From assembly GCF_013752535.1 (NCBI RefSeq), contig NZ_CP058348.1, positions 1,984,001-2,048,000 on the forward strand: a DNA stretch of 64,000 bases. Reading direction: 5' to 3'. The DNA comes from Bdellovibrio sp. KM01. Its GTDB lineage: Bacteria > Bdellovibrionota > Bdellovibrionia > Bdellovibrionales > Bdellovibrionaceae. Below are positions 1 to 64,000 of this stretch, piece by piece. The notes beneath the pieces were generated by a model. The model saw only the letters and a program-made list of their open reading frames with translations. It ran no database searches and was not told where the DNA came from. A program made the position numbers and the translations under genes. Position 1 is the first letter of the stretch, and each line of letters opens with the position of its first letter.

Positions 1-1
1 T

Positions 2-739
2 CAAGCAAAAGTGATCGCATCCCCTTCGCAAGACATTTTGCTTTTGCCATCCTACTGGGCGCACACGATGAACAGACAGAATCTTTTGTTTGTGACATCA
101 GAAAATGCTTTGTCGCTAAAGATTGCACCGGACTTTCTGGATCCCGTTATCACAAAGCGCAGTCTTTATTTTTATCCTCTTTACTGGATGAAGACGGGCT
201 TTAAAACTTCCGGCAACAACAGCTTTGAGGAATTTCTTAAAGACAAAAAAGCCACGACATTGTTTTTATTGAACGACGAAGACTTGTTGCTTAATCACTT
301 CCAGATTTGGCAGGACAAAGGCTGGCTCGCTTTAGTTCAACAAAAAAAGATTCTCACTTTGCCACTGGATCAGTTGGTCTTGAATGATAAAGCCGAAGGC
401 GCAAGAGAACTTCCCTTGAATGAATCAAATCCCGATCTAACAGTTCAGGATGACCTGAGTGCCCTTTTGGTGTGGGGAGCAGCTATCCCAGCCGCCTCTG
501 ATAAAAAAGAGCTGGCAATCGAGATTCTGACCGCCTTAACGGCAAACTCCATTCAGGAACAAAACCTGATGAAGACACCGTTTAACAGCACTCTTCATGA
601 ATTAACCACGCCGGTACTTCCACCACAAAGAAGAGCTACGCATATTCGTGAATTGAAATTAAAAGGCACAATCTTGATTGGCACTAAGAATTTGGAAGCA
701 CCCAAAAAATTAAGAGATGAGTTTAATCTGATCTTATAA
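2..739 (+). CDS. Extracellular solute-binding protein, C-terminal part (partial)
   Basis: The frame is open to the left edge of the window, so this is the 3' part of a longer gene; the GTG at 11 is probably internal. The visible 240 or so residues resemble the C-terminal lobe of a type-2 ABC-transporter substrate-binding protein. A late segment reading AIPAASDKKELAIEILTALT is typical of the part of such proteins that lists non-terminal helices before the end. The substrate cannot be told from this fragment. The stop codon overlaps the end of the convergent lipoprotein gene by 17 bases. The assignment is by general resemblance; other two-lobe periplasmic proteins are possible. Confidence 0.55.
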   Translation, partial: QAKVIASPSQDILLLPSYWAHTMNRQNLLFVTSENALSLKIAPDFLDPVITKRSLYFYPLYWMKTGFKTSGNNSFEEFLKDKKATTLFLLNDEDLLLNHFQIWQDKGWLALVQQKKILTLPLDQLVLNDKAEGARELPLNESNPDLTVQDDLSALLVWGAAIPAASDKKELAIEILTALTANSIQEQNLMKTPFNSTLHELTTPVLPPQRRATHIRELKLKGTILIGTKNLEAPKKLRDEFNLIL

Positions 740-1214
740 CTGTATAGCGAGTCACAGCATTCCCACTCGTAGAAGGCGTGCTGTTCGCATCATATCCCGT
801 CAACGTCAAAACAATCGCATTCGTACCGTTTCTTAAAGCGGAACCTTTAAGAACAATATTGAAGCGGCCATTGCGGCAAGTTCCGTAACCCGTCGCTGTA
901 GAACCGGACATATCGTAAACCGCCGAAGCTGTTGCTGCCGCCCCATTCACTGTCACCGTGATTCGGTGAGTGGGAAAAGTCGAAGCATAACAAGCACCAC
1001 TCATCTCCACATAGCGTGCTGCCACGATAGAACCCAAGCTGTAAGCGTCAGCTACAAGCTGCAGTTCAGTCGAAGAAGGATCAGTATTCAATGTATGTGA
1101 ATTTGGATTCGAAGGATCATCCGTCAAAAGAGAATTATCTGACGTCGGTGCACAAGACACCAGAAGCGCCATCATCGCGAAACTGGTCGCGAATTTAGAT
1201 AAATCGGATTTCAT
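723..1214 (-). CDS. Small secreted lipoprotein, function unknown
   Basis: The protein has 163 residues and an N-terminal hydrophobic stretch ending in the lipobox LVSC, so Cys21 is the expected lipidated residue. The mature part is rich in Ser, Thr and Asn and has two further Cys (about 95 and 113) that could form a disulphide. The latter half reads like a beta-sandwich of repeated strands, as in small surface adhesin-like domains. The ATG start is supported by a GGGGGA ribosome-binding site 6-8 bases upstream. I do not recognise the family. It is monocistronic as far as can be seen. Confidence 0.75.
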   Translation of the reverse strand: MKSDLSKFATSFAMMALLVSCAPTSDNSLLTDDPSNPNSHTLNTDPSSTELQLVADAYSLGSIVAARYVEMSGACYASTFPTHRITVTVNGAAATASAVYDMSGSTATGYGTCRNGRFNIVLKGSALRNGTNAIVLTLTGYDANSTPSTSGNAVTRYTVIRSD

Positions 1215-1264
1215 AGAAAGTCCCCCGTTCCTTTAGAATAAACGAGGGAGCGACCAGAACTGAA

Positions 1265-2182
1265 TCAATTTTTAGAAAAGTCCAGTTTTGAGACAATTTT
1301 CTGCTCGAGAGCAATGGGACTTAGGAATAAGAAGTATGTGGAAAGCATTATAGTCGCAAACGGCATAAGGCCCATAAAGATCCCGATTCCCAAGTGCATT
1401 CCCACTCCTATAAGCAACCAGATATGGCGGCTCTTATTCCAGATCACCATGGGCGGGAAATAGACTTCAAAAATGATCGTCATATACCCCAACACTGGAA
1501 TCACCCACGGGATCTGCCGTAAGAAACTAAAATCCACCGTCGTCATTTGGGGATTTGCTAGCACCGACCATAAAGCAGTTCCATCCCACCAACTATAACC
1601 TTTTAGTTTTTCCCAGCCGGTATAGGCATAGATCGCCATGATTTGAACCTGCATCATGCGAATCATCATGCTGGAAACCATGTCCGAAGGCCTAAAGGTT
1701 TTCTTTTTACGAATCAGATTCAGAACACTCAATCGTTCGCAGGAGTTCGTAAAGATCAGATAAAATAAGAATAGCGAACCAATCACATCGGCACCAAAGT
1801 GCGCGGGATAATTACGATTCAAAAATCCAATATTTATAATCCACGCGAGCGCCGTAAAAACCCGCCCACCAATACCCAGAGTTAACAGTGCAAACAAAAG
1901 CACAACCAGAATATTGATTTGCAGATTCATGGAATCAGGCCAAAAGTTCCAAGAAAACATCGGTCTGCCAAACTCTGGCAGAATCAAAAGAGCTTTTTCT
2001 TTCGGGAGCCAACTCGCATCCGTGAAATACCACAGATTATAAAATCTCATGATACTCATATATAAAAAAGTCCCGCACAAAGTGATGCGAAGAAATGCCA
2101 GCCCTAATAAGTTCTGTGGAGCAAACCAGAATTCATCCCACAATGCCCAAGCTTTTTTAATTTGAAATTGAAAATGCTTCAC
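1265..2182 (-). CDS. HTTM-domain integral membrane protein
   Basis: This 305-residue protein has many hydrophobic segments and resembles the HTTM family, the horizontally transferred transmembrane domain related to vitamin K-dependent gamma-carboxylase. Supporting motifs are FLRITLCGTFLYMSIMRFYN near the N terminus, RNYPAHFGAD around residue 123, the QIMAIYAYTGWEKL segment, and the end of the fold containing GMHLGIGIFMGLMPF. It starts with GTG, which overlaps the stop of the preceding gene (GTGA) behind a GGAG site, so the two are translationally coupled. In bacteria, most HTTM proteins are uncharacterised; carboxylase activity should not be assumed. Confidence 0.8.
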   Translation of the reverse strand: MKHFQFQIKKAWALWDEFWFAPQNLLGLAFLRITLCGTFLYMSIMRFYNLWYFTDASWLPKEKALLILPEFGRPMFSWNFWPDSMNLQINILVVLLFALLTLGIGGRVFTALAWIINIGFLNRNYPAHFGADVIGSLFLFYLIFTNSCERLSVLNLIRKKKTFRPSDMVSSMMIRMMQVQIMAIYAYTGWEKLKGYSWWDGTALWSVLANPQMTTVDFSFLRQIPWVIPVLGYMTIIFEVYFPPMVIWNKSRHIWLLIGVGMHLGIGIFMGLMPFATIMLSTYFLFLSPIALEQKIVSKLDFSKN

Positions 2183-2739
2183 AGCAACTCCTCATCACCA
2201 GGACTGTTGCAACGAACAGAAGCCTTGGCTGCGCGACGCTCTTGAGACATATCCAACAAATTCACTTCGCTTTTTGAAACCGCTTCATCCAACAATGGCA
2301 AAGTTTCGATGACATGCTCCATGTCTATACTTTCTGCTTCGGGAAACTGCTTGCACAACCAGGGGCCAAAGACCTGGCGCAGACGACGAGGATCCATCAC
2401 CATATATCGCATCACAGCCCATTCTCTTTTCCGACTAAGACTGGGCATCGTTTTTTCTGATTCTGCAAAAGGAAATGCTGTGATCAACGGTTCGCGATAG
2501 GCTCCATTTTGGGCCATCGGATAATTCACAACGACTTTAAGATACATGGGATGTGCTGGGTCCGGAGAAAAGAAATTCCATCCAGCATTGAGGCCGACCT
2601 GATTAGCATAGGGGCCGAAAAACTTAGAAGCGACACGCCCAAAGTAAGAACTTACGTTGGGCATGACCATAATTGCACAGATATTATAAACGATCCAAAT
2701 ACTTGCCAGGATCTTAAGTAACGGCTTCACCTTCGCCAT
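2179..2739 (-). CDS. Single-pass membrane partner of the HTTM protein
   Basis: About 186 residues with one N-terminal membrane segment (LLKILASIWIVYNICAIMVM) followed by a soluble domain containing WNFFSPDPAHPMYLKV. A W-x-F-x-P-x-P motif after one membrane helix is common in proteins encoded beside HTTM genes. The frame is open further upstream (to 2850), but that part lies inside scpB. I chose the ATG at 2739 because the membrane segment begins just after it and a GGAGAGG lies upstream. It overlaps the end of scpB by 26 bases and the HTTM start by 4, so the three may be co-transcribed. Function unknown. Confidence 0.7.
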   Translation of the reverse strand: MAKVKPLLKILASIWIVYNICAIMVMPNVSSYFGRVASKFFGPYANQVGLNAGWNFFSPDPAHPMYLKVVVNYPMAQNGAYREPLITAFPFAESEKTMPSLSRKREWAVMRYMVMDPRRLRQVFGPWLCKQFPEAESIDMEHVIETLPLLDEAVSKSEVNLLDMSQERRAAKASVRCNSPGDEELL

Positions 2740-4249
2740 CAATCTCGTCCGCCTCTCCATAGAACGGTAGTTCGTCCTCATCAGATGACTCCCCTTCTTC
2801 GTTATCAGCGTATACTTGATCGTCAGAAGCCATCTCCATGTCTTCATCATTGTCGAAAGCTTCTTCGGCTGCAGTCAATTCATTTTCCAGCTCAGCATCA
2901 GCAGACATTTCCTCAGAACCTGCTGCATCGGTTTCAGCAACTGTTTCTGTCGCTCCACCCTCAGTAGATTCTTCGGAATCAGCTGATTTACCCGCTTTCA
3001 ATGCTGCCATTTTAGCGGCACTTTCTGCGGCTTTGATTTGCACCAAAGTCGTTCCAGCGGCCAAAGCATCATCATATTTTTTCAACCAATTTGCATCACG
3101 CGTTGGCACTGGTTCATCCATCGCCAAAGCTTCACGGATGTTTTGGGCGCGCTCAAGATCGCGTTTTTCAGCCTGACGGCGTTTTTCTTCTTCAAAGAAA
3201 GTCGAAGAAGTCGTGATTTCTTCAAGCTGGTTCGAAATTTTCATCAATTCATCTTCACCAGATGAGTAGCTTACGTGTTCAACATCAGTTGCTACCAATG
3301 AATCTGTGATAGATGCCAATGTCGGTTTTTCTTCCGCCATTTGCTCATCCATACCGTCCGGCAACAATTCGTCGATTTGTGACAATGTCGGAAGCTCTTT
3401 CAAAGATCTTAGGCCAAAAATTTCCAAGAACTTGCGAGTCGTACCGTATTGCATAGGACGACCTGGAAGATCTGATTTACCTTCAAAGGAAACCAGGTTT
3501 TTTTCCATCAACGCACGCAACAAGTGACCAGACTCTACGCCACGGATTTCATCCACATCGGATTTCACGCAGGGCTGTTTGTAAGCCACGATAGAAAGAG
3601 TTTCCAAAGCTGGCCCCGAAAGCTTGAATTGACGAGCTTTCAAAGTACGTTTTAGGAAATCCATATTGTCAATTTTGGTGCGCAGCTGGTAGCCACCTGG
3701 AACTTCTTCCAAAGTAACACCACGACGGCCGCCCGCGTATTCCACAGCCAATTGATCTAAAGCTCTGCGGATTTTATCGCCTTTGATGTTTGTACCTTTA
3801 AATAGGAGCTTGATCGAAGCCAAAGAAACTGGACGATCAGAAGCAAACAAGATGCTTTCTACGATACTTTCCAAGCGCTCTTCGTCTACGAATTCAACTT
3901 CTTCGATATCTGCAGATTCAAAACCATCAAGTTCTGTACCCTCAACAGAAACATCATCAGCCCCTTCAGAAGCTTCCATTTCAGCCGCTTCGTCATCAGT
4001 TGCTTCCGGCAGGAAACCTTCAGATTCTTCCTCTTCTTGAAGGAAGATAGAAGTGTCTGCTTCGATACCATCAAGCTCATTCAATTCATCAGAGCCTTCT
4101 TCTGCAGAAGTTTCTTCTGTTTCTTCAGCAGTCATTTCAAAAGTGACTTCCTCGGTTTCAACTTCCGTCGCCACAGCAACTTCGTTTTCCATCACTTCTG
4201 TGTCTAAAACTTCTTTATTCTTTTTGGAGTTCTTTTTCTTCTTAGACAT
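2714..4249 (-). CDS. scpB: Segregation and condensation protein B with long acidic extensions
   Basis: ScpB is the winged-helix (kite) subunit of the SMC-ScpAB condensin that compacts and segregates chromosomes. The core is at about residues 127-290, with VESILFASDRPVSLASIKLL, the ETLSIVAYKQPCVKSDVDEIRG helix pair and the GRPMQYGTTRKFLEIFGL wing. Typical ScpB has about 180-200 residues; this one has 511. The first 126 residues are almost entirely Glu, Asp, Thr and Ser, and the last 220 are Glu/Ala-rich with another acidic end. It lies 2 bases after scpA, whose tail is also acidic. Core identity is secure; the role of the tails is unknown. Confidence 0.95.
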   Translation of the reverse strand: MSKKKKNSKKNKEVLDTEVMENEVAVATEVETEEVTFEMTAEETEETSAEEGSDELNELDGIEADTSIFLQEEEESEGFLPEATDDEAAEMEASEGADDVSVEGTELDGFESADIEEVEFVDEERLESIVESILFASDRPVSLASIKLLFKGTNIKGDKIRRALDQLAVEYAGGRRGVTLEEVPGGYQLRTKIDNMDFLKRTLKARQFKLSGPALETLSIVAYKQPCVKSDVDEIRGVESGHLLRALMEKNLVSFEGKSDLPGRPMQYGTTRKFLEIFGLRSLKELPTLSQIDELLPDGMDEQMAEEKPTLASITDSLVATDVEHVSYSSGEDELMKISNQLEEITTSSTFFEEEKRRQAEKRDLERAQNIREALAMDEPVPTRDANWLKKYDDALAAGTTLVQIKAAESAAKMAALKAGKSADSEESTEGGATETVAETDAAGSEEMSADAELENELTAAEEAFDNDEDMEMASDDQVYADNEEGESSDEDELPFYGEADEIDGEGEAVT

Positions 4250-4251
4250 TT

Positions 4252-5631
4252 CTACGCCTCAGCTTCAGTCTTAGGATCAGTATCAATAAATTCTTCAAAA
4301 ACTAGATCAGATTCAGCAACAACATCTTCAGATGTGGCAACCATTTCAGCAGCCACGACAGCTATTGCATCCGCCGGTTCAAAAGTCGCAACTTCAAGTT
4401 GTTCTTCAACTTCTGTTTCAACAAATGAATCAGAAGTCGCCTCAACGACAGTTTCAAAAGGTGCTTCCACTTGTGTTTCGGCGATCGCTTCAAGCTGAAG
4501 TTCAACTTCAGACTCAATGCCTGCTTCTGTTTCAATAACAGATTCCGCCATCATTTCAACTTGAGGCTCTGCCGGAAGTTCTTCTTCAACTTGTTCGTCG
4601 CTGAATAGCTCGCCTTCAGCGGCCAGGATTTCTTCGTCAGAAGCTGCTTCCGCGCCCTCTTCTTTTTCCAAGAAGTCCAGCTCAGCATCCATACCAGCGA
4701 TCTCCGCTGTTAGGTCAGACATACCTGCTGTGAAATCCATTGGAGTCTCGACAAAGCTCATTTGAGCTTGCTGTTCAGCCGGAGCCTCATCAGCACTGTC
4801 GTCCATAAGATCTGCTGTTGGATCTGCTTTTTTAGCGTCAGCCATCATTTGTTCAGCAATGCGGTCGGCACCCATAGAGTCGTACTCTTCCACACGGGAC
4901 AGAACGTCTGTTTCGATTGGTTTTTTAGTATCAACCCAGATGTCTGAATAAACTTCTGATTGGTAAAGACCTACGAAGCCCATTTTACCAAGCTCAAGCA
5001 AAGACAGGAACGTGATTAAAGCCTGACGAGCGCGATCTTCTGTCGCATTCACCAATTCCATCATCGTGATTTTACGACCTACGATAAGATAGTCTTTCAA
5101 CTCCAGTACGCGGCTGGAGATGGATTGAGCTTTTGCTTTAACTTCATGGACTTTCTTTTTAACAGAACGCAAAACTTTACGATAAGAAGAGATCAACGCA
5201 AACAGGGCGTTGTCTTCAAGAATGATTTCGTCTTCTTTTTCATCCAGTTTTTCACGGGAGCCACGCAACCAAACATCACGACCCACCAAAGGACGATCAT
5301 AAAGAAGCTTCGCGGCCTCTTGGTATTTTTGGTATTCCAAAAGTTTTTGAACCAACTCTTTACGTGGATCTTCCTGCTCGATCACTTCGCCATTCTCATT
5401 ATATTGAGGCAGAAGCATGCGGGATTTGATTTGGATCAAAGTTGAAGCCATGGCGATGAACTCACCTGCTACTTCCAGATCCAATTCTTTCATCAAACGA
5501 ATATAATCAAGGTATTGCTTTGTGATCTCATGGATTTTGATATCCATAATATCCATCTCTTCCTTACGGATGAGATATAGCAACAAGCCCAATGGTCCTT
5601 CAAACTTGGGCAATTGAACTGTAATACTCAT
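4252..5631 (-). CDS. scpA: Segregation and condensation protein A with acidic C-terminal tail
   Basis: ScpA is the kleisin that bridges the SMC heads. The N-terminal part is clear: a start like VQLPKFEGPLGLLLYLIRKE, then MDIMDIKIHEITKQYLDYI, and a middle with ITMMELVNATEDRARQALITFLSLLELGK followed by the VYSDIWV segment, which is the C-terminal winged helix that contacts SMC. This covers roughly residues 1-245. The remaining 210 or so residues are low complexity, dominated by Glu, Ala, Val and Ser, with repeated ET/VE units such as VETEVEEQ. Normal ScpA is about 250 residues. It is the first gene of the scpA-scpB pair. Confidence 0.95.
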   Translation of the reverse strand: MSITVQLPKFEGPLGLLLYLIRKEEMDIMDIKIHEITKQYLDYIRLMKELDLEVAGEFIAMASTLIQIKSRMLLPQYNENGEVIEQEDPRKELVQKLLEYQKYQEAAKLLYDRPLVGRDVWLRGSREKLDEKEDEIILEDNALFALISSYRKVLRSVKKKVHEVKAKAQSISSRVLELKDYLIVGRKITMMELVNATEDRARQALITFLSLLELGKMGFVGLYQSEVYSDIWVDTKKPIETDVLSRVEEYDSMGADRIAEQMMADAKKADPTADLMDDSADEAPAEQQAQMSFVETPMDFTAGMSDLTAEIAGMDAELDFLEKEEGAEAASDEEILAAEGELFSDEQVEEELPAEPQVEMMAESVIETEAGIESEVELQLEAIAETQVEAPFETVVEATSDSFVETEVEEQLEVATFEPADAIAVVAAEMVATSEDVVAESDLVFEEFIDTDPKTEAEA

Positions 5632-5676
5632 GAAAGCGGTCCCCTCTAAAACGTTCTGAATGAATGGAATTTCTGT

Positions 5677-6342
5677 TTAAGAAATTCCGAACCCAGCCAG
5701 AGCTAACGTAAGTAAACTTTGTGCACTCCAAAACACAGGGATTGCCAAAATACGCAATGCACCTGTCAAAACCAATCCCATCAATACCATGCTGGTGATT
5801 TGTTCATTCTGTTCCAATTTGTAATTCAATTGGGCCGGCAAGAATCTTGCGAGCACTTTTCCGCCATCCAATGGATGCAGCGGGATCATATTGAAAAACG
5901 CCAGGAACAAGTTTGTCATCAAAAATGCTTTTAAAATCTCGAACACCGGTTTGAAATAAATCGATGCGGAAAAAAACTTCGCCAGGAAGCCTATAAGGAA
6001 CGCTGCAACAATCGCCAACAGAATATTCGAAAGCGGACCAGCAAGAGCAATCCAGAACATATCCACACGGGGATTTTTTAAATTCCGGGAGTTCACTGGG
6101 ACTGGCTTGGCCCAACCGAAGAAAATCGGAGTTGCCAGAACGATAGACACCAATGGCAAAATAAATGTACCGATCATATCCATATGAACCAAAGGGTTCA
6201 TAGAAAGACGGCCCATTTGTTCCGCAGTATTGTCACCACGCAGACGCGCAACCCAACCGTGTGCGAATTCGTGAAAGCACAGTGCGAAAAGAAAAGGGAT
6301 AAAATAAATGCCAATCTTGGCGCCGATTTCTGCAATATCCAT
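5677..6342 (-). CDS. Site-2 protease family (M50) membrane metalloprotease
   Basis: A 221-residue polytopic protein with the zinc-binding HEFAH motif (HExxH) at about residues 24-28 and NMIPLHPLDGG at about 151, which supplies the third metal ligand (the Asp of LDGG). It belongs to the short YwhC-like group without a PDZ domain. Such proteins cleave substrates inside the membrane; the substrate here is unknown. The gene lies upstream of scpA on the same strand, 45 bases away, and may share its transcript. Confidence 0.88.
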   Translation of the reverse strand: MDIAEIGAKIGIYFIPFLFALCFHEFAHGWVARLRGDNTAEQMGRLSMNPLVHMDMIGTFILPLVSIVLATPIFFGWAKPVPVNSRNLKNPRVDMFWIALAGPLSNILLAIVAAFLIGFLAKFFSASIYFKPVFEILKAFLMTNLFLAFFNMIPLHPLDGGKVLARFLPAQLNYKLEQNEQITSMVLMGLVLTGALRILAIPVFWSAQSLLTLALAGFGIS

Positions 6343-6372
6343 ATATTTACCTTCAGAGATTAGACGGCAAAC

Positions 6373-6420
6373 CTAGACCCTTGTCTAGTGTGAGACGTCA
6401 TTTGCACATAATAAGTGCAA
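6373..6420. promoter_or_regulatory. Two small palindromes in the divergent intergenic region
   Basis: The gap between the M50 protease and the acyl-CoA dehydrogenase contains a perfect 6-bp inverted repeat CTAGAC-4-GTCTAG (6373-6388) and a second one, TTGCAC-7-GTGCAA (6402-6420). They could be operators for a regulator of either divergent gene. The regulator cannot be identified from sequence. Confidence 0.3.
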
Positions 6421-6469
6421 TCATCATAACACAGTCCGTTAAGAGAAAAGCTCCTGTCCTTCCAACCTC

Positions 6470-6498
6470 TTGAATAAAAATCGCGATCTGGATATGGT
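6470..6498 (+). promoter_or_regulatory. Sigma-70-type promoter of the acyl-CoA dehydrogenase
   Basis: TTGAAT at 6470-6475 and TATGGT at 6493-6498 are separated by 17 bases. A start of transcription about 7 bases later would give a 5' leader of about 30 bases ending in the GAGGGAG ribosome-binding site before the ATG at 6535. Confidence 0.45.
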
Positions 6499-6534
6499 CT
6501 TCCGACTTGTTAATTAACGTATGAGGGAGAAACC

Positions 6535-7701
6535 ATGTCTGACGTAACTAATGCACGTCCAGCTTTGACAACACTATCTGAAGATGAAGTAGCTTTCCGT
6601 GATGCTGTAAGAGCATTCGCAGAATCTGAAATCAAACCCCATGTGACACACATGGACGAAAAAGCTGAGATGAACAAAGACATTCTTAAAAAGCTTTTCG
6701 AAATGGGTTTGATGGGTATCGAAACTCCGGAAAAATACGGCGGCGCTGGTTCCACTTTCACAATGGCTTGCTTGGCCGTTGAAGAAATCGGTCGCGTAGA
6801 CGGTTCTGTCTCTGTCCTTGTTGACGTACAAAACACTCTAACTACAAACGCATTCCTTAAATGGGGTACTGAAGCGCAAAAAGAAAAATACTTGGGCGCC
6901 ATGGCTTCTAAATGGGTTGGCGCTTACGCTTTGTCTGAATCATCTTCTGGTTCAGATGCGTTCGCCTTGAAACTTAAAGCAGAAGACAAAGGTGATAAAT
7001 GGGTTTTGAACGGTTCAAAACTTTGGATCACAAACGGTAACGAAGCGGACGTATTCATCTGCTTCGCAAATATCGATATGGCTAAAGGCTATAAAGGTAT
7101 CACAGCGTTCATCGTTGAGAAATCTTTCAAAGGCTTCAAAGTTGGTAAAAAAGAAGACAAACTAGGTATCCGCGCTTCTTCAACTTGCGAACTGTTGTTT
7201 GAAAACTGCGAAGTACCAAAAGAAAACGTACTGGGCGAAGTTGGCAAAGGCTATAAAATCGCTATCGAAACATTGAATGAAGGTCGCATCGGTATCGGCG
7301 CGCAAATGATCGGTATCGCTCAAGGCGCTTACGAAGCGGCGTTGGGTTATGTTAAAGGTCGTGAGCAATTCGGCAAACCAATCGCTCATTTCCAAGGTGT
7401 TCAATTCCAACTGGCAGAAATGCGTACAGAGTTGGAAGCCGCTCGTTTGATGGTTTACAATGCCGCTCGTTTAAAAGACGCGGGTCTTGATTTCATCGAA
7501 TCAGCAGCGATGGCTAAACTTTACTCTTCTCGCGCAGCTGAAAAGATCACTTCCAAAGCGATCGATTTGTTCGGCGGCAACGGATTCACTAAAGAATACC
7601 CTGTTGAAAAGTTCTGGAGAGATGCAAAAATTGGTCAAATCTATGAAGGTACGACTAACATGCAGCTTCAAACGATCGCTAAAATGGAATTGGACAAATA
7701 G
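6535..7701 (+). CDS. Acyl-CoA dehydrogenase (short-chain/butyryl type)
   Basis: FAD-dependent enzyme of 388 residues that introduces the alpha-beta double bond into acyl-CoA, passing electrons to ETF. The family order is complete: an N-terminal helical domain, the middle beta domain with YALSESSSGSDA and KLWITNGNEAD, and the C-terminal helical domain with GREQFGKPIAHFQ and a late GGNGFTKEYPVEKFWRD. Glu in IYEGTTNMQ at about residue 371 is in the position of the catalytic base of short-chain and butyryl-CoA dehydrogenases. The ATG follows a strong GAGGGAG site. The chain length of the substrate is inferred only from the position of the base. Confidence 0.95.
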   Translation: MSDVTNARPALTTLSEDEVAFRDAVRAFAESEIKPHVTHMDEKAEMNKDILKKLFEMGLMGIETPEKYGGAGSTFTMACLAVEEIGRVDGSVSVLVDVQNTLTTNAFLKWGTEAQKEKYLGAMASKWVGAYALSESSSGSDAFALKLKAEDKGDKWVLNGSKLWITNGNEADVFICFANIDMAKGYKGITAFIVEKSFKGFKVGKKEDKLGIRASSTCELLFENCEVPKENVLGEVGKGYKIAIETLNEGRIGIGAQMIGIAQGAYEAALGYVKGREQFGKPIAHFQGVQFQLAEMRTELEAARLMVYNAARLKDAGLDFIESAAMAKLYSSRAAEKITSKAIDLFGGNGFTKEYPVEKFWRDAKIGQIYEGTTNMQLQTIAKMELDK

Positions 7702-7781
7702 TTCGGCGGGAGCCGAGAAAGCTGCAGCGCCGGCAGGCGCGAAAGCTGGACTTCGTCTCACCATTGATTCAAAATGGTCAG

Positions 7782-9260
7782 ATGAAACGTTTTCTTCCGG
7801 CCCTTTTACTTTTAGTTTCTATCTACGCTCAAGGTGCTGATTCAAAGTCAGCACCTTTTGTTTTTCGTCTGCATCTTTCTGGCGAGCCCACACAAATGGA
7901 TCCGAATCGCCAAAAGACTTCAGCCTCCAGTTATCTTTTAGCGAATCTTTTCCGCAATATTTATATCTATGATAACGAAAAGGGACTGGTTCCTGATCTG
8001 GGTTCGTGTACTCGCGAAAAATCACAAGCTCTGGTCTGTAAGTTAAAGAAAGACCTTCAGTGGAGTGATGGCTCTCGACTGACTTCTGCGGATTTTCTGC
8101 GTACTTACAAGAAAATGTTAAATCCAAAAGTCGCAGCCCCGCGTGCAGATTTACTGTTTAAAGTTAAAAACGCCGAAGACATTTATAATGGCCTTAAAGA
8201 GGTCGACACCTTAGGCATCACCACCCCCGACCCGGTGACTTTGCGCTTTGAGTTTCAAGGCAAAGCCCCGGACTTTGAATACAATCTGACAAGTTTTTTA
8301 CTCGCCCCCACCAAAGAAGACGTGAAAGTTTACTCGGGCCCTTACAAATTGAAAGAGTGGTTGCAAGGTCAACGAATCACCCTGGAACCTAATTTCAATT
8401 ATCAAGGCGGCCACCCACAGCGTCCATTCGTGGAGTTTCTTTTCATCGAAGAAGACACTGTCGCTTTACAGTTGTACGAAAAGAACCAGCTACAATTACT
8501 GCGCAGACTGCCCACTTTGTTTATTCCAAAATCGAAAAACCGCCCGGACTTCCACTGGATTTCAGCGATTCGTTTTGACTATTTGGGCTTCGGACCTGAG
8601 CTACAGAAAAGCGACGAGCTTCGTAAAGCTTTGACTTACTCTCTCAACTATCCGGAATTGCAAAAGCTTTTTTCTTCAAAAGGCCGCCCGGGCTGTGCTG
8701 GACTTCCTGATTCTTGGTTTCCAGAAAAAGCCCCCTGCTATGATTTCGATCTTAAAAAAGTTCCAAAAGTTAAAACCGACAAAACTTTCACATTGATGTT
8801 TTCATCTTTAGGTGGCGAAGATCATAAGCGTGCGACGGAATGGATGCAGGCCCAGTGGCAAAAGAATGCAAACCTTCGCTTGCACCTGGAAATGAAAGAG
8901 AACAAAGTTTTCATCAATGAGCTGCAAACCAATCCCCCGGCAATGTTCAGAAAAGGCATTGCTCCGGACCGACCGACTTGTCTGGCAGCACTTGAAAATT
9001 TTGCCAGCGATAGCCCTGAAAATTACATTCAGCTGAAAAGTCCCGAATATGACAAAATCCTCGAGCAATTGGGGAACTCCGTGAAAACTGCTGAACAGAA
9101 AAAATTATGTCTCACAGGGGTCAGATATTTAATGGATCGGAACCTGATCATTCCCTTGGGCGCTTTTGATTTTGCTATGTTGATCAAGCCGGAATTTGTT
9201 GGATGGAAATTCAATCAAATGAATCAGCTGGACTTGTCGCAGTTACATCCAAGACCTTAA
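7782..9260 (+). CDS. Periplasmic oligopeptide-type solute-binding protein (SBP_bac_5)
   Basis: About 492 residues with a signal peptide (MKRFLPALLLLVSIYAQG) and the OppA/DppA family order. Recognisable motifs are LSGEPTQMDPNRQ at the start of the mature protein, LKKDLQWSDGSRLTSADF, and a later segment with LRKALTYSLNY, where the family usually has R-A-ISYAIDR. It would bind peptides or similar solutes outside the cell. No permease or ATPase gene lies beside it. I prefer the ATG at 7782 over a TTG at 7764 because the signal peptide starts there; the ribosome-binding site is weak. A GC-rich hairpin (GCGCC-4-GGCGC, 7727-7740) lies between it and the acyl-CoA dehydrogenase gene. Confidence 0.85.
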   Translation: MKRFLPALLLLVSIYAQGADSKSAPFVFRLHLSGEPTQMDPNRQKTSASSYLLANLFRNIYIYDNEKGLVPDLGSCTREKSQALVCKLKKDLQWSDGSRLTSADFLRTYKKMLNPKVAAPRADLLFKVKNAEDIYNGLKEVDTLGITTPDPVTLRFEFQGKAPDFEYNLTSFLLAPTKEDVKVYSGPYKLKEWLQGQRITLEPNFNYQGGHPQRPFVEFLFIEEDTVALQLYEKNQLQLLRRLPTLFIPKSKNRPDFHWISAIRFDYLGFGPELQKSDELRKALTYSLNYPELQKLFSSKGRPGCAGLPDSWFPEKAPCYDFDLKKVPKVKTDKTFTLMFSSLGGEDHKRATEWMQAQWQKNANLRLHLEMKENKVFINELQTNPPAMFRKGIAPDRPTCLAALENFASDSPENYIQLKSPEYDKILEQLGNSVKTAEQKKLCLTGVRYLMDRNLIIPLGAFDFAMLIKPEFVGWKFNQMNQLDLSQLHPRP

Positions 9261-9271
9261 ACTGTATCCAT

Positions 9272-10477
9272 ATGACATTGTTACCCCAATCCGTGGATAT
9301 CTTGAAAGATCAGATCGTTTTTAATGAGGGCGATGCCGGAGATTGCGCTTACATCATCGAAAAAGGTCGCGTACTTATTTATCTCTCCAAAGATCAGGAA
9401 GAAATTCCTATTTCTATTTTGGGCGAAGGCGAAATTTTTGGTGAGATGTCACTGATCGATAATCAAGATCGTTCCGCTTCTGTACGCGCCTTAGAAGATG
9501 TCAGACTTAGCATTGTTACCAAGCAGCAGCTTTTAGAACGCGTTTCCATGGCGGATACAGTTGTGCAGCTTTTGATGCGTGTCTTGCTAAAAAGACTTCG
9601 TCGCAATACAAATATGAATTTGGGTGGCAACCTTAAGATCGCCGACATGCAAATTGAAAGCATGATGGGGACCGACGATGGTGCAGCGGATGCCTTACAA
9701 AAAATCAAATTGGAAAATGAAATCTTTCAAGCATTCCAAAACAAAGAGTTCGAACTTTTTTATCAACCGATCGTCGAACTTAAAACGCGTAAAATAAAAG
9801 GCTGCGAAGCTTTGCTTCGCTGGAAAAGCCCGACCCGTGGCTTGATCTCCCCGAATGTTTTCATCGACGTGATTGAAAACTCCTCTATGGTTATTCCTAT
9901 CGGCCATTGGATTATCAATGCTGCCTTGAAAGAATTAAAAGTCATTCAGGATCATTTGAAATCAAAAAATAAAAACAAAGAAGCCGATGAATTCATGATG
10001 AGCATCAACATCTCGGGTCGTCAGTTTACTCATTCAGATTTCCTGGAAAATCTGGAAGACCTGCGCGAGAAACAAGGCTTGGACACTAAAAACATCAAAC
10101 TTGAAGTTACAGAGCGTGTGATGATGGATGGGGTTTTAGCCCTAGAGACTTTGCACAAATGCCGTCAGCACGGTTACGCCATTTCTATTGATGATTTCGG
10201 TACGGGCTTTTCAAGCTTGCAATATCTGACGCAGATGCCGATCACCTATCTTAAAATTGATCGATCTTTCGTGATGAAGGTTCTAAGCGATCCGAAATCC
10301 AAAGCCGTTGTCAGTGGGATTATCTTTCTGGCACGCGAAATGGATTTTGAAATTATCGCTGAAGGTATCGAACATCAGGATGAAGCCCTGGTTCTGGAAA
10401 CTTTGGGTGCGCAATGGGGCCAAGGGTATTTGTTCTCGAAACCCGTTGATCATTTTGCTTTCATGCAACTTATCTAA
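9272..10477 (+). CDS. cNMP-binding domain / EAL c-di-GMP phosphodiesterase (Bd1971 type)
   Basis: An N-terminal cyclic-nucleotide-binding domain (about residues 10-125) has the phosphate-binding cassette GEIFGEMSLIDNQDRSAS, with Arg and Ser placed as in cAMP receptors. It is joined to an EAL domain (about 150-400). The catalytic set is present: EAL (Glu about 179), SINISGRQ, LEVTE, the DDFGTGFSS loop, LKIDRSF, AEGIE and the final GQGYLFSKP. The enzyme should therefore hydrolyse c-di-GMP to pGpG, with cAMP as the likely control ligand. This architecture matches Bdellovibrio Bd1971, reported as a cAMP-sensing phosphodiesterase. The ATG at 9272 is preferred; the frame is open upstream inside the preceding gene, 11 bases away. 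Confidence 0.92.
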   Translation: MTLLPQSVDILKDQIVFNEGDAGDCAYIIEKGRVLIYLSKDQEEIPISILGEGEIFGEMSLIDNQDRSASVRALEDVRLSIVTKQQLLERVSMADTVVQLLMRVLLKRLRRNTNMNLGGNLKIADMQIESMMGTDDGAADALQKIKLENEIFQAFQNKEFELFYQPIVELKTRKIKGCEALLRWKSPTRGLISPNVFIDVIENSSMVIPIGHWIINAALKELKVIQDHLKSKNKNKEADEFMMSINISGRQFTHSDFLENLEDLREKQGLDTKNIKLEVTERVMMDGVLALETLHKCRQHGYAISIDDFGTGFSSLQYLTQMPITYLKIDRSFVMKVLSDPKSKAVVSGIIFLAREMDFEIIAEGIEHQDEALVLETLGAQWGQGYLFSKPVDHFAFMQLI

Positions 10478-11666
10478 ATACAGCCTGACAAAAATTCACT
10501 AAAGGAGAGCTTTTCCGAAGCTCTTCATAAATGATCTTCTCTATACGGAATGGCGAATAGCCTTTTTGATCCTGAACAGCTTTCCTTAATAAATAAATCG
10601 AAGAACCCACCATGTACCTTTGAAACGCTGTTTCGAGCACTGGCGACCAGGCAGCAGGACGCCCCCTTGGCACAAGGGTGTTCTCACGCATTTTTTGCAA
10701 ACTTTCTAAATCAAAGATCCACTGACTGTCTTGAATTTTTAAAAGCTCTTTCGTTGGAAGATTTAATTTTTCGCGAAGCTTGAAATCAATTCTCGCGCCA
10801 TCTAGGTCGCGATAAAAAACGCGCCCCGTAAAGCTTCCCTTAGAATCAATCTCCAACAAAGTGTTTTGTTGATGCGCTTCAAGGACCACACCATATTGAG
10901 CGGCAAAGGCATAGCTTTTTACAAGTGCAGGAATTAACTGTCTTTCAACGAGATCAATAGTTGAAATCCCCTGAGCCTTGGCATCGACTTCCAACAATGA
11001 AGATCCCTGATTTTTTGCGACATAAGACAAAATCGGAACCAAGGTGGTTTTCCCCACCACGATGTGCTGGGGAATTTTTCTAACCAAGAATCCAAAAGGG
11101 CTGTTGGGAGTTTTATCAAAAACACCAATGGGCTCAGGCAAGACTCCAAAACCATTTTCTTTCTGAGAGGATTCAGGAATATTTGCAAGCAACGAACTAA
11201 TGGCCGTCGCTCGCTGCATCTGCATTGGATACACGGTACGAATCGCACCATTAACCTTATCTGACAAAGAGACCTTGACCATCATATCGTCCACAAAAAA
11301 TGTTCTGGGTGACGTTGTTGGTTTCGCCGCAACTTTCGTAAGCTTTCCATGAGAGATGAGCTCTTTAAAAAGTTCCAATGATGACGGGTGAATAAAGAAC
11401 TTCACTTTGCCGTCAGCGGTTTTTAACTCCTTCGGAATTTCCATTATTCCGTCTGGTACAAAATCGACAAATCGTGGTTCAACTTCCAAAAGATAAAGCG
11501 TCTCAGTCTGATACGCCTTCAATTCGGCGGGATCGGGAAGCTTGTGATAAAGTTTTTCGTTAGACTGTAGATCATTGCGCTGGACTTCCCATTTTTGCCA
11601 ACGCTCAAGGTCAGCAAAGCCGGGTAATGCAATTAAAAGCACAGTGATGAATGAAATCCACTTCAT
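10470..11666 (-). CDS. Exported protein with IucA/IucC-like C-terminal motif
   Basis: About 398 residues beginning with a clear signal peptide (MKWISFITVLLIALPGFA). In the C-terminal half, YGVVLEAHQQNTLLEID followed by VFYRDLDGARID resembles the nucleotide- and metal-binding core of IucA/IucC siderophore synthetases and FhuF-like iron proteins (EAHxQN ... RDxxG). Those synthetases are cytosolic and about 580-600 residues long, so an exported, shorter relative is odd; ATP would not normally be available in the periplasm. I chose the start at 11666 for the signal peptide. It converges with the cNMP-EAL gene (8-base overlap). Catalysis is uncertain. Confidence 0.6.
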   Translation of the reverse strand: MKWISFITVLLIALPGFADLERWQKWEVQRNDLQSNEKLYHKLPDPAELKAYQTETLYLLEVEPRFVDFVPDGIMEIPKELKTADGKVKFFIHPSSLELFKELISHGKLTKVAAKPTTSPRTFFVDDMMVKVSLSDKVNGAIRTVYPMQMQRATAISSLLANIPESSQKENGFGVLPEPIGVFDKTPNSPFGFLVRKIPQHIVVGKTTLVPILSYVAKNQGSSLLEVDAKAQGISTIDLVERQLIPALVKSYAFAAQYGVVLEAHQQNTLLEIDSKGSFTGRVFYRDLDGARIDFKLREKLNLPTKELLKIQDSQWIFDLESLQKMRENTLVPRGRPAAWSPVLETAFQRYMVGSSIYLLRKAVQDQKGYSPFRIEKIIYEELRKSSPLVNFCQAVFR

Positions 11667-11850
11667 ACCTGGTAACTTAGCAAGATATTCGCCAGGGACT
11701 CTTGATGTCTCATTCTGGGAACACACAAGCCCATGGACCAGTTATTCGAACTTTCTTCTAGGCAGACTCAAGTCGATAAGACCAACGCCGATAAGCTCTA
11801 TGTCTTAAGACATTTAACCAGCTTAAGATTTACAACTGGGGGTCATAACA

Positions 11851-12069
11851 ATGGCTGACAAAAAGTTTGAAAAGCAAATTCCAAATAACGTAGTAACTCT
11901 TGCTTCCGAAAAATGCTGTGGCGAAGGCTGCAAAAAGAAAGCTGATAAAGCTGGTTTCTGCGGTGAGCATTTCATGTGGTTCAAAGAAGGTTTGATCACG
12001 AAAGAGGGTTTGAAAGCTGCTGACTTCGACAAGAAGTATTATCAGTTCATCTCTCGTAAAGCCGCTTAG
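11851..12069 (+). CDS. Small Cys-rich protein, possible zinc-binding
   Basis: A 72-residue basic protein with a cluster KCCGEGCKKKADKAGFCGEHF: Cys-Cys, then Cys three residues on, then CGEH. This spacing could bind one zinc ion (C-x3-C ... C-x2-H). The rest is Lys- and Phe/Tyr-rich without a signal peptide, so it is likely cytosolic. It is followed by an intrinsic terminator and stands alone. I do not recognise the family. Confidence 0.7.
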   Translation: MADKKFEKQIPNNVVTLASEKCCGEGCKKKADKAGFCGEHFMWFKEGLITKEGLKAADFDKKYYQFISRKAA

Positions 12070-12138
12070 TTCTATTTTAAAACCTCTGATCTCCGTCGGA
12101 GGGTTTATAATCATTAGTATTTCGAATTCCAAATCCGT

Positions 12139-12170
12139 TAAAAGCCGGGAATCCCATCCCGGCTTTTTTA
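12139..12170 (+). terminator. Intrinsic terminator
   Basis: AAAGCCGGGA-loop-TCCCGGCTTTTTT: a GC-rich stem of 8-9 bp followed by a T tract, 70 bases after the stop of the small Cys-rich gene. Confidence 0.85.
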
Positions 12171-12290
12171 TTTACACCTGGTTCCCTATTCCGTCACCTG
12201 CCCCATTTCATTTTCATCTGATTCCACCAAATCCAATCTGATCGACTGCGACGTCAACCAACTGGTCCTGCCTTTGCACATTTCAAGGGT

Positions 12291-13469
12291 ATGAAATCAT
12301 TCGTATTCGCACTGCTATATTTGTCTCAATTTGGAACACTGAGCACTGCTGCGGCCGCAGGGCCTCCGTTGTGTTCAATGATCTTTGCTGACGCTCCCTG
12401 GGGGCAATTACGCCGCGATTTCCAGCACAACATTCACTATACGAAAGAGATTCCTCAAGACACAGCCATTAAAAACCAATGCAATCTTGGCACTTGTCAT
12501 TTGCATTCCTGGCTGGGCGCTATGGAGAAAACCTATACTCTGCGTACAGGCGAAGTCATGACGCTTTCAAATCAATTCATGAGTGCGCACCAACTTTTAG
12601 CGCGCTCGATTATGCAGCTTAAAACCGGGGAAGAAAATGTCGCAAAGGTGGAGCTGGGCGCAGGTCCTTTGAATTCCCGAGACAGCATTCTGGTATACGG
12701 GGTGATCCCTGAAGGCCTTTGGACTCCCAAAACCGAATTTTATAAAAACCCACAAGCGCAAATTTTAAAAGAGTACACCGAGAACATCATCGCTCGCACC
12801 AAAGCTTTGGCTGCTAAAGTTGAGGACACTGCCCAGAAAAAAGCCATCGTTGAAAATGGCGCTGAACAACTGCGCAAACTGCACCGCGATTTTGTTGGGG
12901 ATCTTCCAAAGACCTTCCAATGGGAAGGCCGCCAGTGGACTCCTCAAGAATTTGCCTATAAGAAGTTTTCATTTTTTCTGGGGCCACAGACTCAGATGAT
13001 CATCCAAGCAAACCGCAAAGCCATGCCTTATGCCGAAAGAGTCGGAAAAGATTCACGCGTCTATACGGATATGGATTCAGTGGAAACAATGGCCGCCAAT
13101 CTCATTGACCGCGGAAGCATGGTTTACCTTTCCTATGAACACCATCATGAGTATGTGGACAAGCCGACAGGAATTATGTCGATTCGAGCTTTCTATACGC
13201 CTGATTTCGCAAAACCTCTGACTCGCCAACTCCGAGAGCAATTTGACAAAAATGGAGGTGGTCATGCGGTGCAGATTATTGGATATGAGCGTCACCCACA
13301 AACGGGTCACATTATTAAATGGAAGATCAAGAACAGCTGGGGCGATAAAAGTGGCGATGAGGGTTATTATCACATGTATGATGATTACTTCAGAGCTTTT
13401 GCCAAGGGCATCACTTATCAGGAGATTGATCCTGCGATAACTCTAAAAATGCCCGTAAAAGGCAACTAG
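12291..13469 (+). CDS. Secreted papain-like (C1-type) cysteine peptidase
   Basis: A 392-residue protein with a signal peptide ending near TAAAAG. The papain catalytic order is visible: KNQCNLGTCHLHSW, in which Cys69 takes the position of the active Cys of QGSCGSCWAFS; GGGHAVQIIGY with His325; and KIKNSWGDKSGDEGYY with Asn348. It is longer than papain, with an insert of about 150 residues between Cys and His. It lacks a clear propeptide. It would act in the periplasm or outside the cell; in a predator it could digest prey protein, but this is inference. Alternative: an inactive C1-fold protein, since Trp after the Cys is replaced by His. Confidence 0.8.
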   Translation: MKSFVFALLYLSQFGTLSTAAAAGPPLCSMIFADAPWGQLRRDFQHNIHYTKEIPQDTAIKNQCNLGTCHLHSWLGAMEKTYTLRTGEVMTLSNQFMSAHQLLARSIMQLKTGEENVAKVELGAGPLNSRDSILVYGVIPEGLWTPKTEFYKNPQAQILKEYTENIIARTKALAAKVEDTAQKKAIVENGAEQLRKLHRDFVGDLPKTFQWEGRQWTPQEFAYKKFSFFLGPQTQMIIQANRKAMPYAERVGKDSRVYTDMDSVETMAANLIDRGSMVYLSYEHHHEYVDKPTGIMSIRAFYTPDFAKPLTRQLREQFDKNGGGHAVQIIGYERHPQTGHIIKWKIKNSWGDKSGDEGYYHMYDDYFRAFAKGITYQEIDPAITLKMPVKGN

Positions 13470-13591
13470 GATGGCCGTCCCGAAAATGAAGTATTTTAAT
13501 CCGATGGAAGCAGCTTCGCGCAATGACATGACTTCCTATCGGCCAGGACCTTTGCTAGCATGAGTCTTTCTTTGAGACAGAGGTATTTTAG

Positions 13592-14341
13592 ATGAAAAAA
13601 GCGGTCGTAATCACAGGAGCTTCCAGCGGGATCGGTGCTGCCACAGCCATTCATTTTGGCAAGCAAGGGTATTTCGTCTATTTGATGGGTCGTAACAAAG
13701 ACCGCCTGGCGGAAGTGGCCGTTCAATGTCGCAGTGGAGCCTCCTTGATGAGCTGCGATCTGACGGACCTTAGCGCCCTTAATAAACGTATTGGCGAGAT
13801 CACCTCGACCACGATTCACAAAGTCGAAGTCTTGGTTAATAACGCTGGCATCTTTGATGTGCACTCAACAGAGCAAGGCACGGATGAGTTGTGGCAAAAA
13901 GAATTTGAAGTGAACTTGATGAGCGCTGTGCGCCTGACTCGCGCATTCTTCCCCTACTTTAAGCAACACGGTGGGGGATCTATCGTGAACGTCTCCTCAT
14001 CCCTTGGTTTAAAACCCACAGCAGCGACATCGGCTTATTCTGCAATGAAAGCGGCGATGATCAATCTGACTCAAAGTAACTCCCTCGAAGGCGGTGCTTT
14101 TAATATTCGCGTAAACTGTGTGGCACCAGGAATTGTTGATACCCCTATTCATCAGTTCCATTCCTTGGAAGAAACAAAACGTAACGCCGCTATTGAACAA
14201 ATGAATCCAATGCAACCTCTGGGGCGAATTGGAACAGCAGAAGAGATTGCTAAATCCATTTTCTTCCTGGGCAGCAATGAACATTCCAGCTGGACTACGG
14301 GTGCGGTCCTTGCGGTTGATGGTGGAATTACCAACACATGA
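13592..14341 (+). CDS. Short-chain dehydrogenase/reductase
   Basis: A classical SDR of 249 residues. It has the cofactor motif TGASSGIG at residues 8-15, NNAG at about 88, the catalytic Ser in NVSSSLG and YSAMK (Tyr and Lys). The position after strand 2 has GRNKDR, which suggests NADP. The end reads WTTGAVLAVDGG, as in FabG-like enzymes. The 3' end overlaps the next gene by 4 bases (ATGA), so it is co-translated with a QueD/PTPS-family gene. That pairing raises the possibility of a sepiapterin- or dihydropteridine-reductase-like role, not proven by sequence. Confidence 0.9.
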   Translation: MKKAVVITGASSGIGAATAIHFGKQGYFVYLMGRNKDRLAEVAVQCRSGASLMSCDLTDLSALNKRIGEITSTTIHKVEVLVNNAGIFDVHSTEQGTDELWQKEFEVNLMSAVRLTRAFFPYFKQHGGGSIVNVSSSLGLKPTAATSAYSAMKAAMINLTQSNSLEGGAFNIRVNCVAPGIVDTPIHQFHSLEETKRNAAIEQMNPMQPLGRIGTAEEIAKSIFFLGSNEHSSWTTGAVLAVDGGITNT

Positions 14342-14727
14342 TTCTAACTTTAAAAAGCTCTTTTTCGAGCGCCCATCTTTATCACCAGCCACTATGGAGT
14401 TCAGAGGAAAACCTTAAGAACTTTGGCAGATGTTTCACTGAACACGGGCATGGTCACAACTATACACTTGAAGTAGGTTTTCATCTGACCGAAGACGAGC
14501 TTCAAGTAAAGCTTGAAGAGTATAAACAGCTTTTACAGAGTCTGACTTCAGTACTTGATCACGAACATTTGAATTTCGTGATTCCAGAATTTAAAACTAA
14601 AATCCCAACCACAGAGAATATCGCCCTGTATTTTATGGAAAAGCTGAAACAGCATTTGCCACAAAGCCAGATCGCCCATATTCGTCTGTACGAAATGAAT
14701 GACCTTTGGACGGAGATCCAGCCATGA
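14338..14727 (+). CDS. 6-pyruvoyl-tetrahydropterin synthase / QueD family protein
   Basis: A 129-residue protein of the PTPS/QueD fold. The zinc ligands are visible as SSAH near residue 12 and HGHGHNY near 38-44; the Cys of GRCFTEHG sits just before them. LDHEHLN at about 71 and [12 protein letters not shown] at about 85 (with the catalytic-region Thr-Glu) complete the family pattern. It could make 6-carboxy-tetrahydropterin for queuosine or a pterin cofactor. Overlaps: ATGA with the SDR before it and ATGA with the pseudouridine synthase after it, so the three form one operon. No other queuosine genes are present here. Confidence 0.88.
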
Positions 14728-15464
14728 GTGAAGAAAAAGAAAAAGTACGTCTGTCCAAACTGATGGCTGAAAGAGGCATTTGTTCTCGTCGTGAAGCGGA
14801 TGACTACATCTCCCGCGGCCTGGTCATGGTCAACGGTCAAGTCGTCGATCAATTGGGAACCAAGGTGGATCCTAATGTTAAAATCACTCTGGAAGCTCAA
14901 GCCTTAAAACAGCAGAAAAATCTGGTGACGATTCTTTTGAATAAACCAGTGGGATACGTTTCCGCACAACCAGAACCACAATATATTCCTGCGATTCGCC
15001 TGATCACCGATCAAAACCAGTTCGGCGAATCCAAGCTGCGCTTAAAGCCAGAGCACTTGAAAGGCATAGCCGTTGCGGGCCGCCTGGATATCGACTCTCA
15101 AGGGCTTTTACTGTTCACTCAAGACGGCCGTATCGCTAAGAAAATCATCAATGAAGAAACCAAGCTCGAAAAAGAGTATATCGTGCGCGTGCAGGGAAAT
15201 TTGCCTGACGATAAATTGAAACTTTTGCGCCATGGTCTTTCTTTGGATGGTAAAGAGCTTAAACCAGCCATCGTCGAATGGATCAATGACGATCAGCTCC
15301 GGTTCATTCTGAAAGAGGGAAAAAAACGTCAAATCCGTCGTATGTGTGAGGCCGTGGGCTTAAAAGTTACGGGCTTAAAACGCGTTCGCATTGGGAACAT
15401 CCGCCTGGGTAAACTTCCCGAGGGGAAATGGCGCTTTCTTGAAGCAGACGAGAGCCTTGATTAG
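14724..15464 (+). CDS. RsuA/RluB/RluF-family pseudouridine synthase
   Basis: About 246 residues with an N-terminal S4 RNA-binding domain ([22 protein letters not shown], then [10 protein letters not shown]) and a catalytic domain. The catalytic motif is [18 protein letters not shown], where the Asp of RLD is the nucleophile. The end reads [19 protein letters not shown], the family C-terminal signature. It modifies a uridine in rRNA. Between RluB, RluE and RluF, sequence by eye does not decide. The start at 14724 overlaps the previous stop by four bases. Confidence 0.92.
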
Positions 15465-15601
15465 GGCTAAAAAAGGGTGCCCTTTATGGGCATCGTAGAC
15501 AGTTAAAACTCGGTCAATTCCACTATATACCCCACCGCCCTAGCATCTGGCTTGCATCATGTTTCCTCGTGGAGCACCCACAATAGGATGTAAGCTGGAA
15601 T

Positions 15602-17341
15602 ATGAAAACACTTCGTTTCATCAAGTATATTTTAGGACTCGGTATTGCGGGACTTTTTGTCTCTAACACTGCTTATGCAAAAACATTCTGTAGCATGACT
15701 TTGAATTCGAGCGACGAGATCAACACCTTTGCTTTAGCCCTTTCGAAACAGGGCTTCGACTTTGTAGAATTAGTTCCACAAAACAAAGATCCGCGCTGGT
15801 TTCAACAGGCCTGCGCGAGTGGTATTAAATGCGATGTTCTTCTGATCTCTGGCCATTTTGGTGGACTGTTTTTTGGCGAAGGCACATCCCAAACTATCGA
15901 TATCGCGCAGATGGAAAAAGCCAGCTGTGATAATTCCTGCCCTGGCATTTTAAAGAACCCTAAAGAAGTTTTTTTGATGGGTTGCAATACCCTGGCAAGC
16001 CAAGCACGTGATCACCGTACAATCGATCAGTATCTGAATGTTTTATTGAACGACGGTATTCCTTTGGACTTTGCCGAGCAAGTTGTGGCTTCTCGTTATT
16101 CACAACAAGGATTCAGCCTTGAAAAGCGTTTTGCTTCGATCTTCCCGGACACTCCAAAGCTTTACGGCTTTTTCTCAACAGGTCCTTTGGGAAAAGACGC
16201 AGCTCCTATTTTAAATCGATATTTGAAAAACGTGGGTAACTACAACACTCACCTTGATACGATGTCTAATGCGCCAAACTCAGCGCTTTTAAATGCTTTT
16301 AAAGGTCAAGCTTTCCGTGAAACAATTCCTCAGAAGGCGGTTCCGCCAGAGGCTCGTGGACTTTACTGCGCACTTCGCTCGAATGATAAATCCGTGCAAA
16401 GTGCTGCTTTAACTCAAATCGCTCAGGAAAACAAAGTCACAACATATTTTGATTCCTTGGCAAGTCAGTTGTCTTATGGCGACAGCATCGCGGGTCAAAT
16501 CGATCAGGCAACCAAGCAGATCATCAGCAAGTCTTTAGCAAAAATTAAAGCTAACAACGGTCAGCTAGTAACAATTCAACATGATGTGATGCAGGTGGCA
16601 TCAAGCCTTGGCCTGATGGATCCAGTCACGCGTGATTTCCAAGTGCGTATGCTTTTAGATCAAGCCTATGATCAAAACATGAACTACGCAAAAGTCCGTC
16701 AAATCTGCGGCATCATCCGGGACGAGCCAGGATTTCAAAATATGACCTTCACCCGTCTGCAGGAACTTTCCAAGCGTTCGCCGTACTTCATGCTAACCCT
16801 AAGCTGTTATTCCGAAATCAACAGTGATACACGTGATTTCCTATTTAGTAAAATCGCATCGCCTGACAAGGAACATGAGAGAACGATCGCACTTTGGGTA
16901 ATGAAACCTTTCTGGAATGAAGGCGATATGGATTTCTTGTCCATGGTATTAAAAACCGCTGATCCCTTACTGCGCACGCGCCTGTTTATCAGCGCGAAAA
17001 AGGTTTTAGCGCAGTATCGCTACTCACTTCTAAATGCCCCAGGCTTGCCTGCTTGTGTATTTAACGCTGAATCCAGAACGGATTACTCTTTGGGTAAGGA
17101 GTGGAGCTGCTTAAGCGAAAATCAGGCTCATCTCTCTCCAGATATCTGTGACTATTTTGCGGAACGCAATCCTGATCCAGAAAATGCGGATGATATGCGC
17201 TGGTACTGCTGGAGTAATAACAAACAAAGATTCTTAAACTCGCGCCCAGAATGTTATTTGCTGGCAGAAACCTTTAAGATCCGGGGCAACCAGATGAAGA
17301 ACATCTGGAACTGCTCAAATCGCGATATTTACGGGTATTAG
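15602..17341 (+). CDS. Secreted protein with caspase-like (clan CD) His/Cys pair
   Basis: A 579-residue protein with a signal peptide (cleavage near TAYAKTFC). Residues 75-210 show strand-like DVLLISGHFGG with His85, then EVFLMGCNTLA with Cys128. This is the pattern of clan CD proteases (caspase, CHAT, gingipain), where a His after a hydrophobic strand is followed by a Cys after a second one. The remaining 350 residues are helical and could be HEAT-like repeats, with several Cys near the C terminus (CVFNAES, WSCLSEN, WYCWSNN, WNCSNRD) that may form disulphides. It would act outside the cytoplasm. The protease assignment rests on motif pattern only. Confidence 0.7.
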   Translation: MKTLRFIKYILGLGIAGLFVSNTAYAKTFCSMTLNSSDEINTFALALSKQGFDFVELVPQNKDPRWFQQACASGIKCDVLLISGHFGGLFFGEGTSQTIDIAQMEKASCDNSCPGILKNPKEVFLMGCNTLASQARDHRTIDQYLNVLLNDGIPLDFAEQVVASRYSQQGFSLEKRFASIFPDTPKLYGFFSTGPLGKDAAPILNRYLKNVGNYNTHLDTMSNAPNSALLNAFKGQAFRETIPQKAVPPEARGLYCALRSNDKSVQSAALTQIAQENKVTTYFDSLASQLSYGDSIAGQIDQATKQIISKSLAKIKANNGQLVTIQHDVMQVASSLGLMDPVTRDFQVRMLLDQAYDQNMNYAKVRQICGIIRDEPGFQNMTFTRLQELSKRSPYFMLTLSCYSEINSDTRDFLFSKIASPDKEHERTIALWVMKPFWNEGDMDFLSMVLKTADPLLRTRLFISAKKVLAQYRYSLLNAPGLPACVFNAESRTDYSLGKEWSCLSENQAHLSPDICDYFAERNPDPENADDMRWYCWSNNKQRFLNSRPECYLLAETFKIRGNQMKNIWNCSNRDIYGY

Positions 17342-17964
17342 TACACCATGAACTGGCTGACGGAAACGGAAATGACTTTTCCTTTTTCCAATTTAACATG
17401 AATAACGGATGTGACATCAAACTTCACTCCGTTGATCTTTTTCTTATCCTCGAAATAATAAAGAATAAAGGCCTTGGCTTGCTTACTGGGCTCGCCAAGT
17501 TTTTTTACCACTTCTTTTTCTGACATCCCTAAAGTCAGGCCTGCGATCTTGGTTTTTTTAAAGCGTTTATCAACCGTTTCGCAGTCTTTCTTATGCTTAT
17601 ATTTGGAAGACTTTTGATATAAACCAATCGTCAGAATCTGATTGGACTCCCCGCCCATGTCTCCGGAGGAAAATTCCAGTGCGGTTTTGTCTGATCCAAT
17701 CAGGCAAACCAACAAAACCAGATCCTCGCCTTCGCCGAACTCTTTGATTTTGGTTTTATATTTTTTTGCAACCGCATCCAGCGAAGAACTTTGGATGGTG
17801 TAACCACTGACGGTCAGCTGCTCTTTTTTAGGCTGACCTTTTTTAACCAGAACATCTTCGACGACGACTTTTTCGTCAATTTGCAGAGTCGCACGCTCCT
17901 GCTCCTTTGCGCTCACCGAAAGACTTAAAAATGTCATAATGAGCAAAGAAACCAGGGTTTTCAC
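17338..17964 (-). CDS. Secreted BamE/SmpA-like protein
   Basis: About 208 residues with a signal peptide (VKTLVSLLIMTFLSLSVSA). Near residue 140 it has IAGLTLGMSEKEVVKKLGEP, the motif of BamE/SmpA-like domains (Gly-Met-Ser-x-x-x-Val-x-x-x-Leu-Gly-x-Pro). The first half is unknown. No lipobox is present, unlike true BamE, so outer-membrane assembly is not implied. I chose the GTG at 17964, because GGAGAAT lies directly upstream and the signal peptide begins there; the frame is open to 18009. Overlaps the convergent caspase-like gene by 4 bases. Confidence 0.7.
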   Translation of the reverse strand: MKTLVSLLIMTFLSLSVSAKEQERATLQIDEKVVVEDVLVKKGQPKKEQLTVSGYTIQSSSLDAVAKKYKTKIKEFGEGEDLVLLVCLIGSDKTALEFSSGDMGGESNQILTIGLYQKSSKYKHKKDCETVDKRFKKTKIAGLTLGMSEKEVVKKLGEPSKQAKAFILYYFEDKKKINGVKFDVTSVIHVKLEKGKVISVSVSQFMVY

Positions 17965-18021
17965 ATATTCTCCGATTGAGAAATTGTACCGGGGTCTAGA
18001 TACAAACACAAATCAGATATA

Positions 18022-18843
18022 TCAAAATGAACCGATCGGCTTATAGTAGATCAGATCTTCGGGATTCACATATTTTGAAGCTATTTTTAGCAAGGTTCCA
18101 TCGGCGCGGATCTGGCGAATGATCTCTCGGATCTTAGCTCGTTCAGCGTCAGTTAAACGTCTGCGAGCCAGATAGAAACCCGCATGATAAAGCCCACCCT
18201 TAGGATCTGGAATCGCACGGAACTGCTCCATCTTCTTTTCACGGGTGATAAAGTAATAGGTAAATGCCGGGGAGCTAAAAGTCGCTTGAATTCGACCTTC
18301 TAATAATGCGTTAAAGACACTTGTGGGGCCCGGAAACTCACGCAGGCGATGCCTCACCTCAAGCTCTGCTCTTTCCTGAGGTTGAATAAATAAGAAACCA
18401 CCCGTGACATTGCCGAATACAATTTTTGGATTTTTCAACAAAGAAGCAACGTTGTCCTTTTCACTAAAATCTTTCTTATTCACAACCAAAGAACGCGGAA
18501 AACTGTACATCTCCACAAAGTCGGCCACCTTATCCATTTCCTTGTCTTGAGTCGACAAGGCATAGATATCAGACTTATTGCGCAGGAAATTTTCTTTGAT
18601 CTTTAAATAGGGAGTAATCTGCTCGGTAGATTTACAACCCAAGCGACGAACAATCTCCAACAAGAGTTCATAAGCTGTGCCATTTTTCTTGTTATTCTTA
18701 TCAACGAAAAATCCGGGAGCATCATCTTGAAAGGACAGTACATAGCGTTTCTCACAACTGCCCCCCACGGGAGTAAATCCATCCTGAGCCTGGGAGATTA
18801 AAGGCGTCAACACAACTAAAAGCAACGCGAATAACCTACTCAA
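18022..18843 (-). CDS. Periplasmic SBP_bac_3-like protein, paralog 1
   Basis: A 273-residue secreted protein (signal peptide MSRLFALLLVVLTPLISQA). The mature part begins with CEKRYVLSFQDDAPGFFV and continues with GTAYELLLEIVRRLGC, as in type-3 amino-acid-type binding proteins, where GFDVDLARALAKRLG is typical. The late segment RIQATFSSPAFTYYF matches the VDAVIGDYPTA-like region of the family. It is one of three tandem paralogs (18022-20540), all with the same Cys pattern (CEKRY ... LGC). No permease or ATPase gene is adjacent, so each may be a stand-alone sensor or binding protein. Ligand unknown. It overlaps the next paralog by 8 bases. Confidence 0.78.
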   Translation of the reverse strand: MSRLFALLLVVLTPLISQAQDGFTPVGGSCEKRYVLSFQDDAPGFFVDKNNKKNGTAYELLLEIVRRLGCKSTEQITPYLKIKENFLRNKSDIYALSTQDKEMDKVADFVEMYSFPRSLVVNKKDFSEKDNVASLLKNPKIVFGNVTGGFLFIQPQERAELEVRHRLREFPGPTSVFNALLEGRIQATFSSPAFTYYFITREKKMEQFRAIPDPKGGLYHAGFYLARRRLTDAERAKIREIIRQIRADGTLLKIASKYVNPEDLIYYKPIGSF

Positions 18844-19663
18844 TGTGACTAATATCCTTTAGCGTAATGGGTTCATAGTATAGATAATCCGCTGGCGTCA
18901 CATACTTCTTTTCAATATTCAAAAGAGTGCCATCTTGACGAACATTGCTGATAATCGCACGAATGCGCTCACGCTCTTCCTTTGAAAGTCTTTTTATCGA
19001 AAGATAAAATCCTAGGGATTGCCACTCGCCTTTTTCATCGGGAATAATTTTAAATTGATCCAATTTATTCTGACGTTTTAAATAATACGCAGTGAATGCC
19101 GGAGAACTGAAGGTCGCCTGAACCCGCCCCTCGGATAAAGCATTGAAAACTTCTTGAGGACCTGGAACTTCGCGCAGCCGACGCTCTTTGAACAATTGTT
19201 CTTTTTCAGACTCTTTAATAAAAAAGAGTCCACCGATAATTCCAGCAAAAATAATTTTAGGATTTTTTAAAATACTTTCGATTGAATCATTCACACCAAA
19301 GGAATCTTTGCGCACTACCAAAGAACGAGGCACGCGGTACATCTCCACAAACTCGCCGAAATTTTCCATCTTAGGCGACTTTGTAGTCAATCCAGTGATA
19401 TCCACTCTGTGCCTGACAAAACCTTCCAGAATGGCAGAATAGGATCCCGGTTCTTCACTCACCTTACATCCCAAACGTCGACCGACTTCCATCAAAATAT
19501 CATAGGAAGAGCCTTCTTTGATTCCTTTTTCGTTTTTATAAAAACCCGGGGCTGCATCCAAGAACGCCAAGACATAACGCTTTTCACAGGAGGAAGGCTC
19601 ACGCAATTTGACTTGCGCATGCACAGGAAATGACAAGGCGAATGAAATCAAAAGACTCAACAT
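18836..19663 (-). CDS. Periplasmic SBP_bac_3-like protein, paralog 2
   Basis: A 275-residue paralog of its two neighbours, with a signal peptide and the same landmarks: CEKRYVLAFLDAAPGFY, SSYDILMEVGRRLGC, LREVPGPQEVFNAL and RVQATFSSPAFTAYY. The C-terminal end, TPADYLYYEPI, is also shared. Its stop overlaps the start of paralog 1 by 8 bases, so the two are co-translated. The three differ mainly in surface positions, suggesting divergence after duplication. Ligand unknown. Confidence 0.78.
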   Translation of the reverse strand: MLSLLISFALSFPVHAQVKLREPSSCEKRYVLAFLDAAPGFYKNEKGIKEGSSYDILMEVGRRLGCKVSEEPGSYSAILEGFVRHRVDITGLTTKSPKMENFGEFVEMYRVPRSLVVRKDSFGVNDSIESILKNPKIIFAGIIGGLFFIKESEKEQLFKERRLREVPGPQEVFNALSEGRVQATFSSPAFTAYYLKRQNKLDQFKIIPDEKGEWQSLGFYLSIKRLSKEERERIRAIISNVRQDGTLLNIEKKYVTPADYLYYEPITLKDISHIE

Positions 19664-19706
19664 AAGTACAAGACTATCTGGCCCTGTTCCGCTCTGTCAA
19701 AATGTG

Positions 19707-20540
19707 TTAAAGATCGGGCCAGGCCAAAGACATGAGTTGAGTGGGTTTATAGAATTTTAAATCAAGAGGGTCATTGTATTTGCGCTGAATTTTTTGAAGC
19801 GTACCGTCCTCACGAATTTTACTGATTAACTTTTTAAGACGTTCCCTTTCTTTCTCTGAAAGACGTTTGTGAGACAAATAAAACCCAACAGAAGTCCAGC
19901 TCCCTGAATCATCGGAAAGTACTTCAAAATTTTCACGTTGCTTGGAACGACTCAGATAATAGTGAGTATAGATCGGGACTGTTAACGTCGCCTGCACCCG
20001 ACCGGCAATCAAAGCACTAAAAATATCTGCTGGAGTCGGTACCTCTCGCAGACGGGAGCTTTGACGAAGGCGCTGAATCTCTTCATTGGTAAAAAAGTAT
20101 CGGCCCGATATCAAACCACCAAAGGACACACTGTGATCATTCAAAACTGCCTCAAAGGACGGGTTTGCTTTAAGCACTTTTTTGTTCACAACCAAAGAAC
20201 GGGGAAACTTAAGCATCTCCACAAACTCCCCGTATTTGTCCATGGTTGCATCCGGAACAGCAAATCCAAAAACATCGGAACGATTGTGAATGAAGTTTTC
20301 ACGAGCCGCAGAATAGGATGCTGGCTCCTCAGTGTACTTACATCCCACTCGTCGCATCAGCTCAACTACGACTTCATAGGCAGAACCGCTTTTTATTCCT
20401 TTTTCGACTATATAAGCTGGGGGAGTCCCTAGAAAAGTAACAACGTAACGTCGCTCACAACTGGGCGTGGAACGCGCAAAGAACTTTTGCGCCTGAGCTG
20501 TTGATGAAAGCAAGAAAATCGCAAACCACAACTTCAACAT
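19707..20540 (-). CDS. Periplasmic SBP_bac_3-like protein, paralog 3
   Basis: The most upstream of the three tandem copies, 277 residues, with signal peptide (MLKLWFAIFLLSSTAQA). Shared features are CERRYVVTFLGTPPAYIV, GSAYEVVVELMRRVGC, LREVPTPADIFSALIAGRVQ and the C-terminal DLKFYKP. It has diverged most: TLTVPIYTHYY replaces TFSSPAFT, which lies in the likely ligand region. It is probably first in the operon; 43 bases separate it from paralog 2. Confidence 0.78.
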   Translation of the reverse strand: MLKLWFAIFLLSSTAQAQKFFARSTPSCERRYVVTFLGTPPAYIVEKGIKSGSAYEVVVELMRRVGCKYTEEPASYSAARENFIHNRSDVFGFAVPDATMDKYGEFVEMLKFPRSLVVNKKVLKANPSFEAVLNDHSVSFGGLISGRYFFTNEEIQRLRQSSRLREVPTPADIFSALIAGRVQATLTVPIYTHYYLSRSKQRENFEVLSDDSGSWTSVGFYLSHKRLSEKERERLKKLISKIREDGTLQKIQRKYNDPLDLKFYKPTQLMSLAWPDL

Positions 20541-20621
20541 GACCGTATGATAGAAAGGCTTCAGAAAAAAGTCATGGATTCAAAAGGAACTTTGTCTATA
20601 ACCAGTTTTTGGAAAAGTCGA

Positions 20622-21419
20622 TTAGCGCTGAGATAATGAGGAAAGCGGATTGATAAAGTCCAGGCGAAGATTCTCATAGTACTGAATTTCTTCATCTGTG
20701 AAACCGGCCTTTCCGCGCAGGATGCGGTTGATCGGCTCTACACGTTTTGGCAGACGATAGCGAAGTTCATCCATGCGTTTTGGGAAGTCTTCGTTCGGAT
20801 TGATTTTATTTTGCAGGCAAATCTCACGGTACCAACGAGATCCAAAATCCACGTGCCCGATTTCTTCGAAATTAATTTGCTTCACGATTTTTTGAATCGT
20901 CTCTTTTCCAGAAGTTCCTTCCAAGCGACGAATCAAAGTGTCGCCCGCATCCAGCCCACTACCTTCCAAATAACGGTGCACAATCAAAATACGATCAAGC
21001 AACGTGTCTTCAGGAGCGACGGCATACCAAAGAGCCGCATGCACAGGCCAGTCTCCCCATTTGAATCCCAGGGATTCAATCGCTTCCAAACACATGCGCA
21101 GATGTTGAGCTTCAGATACTGTGACGGCGACCAGCTCTTCTTTGAAGCCTTCAGGAGCATCCGGGAATTCAGACAGAGTCCTCACCCCTAATTCCATCGC
21201 TTGAAGTTCAATGCTGGCCAAATCATGAAGCATGCGAGCCTGCCCCTCGATCGTTGAGAATCCTTTTTTCGGCGGGTGATATTTTGGATGCAGCAAGTCA
21301 ATATCACGGTTTGGGTCTTTGGGAGCCAAATGAGGGGTTTTAAGCTTAAAAGCTTCCTCACAAGACTTCTCAATTTCATTAATTTTGGCCCAAACATCGG
21401 CAATTTCGAACGTCAACAT
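20622..21419 (-). CDS. DUF455 ferritin-like protein
   Basis: About 265 residues, mostly helical. Features include MLHDLASIELQAMELGVRTL, in which Glu lies in helix one, SEAQHLRMCLEAI, PVHAALWY and NFEEIGHVDFGSRWY, with a second ExxH. Paired E/ExxH motifs across helices are what ferritin-like di-iron proteins use to hold two metals. It matches my recollection of the DUF455 family, whose function is unsettled. The start is uncertain: the frame begins with TTG at 21455, and I chose the ATG at 21419. It is transcribed divergently from yebC. Confidence 0.8.
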   Translation of the reverse strand: MLTFEIADVWAKINEIEKSCEEAFKLKTPHLAPKDPNRDIDLLHPKYHPPKKGFSTIEGQARMLHDLASIELQAMELGVRTLSEFPDAPEGFKEELVAVTVSEAQHLRMCLEAIESLGFKWGDWPVHAALWYAVAPEDTLLDRILIVHRYLEGSGLDAGDTLIRRLEGTSGKETIQKIVKQINFEEIGHVDFGSRWYREICLQNKINPNEDFPKRMDELRYRLPKRVEPINRILRGKAGFTDEEIQYYENLRLDFINPLSSLSQR

Positions 21420-21484
21420 AGGAAGCGTTTTACATGCAGCTCCCTCGCTTGCCAAATACTTCGTGATTTGGTGAAATTCCTCTC

Positions 21485-22189
21485 ATGGGAAAATCATGGA
21501 AAACCGCAGGTAAAGTAGAGAAAGCCCAACAAAAGGGTCAAATATTCACAAAACTAGCGCGCGAGATTCAAGTCGCTGCGAAAGTTGGAGGCCCTGATCC
21601 GGCAGCGAATGCCCGTCTTCGTTTGGCGATTGATGCCGCTAAAAAAGTATCATGCCCGAACGATACGATTGATCGTGCGATCAAAAAAGGTGCTGGTCTT
21701 TTGGATGACGGTAAAGTTATCGAAGAGTTGATGTACGAAGGCTACGGCCCTCACGGTGTTGGTGTTATCGTAGAATGCCAAACAGACAACAAACACAGAA
21801 CTGCTCCAGACATGCGCCACGCTTTCAAATCTCACGACGGCAATATGGGTGAAACAGGATCTGTGGCTTGGATGTTTGAGCACGTAGGTCTTTTGGAAGG
21901 TGTTAAAGCCGGGACTTTTGATCCAGACGAAGAAGCCATCGAAGCTGGTGCCAACGAAGTCGGCCCTGGTGAAGACGAAGGCTCCTACGAATTCTATACA
22001 GGCGCTACAGAGTTAGACGCTGTTCGTGACGCTTTGATCAAACGTGGCTGGAAAGTGACGAAATCAGAGTTGTCTTACAAAGCTAAAAACATCACGGAGC
22101 TTTCTGACGAACAAAGAAAAGACGTCGAAGAGTTCTTAAACTACCTAGACGACATGGACGACACTCACCGCGTTCACGCAACAATCTAA
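21485..22189 (+). CDS. YebC/TACO1-family protein
   Basis: A 234-residue protein with the family start MGKSWKTAGKVEKAQQKGQIFTKLAREI and the middle YEGYGPHGVGVIVECQTDNKHRTA, then GNMGETGSVAWMFEH. YebC proteins were described as transcription regulators, and related proteins act on ribosomes during translation of difficult peptides. The start GKxSHWA of many members is GKSWKTA here. It stands alone, followed by a terminator hairpin and repeats. Identity is secure; the mode of action is not. Confidence 0.92.
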   Translation: MGKSWKTAGKVEKAQQKGQIFTKLAREIQVAAKVGGPDPAANARLRLAIDAAKKVSCPNDTIDRAIKKGAGLLDDGKVIEELMYEGYGPHGVGVIVECQTDNKHRTAPDMRHAFKSHDGNMGETGSVAWMFEHVGLLEGVKAGTFDPDEEAIEAGANEVGPGEDEGSYEFYTGATELDAVRDALIKRGWKVTKSELSYKAKNITELSDEQRKDVEEFLNYLDDMDDTHRVHATI

Positions 22190-22190
22190 A

Positions 22191-22371
22191 GGCACGGACA
22201 CACTTTCTCCATTCATAAATTAAAAAAAAGGCAGAATAATCAAATTCTGCCTTTTTTTATTCTACAGGCGATATTATGGAGAAAGTGTGTCCGTACCTTT
22301 TACAATCAAATTCTGCCTTTTTTTTTATTCTACAGGCGATATTATGGAGAAAGTGTGTCCGTACCTTTTAC
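22191..22371. repeat. Nested inverted and tandem repeat element after yebC
   Basis: An outer inverted repeat pairs CACGGACACACTTTCTCCAT (from 22193) with its near-perfect complement at 22275-22296. Inside it lies the terminator hairpin. The segment 22238-22303 is then repeated in tandem as 22304-22371, identical except for two extra T in the T run. As a result three copies of the GTGTGTCCGT motif occur in 180 bases, one in reverse. The region from 22372 to 22538 holds nothing I can identify apart from the leader of the next gene. Confidence 0.8.
22222..22258 (+). terminator. Intrinsic terminator of yebC
   Basis: A perfect stem of AAAAAAAGGCAGAAT with ATTCTGCCTTTTTTT around a six-base loop, 33 bases after the yebC stop. 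The A/T ends make it usable in both directions. The right half is duplicated at 22304, without the left half. Confidence 0.85.
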
Positions 22372-22538
22372 AGAAATAGTTAGTTTGAAAAACGAAATTC
22401 CTATTATGATACATCGGCTTTCAATTTATTTTGAAAGCGTATTCTGCAGTCGAGGAATTAACATTTTTTAATTCGAAACTCATCTCGGATTAATCCTTGT
22501 GCAGTAGCATTTTATTAACAAAGTTTTTAGGAGGATTT

Positions 22539-22805
22539 ATGAAATCTCTAGTTATGGCTCTTGTTCTTATGGGTTCTGTTTCTGCATTCGCAAACGAAGG
22601 TCACGGCGGCAAAGATCATCCGTGCCAAAAAGTTAAAGCCGCTTGTGAAGCTGCGGGGTTTAAAAAAGGCGAACACGCGAATAAAAAAGGTCTTTGGAAA
22701 GACTGCGTAGATCCAGTGATGGAAGGCAAATCAGTAGCTGGCGTAACTGTCAGTGCCGCAGATGTTTCTGCCTGCAAAATCAAAAAAGAAGAACACAAAA
22801 AATAG
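22539..22805 (+). CDS. Small secreted protein, function unknown
   Basis: An 88-residue protein with a signal peptide (MKSLVMALVLMGSVSAFA) and a mature part of about 70 residues that starts with His- and Gly-rich NEGHGGKDHPC. It has four Cys (HPCQKVKAAC, KDCV, SACK) and is Lys-rich. Two Cys pairs could form disulphides in the periplasm. The start is fixed by an excellent TAGGAGG site 6 bases upstream. Terminator directly after. No family recognised; the HGGKDHPCQ segment might bind metal. Confidence 0.8.
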   Translation: MKSLVMALVLMGSVSAFANEGHGGKDHPCQKVKAACEAAGFKKGEHANKKGLWKDCVDPVMEGKSVAGVTVSAADVSACKIKKEEHKK

Positions 22806-22824
22806 TTCTCTCTTAAATTTGAAA

Positions 22825-22860
22825 TAAAAAAGGCTGGATTCTCTCCAGCCTTTTTTATTT
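22825..22860. terminator. Bidirectional intrinsic terminator
   Basis: AAAAAAGGCTGGA-loop-TCCAGCCTTTTTT between the small secreted protein and convergent sufE. The A and T tracts on both sides suit either strand; it includes the last bases of sufE. Confidence 0.85.
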
Positions 22861-23292
22861 TTTCATCTTAAGCATGTAATCGAAAGCCGTCGCATAAAGC
22901 TTAATCTGCTTTAACATCGAGTGCAGACCATTGGCGCGGCTTGGGGAAAGATTTCCCTCAAAACCCAGAGCTCTTAAAAACTCTGGTGGCGTCATCAAGA
23001 CTTCATTAGGAGTTGATCCTGAATAGACCTTCAACAACAGCGCTACAAGGCCTTTAACGATCAAAGCGTCGCTATCACCCACCAACAACATCTTGCCATC
23101 ATCAGTAACCGAAGCATGCAACCACACTTGAGATTGGCAGCCCTTGACGATGTTTTGCTCGGTCTTTAAAGCTTCTGGCATTTCCGGCAGGGATTTACCC
23201 ATCTCGATGATTTTTTTATAGCGATCTTCCCAATCCGTGAAAGCGGAAAAATCAGCGATAACTTGAGCCTGGCGTTCCTGGATAGTCGACAT
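22855..23292 (-). CDS. sufE: SufE-family sulphur acceptor
   Basis: A 145-residue SufE protein. It accepts persulphide sulphur from a cysteine desulfurase and passes it to the Fe-S scaffold. The acceptor Cys is visible in IVKGCQSQVWLHA at about residue 51; the pattern DWEDRYKKIIEMGKSLP near the start and SPSRANGLHSMLKQI near the end is typical. It overlaps the start of the upstream Cys-rich gene by one base. A desulfurase gene lies elsewhere in the window (53443) but pairs with mnmA there; the suf operon itself is not in view. Confidence 0.93.
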   Translation of the reverse strand: MSTIQERQAQVIADFSAFTDWEDRYKKIIEMGKSLPEMPEALKTEQNIVKGCQSQVWLHASVTDDGKMLLVGDSDALIVKGLVALLLKVYSGSTPNEVLMTPPEFLRALGFEGNLSPSRANGLHSMLKQIKLYATAFDYMLKMKK

Positions 23293-24107
23293 TATTCAAT
23301 CACTTTCAATTCTGGGATGATTTCAAACAAGGTCTCTTCTAAAGACTGCCCCTGCTCCCCTAACATTTCGTGGAAGGCTTTTTTATCCAAGTTCGACACG
23401 ATCTCAAAGCATTTTTTGTAAAAACCCTCGATATCGTCATGATAACCATTCCAAAGTTCTTTGAATTTCGCCTCAGGCATGCTCCAGGATTTTTTCTCAG
23501 CCGCCGTACCATCGGTACGATTGTGATAGTCCAAAAGAGTCATGGTCTGACGTGGCGAGAAATCCATCATCACCAGGGCTTCTTCTAAAAGTGCCAACTC
23601 CACATACCAAAGATAGTTATTCAGATGCTCCCAGAAATCGATTCCACGATCACCGTAAGAGCTTTTACAGAAGAACGTCGTGCAAACCACACCGCGGTTT
23701 CTCCACACGTTGCAGTTCGATTTTTCTTTATTGTAGTATGGGCATAACCAGTCTTCACGCTGACCGAAATCGCCTTCTTCCCGGTTATTAAAAGCGACTT
23801 GGTATTTTACCGGAGCCACCATCCCAATCGGCAAAGAGTATTCACGATTTGCGATTTTAGCGCGAAAGATGCGGTGAGCTTCAGTGGCATTTGGATCGCT
23901 CAACAAGGCGCCCACCATGAAGTTTGGAATAAACGGATGAAAAGTACAGCACTTCAGATCCTCGCGATAATGGATCGGACCCTTTTCGCGAGGGCGAGAC
24001 ATCGCGCAAGTATCACAAGTGGCCTTTTTTTCCTGAGGTTCAAAATTCAGGATCTCGCGAGGGAGAAGGTTTTGGTAAACTTGCGGAAGCTGGTACTTTA
24101 AAATCAT
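23292..24107 (-). CDS. Cys-rich protein, possible Fe/Zn-chelating domain
   Basis: A 271-residue cytosolic protein with an ordered set of Cys: CDTC near residue 31, KCC at about 53, LCPYY and NCNVW around 121-132, and VVCTTFFC at about 142. The run C-P-Y-Y ... C-x-V-x-x-x-R-G-x-x-C is similar to the CxxCC-type (YkgJ-like) metal-binding domains, where Cys residues hold iron or zinc. Residues 150-270 are helical. It overlaps sufE by one base, and the next gene upstream also touches it. The sufE link suggests Fe-S cluster assembly or a protein that carries such a cluster, by context only. Confidence 0.7.
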   Translation of the reverse strand: MILKYQLPQVYQNLLPREILNFEPQEKKATCDTCAMSRPREKGPIHYREDLKCCTFHPFIPNFMVGALLSDPNATEAHRIFRAKIANREYSLPIGMVAPVKYQVAFNNREEGDFGQREDWLCPYYNKEKSNCNVWRNRGVVCTTFFCKSSYGDRGIDFWEHLNNYLWYVELALLEEALVMMDFSPRQTMTLLDYHNRTDGTAAEKKSWSMPEAKFKELWNGYHDDIEGFYKKCFEIVSNLDKKAFHEMLGEQGQSLEETLFEIIPELKVIE

Positions 24108-24898
24108 TAATTATTGCAGCGTTTTTCGATCTTCGCTTTGAGATTATTCAGCAAAGGATAGTCTGAAGTTTCCTGATCCCAGGACCAGACAAAATCGCGG
24201 CATTCCACAAAATATGGGAAGGCCATGATGCCTCGCTTTGGTTTCCCCTTTTCTGCCACAATTCGAGGTACCAAGTAATCAACTAAAAGTTGGACGGAAC
24301 TATTTTTCAAAAATCCTCGTCTCTTAAGCTCCAGGGCGACTTCCACGGGAGTCACGAAATACATCTGCCCCAGGTAAAGCGAAGAACCCTCACCACCGAA
24401 TTTAGGGGTGTTATAGGCATCACGAATGAATTGATGAAAACGGATGTGTGGGTAACCCTCAGCGATGGTGTTATAGACCTTAGCATCAACTTCACCATTA
24501 TCCCCCAGCAAGATCACATCGGTGGGATGGGTTTTATCGATAATTTGCACCAGGGTTCTAACCTTGTGCTCGTCCTTTGAATAAACAGTGCGAGGGAAAT
24601 AGACCCCTGACGGGAATCCACCGCGCTCCAGGGCCGCTGTGTGCGTATTACCCATCAACCATTCTGGGGCACGGGAGACGTAAAACATACGAGCGCCCGT
24701 ATCCTGAACGACGGCATTTAAGAGCTCACTCATCCCCATAAACAGGCTGTCTTTATCAAAAACGTATTTTGCGGAATCAGAAAGATCCTGCACATATTGC
24801 GGGCGAATCGTATCGTCGATATCACTTACCACGATCGTTTGCGCCGATGCCGCAAAACTAACAAACAACAAAACCAAGGATACTAAAAACCTTTTCAT
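24107..24898 (-). CDS. Secreted App1-like (DUF2183) phosphatase
   Basis: About 263 residues with a signal peptide (MKRFLVSLVLLFVSFAASA) followed at once by IVVSDIDDTIR, the HAD-type DxDxT motif of App1/LNS2 phosphatidate phosphatases. Later motifs are FYVSRAPEWLM (second HAD motif, Ser) and ILLGDNGEVDAKVY (Asp pair, motif four). It would remove phosphate from a lipid or other ester in the periplasm. App1-like bacterial members are mostly uncharacterised. The start at 24898 has a GGGGGATTC site; the frame is open further to 24991. Confidence 0.82.
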   Translation of the reverse strand: MKRFLVSLVLLFVSFAASAQTIVVSDIDDTIRPQYVQDLSDSAKYVFDKDSLFMGMSELLNAVVQDTGARMFYVSRAPEWLMGNTHTAALERGGFPSGVYFPRTVYSKDEHKVRTLVQIIDKTHPTDVILLGDNGEVDAKVYNTIAEGYPHIRFHQFIRDAYNTPKFGGEGSSLYLGQMYFVTPVEVALELKRRGFLKNSSVQLLVDYLVPRIVAEKGKPKRGIMAFPYFVECRDFVWSWDQETSDYPLLNNLKAKIEKRCNN

Positions 24899-25132
24899 GA
24901 ATCCCCCATGGACCCTGTCCAATCCCTCGACAGGGGTTGCACCATTCACGTCACCCGTCTCACAAGTAAACAGGCCCCTTGAACGGTTCAAATTGAGACC
25001 GATTAGATCAGCAATTTCATGGGGTTACAAAGGTCTTTTTGAGGTCCCTGCAAGATTCTTTGGCACACCCCGTGCTTTACCTAACAGTATCAGGTCACTT
25101 CAAAACTGAAGGACTTTAACCAAGGGGTTTTT

Positions 25133-25396
25133 ATGAAAGCACTTTTGACTATCTTCGTACTCGCTTATTCTTGCAGTTCCTTTGCCTGGATCTCCAAAGA
25201 TGCGGTTCAAAAGGAATATACGTTCAAATATAAGCTTTCTGGCCAATCTTTTGAGGTTAAAAAGCAAGCTGCTAGCTATGAAGACGCTTTCCAAGTTGCT
25301 GCTCAACAGTGCTTCAACCACTATAAAGGCGCTGGCAAAGTTTCTGAAGAACGCGGTTTGGACATTATCGACGTTTGCGCCAACCCACGCTCTTAA
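25133..25396 (+). CDS. Small secreted protein, function unknown
   Basis: An 87-residue protein with a signal peptide (MKALLTIFVLAYSCSSFA). The mature part, about 69 residues, reads KEYTFKYKLSGQSFEVKKQA, then an amphipathic helix with YEDAFQVAAQQCFNHY, and a C-terminal DVCANPRS. Two mature Cys may form a disulphide. The ATG follows AAGGGG. No family recognised. Confidence 0.7.
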   Translation: MKALLTIFVLAYSCSSFAWISKDAVQKEYTFKYKLSGQSFEVKKQAASYEDAFQVAAQQCFNHYKGAGKVSEERGLDIIDVCANPRS

Positions 25397-25483
25397 TTCA
25401 ACGCATCGAGGCAGGATTTCCTATTCCCCCGTACGAGGTCCTGCATTATACTGGCTCCTGTATTTATTGAAGGAGCAGCCTAC

Positions 25484-25678
25484 ATGGGTATCATGAAATC
25501 CGTACTTGAATTCCTAACTGGTAAAGACCCAGATATCTTCGACGAAAAGGGCAATGTGTCCCATAAGCTCCCTAAGAAAAAATGGGAAGCTTGGCACAAC
25601 CGCACAAAAACTGATCCTCAATACAACTGGCGCAACCACACCGGGATCACAGGTGCTCCGAAGAAAAAATCAAATTAG
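25484..25678 (+). CDS. Small basic protein, function unknown
   Basis: A 64-residue protein: a short amphipathic N terminus (MGIMKSVLEFLTGKDPDIFD), then Lys/Trp/His-rich KLPKKKWEAWHNRTKTDPQYNWRNHTG. It lacks a signal peptide. GAAGGAG lies 8 bases before the ATG, and a good terminator follows, both favouring a real gene. Function unknown. Confidence 0.65.
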   Translation: MGIMKSVLEFLTGKDPDIFDEKGNVSHKLPKKKWEAWHNRTKTDPQYNWRNHTGITGAPKKKSN

Positions 25679-25686
25679 TCACTTAA

Positions 25687-25717
25687 GACACCCACCCTCA
25701 AAGTGGGTGTTTTTCTT
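25687..25717 (+). terminator. Intrinsic terminator
   Basis: ACACCCAC-CCTCAAA-GTGGGTGT followed by TTTTCTTTT, 10 bases after the stop of the small basic gene. Confidence 0.85.
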
Positions 25718-25740
25718 TTCCCATCTTGCAGGCCTCACCT

Positions 25741-26934
25741 ATGACTCAATCTCACGCATCAAAAAAACTTTCTTCCACCACTGTTTGGATCATGGCAATC
25801 GCCACAGGTCTTAGTGTTGCCAATCTTTACTACAACCAACCGCTCCTGGCAGAGTTGCAAAAAGAATTCGGCGTCACAGTGAAAGAGGTCGGCATCATAC
25901 CAACACTGACCCAAGTAGGCTATGCCTTGGGGATGTTATTCCTGGTTCCGATGGGCGACATGTTTGAAAGAAGAAAACTGATCGTCGTCACATCCCTAGC
26001 GGTGACTGCGGCATTGATCATGGCAGCGACTGCGCACAGTTTGTGGATCATGGTCATTGCAAGTTTGTTGATCGGTCTTTTCACGATGGTGCCTCAGTTG
26101 ATCATTCCCTTTGCCGCACACTTGGCGAGCAATGAAAATCGCGGCAAGGTCATCGGCATTATCATGAGTGGACTGCTGATCGGAATATTATGTTCGCGCA
26201 CGATCGCTGGATTCCTGGGAGATCTTTTCGGTTGGAGAACAGTATTTTATTCCGCCGCAGGATTGATGATTGTTTTGGCGAGCTGTCTTTGGTTTATCCT
26301 GCCCGCAAGCGAAGTGACTTATAAAGGATCTTACTTAGGATTAATTAAATCCATCGGTACATTAGTAAAAGAGGAACCCATCCTGCGCGAATCCGCAGTG
26401 GTAGGTGCGATGATCTTTGGTGTTTTCAGTTCTATCTGGGCCACTTTGATTTTCCTGTTATCTTCCCCACATTTTAACATGGGCGCAAAAGAAGTGGGTC
26501 TATTCGGACTATTGGGGGCCGCTGGTGCAATGGCAGCCCCAGTCGTCGGCAGAGTCGCGGATAAAAAGGGCCCGCGCACCGGTGTGGCGATTGGCTTAAC
26601 TGTTTTAGCTTTGTCTGTTCTGATTCTGTGGGGATCTGGCGCGAGCCTGATTGGCTTGATCATTGGTATTTTCATTCTGGATTTCGGAATTCAGGCTGCA
26701 CATATTTCAAATCAAACGCGTGTTTTTGCCTTACGCGAAGATGCTCGCAGTCGCTTGAACACAGTCTATATGTTTTCCTATTTCATGGGTGGCGCCCTGG
26801 GCTCCCTGGTGGCTTCGTTCGCTTGGAACACGGCTCAATGGAATGGCGTCTGCATGGTTCTGTCTGTTGGGACTGTTATCGCGGTGCTTGCGTTCTGGCT
26901 GGGTCGAAATGCAAAACCAGCCACGCACGGTTAA
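25741..26934 (+). CDS. MFS transporter
   Basis: A 397-residue major facilitator with 12 predicted membrane segments. The start, LSVANLYYNQPLLAELQKEFGV, and GMLFLVPMGDMFERRKLIV (the conserved loop 2-3 motif, G-D-x-x-x-R-R) are typical of the drug/sugar efflux group of AraJ/YnfM-like proteins. A second loop motif appears as GRVADKKGPR in the C-terminal half. The substrate is not known. I chose the ATG at 25741 instead of a TTG at 25726. It converges with the PilZ gene, one base apart. Confidence 0.9.
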   Translation: MTQSHASKKLSSTTVWIMAIATGLSVANLYYNQPLLAELQKEFGVTVKEVGIIPTLTQVGYALGMLFLVPMGDMFERRKLIVVTSLAVTAALIMAATAHSLWIMVIASLLIGLFTMVPQLIIPFAAHLASNENRGKVIGIIMSGLLIGILCSRTIAGFLGDLFGWRTVFYSAAGLMIVLASCLWFILPASEVTYKGSYLGLIKSIGTLVKEEPILRESAVVGAMIFGVFSSIWATLIFLLSSPHFNMGAKEVGLFGLLGAAGAMAAPVVGRVADKKGPRTGVAIGLTVLALSVLILWGSGASLIGLIIGIFILDFGIQAAHISNQTRVFALREDARSRLNTVYMFSYFMGGALGSLVASFAWNTAQWNGVCMVLSVGTVIAVLAFWLGRNAKPATHG

Positions 26935-26935
26935 A

Positions 26936-27619
26936 CTAGGCTATTGCCAGAAACTGCACACCTAACACCTGCCCACCATCGGGAGTCGATGACTCCCAAC
27001 GCAACTGACATTCGACTGTGACCCATTCTTCATTAGCAAGTTGATATAAAACCGAGACATAGTCTTTTGCTTCAAATAATCTTTGCGGCAGATAGAGCCT
27101 TGCCCCTTGGGTAGCAAAATCCAAAAAGCGACCCTTCTTTTGAAGTAAATTCACCTGACTGACCCAGTTGGTCGTTTTCACCAGTACGGGCGCCGTCATT
27201 TGCATTCTTGGGGACGACCTTAAAAACACGGGATCTCCATGCAGGAACTTGCTGGTTAAATACGGCGCCGTTAAAGCTTCCGCTTCCAGAATCAGCATTA
27301 GGTTCAAATGGCGTGCAAACTTTTGATAAACGCTGGCATCGATACTTTTTGCAAAGACGATCAACTTCATTTGATGATTTCTGTACGCTGCTGAGACATC
27401 CTTCATCAAAGAAATAAAGGCATCCACGTGGCGCGATGTACAACGGTCGAACTCTGCCACTACAACCACCCGTTTGTTTCGAACTAACTGTGTTTTAAGG
27501 CTTTCCAGACTATGACATTGGCGAATATTAGAACCACGGAAGGAATTCCCAAAATGAGACAGTGTTTTAGCCGAGACCAAAGATAAAACTGTGCGCTGAA
27601 TTTGGGTAATTTTCTGCAT
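26936..27619 (-). CDS. Pseudo-receiver / PilZ-domain protein
   Basis: A 227-residue protein. Residues 1-110 look like a receiver-like fold with alternating strands (KRVVVVAEFD, MKLIVFAKS, LMLILEAEAL) but without a clear phospho-acceptor triad. Residues 112-225 resemble a PilZ domain: RSSPR (RxxxR), then FLDFATQGARLYLP in the place of D/NxSxxG, and a closing VLGVQFLAI strand. In a PilZ domain, the Arg pair and the later loop bind c-di-GMP. A is found where S is usual, so affinity could differ. It lies near the c-di-GMP phosphodiesterase gene only loosely. Confidence 0.65.
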   Translation of the reverse strand: MQKITQIQRTVLSLVSAKTLSHFGNSFRGSNIRQCHSLESLKTQLVRNKRVVVVAEFDRCTSRHVDAFISLMKDVSAAYRNHQMKLIVFAKSIDASVYQKFARHLNLMLILEAEALTAPYLTSKFLHGDPVFLRSSPRMQMTAPVLVKTTNWVSQVNLLQKKGRFLDFATQGARLYLPQRLFEAKDYVSVLYQLANEEWVTVECQLRWESSTPDGGQVLGVQFLAIA

Positions 27620-27750
27620 TTAAATCTTCAGTGCAAAAATGGAACACAGGTTTTAAGAGTGCTATTGCTTAAAATGTGTAGAGCATTTTAGACAGTCGTC
27701 GATAAATCTCTGAACATGGCTAACTTTAGAAGTCATTTGTTCTTGAAACT

Positions 27751-27775
27751 AATCCGCGCAAAGTCAGCGCGGATT
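27751..27775. terminator. Hairpin after glnD, possible terminator
   Basis: AATCCGCGC-7-GCGCGGATT, a perfect 9-bp stem just beyond the glnD stop. The T-rich end lies on the plus strand, so it is a weaker candidate for the minus-strand gene. Confidence 0.5.
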
Positions 27776-27778
27776 TTA

Positions 27779-30094
27779 TTAGGCAGGATTGATTTTAAAA
27801 TGACTATTCAATGATTGGACCAATTGTTGTGGGTCCCCTTCAGCTTTAATCATAAAAATATCGTCCACTTGTCGGCCCCAGGTATGCACTCGGGCTGATT
27901 TGATGCTGACATTTAAATCACTCAAAGCCTTGGCTGCTGCCGCAAGCAAACCTGCTTGGTCGGGACCACGGAAACTGATCACCCATTCTTTATCGTGGGC
28001 ACTCATCAATTGAATTTGATCAAATTGGACTTGAGGAATCTCTTTTTCTTTTAATTGCGAACTCTTTAACAACTGCTCAAGAGTTTTCAAATTTTTTTGC
28101 GTGGAAACTTGGAACCAGTCATAAACTCCCACCTTCGGTAGAGTATGAATGGAGGCATGGCGAATACCTAAACCTAAGGAATAGAACTGGCCTACATAAT
28201 CTGCCAGGATCCCTTTGCGATCGCGCTTTTGATGCATTCGCACCCACGTATCGCCCTGTTTGGTTTGCATGATTTTTGGAGGCAGGGATTCGCTAGAGTC
28301 TTCCGCCTTTTTCAAATCTTCAACCAAGTCATTCATTGACAGACTATCAACTAAGACAGGACCTAGCTCCTCATAAATCTCTTCCGAAATATGCAGATGT
28401 TTTTTGGCTTTCAAGGTTCTGAACGTGAAATAGTCTTGAGCTTTTTTACTTTCAAGATTTTCTACCAATTCAGCCAGTAAGCGCCCCTTCCACTCATTCC
28501 AAGCTTCGGGGTTGGTTGCGCGAATGTCGACAGCGGTAAAGATCGCCAGTCGTTTCAATGCATCACCCTCAACACCCTTGTCGCGCAGCTCTTGCCATAC
28601 GCGGGGATCTTTGGAATTTTTACGGAAAGCGGCTTGTGAAAGCTCCAAATGGTTTTTCACCATCCAGTTCACGTCGTCGGTGAATTTCTTTTTAAAGCCA
28701 AAAGATTTAAAGTCACGGGTAACGATCGCAGTCCCGGCTTCCGAGTGATCTCCGCTATCTATACCCTTGGCCAAATCGTGATACATGCAAGTCCATGAAA
28801 GCACTTGCCAGTCATAGGGATTCAAGGATTTCGCTACTGACTGCAAGGGACCCAGTTCTTTCGGTTTTGCAAAGACACGTTTGATCTCGCGGCACGCTTG
28901 CATGATATGCGAATCCGCCGTGTAGCGATGATATTGATCATGCTGAACGTATCCCACTAAGCGCGTGATTTCCGGCACCAGCTTATCAATCAAACGAGAC
29001 CTGAAAATACTATAAAGGAATTCATCCTTGGCTTTAACACTCAAGACTTGATCCAGTTCCTGACCACGAAGTTTGCCAAGCTTTTTGATTTCTTTGGCTG
29101 GTAAAAGATGATCCAGCTCTTCACGAACTTTCTTTTGCATCAAAACACTGGAGTTTTTTTCTAAAGCAGAAAACAGATCACTTGGTTTATAAAACTCGGA
29201 GCGTTCAATTTTCTTAAGAACTTCTTCTGGAGCATCTGCTACTGCGATAATCCAATCGGAATAGAAATTTACCCGTGACAATCCACGCTGCAGGCTGCGC
29301 ATGAAATCTTTATGGGATTTAAATCCCATCCATTTTCCTAAATCAAATTGAGCGGAACTGGACAGGATATCACTGTGACCTTCCAGATGAAGCTTCTGAC
29401 GAAGGCTTAACAGGTAATCACGATAATAATTTAAAACATTCAGCGCATGCCCCGGGTTTGTGAAACGCTCGGCGAACATTTCATAAATCTGCAGACCTTG
29501 CTCAAGATCACGCAAACCACCTGGGCCGTATTTCAAATTAGGCTCAAGATAATTGGTGATGGAATCAAAGCGATTTTCCCGGGCTTTGCGTTCTTCCTTT
29601 ACCGCTTTCAGCAAAGTCTTACGCCACATGTTCTTTTTCGACCAGATGCGCTTTTGCTGTTCAAAAAGCTTACGTGCACCTTCCGGAGTCAATGGCTTTG
29701 CCTTCAAAAGAGCCAAAACATCAAACGCTTCAACTCCTTCCGTCCAATCTTCGGGATTAGCTGGCATACGATAGCGAAGCTTTAAACCTTTTTCTTGAAG
29801 CTGATTTGTGAACTCACGGACTTTGTCTTCATCGCCACAGAACAAAATATCGATATCAGATTTTGGACTAAGTTCACCGCGGGCCCAAGAGCCCAACATA
29901 ATCGGATGCGTATCTCGCCACAAAGGATTATTTTTAAGTGATTCCTCAAGCTTAGCACCAAGCCATAAGGAAAAGCTCTGACTGGAAAAACAAAACACCT
30001 GACGGACATCTCCATCAGGTGTCATTAGTGGTGGATTTAGAATTTCTTGAGACTGAATAAGCTGCTCACTGGAGAGATACGTCTTAGCTGCCAT
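27779..30094 (-). CDS. glnD: [Protein-PII] uridylyltransferase/uridylyl-removing enzyme
   Basis: A 771-residue bifunctional enzyme that senses glutamine and adds or removes UMP on PII. The nucleotidyltransferase domain has MLGSWARGELSPKSDIDILF at about residue 67, with the catalytic Asp pair. The central region includes YGPGGLRDLEQ, the HD domain has YHDLAKGIDSGDHSEAGT, and two ACT domains close the protein (near WVRMHQKRDRKGILADYVG and WVISFRGPDQAGLLAAAAKA). It is shorter than the 890-residue E. coli enzyme. It lies 27 bases downstream of mutS. Confidence 0.93.
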   Translation of the reverse strand: MAAKTYLSSEQLIQSQEILNPPLMTPDGDVRQVFCFSSQSFSLWLGAKLEESLKNNPLWRDTHPIMLGSWARGELSPKSDIDILFCGDEDKVREFTNQLQEKGLKLRYRMPANPEDWTEGVEAFDVLALLKAKPLTPEGARKLFEQQKRIWSKKNMWRKTLLKAVKEERKARENRFDSITNYLEPNLKYGPGGLRDLEQGLQIYEMFAERFTNPGHALNVLNYYRDYLLSLRQKLHLEGHSDILSSSAQFDLGKWMGFKSHKDFMRSLQRGLSRVNFYSDWIIAVADAPEEVLKKIERSEFYKPSDLFSALEKNSSVLMQKKVREELDHLLPAKEIKKLGKLRGQELDQVLSVKAKDEFLYSIFRSRLIDKLVPEITRLVGYVQHDQYHRYTADSHIMQACREIKRVFAKPKELGPLQSVAKSLNPYDWQVLSWTCMYHDLAKGIDSGDHSEAGTAIVTRDFKSFGFKKKFTDDVNWMVKNHLELSQAAFRKNSKDPRVWQELRDKGVEGDALKRLAIFTAVDIRATNPEAWNEWKGRLLAELVENLESKKAQDYFTFRTLKAKKHLHISEEIYEELGPVLVDSLSMNDLVEDLKKAEDSSESLPPKIMQTKQGDTWVRMHQKRDRKGILADYVGQFYSLGLGIRHASIHTLPKVGVYDWFQVSTQKNLKTLEQLLKSSQLKEKEIPQVQFDQIQLMSAHDKEWVISFRGPDQAGLLAAAAKALSDLNVSIKSARVHTWGRQVDDIFMIKAEGDPQQLVQSLNSHFKINPA

Positions 30095-30121
30095 AGTTAA
30101 AATGATCAGCCAATTTACCCT

Positions 30122-32650
30122 CTATTGCAAGCTGGTGTTTTCAGCGATGGCTTTCCATTTAGCAACCTGACCCATGACCTCCAGAGGACTTGATTGCAAC
30201 AGTGGGTACTTTTGCAATTCATCCATCAAAGATTTCACGCTTTCAGGGATCACTGGAACTTCAACCGCAGGAGCCGTTGCCATTTCCATAGGAGAGTCTT
30301 CCACGTGGTCCAGAAGGGACAACTGACTACTGGCTTGAACACGTTTTGATTCAATCTCACGCAACAAGCTTTTCGCACGCTTTGTCACTGATGGCGGAAG
30401 CCCCGCAAGCTCGGCCACCTGAACCCCGTAGGATTTCAAAGCTGGACCTTTCACCAACGTGTGAAGGAAACGGATCTCACCATTTCTTTCAGCCACGGTC
30501 ATATGTGAATTTGTGATCTGACCGTAACTTTGATCCAAAGTCGTCAGTTCATGATAGTGAGTTGCAAAGAACGTTAATGCTTTCACTTCGCTTAACAAGT
30601 GCTCCAGAATCGATTGTGCCAGACACATGCCATCGAACGTGCTTGTACCACGCCCCACTTCATCCAGGATGACCAATGAGTTTTTAGTCGCGTTTTTAAG
30701 CATCGCCGATGTTTCTGTCATCTCAACCATGAAAGTTGAAAGGCCTTCGGATAATTGGTCACTTGCACCAATACGGGTGAAGATCGCATCAAAGATCGGA
30801 AGTTTCGCTTCATCCGCAGGAACGAAGGAACCCATTTGGGCCATAATCGCATTCAACGCCACTTGACGCATCAAAGTCGATTTACCGGCCATATTCGGGC
30901 CTGTCAGCAACAAACAAGAGTGCGGGTGAAGTTCAATGTCATTCGCAACGAAGTTGGTTTTAACAGTTTGCTCAACCACCGGATGGCGGCTGGCTTTTAA
31001 TTGCAAAGAATTGTTCTCAGTAAATTTTGGACGAGCGTACTTTTCTTCAAGGCTTAACCAAGCAAGACTTGAGATCACGTCCATTTCACTGCACTCATGA
31101 GCCAGCGTTAGCAACGCTGGACACTGAGTCAGGATCTCTTTGCGAAGCATATCAAAGAATTCAAATTCAAGATCGGCACGTTTTGTATTCGCTGATAGTA
31201 CTTTTCTTTCAAGCTCTACCAACTCATCTGTGCAATAGCGCTCGGCATTCGTCAAAGTCTGCTTACGTTGATAGTTTGCTGGTGCTTTGTCTTTATGAGA
31301 GTTTGTGATTTCGATATAGTAACCGAAAACGTTGTTATAGCGGATTTTCAGACTGGAGATTCCAGTTTTTTCTTTTTCATCCGCTTCCATTTTGGCCACA
31401 AGTGCTTGTGCATTCGTGGAAAGATCAATCAACTCGTCCAGTTCAGAAGAAACGCCCTGACGGATCAAGTAACCTTGTTTTGTCGCCAAAGGCGGATCTT
31501 CAACCAAAGTTCTTTCGATTTTATACGCCAACTCACGAAGGCTTTCAAAATTGGCTGTTGAACCACTTGCTTGAACAAATACTTCCAACGCACTGACACC
31601 GGCATGAACGCTGCCGGCTAATGCCAACAAATCACGGCCGTTACATTGAGGTTGAGAGATTTTACCCAAACGACGTTCGATATCACCCATCTGACCCAAA
31701 ATTTGACGAGCACGTTTTAATTCCAAAACATGACTGCGCCAGAACTCCACCGAGTCCAAACGGCTTTCGATAGCTTTCACATCACGGAGTGGGAAGCTTA
31801 ACCACTGACGAAGCATACGGCTGCCCGCAGAAGTCTGCGTGCGGTTGATGGCATGGAACAAACTGCCCAAGCCTTCACCTTTGTATGTCGAGAACACTTC
31901 CAAATGTCTTAGTGTCGTGCTGGAAATTTCCAGACGGTGCTCAAGATCTCTTTCCACAAACGGAGAAAGAGTTTTCAAAGCTTCCTCACCTGACAACTGC
32001 AAAACGTAACTTAGAAGTCTAGCAGCTGAAGCAGGAGCAGCATTTTTAAGAAGATCGCTGCCCGCATCCATCATTTCTTCATGATGACTGATCAAGATAT
32101 TATCCAGACCCGCTAGCAAAGCTTCGTGTTCCTTTGCGATTACGATTTCTGCCACTGGCAAAATCTGAACGAAACGCAAAAGCTCATGAGAGTTTTTAGA
32201 TTTAAAGAAGAACGCTTCGCCCGTTGTTGAATCCAGAAAGCTGATCGAAGTTTGATCAATGCTTACCAGATAGTGTGGCTTTGTTCCGTCCAAAGTATCA
32301 GAGTCATAAACCATACCCGGAGTCAGAACGCGGGTGACTCCACGTTTTACAATCCCTTTGGCAGCTTTTGGATCTTCAAGTTGATCACAGATCGCTACTT
32401 TGAAACCATGAGCCAAAAGTTTATTAATCGGCCCCGCCACAGAATGGTGAGGCATTCCGCACATCGGAGTTTCGTCCTGAGATTTTTTATTTCTTTGAGT
32501 AAGTGCGATCCCTAAAACGGGCGCCGCTTTAACCGCATCATCAAAGAACATTTCAAAAAAGTCCCCCATACGGAAAAGAAGGATCTTATCTTGATGGACA
32601 GATTTAATGTCCCAGTACTGCTTCATTAGTGGAGTAAGATTAGCTGACAT
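30122..32650 (-). CDS. mutS: DNA mismatch repair protein MutS
   Basis: An 842-residue protein that detects mismatches and starts repair with MutL. The mismatch-binding F-x-E is visible in FRMGDFFEMFFDDA at about residue 30; the ATPase has GPNMAGKST (Walker A), then VILDEVGRGTSTFDG (Walker B and the dimer motif), and FATHYHELT. Length is normal. The ATG at 32650 is preferred because the sequence from there matches the usual MutS start (TPLMKQYWDIK); a GTG lies at 32689. It precedes glnD on the same strand. The RAYT cassette lies just upstream on the other side. Confidence 0.96.
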   Translation of the reverse strand: MSANLTPLMKQYWDIKSVHQDKILLFRMGDFFEMFFDDAVKAAPVLGIALTQRNKKSQDETPMCGMPHHSVAGPINKLLAHGFKVAICDQLEDPKAAKGIVKRGVTRVLTPGMVYDSDTLDGTKPHYLVSIDQTSISFLDSTTGEAFFFKSKNSHELLRFVQILPVAEIVIAKEHEALLAGLDNILISHHEEMMDAGSDLLKNAAPASAARLLSYVLQLSGEEALKTLSPFVERDLEHRLEISSTTLRHLEVFSTYKGEGLGSLFHAINRTQTSAGSRMLRQWLSFPLRDVKAIESRLDSVEFWRSHVLELKRARQILGQMGDIERRLGKISQPQCNGRDLLALAGSVHAGVSALEVFVQASGSTANFESLRELAYKIERTLVEDPPLATKQGYLIRQGVSSELDELIDLSTNAQALVAKMEADEKEKTGISSLKIRYNNVFGYYIEITNSHKDKAPANYQRKQTLTNAERYCTDELVELERKVLSANTKRADLEFEFFDMLRKEILTQCPALLTLAHECSEMDVISSLAWLSLEEKYARPKFTENNSLQLKASRHPVVEQTVKTNFVANDIELHPHSCLLLTGPNMAGKSTLMRQVALNAIMAQMGSFVPADEAKLPIFDAIFTRIGASDQLSEGLSTFMVEMTETSAMLKNATKNSLVILDEVGRGTSTFDGMCLAQSILEHLLSEVKALTFFATHYHELTTLDQSYGQITNSHMTVAERNGEIRFLHTLVKGPALKSYGVQVAELAGLPPSVTKRAKSLLREIESKRVQASSQLSLLDHVEDSPMEMATAPAVEVPVIPESVKSLMDELQKYPLLQSSPLEVMGQVAKWKAIAENTSLQ

Positions 32651-32720
32651 AGGCTGAAAAAAGTACCCCAGCTTCACCCCACGTTTCACTCACAAAACAC
32701 CATTAACGCACCGCCCTCCC

Positions 32721-32744
32721 AAAAAGGTGCCTGCCGGTTTTTGG
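32721..32744. repeat. REP-like inverted repeat, left arm
   Basis: A 24-base element (AAAAAGGTGCCTGCCGGTTT onwards) 94 bases before the RAYT gene. Its exact complement lies at 33498-33521, after the gene. The pair has no mismatch. Confidence 0.9.
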
Positions 32745-32837
32745 AGAAGCGTCGCATCCGAAAACCAAATATAGCGATTGCCCTTGCCGATCTCAAATTC
32801 GCCTTAGGATGACTCAAAACCTGCACCTAGATTGAGC

Positions 32838-33479
32838 ATGGCCAGATCATCCGAAATTGTATCCACCGAACTTCCGATCCATATTTCAGCTCGCTGTAAA
32901 AATCGGGAGTTTTTCCCCATTCCGATCGAAGAAGTCTGGGAAATCATGGAAGACTACTTATTTTTTATAGCTCACGCCTTCAATATAGAAATTCTATCTT
33001 TCGTTCTAATGAACAATCATTTCCATCTTATCGTTCGAAATCCGGATGGAAATCTAAGCGCCGCCATGAACTATTTTATGGGAGAAACCAGTCGCCGGAT
33101 TAACGAAAAGGCAAAGATAATCAATCAACTTTACGGAAGCCGTTACCACAGGACGGTAATCGACTCTGAACACTACCTGATGCACGCTTACAAATACGTT
33201 TACAGAAATCCGATTGAAGCTGGATTATCCAGGCGAGCAGAGGACTATCCCTATTCGACTCTCTCTCGCTCTTTGGGAAACGGACGTTTCAATTTTCCAT
33301 TTTCTCCGGATCAAATACTCTTCAATTCGATAAACCTAACGCTTCAATGGATTAACCAAAATCCCACAAATGAGAACAAACAGCAGATAAAAAAAGCATT
33401 AAAGAGAAAACGTTTCGAACTCCCAAAGGCCATGCGCAATAATAGAAAAAAGCCCAGCCTTGCGACTGAGCTCTATTGA
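32838..33479 (+). CDS. REP-associated tyrosine transposase (Y1, RAYT)
   Basis: About 213 residues of the Y1/IS200-like HUH family. HUH-type His pair: NNHFHLIV at about residues 63-70 (HFH). The catalytic Tyr is within HAYKYVYRNPIEAGL at about residue 119. The family start SARCKNREFF and the middle LYGSRYHRTVID are typical, and the C-terminal tail is Lys/Arg-rich. RAYTs act on REP sequences by single-strand cleavage. The gene sits alone between mutS and a chemoreceptor, enclosed in a perfect 24-bp inverted repeat. A TTG at 32832 is an alternative start. Confidence 0.9.
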   Translation: MARSSEIVSTELPIHISARCKNREFFPIPIEEVWEIMEDYLFFIAHAFNIEILSFVLMNNHFHLIVRNPDGNLSAAMNYFMGETSRRINEKAKIINQLYGSRYHRTVIDSEHYLMHAYKYVYRNPIEAGLSRRAEDYPYSTLSRSLGNGRFNFPFSPDQILFNSINLTLQWINQNPTNENKQQIKKALKRKRFELPKAMRNNRKKPSLATELY

Positions 33480-33497
33480 TTTAACGCAGTATTGCTA

Positions 33498-33521
33498 CCA
33501 AAAACCGGCAGGCACCTTTTT
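33498..33521. repeat. REP-like inverted repeat, right arm
   Basis: The exact complement of the left arm at 32721-32744 (CCAAAAACCGGCAGGCACCT onwards). Its last bases coincide with the stop codon of the chemoreceptor gene (33520-33522), so the boundary of the mobile unit touches that gene. Confidence 0.9.
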
Positions 33522-35196
33522 AGAAGCCGTCTGTGTTTCCTACTTTTCTTGTGTCGTCGTCAAAAGGAATTAGTTCGGATGCTTTGGCTTCTCCTGAATT
33601 TGATTGAGCCTTAGGCGCGGGCTTGAATTTCACCACATTAGTTGCTGTTTTTTTAGTCACGGCCACTCCCGGCTTACCTTTTGCGGCGACCTTCTTTTTC
33701 TCAGCGACAACCGGCTGCCCTTCATTGACAGCCTCTTCTCCATGACCACCCATCACCACATTCGATAAAGTCACAACGACACTGTACATTTGTTTTGATT
33801 GCGCAGCCATTTCTTCAGATGTTGCTGCGATCTCTTCCGAGGAAGCCGCATTCGCCTGGGAGCTTTGATCCAACTGATTCATGGCTTTACTGATTTGCTG
33901 AATACCCGTCGTCTGCTCCGAGCTTGCCGCTGAGATTTCGTTATTCAGATCAGAAACTTTCTTGATCGAAGTCACGATGTTCTTAAGAACCTCACCCGCT
34001 TTATCCGCGATTTTAGATCCGCCTTCCACCTGGTCCACAGAATTCTTAATCAAACCATTGATGTCTTTCGCTGCCACCGCAGATCTTTGTGCCAGACTGC
34101 GAACGGCCTCAGCCACAACTGCGAAACCTCGACCTTGCTCCCCTGCACGTGCAGCTTCCACTGCCGCATTCAAGGCCAACAAGTTGGTTTGAAAAGCGAT
34201 ATCATCAATAACATTGATAATCTCTTCGATCTTTTTTGAAGACTGAGAAATGCCGTGCATGGATGTAACCAGCTTTTGCATTTCCTGCTCCCCGTCTTCC
34301 GCAGCCGAACGAGAAGCTTGCGACAAATTAGCCGCCTGTTTCGCATTGTCAGAATTCATGGATACCATTGAAGACATTTCTTCCAGGGCCGCCACTGTTT
34401 CTTCCAATGAGGCTGCTGAAGTCGTTGAAGATTGCGATAAGCTTTGACCCGCTTCCGTCAACTGAGTGATAGCCATATTCACCTGATTGCATGAATCAGA
34501 AAGCTGCCCCACAACTTCAGATACGTTTTTACTTAGACGAGAAGCAATTACTATCAGCGCAAAGAAAACTCCTAAACTACAAGCCAGTCCAATTCCCACC
34601 AGCAACTTAAAAACAAGGGACCTCTCTGCTTCTTGCGCCAAGTTGTTCTTTTTCACAGCCTCATTATACATGGCCATGATTTTTCCGGTCGTTCCTTTAA
34701 TTTGTACGGATTCCTGCTGGTACGCACCCTCCGCAGCCGCGGCACGAACTTTTTCATAATTTTCAGGCGTGGGAGTTTTCAGAGTTTGAATGAACTCCTC
34801 CACGTGAGCCACGTAGCTTGCGTGGTTATTTTTCATTGGCGTATAAATTTCTCTTTCGCCTTCCAGATCAGGAGCGGCTTCATAAGTCGCGACAGCATCC
34901 TTATATTCCTTCAAAGCCTGATCTAACTTTTCTATATATGTATTACGACGCTTTTCAAAATTTAAATTTGCAATCGCACCCCAAAGATACTGACCGATAC
35001 GAGCACGCCCGCCTTCGATCTGCCCCAAGGCATCAACATTAGGAATGATCTGTGTGTAGGAGCTCCCTAACATTCCACCGATGGAAGTCAGCCCACTAAA
35101 AGCCACATATCCCAGAACCGCAAAACCCACCAACGGCAATAAGGCCGCCACCAAAAGCTTGGCCTTAATGCCTTTAAACCACGAACCTAAATTCAT
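33520..35196 (-). CDS. Methyl-accepting chemotaxis protein
   Basis: A 558-residue receptor. Residues 10-34 form the first membrane helix, the periplasmic sensor (about 35-190) resembles a four-helix bundle (IPNVDALGQIEGGRARIGQYLW), and a second helix lies near LVFKLLVGIGLACSLGVFFALIV. A clear HAMP domain is not evident; the signalling domain (about 240-475) has the hairpin tip AFQTNLLALNAAVEAARAGEQGRGFAVVA. A Lys/Ala-rich C-terminal linker follows, with no CheR pentapeptide. ATG at 35196 is chosen for its AAGGTGG site; GTG at 35205 is possible. Ligand unknown. Confidence 0.93.
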   Translation of the reverse strand: MNLGSWFKGIKAKLLVAALLPLVGFAVLGYVAFSGLTSIGGMLGSSYTQIIPNVDALGQIEGGRARIGQYLWGAIANLNFEKRRNTYIEKLDQALKEYKDAVATYEAAPDLEGEREIYTPMKNNHASYVAHVEEFIQTLKTPTPENYEKVRAAAAEGAYQQESVQIKGTTGKIMAMYNEAVKKNNLAQEAERSLVFKLLVGIGLACSLGVFFALIVIASRLSKNVSEVVGQLSDSCNQVNMAITQLTEAGQSLSQSSTTSAASLEETVAALEEMSSMVSMNSDNAKQAANLSQASRSAAEDGEQEMQKLVTSMHGISQSSKKIEEIINVIDDIAFQTNLLALNAAVEAARAGEQGRGFAVVAEAVRSLAQRSAVAAKDINGLIKNSVDQVEGGSKIADKAGEVLKNIVTSIKKVSDLNNEISAASSEQTTGIQQISKAMNQLDQSSQANAASSEEIAATSEEMAAQSKQMYSVVVTLSNVVMGGHGEEAVNEGQPVVAEKKKVAAKGKPGVAVTKKTATNVVKFKPAPKAQSNSGEAKASELIPFDDDTRKVGNTDGF

Positions 35197-35394
35197 AATT
35201 CCCACCTTAATTATAAAAAAGCCGCACTACCTATCGGGATAAAAGACCAGGGAGTAAAATGTGAGTACAACGCGTCTCAATTTGGAGCATCGACTCTGCC
35301 CGTCATGCCTAATTACCGGGATTTCGGAACATTTTCTCATTTCACTTTCTGTAAGATGTTGACGACTCCCCGACATAAAACTATTTAGTACCGC

Positions 35395-36492
35395 ATGTTG
35401 AGTGAAATGAGTTCCAACATCAATCTTGCCAAACTGAACTATCAGCGCGGCCACTACCAGGAAGCTTGCGATAATTCCGAACGAATCTGCGCTGATGCAG
35501 AGGCCATCGGTGATTTACAAAGCTGGTTGTTTGGCGTTCGCTTTTTAATTCAGGCAAGTTCTGAATTGGGAAAGCTCGAAAACTTTCACAAACATTTCAG
35601 TAAACTTCTTGTGTACGAGAAAGAAAACCCCTCGGCTGAGATTTACGGCAAAGTCCTTCACAATATTGGTTTATGGAAAATGGCTTTGGGTGAAAACACT
35701 CAAGCGAAAGACTATTTCCAAAAGGCTTTGCATGAGTGCACACAGGCTCAGGATCTAGAAACCGTCTCAAGGCTTTTGCAAGAGCTTGCCATCGTTACGA
35801 TGAAAGAAAATCCTATCGAGGCCTTAAAGTATCTCGATAAGGCTTTACTTTTAACTCAAGAACTAAAACTGGAAGAAATTCATACCAGTTGCCTGGTGGT
35901 AAAAAGCCACGTTTTCTTGGACGAAAAGCGCGCCGATGATGCCTTAGATGCGATCTGGAAGGCTTATGAAAAAGCCCAACAAAACTCTCTGCACTATTTG
36001 ATCGTTTACATCCTAGTGCAAATGGCGGCGGTTTACGAAGCTCAGGGTAAACGCAATGAAGCTGCGATTTATCGTTCCTTAGCAATGAAGGGCATGGGCA
36101 GCGAAGGATCCACAAGACTTCGCACCGTAAAAGCCCAATTGGCGAAAGAAAATCACGTCTCTTCAGAAGCTGATCTGATTATCGATTCCACAAACTTCAA
36201 AGTGAAAACAACCAGCAAGGGTTCTGTTGATTTTAAAAATCAACATATCCTATTTGATCTTTTAAAACTGTTTGCCCAAAACCAGGGAATTCGTTTTACA
36301 AAATCCCAGCTTATCGAAAAAGTCTGGGGCTACCCTTATGATCCAGCCGTCCACGACAACTTAATTTACGTATCAATCAAACGCCTGCGCAATTTATTAG
36401 AGCCTGATGCAAACTCCGCAAGCTTCGTTTTGCGCGACCGCAAAGGCTATTACTTGCCGCCTAATATCACTGTGCGAATTATCGCTCTCTAG
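35395..36492 (+). CDS. TPR protein with C-terminal winged-helix DNA-binding domain
   Basis: A 365-residue protein of unusual order. Residues 1-235 are helical repeats of TPR type (LAKLNYQRGHYQEACDNSER, NIGLWKMALGENTQAKDYFQ, ALDAIWKAYEKAQQN). Residues 260-365 resemble an OmpR-type winged helix: FTKSQLIEKVWGYPYDPAVH, then VYVSIKRLRNLLEP (recognition helix) and DRKGYYLPP for the wing. There is no receiver domain. It lies between a chemoreceptor and the peptide cassette at 36657, so it is a candidate regulator of either, by position only. Its start at 35395 is ATG. Confidence 0.8.
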   Translation: MLSEMSSNINLAKLNYQRGHYQEACDNSERICADAEAIGDLQSWLFGVRFLIQASSELGKLENFHKHFSKLLVYEKENPSAEIYGKVLHNIGLWKMALGENTQAKDYFQKALHECTQAQDLETVSRLLQELAIVTMKENPIEALKYLDKALLLTQELKLEEIHTSCLVVKSHVFLDEKRADDALDAIWKAYEKAQQNSLHYLIVYILVQMAAVYEAQGKRNEAAIYRSLAMKGMGSEGSTRLRTVKAQLAKENHVSSEADLIIDSTNFKVKTTSKGSVDFKNQHILFDLLKLFAQNQGIRFTKSQLIEKVWGYPYDPAVHDNLIYVSIKRLRNLLEPDANSASFVLRDRKGYYLPPNITVRIIAL

Positions 36493-36595
36493 TCCGCCCC
36501 GCGTACCCTCGTCCAGAACACGATTCTTAAATCCAATAATAAAGACGCAAAACTGGGCCTCATCTCCAATATATTGATTTAAAGCTTAAATAAAG

Positions 36596-36612
36596 TCGGC
36601 ACCGTTCCTGCT
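36596..36612 (+). promoter_or_regulatory. Sigma-54-like promoter of the peptide cassette
   Basis: TCGGCACCGTTCCTGCT has GGCAC with the invariant GG at 36598-36599 and TGCT with the invariant GC at 36610-36611, which is the correct -24/-12 spacing of 12. Three of the less critical positions differ from YTGGCACG-N4-TTGCW. Transcription would start near 36623, giving a short leader with AAAGGAG before the ATG at 36657. No enhancer-binding protein gene is adjacent. Confidence 0.6.
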
Positions 36613-36656
36613 CTATCCCTAATCAACTAAGCCAATCACGGCATAAAGGAGATACC

Positions 36657-36800
36657 ATGAACAAATTCGAAATTTTTGAAAACATTATCGCTGAAAGAAA
36701 CAAATCTGGAACTGGCGTTCGCGCAGTTCTGGAAAAATCCAGCATCCCCGCAGAAGTTCAAGAAATCATGAACTCTCGCAAAGCGAAAAAGAAAAACTAG
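36657..36800 (+). CDS. 47-residue peptide, candidate precursor
   Basis: Too short for most gene finders. The product starts MNKFEIFENIIAERNK, continues through GTGVRAVLEKSSIPAEVQEI and ends in MNSRKAKKKN. The first half looks like a helical leader, and the second has a Pro and a strongly basic tail. There is no signal peptide. An AAAGGAG site lies 6-7 bases before the ATG, and a sigma-54-like promoter and a terminator hairpin surround it. It is followed by a 2OG-Fe(II) oxygenase and an ABC exporter. That layout suits the precursor of a modified peptide, with Pro, Asn or Lys as possible hydroxylation targets. No known precursor family is recognised; it could also be an unrelated regulatory peptide. 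Confidence 0.7.
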   Translation: MNKFEIFENIIAERNKSGTGVRAVLEKSSIPAEVQEIMNSRKAKKKN

Positions 36801-36810
36801 TTTTTCTTTT

Positions 36811-36842
36811 AAAGGGAGAGGCCCCCCTCCTCTCCCTTTTTT
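36811..36842 (+). terminator. Intrinsic terminator/attenuator between peptide and oxygenase
   Basis: AAAGGGAGAGG-loop-CCTCTCCCTTT followed by TTT, ten bases after the peptide stop and 24 before the oxygenase ATG. A hairpin in this place usually lets the first short gene be made in excess over the downstream genes. Confidence 0.85.
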
Positions 36843-36865
36843 AATTTCTAACACTGAGCAAATCT

Positions 36866-37456
36866 ATGAACTCATCTTTTCTACAAAACACTTCGGTAAA
36901 TGAATTTCAAACTCCCTGGAATCATTTTGTAATTGACAACTTTCTTCCCCAGAAACAATTCAAAAAAATCCAAAAGCATCTTTGCTCGGTAGTTGACGGT
37001 TATCAGAAAAGAGAAAACGATTCATTCGATTTAAATTTTATGTTCGTCCCCGACCTTAACCTCGCCAAACTATTCTTGGGCGACGATTTCAAATCTTTCC
37101 TGGAAGAAACAGTTCAGGAAAAACTCGAATTGTACGAAGAAGGCCTCGTTCAATTAAGAATGATGACTCCCGACTCCCCTGCAATGCCACCTCATATCGA
37201 CGACCAGGAAGATGGACGATCTCTCGTTTGCATCTATTATCTGTCTCCCGACTGGAACTCTGACAAAGGTGGCGAATTATGGCTTCATCAAGACACCGTC
37301 AAAACTAAAAGAAAAGAATCAAAAGTAATTCAACCTTTGGAAAACAGAATGGTGCTGTTTTTCGCAGATGATACAAACTGGCACAGCGTCACCAAAGTCA
37401 AAAACTGGAATCGCTATTCCATCATTTCAGAATGGATTGTTCAGGAGGCTCGATAA
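36866..37456 (+). CDS. 2-oxoglutarate/Fe(II)-dependent oxygenase (prolyl-hydroxylase type)
   Basis: A 196-residue protein of the P4Hc-like 2OG-Fe(II) dioxygenase family. The iron site is complete: PPHIDDQED supplies His110 and Asp112, and NWHSVTKV supplies His173; Arg183 (NRYSII), ten residues on, is placed to bind 2-oxoglutarate. GGELWLHQD forms the jelly-roll strand between them. It would hydroxylate a substrate. The 47-residue peptide just upstream is a natural candidate, though substrates of this family also include ribosomal proteins and EF-Tu. Its stop shares one base with the start of the ABC gene (TAATG), a sign of coupled translation. Confidence 0.88.
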   Translation: MNSSFLQNTSVNEFQTPWNHFVIDNFLPQKQFKKIQKHLCSVVDGYQKRENDSFDLNFMFVPDLNLAKLFLGDDFKSFLEETVQEKLELYEEGLVQLRMMTPDSPAMPPHIDDQEDGRSLVCIYYLSPDWNSDKGGELWLHQDTVKTKRKESKVIQPLENRMVLFFADDTNWHSVTKVKNWNRYSIISEWIVQEAR

Positions 37457-38796
37457 TGTTTTCCCCCTCAGTATTGAAGTATGTCGACAAGGTTTCCCAG
37501 ATAAAACTTATTGGAGTTACGACTTGCCAACAATTGGTGGCTGTCACAAGTACTTTCGCTTTAATGAAGGCGGGCCTTGCTTTAGGTGATCAGAATTCTA
37601 TGAGCCTGTGGCTAGGACTCGCCCTTGTCTGCCATGTCGTTGTCCCATTTTTTGGCTTGATTCAACGTCCTCTGGAAACCGCTCTGGGATTTTCAGCCTA
37701 CAAAAGATTTCTGGAAGAAAATCTTTTAAGCAAAGCTAAAAGACCCGGTATTTGGCAGGAGAAGCATCAAAAAGAACTGTTCACTTCGTCCATTGGTTCC
37801 GAGGCGGAAAACTATTTGGCCGTGATCATCTTTTTAGGTCTGGATCTTTTTACTTTCATCCTTTCCATCAGTCTGGGGGTTTTAGTCATTGGCCTGACAT
37901 TGGATACTTCATTTATTCCAGCGTATATTGCGTCTGGCTTGTTTTCGTTTTTCGCATTCAAATACTTTCAGAAAATCGCAAAGTCAGCGGCCGAGTCCGA
38001 GCAACAATCCCGAAGCAAGTTCGAAAGCTACCTATTTAAAGCCTGGGAAAATATCTTCTTCAAAAACTCTGAAGTGGTTGCCAACTACATCAAAAACTTT
38101 AATTCCCATCTAAATGATGCTAAGGAAAAATCTCGTCACTCTTCCTTGATGAGCGAGACCATGGTGGCGGCTTTAACGTTTATCGCAAGCCTTCCAGTTA
38201 TTGTTGCCGTCTTCGTGGTTATCAGCCGACATAACGGGGATGTTAAAGTGATGGCGGCCCTTTTGGCTGCGATTCCTCGACAGTTAAACATGCTGGCTAC
38301 TTTTAGAACAATCTTCCAAACTATTTCTTCTCTGGTTTCTTTCGAAGCGAAGCTCAAAACTATGAAGGGCAATGCGGTCCTTTCGGAACCTGTTCTTTCT
38401 TCGCGTATTTCTATTAAAAACATCACAGTGCAAAATGATGCTTTCGCTTCGCTGGAAGATTTGTCAAAGTCTGTATCTTTATCCAAACCTTCCAGAATTC
38501 AAATTAGAGGATCCAACGGCGCGGGAAAATCGACTTTGATGCTGCACCTTAACGAATCACTTGAATCCTCATTTTACATTCCAGCACATCCACAGTTTGA
38601 GTTTGAAGATGCAGAGGAAGGCTCAACGGGACAAAAAATGCTAAGACATATCGAATATGCCGCTTCATTAGATAATAAACATCTTTTACTGGACGAATGG
38701 GATGCGAACTTGGATCAAGAAAATATTTTGAAGATCAATGAACTATTGAACAGGATCAGCAAAGACAAAGTGATCATTGAAGTTCGTCACCGATAA
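37456..38796 (+). CDS. Compact ABC exporter with STGQ/DEW motifs (cyclic-peptide exporter type)
   Basis: A 446-residue fused membrane/ATPase protein. About six hydrophobic segments occupy residues 15-300. The ATPase has GSNGAGKST at 352-360 (Walker A), HPQFEF (Q-loop), GSTGQK (signature, about 390), LLLDEWDANLD (Walker B, Asp413-Glu414) and EVRHR with His445 as H-loop. STGQ and DEWxA-x2-D are also seen in SyrD/PvdE-type cyclic-peptide exporters. The span from Walker A to the signature is only about 38 residues against about 100 normally, so the helical subdomain is much reduced. No peptidase C39 domain. Start 37456 is set by AGGAGG and the TAATG overlap with the oxygenase. Confidence 0.82.
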   Translation: MFSPSVLKYVDKVSQIKLIGVTTCQQLVAVTSTFALMKAGLALGDQNSMSLWLGLALVCHVVVPFFGLIQRPLETALGFSAYKRFLEENLLSKAKRPGIWQEKHQKELFTSSIGSEAENYLAVIIFLGLDLFTFILSISLGVLVIGLTLDTSFIPAYIASGLFSFFAFKYFQKIAKSAAESEQQSRSKFESYLFKAWENIFFKNSEVVANYIKNFNSHLNDAKEKSRHSSLMSETMVAALTFIASLPVIVAVFVVISRHNGDVKVMAALLAAIPRQLNMLATFRTIFQTISSLVSFEAKLKTMKGNAVLSEPVLSSRISIKNITVQNDAFASLEDLSKSVSLSKPSRIQIRGSNGAGKSTLMLHLNESLESSFYIPAHPQFEFEDAEEGSTGQKMLRHIEYAASLDNKHLLLDEWDANLDQENILKINELLNRISKDKVIIEVRHR

Positions 38797-38826
38797 TAAA
38801 AAAGCCCGGGTTCGCCGGGCTTTTTC
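38797..38826. terminator. Bidirectional intrinsic terminator
   Basis: AAAAAAGCCCGGG-TTCG-CCGGGCTTTTT right after the ABC exporter stop and next to the mpl end. TTCG is a stable tetraloop. Confidence 0.9.
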
Positions 38827-38830
38827 TCTT

Positions 38831-40240
38831 CTACTCTAGAGCTTTCATGAGTTTTGTATAGATGCCATCAAATCCACCGTTCGACATGATCAGGATCACG
38901 TCGCCGCGTTTTGCGCGAGCTTTAAGAGCTGCTACGATTTGATCGGCCCCATCGAAATCTTCCGCTGTTACGCCAGAGGATTTAAGGTCCGTGATCAACT
39001 CATGAGATGAGAAGCGGTTTTCCGCATCGATTTTCGATTGATCAAAGGCTTTGGCCAACATCACTTCGTGGGAGCCCTTGAATGCTTCTACGTAGTCTTT
39101 TTGAAAGACTTTACGACGGGATGTCGCACTTCTTGGTTCAAAGACCGAAAACACTTTACGGCCTGGGTATTTCTTTTGAATACCTTTTACCGTCTCACGC
39201 ACCGCTGTTGGATGGTGGGCGAAGTCTTCGATCACCAGGATGCCATTGGGCTCACCCAGGATCTCTTGGCGGCGCTTAACGCCCTCAAAGGATTCCATGG
39301 CGATTTGAATTCTGTTTTCAGAGAAACCCAGGATTTTAGACATTGCCACAACGGCGGTCGCATTCAGAATGTTGTAATCTCCTGTGATCTGCATGTTGTA
39401 TGGCCCCATGATTTCACCTTTGTGGTGAACTTCGAAACCAACACCTTTTTCATTCTGGAAAAGAACTTTCGCTCGGAAGTCTGCATCGGCTTTAAAGCCG
39501 TATGTGAAGTTATTCTTGGCCTTGCAAAGCTTACGAAGCTCCATCACATTCGCATCTTCAGCGCACGCAAGCAAAGTTCCATCGACTGGAATCAAATTCA
39601 TGAGTTTTGCGAACGAGTCTTTGACCGCTTGAAGATCTTTATAGATATCCGCGTGATCGAACTCTACCGAAGTCAAAACAACGTGTTTTGGTTTATAGTG
39701 AACAAACTTTGGAACCTTATCAAAGAAAGCCGTGTCGTATTCGTCACCTTCGATAACGAACAGATTGCCTTCCGGATTTTTAAAGCTTTGCGAGAAGTTT
39801 TTAGGAATACCACCGATTAAGAAACCTGGTTTCTTTCCCGCATTTTCCGCAACCCAAGACATCATCGAAGTTGTTGTCGTTTTTCCGTGAGTTCCAGAAA
39901 TTACAATGCTTTCGCGATTTTCGATAATAAACTCGCCCATTGCTTTTGGCAAAGATGTGTACGGAATACCCAGCTTCACCAATTCTTGTGCTTCTTCGTT
40001 ATTTGCGGAAATAACATTCCCGACGATCACGAAATCCGGTTTTGGATGCAGGTTTTCAGCTTTGTAGCCTTTTTGAATATTGATGCCTAAGCTTTCCAGC
40101 TGTGTGGACATCGGTGGGTATGGGTTCATATCGCTGCCGGTGATTTTGTAACCGCGATCTTTCAAAAGACCTGCCAAAGACGCCATCGCTGTCCCGCAGA
40201 TCCCCATCAAGTGAATATGACTACCAGGTTTTAAATCCAT
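38831..40240 (-). CDS. mpl: UDP-MurNAc:L-Ala-gamma-D-Glu-meso-DAP ligase
   Basis: A 469-residue Mur ligase that joins a recovered murein tripeptide to UDP-N-acetylmuramate, so it recycles peptidoglycan. Motifs: HLMGICGTAMASLAGLLKDRG at the start (Mpl/MurC type), SGTHGKTTTTSMMSWV (ATP loop), EGDEYDTAFFDK and FAHHPTAVRETV. The EYDTAFFDK segment and DFAHHPTA distinguish Mpl from MurC. It lies in a run with a beta-lactamase-like protein and LdcA, so the cluster handles murein turnover. In a predator, peptides from prey murein could feed it. Confidence 0.93.
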   Translation of the reverse strand: MDLKPGSHIHLMGICGTAMASLAGLLKDRGYKITGSDMNPYPPMSTQLESLGINIQKGYKAENLHPKPDFVIVGNVISANNEEAQELVKLGIPYTSLPKAMGEFIIENRESIVISGTHGKTTTTSMMSWVAENAGKKPGFLIGGIPKNFSQSFKNPEGNLFVIEGDEYDTAFFDKVPKFVHYKPKHVVLTSVEFDHADIYKDLQAVKDSFAKLMNLIPVDGTLLACAEDANVMELRKLCKAKNNFTYGFKADADFRAKVLFQNEKGVGFEVHHKGEIMGPYNMQITGDYNILNATAVVAMSKILGFSENRIQIAMESFEGVKRRQEILGEPNGILVIEDFAHHPTAVRETVKGIQKKYPGRKVFSVFEPRSATSRRKVFQKDYVEAFKGSHEVMLAKAFDQSKIDAENRFSSHELITDLKSSGVTAEDFDGADQIVAALKARAKRGDVILIMSNGGFDGIYTKLMKALE

Positions 40241-40267
40241 TTATGCTCCCTGTTTTAAGCCCTCGGC

Positions 40268-41329
40268 TTAAACTCCGCTTCTGCGATAATTTTCAACAAT
40301 CCAATTGTGAATCTCGGAACGCAATTTTGCAAAGGCCTTGTTTTCGGAACCATACAAAACTCGATTCGAAAGAATATTCACACTCATGTCCATCTTAGGA
40401 TCGTACCAAATGGACGTTCCTGTGAACCCCGTATGGCCAATAGAATCCAATGAGAAATAGCTGCCACAGCTTGCAGATCCCGGTGTCGGCATCATATAGC
40501 CCATAGCCCAGTCGCCTTTTCCTTCTGGCAACGCGCGCTTAGCAAACAGCTGCGCCGTCTTTTGGCGGATGCTGTATCTTGCGATTCCCAAAAGCTGGGA
40601 ACGCAGATGAAGCGAGTACCAACCCAAATCATCGATACTTCCGAAAAGACCCGCATGAGTGGAAACACCACCGAAAGACCACGCATTTAAGTCGTGAACT
40701 TCGCCTTGCACCAGCTTTTTACGTACTGGACATTCTTCTGTTGGTGCAAATAAAGAGATCTTGGTGCTTGTCGTGTTGTTGGCGTGGAACTCCAAAGTCG
40801 TTCCTGCATAGAATTTATTTTTAGTATCGGTCCAAACATCCAAAAGTGGTTTTTCGAAAATCACTTCCAGAATATAACCCAATACCAGGAATCCGACGTC
40901 TGAATAAACCGCCGTTTCGCTCTTCTCAAGCTTTAAGCCCTTGATGATATCGCGCAACTGATCACGACGTTTTTCCATCGACAAATTCATATTGATTTCT
41001 TGATAAAACGGAAGCCACCAAGGCAGACCTGAGCTGTGAGTCAATAGCTCGGTGATTTTCGTTTCTGTCGAAGGAAACCAAGGCAGGAATTGAGAAACTT
41101 TGGTTTCAAAATTCCATTTACCCAATTCATAGGCATACATCATCGCTTGCTGAGTGAAGATGACTTTCGTCACACTCGCAAAATCATAGTAAGCGTAGGT
41201 ATTACCGACAGCAACGTCACAAATAATACGACCGCCTTGATAAGCACGAACCATCACGCCAGGCGTGGTGTCGCGGATGCGATCTTCCAATTGCAAAATC
41301 AGATTCTTTTCTAGAACTGAAAATTTCAT
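40268..41329 (-). CDS. Beta-lactamase-family serine hydrolase
   Basis: A 353-residue protein of the class C beta-lactamase/esterase fold. The active-site S-x-x-K is in FASVTKVIF at about residue 52; YSDVGFLVLGYIL near 140 takes the Y-x-N position, with D instead of N; the end has SIGHTGFTGTSIW where H-x-G is the usual third motif. It has no signal peptide, so it is likely cytosolic. It sits between mpl and ldcA, with one-base contact with ldcA, which suggests a murein-related substrate such as a muropeptide. Lactam hydrolysis is not implied. Confidence 0.85.
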   Translation of the reverse strand: MKFSVLEKNLILQLEDRIRDTTPGVMVRAYQGGRIICDVAVGNTYAYYDFASVTKVIFTQQAMMYAYELGKWNFETKVSQFLPWFPSTETKITELLTHSSGLPWWLPFYQEINMNLSMEKRRDQLRDIIKGLKLEKSETAVYSDVGFLVLGYILEVIFEKPLLDVWTDTKNKFYAGTTLEFHANNTTSTKISLFAPTEECPVRKKLVQGEVHDLNAWSFGGVSTHAGLFGSIDDLGWYSLHLRSQLLGIARYSIRQKTAQLFAKRALPEGKGDWAMGYMMPTPGSASCGSYFSLDSIGHTGFTGTSIWYDPKMDMSVNILSNRVLYGSENKAFAKLRSEIHNWIVENYRRSGV

Positions 41330-42261
41330 TACGCTTTACCTCCCGTATCGATACTGAGCAGCACCTTGCCGTTCTTTTGAGTCAGAACGCATGAAGTGTT
41401 TAAAGGGACTGGTCGTTGAATAATATCGTGGCCCGCCTCCAATCCCTGGAAAACAGGAATATCTAAGTCTGCGGCCCAACGTTTAAATACTAGCTTATGT
41501 TTTGTCTCTTCTGATCCGGGCTCATTTCCACCAATGAAATCCCCCAGAATCAACCCATGACATTGCTTAAAGACGCCAGCCTGGCGCATATGCTCCAGCA
41601 TTTTATCAATGCGGTAACCACGCTCGCCGGTGTCCTCCAGGAACAAGAAGGACTTCTTGGCTTCGATCTGCCACGGAGTTCCCAAAGTTGTTTGCAGAAC
41701 TGCGAGGTTACCACCAACAATCTTGGATTTTTGAAGTGTTATGTTACGTGCCTGATCATTCAGAGGTTTGAGCTTTTTAAACTCTACAGCCTTTTCTTGA
41801 CCGAACAGGACATTGTGCAATTCCTTTTCGTGTTTGGCTGAAACCAGGCCTCGACCCAAACGATCCAAAAGCGGCGCGTGCAATGTGCTCCAACCCCATT
41901 CCTGAGTCAAGAATGTGTGCAGGGAGGTAATATCACTGATACCAATCAAAAGTTTTGGCTCTTTCGGTTTTTTTAATTTTGCGAGCATTGGCAACAAGCG
42001 GTTGCTGCCGTAACCACCACGCATACACCAAATCACACGAGAATCCTTAGATTCAATTGCAGCCTTCAAAAAACCAAAGCGCGCTTCATCTTCGTTGGCG
42101 TGCAGAAAATGCGGTTTAATCAGATTTCTGGGAATGCGTGGCTGCAAATTCCACTTCAAAAGAAATGCGTGCGCCCCCTCCACTTCGTGGGGCTGTGATG
42201 GGTAACCAGGAGCTACAACATCGATAATATCGCCTTCTTTAAAATAATTCCAGCGTGTCAT
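41329..42261 (-). CDS. ldcA: LD-carboxypeptidase (S66 family)
   Basis: A 310-residue protein of the S66 fold, which removes D-Ala from the tetrapeptide of muropeptides, giving the tripeptide used by Mpl. Motifs are IIDVVAPGYPS near the start, IWCMRGGYGSNRLLPML at about 90, LIGISDITSLH at about 115 with the catalytic Ser, FLEDTGERGYRIDKML (Glu) and GLEAGHDI (His) in the C-terminal domain. The Ser-Glu-His set is complete. It has no signal peptide, as expected for the cytosolic recycling enzyme. It touches the hydrolase before it by one base and purB is one base upstream. Confidence 0.9.
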   Translation of the reverse strand: MTRWNYFKEGDIIDVVAPGYPSQPHEVEGAHAFLLKWNLQPRIPRNLIKPHFLHANEDEARFGFLKAAIESKDSRVIWCMRGGYGSNRLLPMLAKLKKPKEPKLLIGISDITSLHTFLTQEWGWSTLHAPLLDRLGRGLVSAKHEKELHNVLFGQEKAVEFKKLKPLNDQARNITLQKSKIVGGNLAVLQTTLGTPWQIEAKKSFLFLEDTGERGYRIDKMLEHMRQAGVFKQCHGLILGDFIGGNEPGSEETKHKLVFKRWAADLDIPVFQGLEAGHDIIQRPVPLNTSCVLTQKNGKVLLSIDTGGKA

Positions 42262-43551
42262 CTAAACTTTCACTCTCTTGATGATATCTTTGATCGACTT
42301 TTTATGTTTTTTACCTGCAAAGATCTCTTCAATCTCTTTTGGTTTCAAAAGTTCGCGGGCTTCATCGCTGCCCATCAATTTGTCTTTCAAATGCTCGCCG
42401 TATCCAAGTGTGTGACAAAGTCTTTGTACCAAAGCATAAGCATCCTCACGACGCATGCCTTTGGCCACCAAGGCAAGCAACACATGAGAACTGAACAACT
42501 GCCCTTGCGAGCTTTCGATATTGTCTAGCATGCGTTTTTTATTTACTTCCAAACCATCCAGCAAAATGCTCATGCGATGAATAGCATAATCCGCTACGAT
42601 GAAAGCATCCGGGAAAATCACGCGCTCAACCGAAGAATGACTGATATCGCGTTCGTGCCACAAAGCCACGTCTTCCATGGCTGCCACTGCGTAACCGCGC
42701 AGCAGACGAGAAAGGCCCGTTATATTTTCCGCACTGATTGGATTTTTCTTATGAGGCATCGCTGAAGAGCCCTTTTGACCCTTCGTGAATCCTTCCGTTA
42801 CCTCACCCACGTCACTGCGTTGCAAATGGCGAAGCTCCACTGCCAGACGCTCAAGACCTGTTCCGATCATCGCCAGCGACAACATCATTTCCGCATGACG
42901 ATCGCGAGGGATGACTTGAGTGGCAATCGGCTCTGGCTTCAATCCCAGTTTGCGTGCGACCATCGCTTCAACTTTAGGTGATTGGCTGGAGAAAGTTCCC
43001 ACGGCACCACTCAGTTTACAGATGTTCATATTTTCCAAAGCATCTTTCACACGTTTTTTATTACGGCGAAGCTCAGTTAGAAAACCTGCCATTTTGAAAC
43101 CGAATGTTGTCGGCTCTGCAAACATTCCGTGTGTGCGCCCCGCACACATGGTTTCCGCGTGCTTGCTGACCAATGTTTGCAAAGACTTTTCCATGCGCAG
43201 GATCGAACCCATCAAAACTTGACCGGCTTCGCGCACTTGCAAGCTGAAGGCCGTATCTAAAACATCAGAAGATGTCATACCGAAGTGAATGTACTTACCA
43301 TGAGGGCCCACATTTTCAGCCACGTTGCTGACAAAGGCGATCACATCATGCTTGGTTTCTTTTTCAATTTCAGAGATGCGTTTCACACTGAAGCGAGCTT
43401 TTTGCGCGATCGCTTTTGCGGCAACCTTAGGAATCAAGCCCAATTGTGCTTGAACCTGTGCCACCGTGATTTCAACTTGCATCATCTTGCCAAATCGTTG
43501 ATCTGCATCCCAAATAAGGCCCATCTCAGGGCGCGTGTAACGTTCGATCAC
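42262..43551 (-). CDS. purB: Adenylosuccinate lyase
   Basis: A 429-residue lyase that acts twice in purine synthesis, on SAICAR and on adenylosuccinate. The family signature is GSSAMPHKKNPISAENI at about residues 260-276. HFGMTSSDVLDTA (about 88) and TCAGRTHGMFAEPTTFGFK (about 140, with the catalytic His) are also present. Length is normal. It overlaps the start of the upstream flavoprotein-like gene by 4 bases, so both may be translated from one message, though they have no evident metabolic link. Confidence 0.95.
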   Translation of the reverse strand: MIERYTRPEMGLIWDADQRFGKMMQVEITVAQVQAQLGLIPKVAAKAIAQKARFSVKRISEIEKETKHDVIAFVSNVAENVGPHGKYIHFGMTSSDVLDTAFSLQVREAGQVLMGSILRMEKSLQTLVSKHAETMCAGRTHGMFAEPTTFGFKMAGFLTELRRNKKRVKDALENMNICKLSGAVGTFSSQSPKVEAMVARKLGLKPEPIATQVIPRDRHAEMMLSLAMIGTGLERLAVELRHLQRSDVGEVTEGFTKGQKGSSAMPHKKNPISAENITGLSRLLRGYAVAAMEDVALWHERDISHSSVERVIFPDAFIVADYAIHRMSILLDGLEVNKKRMLDNIESSQGQLFSSHVLLALVAKGMRREDAYALVQRLCHTLGYGEHLKDKLMGSDEARELLKPKEIEEIFAGKKHKKSIKDIIKRVKV

Positions 43552-44849
43552 TGACCGGCTTCCTTTCGTTTCTCTTTTTGCTCTTTAAGAAGTTTTTCTT
43601 TCCACCAGTTTTGAATATGCATTTGCGAGATCTCATTACGCGCAAACATCGCTGTCCACGAAAAATGAGGCCACACTTCAGGGCCATCCAGATGAAGATT
43701 TCCATAAGCCACTCTGCCACGACGGGAAGAGTGTTTTGCTGAAAACACCGGGAAGCGCGGAGCTCCCAGTTGGGCGTAAGTATAATAGTATTCTTGCGGG
43801 AAGCTTAATACTTCCGGCTGCGCCAATGACATCCGACGAAGTAAAATATCCTTCATACGTGTGCTACGGCTGGTGAGGTATTCCTTATTGAAACGTTGAA
43901 CAGTTGGGATGCGCATCCATACATCGAACTGCTCTGCTGAAGAAGTTCTTTGCAGGACCATCATGTTTTCATGAGTCCACGGCGAACTGACGTCATCCAA
44001 TAGCACTGTGTGCAACGGAAGGGCGTCTCTTTCTGTACAAGCTTGCAAAGACACGCGGTAACGAACCCAACACCATTCGGATTCCAACGGGCCTTCGTTG
44101 AACAGATATTTTCCCAGACGTTCATTCAAGAAATAAGTTTCTTCACTGGAAAGAGTCCAAACAAGTTGTTCCAACTTCAAAAGACCTTGGTTTTCACCGG
44201 CAATCTCAAGACCCGTCACTGTTTTTCCAGCACCGAAGGAAGCATCCACGATTTTTTGGGGCTTGATCACTTCGACACCCTTGTCACGCAACCACGCAAA
44301 AGATTTTTCCAAACCATCGCGAGTTGCCTGACGAACCAGAAATGAAGAAAAGATCGGCAGCGCCTCGCCTTCAGTGGCTGCGAGTGCATTTGGTTTAAAT
44401 GTTGTCCCCGCCCACTGGTGAGCGAAATGCAAAAGCCAGCTTTGTTCAAAATCGAACGAAGTCACATTACGACTGACTGCACGCTGTAATTTATCAGGAG
44501 CATTAGAAAGCAAAACGTCTTTCACTTGTGGAGCTAACTGCGAATTATCAACTTTGAATTTCGTCAAAGGACCTTTGCACTCTAGCGGTCCTTCTGGGAG
44601 CCACATCGTGAAACCGTTGTGCAACTCTTCGAAAGAATCATCGGAGTACAGACGCTCCATTTGAGATTCAGAAATTCTTTCGTTACGGAAAAAACCAAAA
44701 GGACCTTCGAGGTCTTCGGACGGCCACACACCAAGTTTAGAAGACACATCAAGGACAGTCGTCTTGATTCCTTCGCGCGAAAGCGCGGCAGCCAACCAAT
44801 GACCACGGCCGAATGCAGACACTATAACTATCGGACTGCGCAGTTCCAT
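43548..44849 (-). CDS. Possible flavin/NAD-dependent oxidoreductase-like protein
   Basis: A 433-residue protein. Its start, IVIVSAFGRGHWLAAALSREGIKTTVLDVSSKLG, reads like a Rossmann motif (strand, Gly-rich turn, helix, strand ending in an acid), although GxGxxG is degenerate (GRGHWLA). The middle contains KTVTGLEIAG and LVWTLSSEETYFLNERLGKYL, as in FAD-dependent amine-oxidase-like or protoporphyrinogen-oxidase-like proteins. The C-terminal RRGRVAYGNLHLDGPEVWPHF resembles the closing region. It overlaps purB by four bases. Substrate and cofactor are unknown. Confidence 0.55.
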   Translation of the reverse strand: MELRSPIVIVSAFGRGHWLAAALSREGIKTTVLDVSSKLGVWPSEDLEGPFGFFRNERISESQMERLYSDDSFEELHNGFTMWLPEGPLECKGPLTKFKVDNSQLAPQVKDVLLSNAPDKLQRAVSRNVTSFDFEQSWLLHFAHQWAGTTFKPNALAATEGEALPIFSSFLVRQATRDGLEKSFAWLRDKGVEVIKPQKIVDASFGAGKTVTGLEIAGENQGLLKLEQLVWTLSSEETYFLNERLGKYLFNEGPLESEWCWVRYRVSLQACTERDALPLHTVLLDDVSSPWTHENMMVLQRTSSAEQFDVWMRIPTVQRFNKEYLTSRSTRMKDILLRRMSLAQPEVLSFPQEYYYTYAQLGAPRFPVFSAKHSSRRGRVAYGNLHLDGPEVWPHFSWTAMFARNEISQMHIQNWWKEKLLKEQKEKRKEAGQ

Positions 44850-44920
44850 CTACCACTCCAAAACTTAGCTAAATTATTCAAATTAATTAGAAATTCATCC
44901 TCCGCCCAAGTCAAAGATTC

Positions 44921-45140
44921 GCACCGCGACATTGGGTAAAACTGCCTCTGAAAATTGCTCTGGGTGGCGGTCGAGGACCTGTGGGGACTGGAGATTCCGT
45001 GACACGCCATCCAGACTCACCGTCGCCGGCTTTGCCGGTTCGCGCATCCTGCGCCGACGGAGGTCACTGCATCCCCAGTCCCCACAGGTCCACGCCCTAC
45101 GAAGTGCTGTTTTAAGTGGCAGTTTTCCCAAGTTGGGTGC
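44921..45140. repeat. 220-bp nested inverted-repeat element
   Basis: The gap between the flavoprotein-like gene and gpx is filled by one palindromic structure. Outer arms share GCACC...TGGG...AAAACTGCC with a few mismatches (44921-44953 against 45108-45140). An inner perfect 17-bp stem pairs 44975-44991 (GGACCTGTGGGGACTGG) with 45075-45091. Inside are GTGAC/GTCAC (44999-45003 with 45063-45067), CCGTCG/CGACGG (45020-45025 with 45055-45060), and two hairpins, CCGGC-3-GCCGG (45026-45038) and GCGCA-3-TGCGC (45042-45054). It encodes no convincing protein. It could be a MITE-like element or a structured RNA. Confidence 0.8.
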
Positions 45141-45219
45141 TTCATTGGAGTTGTTTTTACCTTGGGTTCGGCGGATGATTTTCTCGTGAACTCGAAAATC
45201 TCACTGACTTGGAGATGTT

Positions 45220-45831
45220 ATGTTTCGTTCTTTTGTTTTTGTTTTAACTTCGTTGTGTCTATCTTCGTTCGTTTTTGCTTCAGTTAGCTTTGCTGCAGAG
45301 AAAACGGCGGCTGCGGAATCGACTTCTTCTGAGAGGAAGATTGCTAGTTTTTATGAGCTCTCGGCTAATGATATTTCGGGGAAGAAGGTTCATTTTTCTA
45401 CTTATCGCGGGAAGGTTGTGTTGGTTGTTAATACGGCTTCTCAGTGTGGATTTACTCCGCAGCTGAAGGATCTTGAGATGCTTTATAAGAAGTATGCGGA
45501 TCGTGGGTTTGTGGTTTTGGCTTTTCCTTCCAATGATTTTAAGCAGGAGAAGGGTGACAATACTGAAGTGCAGTCTTTTGCTAAAAAAGAGTATGGATGT
45601 ACGTTTCCATTTTTTGATAAGGCGCCTGTTACGGGGAAAGATAAGCAGCCGGTTTATCAGTTTCTGACCGAGCAAAAACCTGGCTTGATTTTTAAGGATG
45701 TTAGTTGGAATTTTGAAAAGTTTTTGGTGAATCGTAAGGGACAAGTGATTGAACGCTGGACCTCGATCACTAAACCTTCCTCTGATAAAGTAGTTGAGGC
45801 TATCGAAAAAGCACTTAACGAACCCCTCTAG
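45220..45831 (+). CDS. Glutathione peroxidase family, exported
   Basis: A 203-residue protein with a signal peptide (cleavage near FAAEKT). The peroxidase part has NTASQCGFTPQL (the reactive Cys), FPSNDFKQEKGDN (Gln and Asn region) and VSWNFEKFLVNRKG (catalytic Trp and Asn), as in Cys-type peroxidases. Bacterial members often use thioredoxin, not glutathione. An export signal is unusual; it would protect the periplasm from peroxides, such as those released during prey killing. Codon use differs from its neighbours (many AAG, GGG and GTT codons), so it may have been acquired. A stem-loop follows. Confidence 0.88.
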   Translation: MFRSFVFVLTSLCLSSFVFASVSFAAEKTAAAESTSSERKIASFYELSANDISGKKVHFSTYRGKVVLVVNTASQCGFTPQLKDLEMLYKKYADRGFVVLAFPSNDFKQEKGDNTEVQSFAKKEYGCTFPFFDKAPVTGKDKQPVYQFLTEQKPGLIFKDVSWNFEKFLVNRKGQVIERWTSITKPSSDKVVEAIEKALNEPL

Positions 45832-45838
45832 TGGAGTT

Positions 45839-45863
45839 ACAGTGTTTCAATCTGAGACACTGT
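45839..45863 (+). terminator. Stem-loop after gpx
   Basis: ACAGTGTTTC-5-GAGACACTGT, a 10-bp stem with one G-T pair, eight bases beyond the stop. It has no T tract, so it may stabilise the message or be an operator for the next gene rather than a terminator. Confidence 0.4.
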
Positions 45864-45940
45864 CTCACTGAACGAGCGGATTTGACAAATTTCCCTGAAG
45901 TTTTTGACAGTTTCACTCGATAATACACTTAGGGGGAACT

Positions 45941-46723
45941 GTGAAAACCACCGGAAATATTCTACATTCTGGCCTTCTGGCTTTGTTGTTGGCTGCGGGA
46001 ATACTTTTGTCGCCGCAAGCTCACGCACAAAGCTCAGATCAAAAACATTATCTTATCGCACAATCCGATCCAGATGAAGCCTTTGACCCCTTCTCTGATT
46101 ATTCTGAATTTGATGAAGACTCTGACGAAGAGGCTGACGTAAACTTCTTCCGTAACGGTCGCTTCTTCACTGTGGGTCTTGCCGGTGGCTACACTGGTTT
46201 CACTGGAAACTTTGCTGATCAGTATTCTGCAGCACCGTCATTCGGTTTGTTTCTAAGTTATTTCTTCGATCTTCGCCTGGCTCTGACATTGGGTTTCCAG
46301 ACCGGTGACCATGCGGTGAAGTTCTCAACTTTGAATGCCGGAAATGTGACGAATTACACGGGTAACGTGTCTCTGACTTCGATCAATTTCGACTTGAAGT
46401 ATTACTTAAACACGCAAAACGTAACGCGCGGCTTGGCAGACCTCAATCCCTACATCTTAGGTGGTCTGGGTCAGTTTTATCGTACGTACACGATCTCTGG
46501 TATCGACTCTTATTCTCGTGATTCAACGATGGGTTTTGATATCGGTGCCGGCGTGGAAATTCCCTTGATGCGTAAGAAAGCCTACCTGGGCTTACAAGCC
46601 GCTTATCACTATGTGAATTTCTCGGACGAAAACAAATCCTATGTGAACGGAACTGATAAACTGGAAAAGAATCTTTCCGGTGACTTCTATGACTTTACAT
46701 TCATCCTAGGGATGAACTTTTAA
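45941..46723 (+). CDS. Outer-membrane beta-barrel protein
   Basis: A 260-residue protein with a signal peptide (TGNILHSGLLALLLAAGILL, end near AHAQ). The mature part begins with an acidic stretch (DPDEAFDPFSDYSEFDEDSDE) and continues with alternating strands (RFFTVGLAGGYTGFTGNFAD, RLALTLGFQTGDHAVKFSTL, NPYILGGLGQFYRTYT), ending in FYDFTFILGMNF with the aromatic last residue of barrel proteins. This is the OmpA-like eight-strand type without a peptidoglycan-binding domain. GTG start behind an AGGGGG site. The last codons are duplicated downstream. Confidence 0.85.
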   Translation: MKTTGNILHSGLLALLLAAGILLSPQAHAQSSDQKHYLIAQSDPDEAFDPFSDYSEFDEDSDEEADVNFFRNGRFFTVGLAGGYTGFTGNFADQYSAAPSFGLFLSYFFDLRLALTLGFQTGDHAVKFSTLNAGNVTNYTGNVSLTSINFDLKYYLNTQNVTRGLADLNPYILGGLGQFYRTYTISGIDSYSRDSTMGFDIGAGVEIPLMRKKAYLGLQAAYHYVNFSDENKSYVNGTDKLEKNLSGDFYDFTFILGMNF

Positions 46724-46749
46724 CAGTCATCCTAGGGATGAACTTTTAA
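46701..46749. repeat. Tandem 23-bp repeat at convergent gene ends
   Basis: TCATCCTAGGGATGAACTTT plus TAA occurs at 46701-46723 and again at 46727-46749, three bases apart. The first copy carries the barrel stop codon; the second contains the stop of the convergent SNF symporter gene. Each copy holds a TCATCC-TAG-GGATGA palindrome that may act as a weak bidirectional terminator. Confidence 0.85.
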
Positions 46750-48116
46750 TAGACGTTCTGGAATAACGCCACAACCTGCAGTAGGAATCCAATCAAGATC
46801 ACTGCAGGTGCGACCCACTTCAAAACCACAATCCAATGCGAATACATAGAATAGCTGACGAACTTCTCGCGATCGATGAAGCTGGTCTCTTTTTCTTTTT
46901 CCGAGGTGCCTTTATAGAAGGCCCACAAAATTCCCAGTGCCACCAAAGGCAAAAGCCAATTGATCAACAAAGAATCCAAAGATTCAATCAAAGAACGGCC
47001 ATTAATACGCACAGTTTTAAGCACAGAGCTTGAAAGGGCTGGCAAGATAGCCAACGACAAAGCCGCAGCTCCGGAAAGCCACGTGGCCTTCTGACGCTCC
47101 ATCTTTTTATTACGATCCACCAGATTCGAAACAACAACTTCCAGCAATCCGATACTGGCATTCAGTGCCGCTAAGTAAAGGCAGACGAAGAACGCCAGAC
47201 CAAACAAAGCCCCGCCTGGAATTCCCAAAAGGTATCGCGGCAAAACCTCGAACATCAAAGCCGGATCTGTTAAAGGCACGTTAGAAGCTTGAAACGCCAC
47301 CGGGAAAATCATCACCACGGCCAAGAGCGAAATCAAAGTATCGACCAAGGCCACACGAAAACCTGCTGTTGGTACGTGGTCTTCTTCACGAAGATAGGAA
47401 CCAAACGTCACCATAGTTCCAAACCCCACAGACAGCGTAAAGAACACATGCCCCAAAGCATGCCCCAAAGACGACAATGTCAGTTTGGAAAAATCAGGAT
47501 AGAAAAGGAAACGCATAACTTCCGGTGTTGATGGCAACGAGAATGATTTAAACAGCAAGATCGCGACCAGCGCCGCAAACAGTGGCATCATATAACTGAT
47601 CCACTTTTCCAATCCCTCTTGAACACCTTTTAAGACGACGACAACAGTAATCAGGATATGCGCACTTGCAAGCATCACCTGCAACCAACCATTCGACATC
47701 AGGGCTGCAAGATTGGTTTTATTAGCAGCGCCCTCAACATCCAGGAACAGAGAAATAAAGAACTGGGTCATGAAATGCAGAACCCAGCCACTGATCACGG
47801 CATAGTAAGAAAACACGACAACAGTCACTAAAACGGCCAGATGCCCCACCCAACGAAGTGGAAGCTTGGTTTTCTGGCCCATCATATCTGTGGCAACGAT
47901 GACCGAGCGACGGGTGTTTTTACCCAACATCAACTCGGCAATCAAAAGCGGAGCACCCACGGCCAGAGCAAGAAAAACGTAAAGCAGGATAAAGGCCCCG
48001 CCTCCATTTTCACCCACCACGTAGGGAAAGCGCCAGAGATTACCCAGACCGCAGGCAGAGCCCACGGCCAATAGGTAAAATCCAAAACGTGTTCTCCACG
48101 AGCCGCGTTTAAGCAT
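46746..48116 (-). CDS. Sodium-dependent SNF-family symporter
   Basis: A 456-residue protein with about 11-12 membrane segments and the NSS/SNF start RTRFGFYLLAVGSACGLGNLWRFPYVVGENGGGAF, which carries the sodium and substrate sites in the LeuT fold. The middle part SVGFGTMVTFGSYLREED is the typical helix-6 region. It would import amino acids or related amines with sodium. Its start codon shares one base with the der stop (TAATG), so it is likely translated from the der transcript. The frame is open upstream to 48188 but inside der. Confidence 0.92.
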   Translation of the reverse strand: MLKRGSWRTRFGFYLLAVGSACGLGNLWRFPYVVGENGGGAFILLYVFLALAVGAPLLIAELMLGKNTRRSVIVATDMMGQKTKLPLRWVGHLAVLVTVVVFSYYAVISGWVLHFMTQFFISLFLDVEGAANKTNLAALMSNGWLQVMLASAHILITVVVVLKGVQEGLEKWISYMMPLFAALVAILLFKSFSLPSTPEVMRFLFYPDFSKLTLSSLGHALGHVFFTLSVGFGTMVTFGSYLREEDHVPTAGFRVALVDTLISLLAVVMIFPVAFQASNVPLTDPALMFEVLPRYLLGIPGGALFGLAFFVCLYLAALNASIGLLEVVVSNLVDRNKKMERQKATWLSGAAALSLAILPALSSSVLKTVRINGRSLIESLDSLLINWLLPLVALGILWAFYKGTSEKEKETSFIDREKFVSYSMYSHWIVVLKWVAPAVILIGFLLQVVALFQNVY

Positions 48117-49465
48117 TATTCCTCGATGTTCGCGCCACGGCGAGATTTCATACAAAAGATACGGATCGGCAAACCATGAAGGTCCCATTTTTCCTTGATA
48201 TGTTTAATCAAGAAACGACGGTACGAATTCGTCACGCCATCCGGATGATTCGCAAACGCGATAAACGCCGGAGGACGTTGGTATGTCTGAGTCACGTAAT
48301 AGAACTTCACATTTGTCGTTCCCCAAACCGGAGCTGGAGTTTTACGGATCGTCTCAAAGAAGAAATCATTCATTTCGCGAGTCGGGATACGGAAGTTGAT
48401 CTGTTCAGAGACTTTTTCAATCATCTCGAACAAGTCATCAATGCCTTGGCCTGATTTCGCACTCGTAAATACGATATTTACGTCAGTGAAAAAGTGGAAT
48501 ACGCGCTCACATTGCTCACGGAATGTTTTGCGGTATTCAGGAATCTCAGCACCCCCAATATCTGATTTATTGGCAACGACGATCACGCCTTTATGGTCTT
48601 CCAAAATGGATTGCATAATACGCGCGTCTTGATCCGTGGGACCTTGCGTTCCATCCACCATCAACAAGATCAAATCTGCACGACGGATCGACTCTTGGGA
48701 TTTAAACGCCGAGATGATCTCAAGATCTTCTTCACGACGACGGGACTTACGCAAACCCGCTGTGTCCACCAAAGTATAATTCTTGTTGTTATAAACAAAC
48801 GGAGAATCGACAGCATCAATCGTCGTCCCTGCGATATCGGAAACCATCATACGGTTCACACCCAGGATACGATTACAGATAGAGCTCTTACCCACGTTAG
48901 GTTTACCCACGATCGCGATTTTCATCCCTTTATCGTAAGTGAATTCCTGAACCGGAATTTGCTCGACAACCCATTCCAGAATCTGACCGATACCACGACG
49001 TTGTTCGAAAGCTGCAGAAATGATATCCACACCGAACTCATAGAAATCGGTTTTAGCCATTTCTTCATCCTGAGTGCTGTCGACTTTATTAATAACCAAA
49101 AGGAACGGTTTACCCGTTTGTTTTGCAACACGGATAATATCACGGTCTTCAGGAATCAAACCGGCACGACCATCCATCACCGCGATAATATAATCAACAG
49201 AGTGAAGGAATTCAGAAACCTGCTCTTTGATCAATTTGGAAAAAATATCACCGGCTTCAGTGATACCGCCCGTATCGATCAAATCAAATTGCTTACCCCA
49301 GATATCCACGGGTTCAATCATGATGTCGCGAGTAACGCCAGCCTGATTTTTAACCACGGCCTTACGGGTTTCAGTGATAATATTAAAAAGAGTCGATTTA
49401 CCGACGTTGGGACGACCAATGATCGCCACCTTAGGAGCGAACTCAGTCCTCTGATTCTGTGACAT
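48116..49465 (-). CDS. der: Ribosome-assembly GTPase Der (EngA)
   Basis: A 449-residue protein with two G domains: VAIIGRPNVGKSTLFN near residue 13 and IAIVGKPNVGKSSICN near 180, each with a DTxG switch (DLIDTGG, LVDTAGL) and NKxD (VINKVDS, VANKSDI). A C-terminal KH-like domain follows (PVWGTTNVKFYYVTQTYQRPP). It matures the 50S subunit. The start of the gene lies within the end of era (23-base overlap), in a der-era-rnc run on one strand. Confidence 0.96.
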   Translation of the reverse strand: MSQNQRTEFAPKVAIIGRPNVGKSTLFNIITETRKAVVKNQAGVTRDIMIEPVDIWGKQFDLIDTGGITEAGDIFSKLIKEQVSEFLHSVDYIIAVMDGRAGLIPEDRDIIRVAKQTGKPFLLVINKVDSTQDEEMAKTDFYEFGVDIISAAFEQRRGIGQILEWVVEQIPVQEFTYDKGMKIAIVGKPNVGKSSICNRILGVNRMMVSDIAGTTIDAVDSPFVYNNKNYTLVDTAGLRKSRRREEDLEIISAFKSQESIRRADLILLMVDGTQGPTDQDARIMQSILEDHKGVIVVANKSDIGGAEIPEYRKTFREQCERVFHFFTDVNIVFTSAKSGQGIDDLFEMIEKVSEQINFRIPTREMNDFFFETIRKTPAPVWGTTNVKFYYVTQTYQRPPAFIAFANHPDGVTNSYRRFLIKHIKEKWDLHGLPIRIFCMKSRRGANIEE

Positions 49466-50351
49466 AACCCAACTCCTTCATAATACGTTTATTATCAAAC
49501 CACTCTGGTTTCGATTGAACTTTCAAATCCAAAAAGACTTTTCCGTCGACCAGCTTTTCAATCTCTTTACGCGCTTCCATTCCGATTTGTTTGATAACGG
49601 AAGCACCTTTGCCAATCACGATCGCTTTTTGGCTCTCACGACCAACCAAAATCTCAGCATAGATTTTTGGCATAACCCCAGTTTCATCAAATTTTATGAT
49701 ACGCACAGCGATTTGGTACGGAACTTCATGATGAAGGTTTTCAAAACACTTCTCACGGATGATTTCGCAAACCATGTCACGAACATTTTCGTTAGTGAAA
49801 AGTTCAGTGTCGTAAAGCGGAGCCGGAGATTCTGGCAAAATAGCCAGGCACTCAAGCAAAATCGCTTCGCGCTCTTCTTGGTCGTTTGCATATGTTTTGG
49901 CAGAAACAGAAAGTGCCTTACCGCCTTTTTCTTCGATCATTTTTTTGATGATCAAAACGCGGTGAGCTTTATCTTCGATATCTGTTTTAGTAACGATACC
50001 AATCCACGGTTTTCTTGAAGAAGCCACCAGATTGATAATTCGTTCGGCATCATCAGACTTTGCTTCATCAACACTCACAACCGCCACCAAAGCGTCGGAG
50101 TTTCTGATAACTTCATCAGCTTCTTTTGCCAGGAATGCATTCAAACCTTTATCAGCTTTGATCAAACCTGGAGCATCCACGAACACAACCTGGCCCGCAT
50201 CTGAAGTCCACATACCCAGAATACGACGGCGTGTTGTCTGCGGTTTTGCGGAGACGATGGACACCTTTTCATCGACAAGGAAGTTCATCAATGTGCTCTT
50301 CCCGGCATTTGGCTGCCCAATTAATCCTAAAAATCCTGCCTTATAACTCAT
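49443..50351 (-). CDS. era: GTPase Era
   Basis: A 302-residue protein that helps 16S rRNA processing and 30S assembly. It has GLIGQPNAGKSTLMN (G1), VFVDAPGLIKADKGL (G3), IVTKTD (G4) and a C-terminal KH domain with KAIVIGKGASVIKQIGMEARKEIEKL. The neighbours rnc and der are frequent partners. It lies 2 bases after rnc. Confidence 0.96.
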   Translation of the reverse strand: MSYKAGFLGLIGQPNAGKSTLMNFLVDEKVSIVSAKPQTTRRRILGMWTSDAGQVVFVDAPGLIKADKGLNAFLAKEADEVIRNSDALVAVVSVDEAKSDDAERIINLVASSRKPWIGIVTKTDIEDKAHRVLIIKKMIEEKGGKALSVSAKTYANDQEEREAILLECLAILPESPAPLYDTELFTNENVRDMVCEIIREKCFENLHHEVPYQIAVRIIKFDETGVMPKIYAEILVGRESQKAIVIGKGASVIKQIGMEARKEIEKLVDGKVFLDLKVQSKPEWFDNKRIMKELGYVTESED

Positions 50352-50353
50352 AA

Positions 50354-51043
50354 CTAATTCGTCTCCTTAAACTTTGCATCTAAAGCGCTTTTCGCCGCAT
50401 CTTGTTCGGCATTTTTTTTACTGCGTCCGCGCCCCTTGGACCAGATTTCTTCTTTCACTTTCACACACACTACAAACTGACGATCATGAGGAGGACCCTC
50501 CTCGGCAAGAACCTCGTACTTCGGCGTTTCTTTCATCGCCTTTTGCACAAGCTCTTGCAGTCTTGTTTTGTAGTCGCGCTCGAAGTCTTCATTCGCGCAG
50601 GTCTTATCACAAAGTGGTAAGAACTCTTTGCGTACGAAAGCTTGAGCAGCGGCAAAGCCGCCATCCAAATACATCGCCCCAATGACTGCTTCCAATGACG
50701 AAGCCAAGAGACGTGGTTTTAAGGCACCACCTGTAAGTGCTTCACCTTTTCCCAATTGAAGGATTTTGTTCAGCTCCATATCACGAGCCAGTTCAAACAA
50801 AATCTCTTCATTTACGATCGAGGCACGCTTTTTAGATAAGCCACCTTCATTATCTTGCGGATACTTTTCATACAAAAACTCACCCACAACCAAATCCAGA
50901 ACAGCATCACCCAAGAACTCAAGCTTTTCATTATGCTCAGTGTGGTTCTTAAGCTCATTCGCGTAACTCTTATGAGTTAAAGCGCGCGCCAAAAGCGCCA
51001 TGTTTTTAAATTTATATCCCAGGCGTTGCTCTAGGGAATTCAT
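50354..51043 (-). CDS. rnc: Ribonuclease III
   Basis: A 229-residue endonuclease for double-stranded RNA, which processes rRNA precursors. The signature HNEKLEFLGDAVLDLVVGE is at about 38-56, with the Glu and Asp metal ligands, and a second set lies in SSLEAVIGAMYLDGG. The C-terminal double-strand RNA-binding domain has DYKTRLQELVQKAMKETPKY and GRSKKNAEQDAAKSAL. Four-base overlap with mtaB. Confidence 0.96.
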   Translation of the reverse strand: MNSLEQRLGYKFKNMALLARALTHKSYANELKNHTEHNEKLEFLGDAVLDLVVGEFLYEKYPQDNEGGLSKKRASIVNEEILFELARDMELNKILQLGKGEALTGGALKPRLLASSLEAVIGAMYLDGGFAAAQAFVRKEFLPLCDKTCANEDFERDYKTRLQELVQKAMKETPKYEVLAEEGPPHDRQFVVCVKVKEEIWSKGRGRSKKNAEQDAAKSALDAKFKETN

Positions 51044-52383
51044 GACAGAACCTCCCCGATCAAATGACCTTCCATATGATTTTTATTGGAATGATCATAA
51101 CCTGTGATTTTCACTTCAACCTCTTGCCCCGCCCAGTGAGTCAGGAACGCTTCTGCGCCCGCGATATCCACAGGCCAGTAGTCATGGCTTAAACCCTGAC
51201 CACCTTTAGCCGCGTTTTTCAAAACCAGAACTTTCTTAATTGTTCCGACTTGAAGGTTCGCCTGCTCCGTATAGCGAGCGATGCTTAGATCACGAAGCCT
51301 CGCCCCGCGCTCAGCACGCACATGCGGATAAACGGAAACATCCATTGCTGCCGCACGAGTCCCCTGACGTTCGCTATATGGGAAAACATGGAGCTTCGTC
51401 CACGGAAGTTCCGCCAGACAGTTATACGTGTCTTCAAACTGCTCTGCTGTTTCTGTTGGGAAACCCGTGATCACATCCATACCCACAAAAGAGTTTGGAA
51501 CACGTTTTTCAATAGCCAACAAAGATTTACGAACATCGTCTTGAGTGTATTTGCGCTTCATATGGTGAAGCACGTCGGTGTTCGCACTTTGAATGCTCAT
51601 ATGGAAATGAGGGCAAAGACGGGAATCAGAATAAAGATCCAAAAGTCTTTCAGAAACTTCCACCGGCTCCAAAGAAGACAGACGGAAACGAGGCATTTTA
51701 GTTCTGACCAAAAGATTTTCAATCAGATCTTCCATCACCATCTGTTTGCCATTCACTTCGTCTTCATAGTCACCGATATGAACACCGGTCAATACGACCT
51801 CACGGGAACCTTCCGCATAAAGATCATTGATACGCTGAACCAGGTTCGCAATAGAGATCGAACGTGATTTACCGCGAGCATAAGGAATAATGCAGTAAGT
51901 GCAGAAGCTGTTACAGCCATCTTGAATTTTTAAGAACGTGCGAGTGTGGTGTTTTTCAATACCACCGCCCATTTCCAAATCTTCTTTTTTAAAGATATTG
52001 GATTTAAAGACCTTCTCGGTCAGCTCCCCACGGAAATGCTTATTCAACAAATCCGGCAAATTACCTTTGTGGGAATTTGCCACGATCAGATCTGCACCCG
52101 GAAGTGACGAGAATGAACCCGTATCCACCTGAGCTGCACAGCCTGTCACCACGATCGTACAGAAAGGATCTTTCACTTTCAAACGACGGATATAGCGAAC
52201 GGCTTCCTTGGTCGCTTCAGCCGTCACTGCACAAGTATTTAAAACATGAATGCGCGCGTCTTTTTCACCTCGGATTACCGGAGCAAAGCCATTCGCATTC
52301 AGGTTCTTTTGAATAAGACCTGCATCGTAAGTGTTTACCTTACAACCAAACGTATGAACCTGATATTTTAGAGAGTGATCCAT
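51040..52383 (-). CDS. mtaB: tRNA t6A37 methylthiotransferase MtaB
   Basis: A 447-residue radical-SAM enzyme that adds a methylthio group to t6A at position 37 of tRNA. The N-terminal domain has [13 protein letters not shown] and [13 protein letters not shown], giving the second Fe-S cluster ligands. The radical-SAM motif is [20 protein letters not shown] (CxxxCxxC). A C-terminal TRAM domain is expected near the last 60 residues. It sits with tRNA thiolation genes mnmA and a cysteine desulfurase, so the run is a tRNA-modification cluster. Confidence 0.94.
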
Positions 52384-53450
52384 CCGCCTCCCACCAGTTC
52401 GCGTTCGCGGTAAAACACAGCTGCTTGACCTGGAGTCACTGCACGCTGAGGTTGTTGGAATTTAAGTTTAAAACCCTTTTCAGTTTTGAAAACCAAGGCC
52501 GGAGAGCCTTTGTGTTGATAACGGATTTTAACGTTCATCAACTCGCCGTCTTGCAAATCACCTAACATGTGAGGATCCACAACATCGACTTCATGGGCAA
52601 ACAGATGTTCTTCGTCACCCACCCACACCGTGTTGTCAGTGGAGTCGATTTTAATCACGAATAGCTTTTCGTGGTGATCCATCCCCAACCCCTTACTTTG
52701 ACCGTAAGTGTAGTTATGAATCCCTTCGTGCTTAGCCATCACTTCACCTGTTGGGAAGCGTTTGATCAGACCTTTTTTAGAATCCAAAACAGCTTTTGGA
52801 ACTTGGCCTTTGATAAAGTTTTGATAACCAATGCCACCCACAAAGCAAATACCTTGAGAGTCTTTTTTCTTGGCTGTGACCAATCCCATTTTCTCAGAGT
52901 ACTCACGCACCTGGGGCTTTTTCATGTCACCAATCGGGAATAACAATTTCGGCACAAGTTCCGGATCAATCGTGAACAAGAAATACGTTTGGTCTTTCCA
53001 GTCATCTGTTGATGTGTGGATAGAAGACTTGCCGTTTTCATCTGTTACGATTTTTGCGTAGTGACCCGTGGCCAAGTAATCACACTCAAGCTCTTTCATC
53101 TTTTTAACAAGATGGTCGAACTTTAAGTACGTGTTACAGTTCACACACGGAAGTGGTGTTTGTCCTTCAAGATACGCCTTCAAGAAAGGATCAATAACAG
53201 CGGCGCGAAATTTCGCTTCACAATTCAGTACGTAAAACGGAATACCCAAACGATCCGCTACTGAGCGCGCATCGTCCACATCAATAGAAGAACAGCACGT
53301 GCCGTTGCCTTCTTCGATATCACAAGTTGAGTAATCCCAAACTTGCATAGTGGCCCCGATAACTTCATAGCCTTGTTCGACTAACAGCGCAGCCGCGGCG
53401 GAACTGTCCACGCCTCCGCTCATAGCAACAAGAACTCTCCCCTTAGACAT
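52368..53450 (-). CDS. mnmA: tRNA-specific 2-thiouridylase MnmA
   Basis: About 360 residues; it makes 2-thiouridine at position 34 of tRNAs for Lys, Glu and Gln. Motifs: [15 protein letters not shown] (PP-loop), [26 protein letters not shown] with the first catalytic Cys, [10 protein letters not shown] with the second, and [21 protein letters not shown]. It accepts sulphur from the cysteine desulfurase encoded directly upstream. The ATG at 53450 is preferred over 53471, with GGGAG upstream. Confidence 0.95.
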
Positions 53451-54648
53451 GATATGTTTCTCCCTCTTCATGTTCGATCGATCGTAAACGAACCACGACC
53501 GCCTTTAGTGCTTCAACAAATCCATCAACTTCAGCCAAGGTCGTTTCCCAACCCAAGCTCACGCGCAAACTGTTTTGCGCTTCCTGACGTGAAAGCCCCA
53601 TCGCCAGCAATACCGGACTGGGTTCTGGATTCCCACTCGAACAAGCAGCCCCTGTGCTGACGGCGTAGCCTTTGATATCCAAAGACATCAACATCGTCTC
53701 GCCGTCAGCCCCTGGGATCACCAGAGAACTGGTATTACCCAGGCGCGGAGTTTCAACGGCGGTAATAGTGACGTCGGGAATTTCAGACAAAATGCGAGCT
53801 TCCATGTGATCGCGCAACTTGCTCACTTCGAATGCTTTATCAGCAACCAACGGAGCTCTTTGCGCCATCAAACCCAAGCATGCAATACCCAAAGTGTTTT
53901 CAGTACCGCCACGACGATGGCGTTCTTGACCGCCACCATGAATCAGCGGGCTTACGTTCGTGCCTTTTTTCATATAAAGCACACCCGTCCCTTTGATCGA
54001 ATAAAACTTATGACCCGAGATCGAAGCGAAATCGACATTGAGCTCTTTTAAATTCAACGGCGCCTTACCGAAACCTTGAACCGCATCGGTGTGAAATAAA
54101 GCACCCTTGGCATGAGCCATCTCTGCCATTTGTTTAATTGGAAACAAAGTGCCCGTTTCATTATTCGCAAACATCACAGACACCAGAGCTGTTTCTTCAG
54201 ACAAATGCTCTTGATAGAATTTCATATCTATCACGCCTTCGCGGCTGACTGGGATGTAGCTGACTTTTGCACCCATCGCTTCCAGATGAGACATCGTCTT
54301 CATGATACTTGGATGCTCGACCGCAGAGCACATAAAGTGCGTGCGACGACGCTGCTCGGGAGTTAGGAATTGAGCGGTATGATAATAATCAAACAGACCT
54401 TTAAGAACCGTGTTGTTCGCTTCACTGCCGCCGGATGTGAATACGATTTCCAGTGGAGAAATGTTTAAGGCTTCAGAGATGGATTTACGCGCATCCCGAA
54501 TCAGATTTTTTGGCTGTCTTCCACCCCAATGGATTGAACTTGGATTGCCACCAGCGGTCGCAAACTCAGGCAGAGCTGCAATCACTTCTGCGCACACCGG
54601 AGTGGTGGCGTTGTGGTCGAAATAGTGGAGTTTTTTGGTCTGAAGCAT
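53443..54648 (-). CDS. Cysteine desulfurase (IscS/NifS type)
   Basis: A 401-residue PLP enzyme that removes sulphur from Cys. The start [10 protein letters not shown], the [15 protein letters not shown] segment and the Lys in [20 protein letters not shown] (Schiff base) are clear. The active Cys lies in [21 protein letters not shown]. It precedes mnmA and overlaps it by 8 bases, so it probably supplies sulphur for tRNA thiolation. SufE at 22855 could be another partner. Confidence 0.95.
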
Positions 54649-54801
54649 AAGTGGGCGGAGACTACCACATTTGCTAAGTATTGAAAACCTCTATATTTTT
54701 AGCGTCTATTCAGTACGCAATGCTGCAAAAAATTCAAGCAATCTAAGCTTGGACCTCGACCTAGACTCAGGTTTCCCCCTTTTTAGCCGATAAACAGAAC
54801 A

Positions 54802-56277
54802 ATGAGCACTTTAGAATGGTTTGAGCATTTTAAACATAAACTTCAAGGACTTACCGAATCTCACACGGCAGGTGGATCGCCATTGAGCCTTCTCGCCTAT
54901 GCCTTGAAGGAAAATCAACTCACTGCCGAGGAATATTTTCCTTGGGCCATGGCTCATTATAAACTACCTCGTCTTCAGGCAAGATTTTTTACAGAAACTC
55001 CTCCTCGCAAAGAAATGTTAGCTAAGTGGGCGACTCATTACTCATGGACGGTGGAGTGTCTGCCTGTGGCGGAGTGGGATGGCATTCTTGTAGTGGCATG
55101 TCTACAACCGCCGCAGGATTTCCCTTCTTCTCCAACTTGCGTTTTTGTTTTGGCTCCTCAGGAAGCTTTGGAACAATGTTGGAATACTTGGCACCCCCAA
55201 GCAGCAGCGAAAATTCCAAGTTCAGCTCCTGTAAAATCAGCAGCTGTAGAATCTGAAATGCCTGAGGTCCTGGCGGGTCTTCAAGCCCCTGCCGCTAAAA
55301 AATCTGGCGACAGTTTTTCATTCGAGGATTTGGGTGATGTGGGTTCTGATGAATCCAGCTCTGAAGAGTCTTCTTCTAAAGAACACGGCGAATCTGCGGG
55401 CGAAGAAATGGGTGGCCTTGAAGGTCTGTTCGATGCACCCGTTGTAAAACTTCAATCTTTCGGTTCGGATGAGGCGGATTCAGCAACTCCTCCAGTATCA
55501 GTGCCAGAGGAAACTCCGGTAGACCAAATCCTTAATTCTAAATCAGCTTCTGAAGAAGAAGCGGCGAAAACTTTCGACAGAACTGTGGTGGATTCCCGCC
55601 CAAGTCTTTCCAAAGTAGAACCCGTTTTGGAAAAGAAATCTGAACCAGTTGCTGCAGCGCCTGCAGCTTCCAAAGCTGGGGGCCCACCGCCTCCACCAAA
55701 AGATGACTTGCCGGATTTGACGGAAGAAAGCTTTGGTAACAAACCGATTGCCCCTATCGTCACCCGCCCAACGGGTGTGGCGAAACCGACAATGAATCCC
55801 GTGGCGAGCGGCAGCTTTTCACTTGAGAAATTGAAAAAGAAAAACAGCAGCATTATCGCCGACAAAGTAAAACGTGTTCTTTCAGAAATGAAAGCTCACT
55901 TTGAAAAATCCATGATTTTAACTCTGGACGAGCAAGAATCTCAAGTGACAGCGTTCGCGTGGGACGAAAACTTCCAGGAAATCAAAGATACTTCGATGCG
56001 CATTCCTTTGGAATCTCCAAGCATCTTTAAAATCGTGGCTTCAACTCAAAAACCTTTCCATGGCTACATCTCTTTGAATGATCTGAACGAGAATTTCTTT
56101 GAGCAATGGAACCAAGGAGCGATCCCTGACCATGTGACAATCACACCGATCGTTATCAATGAAAAATTGGTGGGAATGCTGATGGGGTTTGCGGAAAAAT
56201 CTGCTTACAACAAAGTATCCTTGGGTCTGGCAGAAAGACTTTCCACAGAGTTCACTAAGGGCCTTCAAGCCGCTTAA
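54802..56277 (+). CDS. Protein with low-complexity linker and GAF-like C-terminal domain
   Basis: A 491-residue protein in three parts. Residues 1-140 form a compact domain (LEWFEHFKHKLQGLTESHTA, LPRLQARFF), a helical start with an unknown role. Residues 145-330 are low complexity, rich in Ser, Glu, Pro and Ala, with PPPPPKDDLPDL near 290. Residues 350-490 resemble a GAF-like sensory fold: ADKVKRVLSEMKAHFEKSMI, then strands, ending in TITPIVINEKLVGMLMGFAE. There is no enzyme domain. The product may be a cytosolic regulator; no partner gene is adjacent. Confidence 0.6.
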   Translation: MSTLEWFEHFKHKLQGLTESHTAGGSPLSLLAYALKENQLTAEEYFPWAMAHYKLPRLQARFFTETPPRKEMLAKWATHYSWTVECLPVAEWDGILVVACLQPPQDFPSSPTCVFVLAPQEALEQCWNTWHPQAAAKIPSSAPVKSAAVESEMPEVLAGLQAPAAKKSGDSFSFEDLGDVGSDESSSEESSSKEHGESAGEEMGGLEGLFDAPVVKLQSFGSDEADSATPPVSVPEETPVDQILNSKSASEEEAAKTFDRTVVDSRPSLSKVEPVLEKKSEPVAAAPAASKAGGPPPPPKDDLPDLTEESFGNKPIAPIVTRPTGVAKPTMNPVASGSFSLEKLKKKNSSIIADKVKRVLSEMKAHFEKSMILTLDEQESQVTAFAWDENFQEIKDTSMRIPLESPSIFKIVASTQKPFHGYISLNDLNENFFEQWNQGAIPDHVTITPIVINEKLVGMLMGFAEKSAYNKVSLGLAERLSTEFTKGLQAA

Positions 56278-56286
56278 TTTACCAAT

Positions 56287-56312
56287 AGAGGTGCGACTTC
56301 CACCGCACCTCT
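56287..56312. terminator. Hairpin between convergent genes
   Basis: AGAGGTGCG-8-CGCACCTCT, a perfect 9-bp stem shortly after the GAF-like gene. A T-rich stretch comes about 12 bases later, so terminator function is likely but not classical. Confidence 0.5.
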
Positions 56313-56338
56313 ACGAAAGAAACCTCTTTTTAATTTAC

Positions 56339-56800
56339 TTATTCACAATCTGGAACAGAGTACTTTTTAGTGAACAGGTAAACCTCTGATCCATTGTTCA
56401 ATTCACGACCCACTTTAATATCAACAGTCAATGGATAAGCACCTGTGTAAGTAACGGGCTTGCAGACTGTTCTTGAGGAACCTGTATCACAGAAATCCTC
56501 TTTTTGAGTATACTTGATTGGCGTCGACAACACTTCACTTCCAACCGTTTGAAAAACGGTTCTGCCAGCACCTTCTTGAATCGCATATACGATATCCACA
56601 GGTGCTTTGGTACGAAGCATATCGCCATCACGACAAACAAAAGTGTAATCGATAGCGCGTCCCATATAAACCACAGGCGAATGAACCACGTAGGGCCCTT
56701 TTGCAGCCAAAATCTCTTCCCAAGATGAGTTTTGAGAAATTCCAGCTGATGCATTTTGTGCTACGAAAATAGTGAAAATGGACATTAAAATACTTTTCAT
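56339..56800 (-). CDS. Small secreted protein, function unknown
   Basis: A 153-residue protein with a signal peptide (MKSILMSIFTIFVAQNASA). The mature part is beta-rich, with Cys in FVCRDGD, DFCDTGSSRTVCKP and the last residues VPDCE; these could form two disulphides. The family is not recognised. It converges with the GAF-like gene. Confidence 0.7.
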   Translation of the reverse strand: MKSILMSIFTIFVAQNASAGISQNSSWEEILAAKGPYVVHSPVVYMGRAIDYTFVCRDGDMLRTKAPVDIVYAIQEGAGRTVFQTVGSEVLSTPIKYTQKEDFCDTGSSRTVCKPVTYTGAYPLTVDIKVGRELNNGSEVYLFTKKYSVPDCE

Positions 56801-56957
56801 TTTATTCTCCTTTACGAGACTTGTTGTGAGTGCGCAATCTGCACAACCACAAGCCGTTTCTCAAATAAAAGAAACGTTAAAATGATCCCGGGAAAATTTA
56901 ATGCAAAAGGAAGCTGCCCAATGAATTTTTGACAGTAAAAACATTTTTACGATATTT

Positions 56958-57518
56958 TTATGGTGAAGATTCCCATTCTCGACGAAGCTTTCCAAACACC
57001 TTCGTGCTGCGATATACTCCATTAATCAATGAGTCTTCGCGCAACTCGCCCTCAAATTTATAGCCATTCTTAAGAGCGACACGAGCCGACGCCTCGTTAA
57101 ATCCGGCGCAGCGAATTTCCACTCTGTGAAAGCCCTGTTTAAAACACGCGGATTCCAACAGTTTAACAACTTCGCTAATGAGGCCGCGACCTTCGAACTC
57201 TTTGGAAATCCAGTAACCCAGCTCGCAATTTTTAAATTCCCAATTGATACTGTGAACACCGGCACTGCCCACATAGCGACCTTCGAAATAGATGCCGTAA
57301 TCGAATAGAGACAAATTATCCCACTCTGCCAAGGTCACATCGATCCATTTTTTAGAGTCCTCTGCAGTCTTGGTGAACTGAGTCCAGGGCATGAACTGCA
57401 AGTGCTCACGATTGGCGTCAATCGTCGCAAACATCGTGGGTGCTAATGATGAAGAATGACGTTCAAGAGTGATTCTTGGGCCTTTTAGAACGGATGGCAG
57501 GGGTTTTTGCGTGAACAT
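56958..57518 (-). CDS. GNAT acetyltransferase (RimJ/RimL type)
   Basis: About 186 residues of the RimJ/RimL GNAT family. Motifs: GPRITLERHSSS at the start, YVGSAGVHSIN, CELGYWISKEFEGRGLISEVVKLLE (the acetyl-CoA pyrophosphate loop Q/R-x-x-G-x-G/A is EFEGRGL here) and RVEIRCAGFNEASARVALKNGYKFEG, the typical family end. It could acetylate a ribosomal protein or another amine. ATG at 57518 preferred; the frame is open to 57575. A REP copy (57572-57596) lies just upstream. Confidence 0.88.
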   Translation of the reverse strand: MFTQKPLPSVLKGPRITLERHSSSLAPTMFATIDANREHLQFMPWTQFTKTAEDSKKWIDVTLAEWDNLSLFDYGIYFEGRYVGSAGVHSINWEFKNCELGYWISKEFEGRGLISEVVKLLESACFKQGFHRVEIRCAGFNEASARVALKNGYKFEGELREDSLINGVYRSTKVFGKLRREWESSP

Positions 57519-57571
57519 GGTCACAGGGTATGTGCTCAGACCACCCAGTGCAACCTTAACGCATTGTTTAT

Positions 57572-57596
57572 GCAAAAAGCGGCAGGCACCTTTTGC
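57572..57596. repeat. Solitary copy of the RAYT-associated REP
   Basis: GCAAAAAGCGGCAGGCACCT and four more bases (TTTGC with overlap) match the core AAAACCGGCAGGCACCTTTT of the 24-bp repeats around the RAYT gene at 32838, with one base changed. The element is a near-palindrome itself, GCAAAA...TTTTGC at the ends. Confidence 0.7.
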
Positions 57597-57604
57597 AAGA
57601 GGTT

Positions 57605-57799
57605 ATGTTACGTAAAGAAACCTTTTCCCTGCTCCCCGGCCTGCAGAAAAATGCGCCACGCAAATTGTTTGGGATTGGTGATTTTATTCTGCGACGAAAG
57701 CGGTTTTTCAGAGGAGTTGCTATCCATAAATTTCCTCCTGATGCCTATGATTTTACTCCTGTGACCGCAGTGCCACGAGAGCAACCCAAACACATCTGA
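57605..57799 (+). CDS. Possible small basic protein (weak)
   Basis: An open frame of 64 codons starting with ATG behind AAGAGG. The product MLRKETFSLLPGLQKNAPRK and onwards is basic and without a signal peptide. The region has no other gene, and codon use looks ordinary. No family is recognised. It lies between a REP copy and the convergent tsaE gene. It may be spurious. Confidence 0.35.
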   Translation: MLRKETFSLLPGLQKNAPRKLFGIGDFILRRKRFFRGVAIHKFPPDAYDFTPVTAVPREQPKHI

Positions 57800-57818
57800 G
57801 GAAAAACAAGGCGGAAGC

Positions 57819-58271
57819 TTAACCTAAGACTCGGGAGGTAATAATACGCTCAGTTTCCGAAGGACCTTTGGTGATACTGACTTCGACTCGTTGCCAGTTT
57901 AGTGGAAGATAATCGTAATCTAAACGTTGCGCCCACTCGATAACAACTAGACCTTGCTTGGGTGCAAACAAATCCCAAAACCCTGAGCTTTCCAAATCAT
58001 CGTCGTCATCCAAACGGTACAAATCCAGGTGATCCATCACTTTGCCTTTTGCATTTTCATAACGAAGATGAATCGCGAACGACGGCGACTGCACGTCTTT
58101 CATTCCCAAAATTTCGGCGATAGCTTGAACAGAAGTTGTCTTTCCTGCTCCCACGTCACCACTTAAAAGCAAAACACAGCGATCGCTTAAGTGTGGCAGG
58201 AATTCCTGCCAAAACACTTTAAGTTCTGGCACGGTTTGAATGTGGCGTTGAGAATTCAGGATGGAAGACAT
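57819..58271 (-). CDS. tsaE: tRNA threonylcarbamoyladenosine biosynthesis ATPase TsaE
   Basis: A 150-residue ATPase needed with TsaB and TsaD for the t6A modification of tRNA. It has LLSGDVGAGKTTSVQAIAEILG (Walker A), SPSFAIHLRYENAKGKVMDHLDLYRL (the family H-x-D-x-Y-R-L) and GLVVIEWAQRL (Walker B-like). The gene is last in a run pdxJ-tsaE from cdaA, 6 bases after pdxJ. MtaB at 51040 acts on the same modified base. Confidence 0.94.
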   Translation of the reverse strand: MSSILNSQRHIQTVPELKVFWQEFLPHLSDRCVLLLSGDVGAGKTTSVQAIAEILGMKDVQSPSFAIHLRYENAKGKVMDHLDLYRLDDDDDLESSGFWDLFAPKQGLVVIEWAQRLDYDYLPLNWQRVEVSITKGPSETERIITSRVLG

Positions 58272-58277
58272 AAAGGT

Positions 58278-59003
58278 TTACTTTAAGATTTTTCGCATCT
58301 TTTTAACGGCTGTTTCCATACCGTCTTCAAGTGCATAACAAACCAAAGAGTGACCGATGTTCACTTCTTGAAGGTAAGGCAACTTGTTGATTTCTTTCGA
58401 GTGTGCGTAATCTAGACCATGCCCCGCATGTACATTCAACCCCAGGTAGTTTGCCCACTCAGCGGCTTCAACCAAGCGTTTCCATTCTTTGGCTTTCGCG
58501 GCCCCCTTAAGGTGAACCCATTTGCCGGTGTGAAATTCAACGGCATCTGCGCCCACTTCAAAAGAAGCTTCAACTTGTTCAATAGAAGGCTCGATAAACA
58601 TTGAGATTTCAATGCCGATGCGTTGAAGTTTCTCAACCATCGGAAGCATTTTCTTGTAACCTTTTTTAACATCAAGGCCACCTTCAGTTGTTAATTCCGC
58701 ACGCTTTTCCGGAACAAAACAAACCCACTGAGGACGGTACTTTTTAGCAAACGCCACCATTTGAGATGTCGCCGCCATTTCCAAATTCAAAGGCACCGGG
58801 CAAGATTTAGACAGCGTTTTCAAGTCATGCAGTTGAATGTGACGGCGGTCTTCACGCAGATGAATCGTGATTTGCTCGGCCCCGCCCTTAACAGACTTTT
58901 TAACCATATCCAGTAAATTTGGATAAGCCGTCGTGCCACCACGAACCTGACGAAGTGTAGCGACGTGATCAACGTTCACGCCCAGGCGAATTTTATGTTT
59001 CAT
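58278..59003 (-). CDS. pdxJ: Pyridoxine 5'-phosphate synthase
   Basis: A 241-residue TIM-barrel enzyme that makes pyridoxine 5'-phosphate from 3-amino-acetone phosphate and deoxyxylulose phosphate. The start RLGVNVDHVATLRQVRGG, ITIHLREDRRHIQ, EFHTGKWV and LNVHAGHGLDYAH are all family motifs. It overlaps the glmM stop by one base. Confidence 0.95.
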   Translation of the reverse strand: MKHKIRLGVNVDHVATLRQVRGGTTAYPNLLDMVKKSVKGGAEQITIHLREDRRHIQLHDLKTLSKSCPVPLNLEMAATSQMVAFAKKYRPQWVCFVPEKRAELTTEGGLDVKKGYKKMLPMVEKLQRIGIEISMFIEPSIEQVEASFEVGADAVEFHTGKWVHLKGAAKAKEWKRLVEAAEWANYLGLNVHAGHGLDYAHSKEINKLPYLQEVNIGHSLVCYALEDGMETAVKKMRKILK

Positions 59004-60403
59004 TAGCTAAGTTCTTTCTCGAGGAATGCTGCAATTTCGTCTGCAAATGTAGAGATTTCAGTTTTATCTTTGCCTTCAACAAGCACGCGGATCACAGGTT
59101 CGGTTCCAGAGAAACGAACAAAGACGCGGCCGTTGCCAGCAAGTTTCTTTTCAATGTGCGCAATCAAATCATGGTAACCTTTGATCTCATCAAGCTCCAT
59201 GCGGCGTTTTACGCGAAGATTGATCAATACTTGTGGCATATCATCAAAGACACGCGCAAGGTCGCTCATTTTCTTATTTGTTTGCTTCATCACCGCAAGC
59301 ACACTTAAAGCCGCGATACAGCCGTCACCCGTTGTCGTGTGATCCAAGAAAATGATGTGGCCGGATTGCTCGCCACCCAGGTTATAACCATTTTTACGCA
59401 TCTCTTCGACCACGTATTTGTCACCCACGCCCACTTTAACAACTTTGATACCCGCATCGTTCATGGCTTTTTCAAGACCGAAGTTGGACATTTGCGTTGC
59501 CACCAAAGTGTTGTTTTTCAAAAGACCACGCTCTTTCATATGTAGAGCGCTGATCGCAAGAATACGGTCACCATTTACGATCTGACCTTTTTCATCAACC
59601 ATGATCACACGATCAGCGTCACCATCAAGACTGATACCCACGTCAGCGCGATATTGAACCACAGCTTCAGCAAGTTTCGTCGGATGCAAAGCACCGACTT
59701 TATCATTGATGTTTGTGCCATTTGGATCATCACCCAATTGGATCACTTCCGCGCCCAACTCTTGGAAAATCGATGGCGCAACCTTGTAAGCCGCACCATT
59801 CGCTGTATCCAGAACGATACGCATGCCGTCCAAAGTGTATTCCAAGGGGAAAGTTGATTTCACGTAAACAATGTAACGACCTTGGGAGTCGTCGATACGA
59901 CGCGTGCGACCGATTTCTTTGCTTGGAGGTAAAAGAGCTGTCAGGTCTTCTTCAAGAACCAGGCGCTCGATTTCGCGCTCCATCTCTTCAGAAATTTTAA
60001 AACCATCCGCGCCGAAAACTTTAATACCGTTGTCGTGGAAAGGATTGTGAGAAGCTGAAATCACGATACCCGCAACCGCACGCATAGTGCGAGTCAAGTA
60101 ACCGATACCTGGTGTTGGAAGCGGACCGACCAGTTGCACCGCCACACCCATAGAATTTAGACCACTCGCCAAAGCTTGCTCGATCATGTAACCGGAAAGA
60201 CGTGTATCTTTACCGATAACCACTTTACGAAGTGACGGGTGTGCATTGTATTTTTGTTTTTGCAGAATATAACCGATCGCCTGACCGATTTTTACAACCA
60301 TATCCGGAGTCATAGGATATTGATTGGCAGTTCCCCGGATTCCATCCGTACCAAAAAGTTTTGCTGATTTCTTTTCCACTTTACTGACCTTTTTGTTCGT
60401 CAT
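59003..60403 (-). CDS. glmM: Phosphoglucosamine mutase
   Basis: A 466-residue enzyme that converts glucosamine-6-phosphate to glucosamine-1-phosphate for murein and LPS. The active Ser is in GIVISASHNPFHDNGIKVFG, the metal loop is SLDGDADRVIMVDEKG, the sugar loop reads GGEQSGHIIF, and the phosphate loop reads RFSGTEPVIRVLVEG. It shares the operon with cdaA, which is a frequent bacterial arrangement, and GlmM is reported elsewhere to bind and inhibit CdaA. Confidence 0.96.
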   Translation of the reverse strand: MTNKKVSKVEKKSAKLFGTDGIRGTANQYPMTPDMVVKIGQAIGYILQKQKYNAHPSLRKVVIGKDTRLSGYMIEQALASGLNSMGVAVQLVGPLPTPGIGYLTRTMRAVAGIVISASHNPFHDNGIKVFGADGFKISEEMEREIERLVLEEDLTALLPPSKEIGRTRRIDDSQGRYIVYVKSTFPLEYTLDGMRIVLDTANGAAYKVAPSIFQELGAEVIQLGDDPNGTNINDKVGALHPTKLAEAVVQYRADVGISLDGDADRVIMVDEKGQIVNGDRILAISALHMKERGLLKNNTLVATQMSNFGLEKAMNDAGIKVVKVGVGDKYVVEEMRKNGYNLGGEQSGHIIFLDHTTTGDGCIAALSVLAVMKQTNKKMSDLARVFDDMPQVLINLRVKRRMELDEIKGYHDLIAHIEKKLAGNGRVFVRFSGTEPVIRVLVEGKDKTEISTFADEIAAFLEKELS

Positions 60404-60803
60404 TTTCGTCGCCTTTGATCTTAACTACTTCAACCTGAATCTGATTCGGACGGACTCCCAGGATTTTCACTCCCAGTGGAACGTCGATCTTATTCAGTGG
60501 AATATCGACATAGACTACGCCTTCGCCTTTTTGAGAGATATCAAGATTGATATTCTGAGACAAAGAGCTTTCCATAAACTTCTTCAAAGCAGCTCTTGGC
60601 CCTGAAACCTTTACCTTGATGTGGTCAGTTGTCTGCGCCACAACATGGGTTCCCGGGGCTGTCACCAGGTCGACTTCCACGTTTTTGCTTAAGACAAAGT
60701 CGCGGCGGCCTAAAATGGTCAACCACAGAATCAGGGAAATAAACAAGGCTACTACTTTGTAACTAAAATTTTCAGTCACAGCATCGCTCCAACGGCGTCT
60801 CAT
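60381..60803 (-). CDS. YbbR-domain protein, CdaR-like
   Basis: A 140-residue protein with one N-terminal membrane segment (VVALFISLILWLTILG) and one YbbR domain (about residues 40-130: NVEVDLVTAPGTHVVAQT, IKVKVSGPRAALKKF, DVPLGVKILGVRPNQIQVEV). CdaR proteins usually carry several YbbR domains and control the c-di-AMP cyclase; this is a minimal form. It overlaps cdaA by 4 bases and glmM by 23, so it is in the same message. Confidence 0.88.
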   Translation of the reverse strand: MRRRWSDAVTENFSYKVVALFISLILWLTILGRRDFVLSKNVEVDLVTAPGTHVVAQTTDHIKVKVSGPRAALKKFMESSLSQNINLDISQKGEGVVYVDIPLNKIDVPLGVKILGVRPNQIQVEVVKIKGDENDEQKGQ

Positions 60804-61624
60804 GACAGATCCCCCTGCTGCGAGAAAGCTTTGTATTTAAGACCAAAAGTCTCATACAAGGCCTTACGGATATCCCCCAACTCCACGTTCGGGCTTAAAT
60901 GACCACCCTGTACGATACCGATGGATTTGTTTTCCTCAGAAACCACAAACACCAGGGCGTCTGTTTCTTCAGTCAAACCAATCGCAGCACGGTGACGAGT
61001 TCCCAAGTTTTTATCCAGGGCTGGGTTTTTAGAAAGCGGCAGGAAACAACCGGCAGAATGAATCCTGCCGTTACGGATAAGAACCGCGCCATCATGCATC
61101 GGACTCTCGGGATGGAAAATAGAAGCCAAAAGCTCTGCTGAAACTTTTGATTCCATCTCGGTTCCGAATTCAATGTGATAATCGATCACGATCTCACGTT
61201 CCACCACCACAAGAGCTCCAAAGCCCTTCTGTGCGGTAAGGATGATACCCTTTGCAATCTCTTCGATCACTTGGGTTTCCTGGATTGTAGAGGCGTCTGT
61301 GAAGAATGGGTTGGAACCAATGTGAGCCAGGGCTCTACGAATCTCGGCCTGGAACAGGACCACCACGATCACGAACAAGTTAGAGAAGAATTTTTCCAGG
61401 ATCCAATTGAAGGTGAATAGCTCAAGCCAGATACTCAGGATATAGCCGATGGCCAACACGCCAAGCCCGGAAAGCATTTGAATCGTCCCCGTTCTTTTAA
61501 TCAGAACCAGAATACGATACACAACCATCCACACCAGAATCATGTCGATCGCATCTTGCACACGCAAGTGCTGAACAATGAAGATGAGGTTGTCTAAAAA
61601 CTGCTGCAACATCAAGATGCCCAA
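60800..61624 (-). CDS. cdaA: Diadenylate cyclase CdaA
   Basis: A 274-residue membrane enzyme that forms c-di-AMP from two ATP. Three N-terminal membrane segments (about 35-95) precede the DAC domain. The catalytic DGA lies in MHDGAVLIRNGRIHSAGCFLPL, and the RHR is in NLGTRHRAAIGLTEETDALVFVVSEE, both complete. The gene heads a run with ybbR, glmM, pdxJ and tsaE. A c-di-AMP system is less usual outside Gram-positives and cyanobacteria, but is known in Bdellovibrio relatives and other groups. Confidence 0.94.
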   Translation of the reverse strand: MGILMLQQFLDNLIFIVQHLRVQDAIDMILVWMVVYRILVLIKRTGTIQMLSGLGVLAIGYILSIWLELFTFNWILEKFFSNLFVIVVVLFQAEIRRALAHIGSNPFFTDASTIQETQVIEEIAKGIILTAQKGFGALVVVEREIVIDYHIEFGTEMESKVSAELLASIFHPESPMHDGAVLIRNGRIHSAGCFLPLSKNPALDKNLGTRHRAAIGLTEETDALVFVVSEENKSIGIVQGGHLSPNVELGDIRKALYETFGLKYKAFSQQGDLS

Positions 61625-61650
61625 TCAAAAAAGTAATGGGGTTAAAGCAC

Positions 61651-61680
61651 AAAAAGCTCCGAGTTTCCCCGGAGCTTTAA
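61651..61680 (-). terminator. Intrinsic terminator of ftsH
   Basis: On the minus strand AAAGCTCCGG-loop-CGGAGCTTTTT, immediately after the ftsH stop. It separates ftsH from the cdaA operon. Confidence 0.85.
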
Positions 61681-61688
61681 AAGATTCA

Positions 61689-63644
61689 TTAAATTGTTAC
61701 TGGCCCGGTGTTTCCCACGGGATCAGATCCCGAGGAATCATCCTTTTTGCCGACACCTGAAGCTGCCGCCAAAGCCAGGTTGGTATCGCGGCGGTTGTTT
61801 CTATATTTTTCAATTTCAGAAACCGCAGCACCATTGATCATCATATCAACTTCGTGACCATCAATTGTTTCATATTCAATCAAGGCTTGAGTGATAGACT
61901 CAAGAGCTTGTTTGTTCTCAGTCAGGATACGAACCGCAGTGGCATAACCTGTATTGATGATTTTTGAAACTTCCGCATCGATCTCTTCGGCTTTCGCTTC
62001 AGAGTATTCTTTGTGGGCTTGATGACCGTATTGCATACCCAAGAACACTTCGCCGCCTGATTTTTCAAACGCCAAAGGTCCCAACTTCGACATACCCCAT
62101 TCGCAAACCATGCGGCGAGCGATTGAAGTGGCGCGTTCGATATCGTTACCCGCGCCCGTCGTTACATCCTTAAAGATCACTTCTTCTGCCGCACGACCAC
62201 CGAACAAGAAGGCAATCATGTTCTCGGCAGTTGATTTCGACAAAGACACTGATTCTTTTTCTGGAAGCGTTTGAGTAACACCCAAAGCCATACCACGAGG
62301 GATGATCGTCACTTTATGGATCGGATCCAAGCCCGCCAGTTTTCTATTTACCAGCGTATGACCCGCTTCATGGTAAGCAGTTACTTTTTTGTCTTCATCA
62401 GAGATAACCATAGATCTTCTTTCAGAACCCATGATCACTTTGTCTTTTGCTTTTTCGAAGTCTTCCATCTCAAGATACTTTTTGTCTGTACGAGCCGCCA
62501 CAAGAGCTGCTTCATTCACAAGGTTCTCAAGGTCGGCGCCCGAGAAGCCCGGAGTACCACGAGCGATTTTAGAAATATCAACGTCAGGTCCAAGCGGAGT
62601 CTTACGCGTATGAACGCCCAAGATTTGCTCACGACCTTTAAGGTCAGGTTTATTTACAACAACACGACGGTCGAAACGACCTGGACGCAACAACGCTGGA
62701 TCAAGAACGTCAGGACGATTCGTCGCTGCGATCATGATGACACCTTCAGATGATTCAAAACCATCCATCTCAACCAAAAGCTGATTCAGAGTTTGCTCAC
62801 GCTCGTCATGACCACCACCCATGCCGGCACCACGATGGCGACCTACGGCATCGATCTCGTCGATAAAGATCAAGCAAGGAGCATTCTTTTTACCTTGTTC
62901 AAACAAGTCACGAACACGGGAAGCACCCACACCCACGAACATCTCTACGAAGTCAGAACCAGAGATGGTAAAGAACGGAACGCCTGCTTCACCCGCTACG
63001 GCGCGTGCAAGCAAGGTTTTACCCGTACCCGGAGAACCCACCAAAAGAACACCCTTTGGAATACGGCCACCCAGTTTTGTATATTTCTTAGGATCCTTCA
63101 GGAAGCTTACGATCTCTTGCAGATCGTCTTTTGCTTCATCAACGCCGGCCACTTCTTTGAACGTCACACGATTTTTGTGCTCAGTTAAAAGACGCGCACG
63201 GGATTTACCGAAAGACATCGCCTTACCACCGCCGACTTGAATCTGGCGCATGATAAACAAGAACATCGCCACGATCAAAATCAATGGCAACCAGTTCACG
63301 ATCAATGATTGGAAAAAGCCTCCGTTATCAGCACGCTCGTAATTTGGCGTAATACCGTTTGCTTCCAAGAATTTGAAACCTTCATCTTGGGTGTTACCGA
63401 CGATTTGGAAATGAGTACCGTTGTACTTTTTCTCAAAGTCAGGTTTCATCTCACCGATGATTTCACTGGTCTCTTGACGGAAAGTTACGGAAGCTACTTC
63501 TTTAGCTTTGACCGCTTCTGTAAATTTAGAATAATTAAACTCGCCAATCAGTCTTTGGTGTTTGCTCTCATAGGCTTGAAACAAAAATACAGCCATGATG
63601 ATCAGGAAAAACCATAAGGCTAGCGTTTTCTGTGTAGATCGCAT
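61689..63644 (-). CDS. ftsH: ATP-dependent zinc metalloprotease FtsH
   Basis: A 651-residue membrane AAA+ protease for membrane and regulatory proteins. Two membrane helices (about 9-24 and 112-130) bracket a periplasmic part. [20 protein letters not shown] (Walker A), [12 protein letters not shown] (Walker B), [20 protein letters not shown] (SRH). Protease: [15 protein letters not shown] (HExxH) plus a later Asp. The C-terminal tail is Gly- and Ser-rich. A tilS-like gene lies upstream, a common order. Confidence 0.97.
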
Positions 63645-63784
63645 TTCGATTCCTTTCGCTCACTTCTCTCATCCAGATAGAACCACCTTAGACTAACAGA
63701 AGCCCCGAGCTAATTAAAGCAACTTTACGCAGTTTTCTCGAGAGGGAATGCCTCCGCCTAAAGGGCGGGCAACTTGGACTCAAA

Positions 63785-64000
63785 TCAAGACTCGACCTTA
63801 ATTTGCTGCGCGTTAATTTCCCAATCACAACCACTGACCTTAAAGCTGATCACTTTTTGCGGTTTGTCTAGGCGCTTTTGAATTTCTTCGAGCTGAGATT
63901 GTGAAAAATCTCGTTTTCCGAGAGAAAACAGATACTGTGCAAGCAAGCGACGCTGTTCAAAAGGAGATAATGTCAGATAGAAAGCTCGGGAGAGTCCTTT
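63785..64000 (-). CDS. tilS: Probable tRNA(Ile)-lysidine synthase, C-terminal end (partial)
   Basis: The frame is open to the right edge; 71 C-terminal residues are visible: GLSRAFYLTLSPFEQRRLLA, then QSQLEEIQKRLDKPQKVISFKVSG and a final QIKVES. Helices with FEQRRLLAQYL followed by a short beta segment fit the substrate-binding tail of TilS, which often precedes ftsH. The catalytic PP-loop lies outside the window, so the call rests on order and weak resemblance. Other proteins are possible. About 140 bases separate its stop from ftsH. Confidence 0.5.
   Translation of the reverse strand, partial: KGLSRAFYLTLSPFEQRRLLAQYLFSLGKRDFSQSQLEEIQKRLDKPQKVISFKVSGCDWEINAQQIKVES

Follow-up and report, generated by a model that had tools for sequence, protein, structure and literature searches.

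Bdellovibrio sp. KM01 carries a three-gene cassette that we consider likely to be a minimal RiPP-type operon, in which a 47-aa peptide would be hydroxylated by a 2OG-Fe(II) oxygenase and exported by a compact ABC protein. The cassette lies on the plus strand at 36596-38826 of the window, which is the whole stretch of 64,000 nucleotides that was analysed, and the source genome is a single contig of 3.96 Mb. A check of the sequence gave the order peptide, oxygenase and ABC gene, each at the coordinates first claimed. The end of the oxygenase gene and the start of the ABC gene overlap in TAATG at 37454-37458, and a terminator hairpin (AAAAAGCCCGGG..CCGGGCTTTTT, 38799-38826), common to the convergent mpl gene, closes the cassette. 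Both the junction and the terminator had been described in an earlier note made from the letters of this DNA, and both were confirmed. That note had also proposed that a ribosomally made peptide undergoes hydroxylation and export; the core of this proposal is well supported by comparative evidence, while hydroxylation and secretion are steps that we infer. The reading as a minimal RiPP operon is drawn from gene order, conservation, selection, the promoter element, a hairpin, the enzyme fold and the catalytic residues.

The peptide (MNKFEIFENIIAERNKSGTGVRAVLEKSSIPAEVQEIMNSRKAKKKN) is encoded at 36657-36800 (plus strand), and the good ribosome-binding site ascribed to it was found as AAAGGAG at 36645-36651 on the same strand. 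When this single peptide was used to query 100 related genomes, six congeneric matches were found beyond the window (98, 49, 48, 40, 39 and 35% identity), and all of them lay directly 5' of the oxygenase and ABC orthologs, the oxygenase being a remnant in the genome G004. An eighth copy of 35 aa, in G020, was read by eye before the oxygenase/ABC pair and was later matched by a peptide profile. Because this profile was built from the same eight copies, it tests specificity and not discovery. It found nothing else convincing in 66 genomes of the family, where the best non-cassette match (E 0.014) fell inside a 239-codon frame. The arrangement typical of a RiPP cluster, a short conserved precursor gene beside a modifying enzyme, was found for all eight peptides, each directly 5' of the oxygenase and/or ABC gene.

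Only five positions are invariant among the eight peptides, including G20, L25, I30 and P31, and the Ile-Pro motif is kept in the G004 copy as well. The middle of the alignment is conserved and the C-terminal tail is variable. Between G000 and G012, synonymous and non-synonymous codon changes numbered 6 and 1 in the peptide, 38 and 17 in the oxygenase, and 122 and 52 in the ABC gene. Judged from its sequence, the peptide is under purifying selection at its codons, and these changes together with the conservation indicate that it is a translated and selected product and not a chance frame. The earlier note had asked for peptide homologs beside oxygenase/ABC pairs, and held that a lack of conservation, or relatives without a short upstream frame, would speak against the peptide. 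The search gave seven further congeneric copies, all before cassette genes, and in silico both comparisons favoured the peptide.

The three genes also behave as one cassette, as had been suggested. Peptide and ABC gene occur together in 8 of 24 congeneric genomes, with an intact oxygenase in seven of these eight carriers, and the other 16 genomes lack all three genes. In G004, the peptide and the ABC gene are intact and the oxygenase has been cut to remnants by a deletion (L068 5990-6164), which indicates that the oxygenase is not strictly required for the persistence of the others. The cassette adjoins mpl in G000, G012 and G010. In G022 and G011, mpl is followed directly by a convergent TPR regulator with a terminator alone between them, and the cassette is located elsewhere; in the remaining carriers it is flanked by yet other genes. 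Since the chromosomal sites differ between congeners where this was tested, the cassette appears to be a block that moves as a unit.

This distribution bears on the role of the product. The cassette might be toxin-like or selfish, encoding a bacteriocin against relatives or prey competitors that spreads horizontally, with the ABC protein also giving self-immunity. Its patchy occurrence, the variable sites (beside mpl in three genomes, with that site empty in G022 and G011), a mostly cationic peptide (six of the eight orthologs have a charge between +1.6 and +4.6) and a structural match of the ABC protein to McjD are all consistent with such a role. However, the cassette lacks an immunity gene of its own, the G022 peptide is not cationic and the G020 peptide only barely, and signals and other accessory clusters are typically patchy too. 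We regard the toxin role as rather unlikely; it has the same chemistry as the minimal RiPP operon and would be a special case of it.

The cassette is preceded by a candidate sigma-54 element, TCGGCACCGTTCCTGCTC, at 36596-36613 (plus strand), with the -24 GG at 36598-36599 and the -12 GC at 36610-36611. Before each of the eight peptides the best-scoring site was the -24/-12 element, at a distance of 29-50 nt to the ATG and with a score of at least 17.1, whereas only 4 of 105 control genes had a sigma-54-like site reaching 17. The scoring weights were set by ourselves from the textbook consensus after the sequences had been seen, so the contrast with the control genes is the fair measure. The genome holds one sigma-54 gene, and an RpoN-like factor has been reported in B. 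bacteriovorus (PMC11209729). These features are those expected of a sigma-54-dependent operon in 8 of 8 orthologs, and agree with the earlier suggestion of a sigma-54-driven cassette. A possible enhancer-like stretch, CGATTCTTAAATCCAATAATAAAG, lies 5' of the element at about 36520-36545 and is common to G012 and G018. A conserved upstream enhancer motif, seen by eye as approximately CGATTCTYAAATCCAATAATWAAG in G000, G012 and G018, gained no support from an alignment of all eight upstream regions.

Between the peptide and oxygenase genes, a hairpin followed by a T run was found at 36811-36839 (plus strand; the intergenic stretch has a predicted folding energy of -17.4 kcal/mol), which the earlier note did not list. 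It recurs with differing stem sequences in seven of eight orthologs, the exception being G011, which fits an attenuator that keeps precursor output above that of the enzyme. It is a probable attenuator or terminator that would give more peptide than enzyme mRNA.

The ABC gene (37456-38796, plus strand) encodes a protein of 446 aa in which the Walker A motif GxNGxGKST, an S[ST]G[QE] signature and LLLDEWDANLD are conserved in 8 of 8 orthologs. Its AlphaFold model (AF2 pLDDT 84.2) has an exporter fold like those of IrtB, PCAT1 and McjD. The predicted six-helix membrane domain, combined with Walker A, signature and Walker B, suggests a type IV ABC exporter. The Pfam model PF00005 (ABC_tran) missed its gathering cut-off (24.2 versus 25 bits), and the match covers only positions 5-34 of 137. 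In the window protein the signature follows Walker A after about 39 residues, and in those members of the wider family with a recognisable signature the gap is 37-48; this spacing is roughly 100 in standard ABC proteins. From this short gap, the nucleotide-binding domain is read as reduced, with the helical subdomain missing. The protein opens directly with membrane helices and has no N-terminal C39 peptidase domain. The earlier note was correct on this point, and also in that no recognised leader, double-Gly or other known cleavage site was found in the peptide orthologs; the cassette likewise has no protease gene. The note had further matched the STGQ and DEW motifs to cyclic-peptide exporters. 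The motifs are present, but membership of that family was refuted, since TIGR01194 matches 57 places in the genome (weakly) and the ABC gene is not among them.

At E<=1e-15, the exporter family was found in 25 of 369 genomes of the phylum, covering 15 genera, and its distant relatives occur in Bdellovibrionota and on plasmids of Acinetobacter, Moraxella and Methylophaga. The plasmid relatives are annotated merely as 'ATP-binding protein' or 'hypothetical protein'. Of the 21 distant loci that could be read, roughly 16 have a maturase-type neighbour; L071, L072, L081 and L173 have none evident, L077 being the remaining locus. The group of the window protein has good support in the ABC tree, where L071 and L072 cluster with G020. 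aKG-HExxH peptide beta-hydroxylases (TIGR04267) scored above the cut-off beside the exporter in five of the six Bdellovibrionota loci tested (L074, L079, L080, L111 and L113), and the sixth, L073, reached 32.9 versus 40. Further HExxH neighbours were recognised by sequence resemblance in L075, L078 and L110, and an Acinetobacter plasmid gene is annotated as HEXXH. Tetrapyrrole-type methylases, whose fold is the one that borosins use, adjoin the exporter together with radical SAM genes (L076, L115) or with 2OG oxygenases (L073, L116). In L112, a ryptide-like radical SAM maturase (5.6e-68, under its equivalog cut-off) follows a 54-aa peptide. On Methylophaga and Moraxella plasmids, DUF6875 and short peptides are found beside the exporter. 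Four distant precursors (L074, L111, L112 and L113) likewise have their best sigma-54-like site 28-51 nt upstream. The exporter family appears to serve several different RiPP-type cassettes. We slightly favour the view that the ABC protein represents an undescribed peptide-exporter family with a minimal nucleotide-binding domain, devoid of the helical subdomain, that serves several unrelated RiPP-type cassettes in Bdellovibrionota and on gammaproteobacterial plasmids. In this genus it would be paired with a prolyl-hydroxylase-like enzyme as sole maturase, which would make the cassette a new sigma-54-controlled class of hydroxylated peptides from predatory-lineage bacteria.

Several observations were made on these distant clusters. 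Precursor-like peptides accompany the HExxH and compact ABC genes at L074 2909 (reverse), L079 3383, L111 2631-2753, L113 1123 (reverse), near L110 2366 and at L174 4812-5027. Their C-terminal core resembles M[IN]MIAFD (HLIMIAFDEMNAK in L113, RMAAFD in L110, RMIAYED on the Acinetobacter plasmid), and they apparently form a separate, cross-phylum RiPP family. Between their HExxH and ABC genes, L074, L075, L079 and L111 each encode a protein of some 365 aa that contains a HVNVHDHDFSAVQFQLKG stretch (judged cupin-like by eye); Pfam and NCBIfam gave no match for the L079 copy. On the Moraxella osloensis and Methylophaga plasmids (L172 3159-3281, L175 5071-5229), DUF6875 lies between the short peptide and the compact ABC gene, the peptides end in PPRPPVTPWRW and DCGWGGGWSW, and DUF6875 may be an unrecognised peptide-modifying enzyme. 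RRLLNVIPVDIEALL-like stretches in peptides of the tetrapyrrole-methylase clusters (L116 5017-5172, minus strand and approximate; L073 4928-5272; L115 940-1089) resemble the Ile-Pro motif of the window peptide by eye. An unbiased profile test gave no support for homology, so this likeness is kept as a lead only.

The oxygenase gene (36866-37456, plus strand) encodes 196 aa and matches PF13640 (3.1e-15). The residues H110, D112, H173 and R183, which the earlier note had found intact, are invariant across the seven oxygenase orthologs. In the AlphaFold model (AF2 pLDDT 87.7) the HxD...H triad and the 2OG-binding Arg sit in a prolyl-4-hydroxylase-like fold, with structural matches to PolD (Z 20.9), OGFOD1 (20.0), PasI (about 19), Tpa1 (18.4), PHD2 (17.9) and a Pseudomonas P4H (17.1). 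Those with protein substrates hydroxylate proline; the substrates of PolD and PasI are small molecules. The nearest NCBIfam models, YhhC (NF041706, 4e-10) and FlmC (NF052475), were both below cut-off (39.6 versus 150 bits for the YhhC equivalog and 24.6 versus 240 for FlmC). PADLOC matches (a generic 2OG model and the Mad3/Mad8 ATPase) were dismissed as generic similarity. The oxygenase profile at E<=1e-15 found 10 of 369 genomes of the phylum, in nine of which the gene lies near an ABC gene of the exporter family, and the plasmid search gave no oxygenase relative.

The most likely single target of the oxygenase would be the invariant Pro31 of the Ile-Pro motif, since the enzyme fold is that of peptide and protein prolyl hydroxylases; we put the probability of this site just short of even. 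A tentative but appreciable possibility is that the enzyme modifies another residue (Asn, Asp, Lys or Leu), or acts by desaturation or crosslinking, with Ile-Pro serving only as a recognition element or leader. RiPP oxygenases modify many residue types, G004 keeps the motif without an intact oxygenase, and of the distant peptides with a similar motif by eye one has no 2OG enzyme beside it. Helices also often begin with Ile-Pro-x-Glu, so this proline could have a structural or recognition role. Against another target stand the top structural neighbours with known protein or peptide substrates, all prolyl hydroxylases, the place of proline among so few invariant positions, and the negative profile test for the distant motifs.

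It is also conceivable, and in our view quite improbable, that the peptide stays in the cell as a small regulator of, or chaperone for, the oxygenase and ABC proteins, and that the ABC protein moves, out or in, some unrelated small molecule in whose synthesis the oxygenase takes part. The lack of a leader or cleavage site, the appearance of the peptide as two short helices and the small-molecule substrates of the best structural match, PolD, and of PasI would fit a regulator. In contrast, the orthologous cassettes contain no further biosynthetic gene, distant relatives of the ABC protein pair with peptide-modifying enzymes and precursor-like peptides, and the peptide has its own terminator-like hairpin, which is frequent after precursor genes.

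For the minimal RiPP operon, the following course is proposed. The sigma-54 promoter, recognised by its conservation, would switch the cassette on through an enhancer-binding activator encoded elsewhere. The hairpin after the peptide gene may attenuate read-through into the enzyme genes and leave the peptide in excess. The oxygenase would then hydroxylate the peptide, and the compact ABC protein, probably as a homodimer, would export it. Trimming, if any, would fall to a protease whose gene lies outside the cassette; alternatively, the product may be exported uncut. It would probably be released by this predatory-lineage cell as a signal or antagonist.

If this is true, the cassette adds a peptide family with a prolyl-hydroxylase-like oxygenase as its only modifying enzyme, and the DEWDANLD minimal exporter gives a sequence handle for RiPP-type cassettes now annotated just as 'ATP-binding protein'. 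Such a small transporter is of a type that standard libraries fail to recognise, in a cassette that is conserved and mobile within the genus. A nucleotide-binding domain pared down in this way, with no helical subdomain, would be a test of which parts an ABC exporter requires to couple ATP to transport, and a sigma-54-controlled secreted peptide in a predatory lineage would be a candidate signal or weapon. Open-licence literature on Bdellovibrio RiPPs and on prolyl-hydroxylase RiPPs gave no description of the cassette. The libraries and open papers that were searched contained no combination of a P4H-type enzyme alone with this minimal exporter, an absence that is not proof of novelty.

The logic of precursor, Fe/2OG enzyme and transporter is already known from RiPPs. 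The window ABC protein is like cyclic-peptide exporters of the PvdE/SyrD/YojI type (TIGR01194) in its variant signature and in the DEW that follows Walker B, but it does not match their model. It resembles McjD, PCAT1 and IrtAB-type exporters in overall membrane fold and ATPase motifs, but has 446 aa versus about 570-700, and has neither a C39 peptidase nor a helical subdomain. The oxygenase is like PHD2, OGFOD1, Tpa1 and bacterial prolyl 4-hydroxylases in fold and active site, and its putative substrate contains Ile-Pro; those enzymes take proteins as substrates, HIF and ribosomal protein S23 among them, whereas the putative substrate here is a 47-aa peptide encoded next door. aKG-HExxH RiPP clusters (TIGR04267), for example those of PflC/PosC (PMC12636437) and PesO (PMC13060819), likewise combine a short precursor, an Fe/2OG hydroxylase and a transporter, and the compact exporter family has HExxH neighbours in several Bdellovibrionota genomes and on one Acinetobacter plasmid. 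A precursor proline is hydroxylated by PesO, an HExxH enzyme, which sets a precedent for this modification among RiPPs (PMC13060819). In contrast to these clusters, the window hydroxylase is of the P4H type, with an HxD...H site and not HExxH, and the peptide family is different. The RiPP 2OG-Fe(II) oxygenases YhhC, named as acting on a cyclophane-containing peptide, and FlmC are the best NCBIfam matches; the window enzyme scores far below their cut-offs, its cassette lacks a radical SAM gene for cyclophane formation and has the oxygenase as its sole modifying enzyme.
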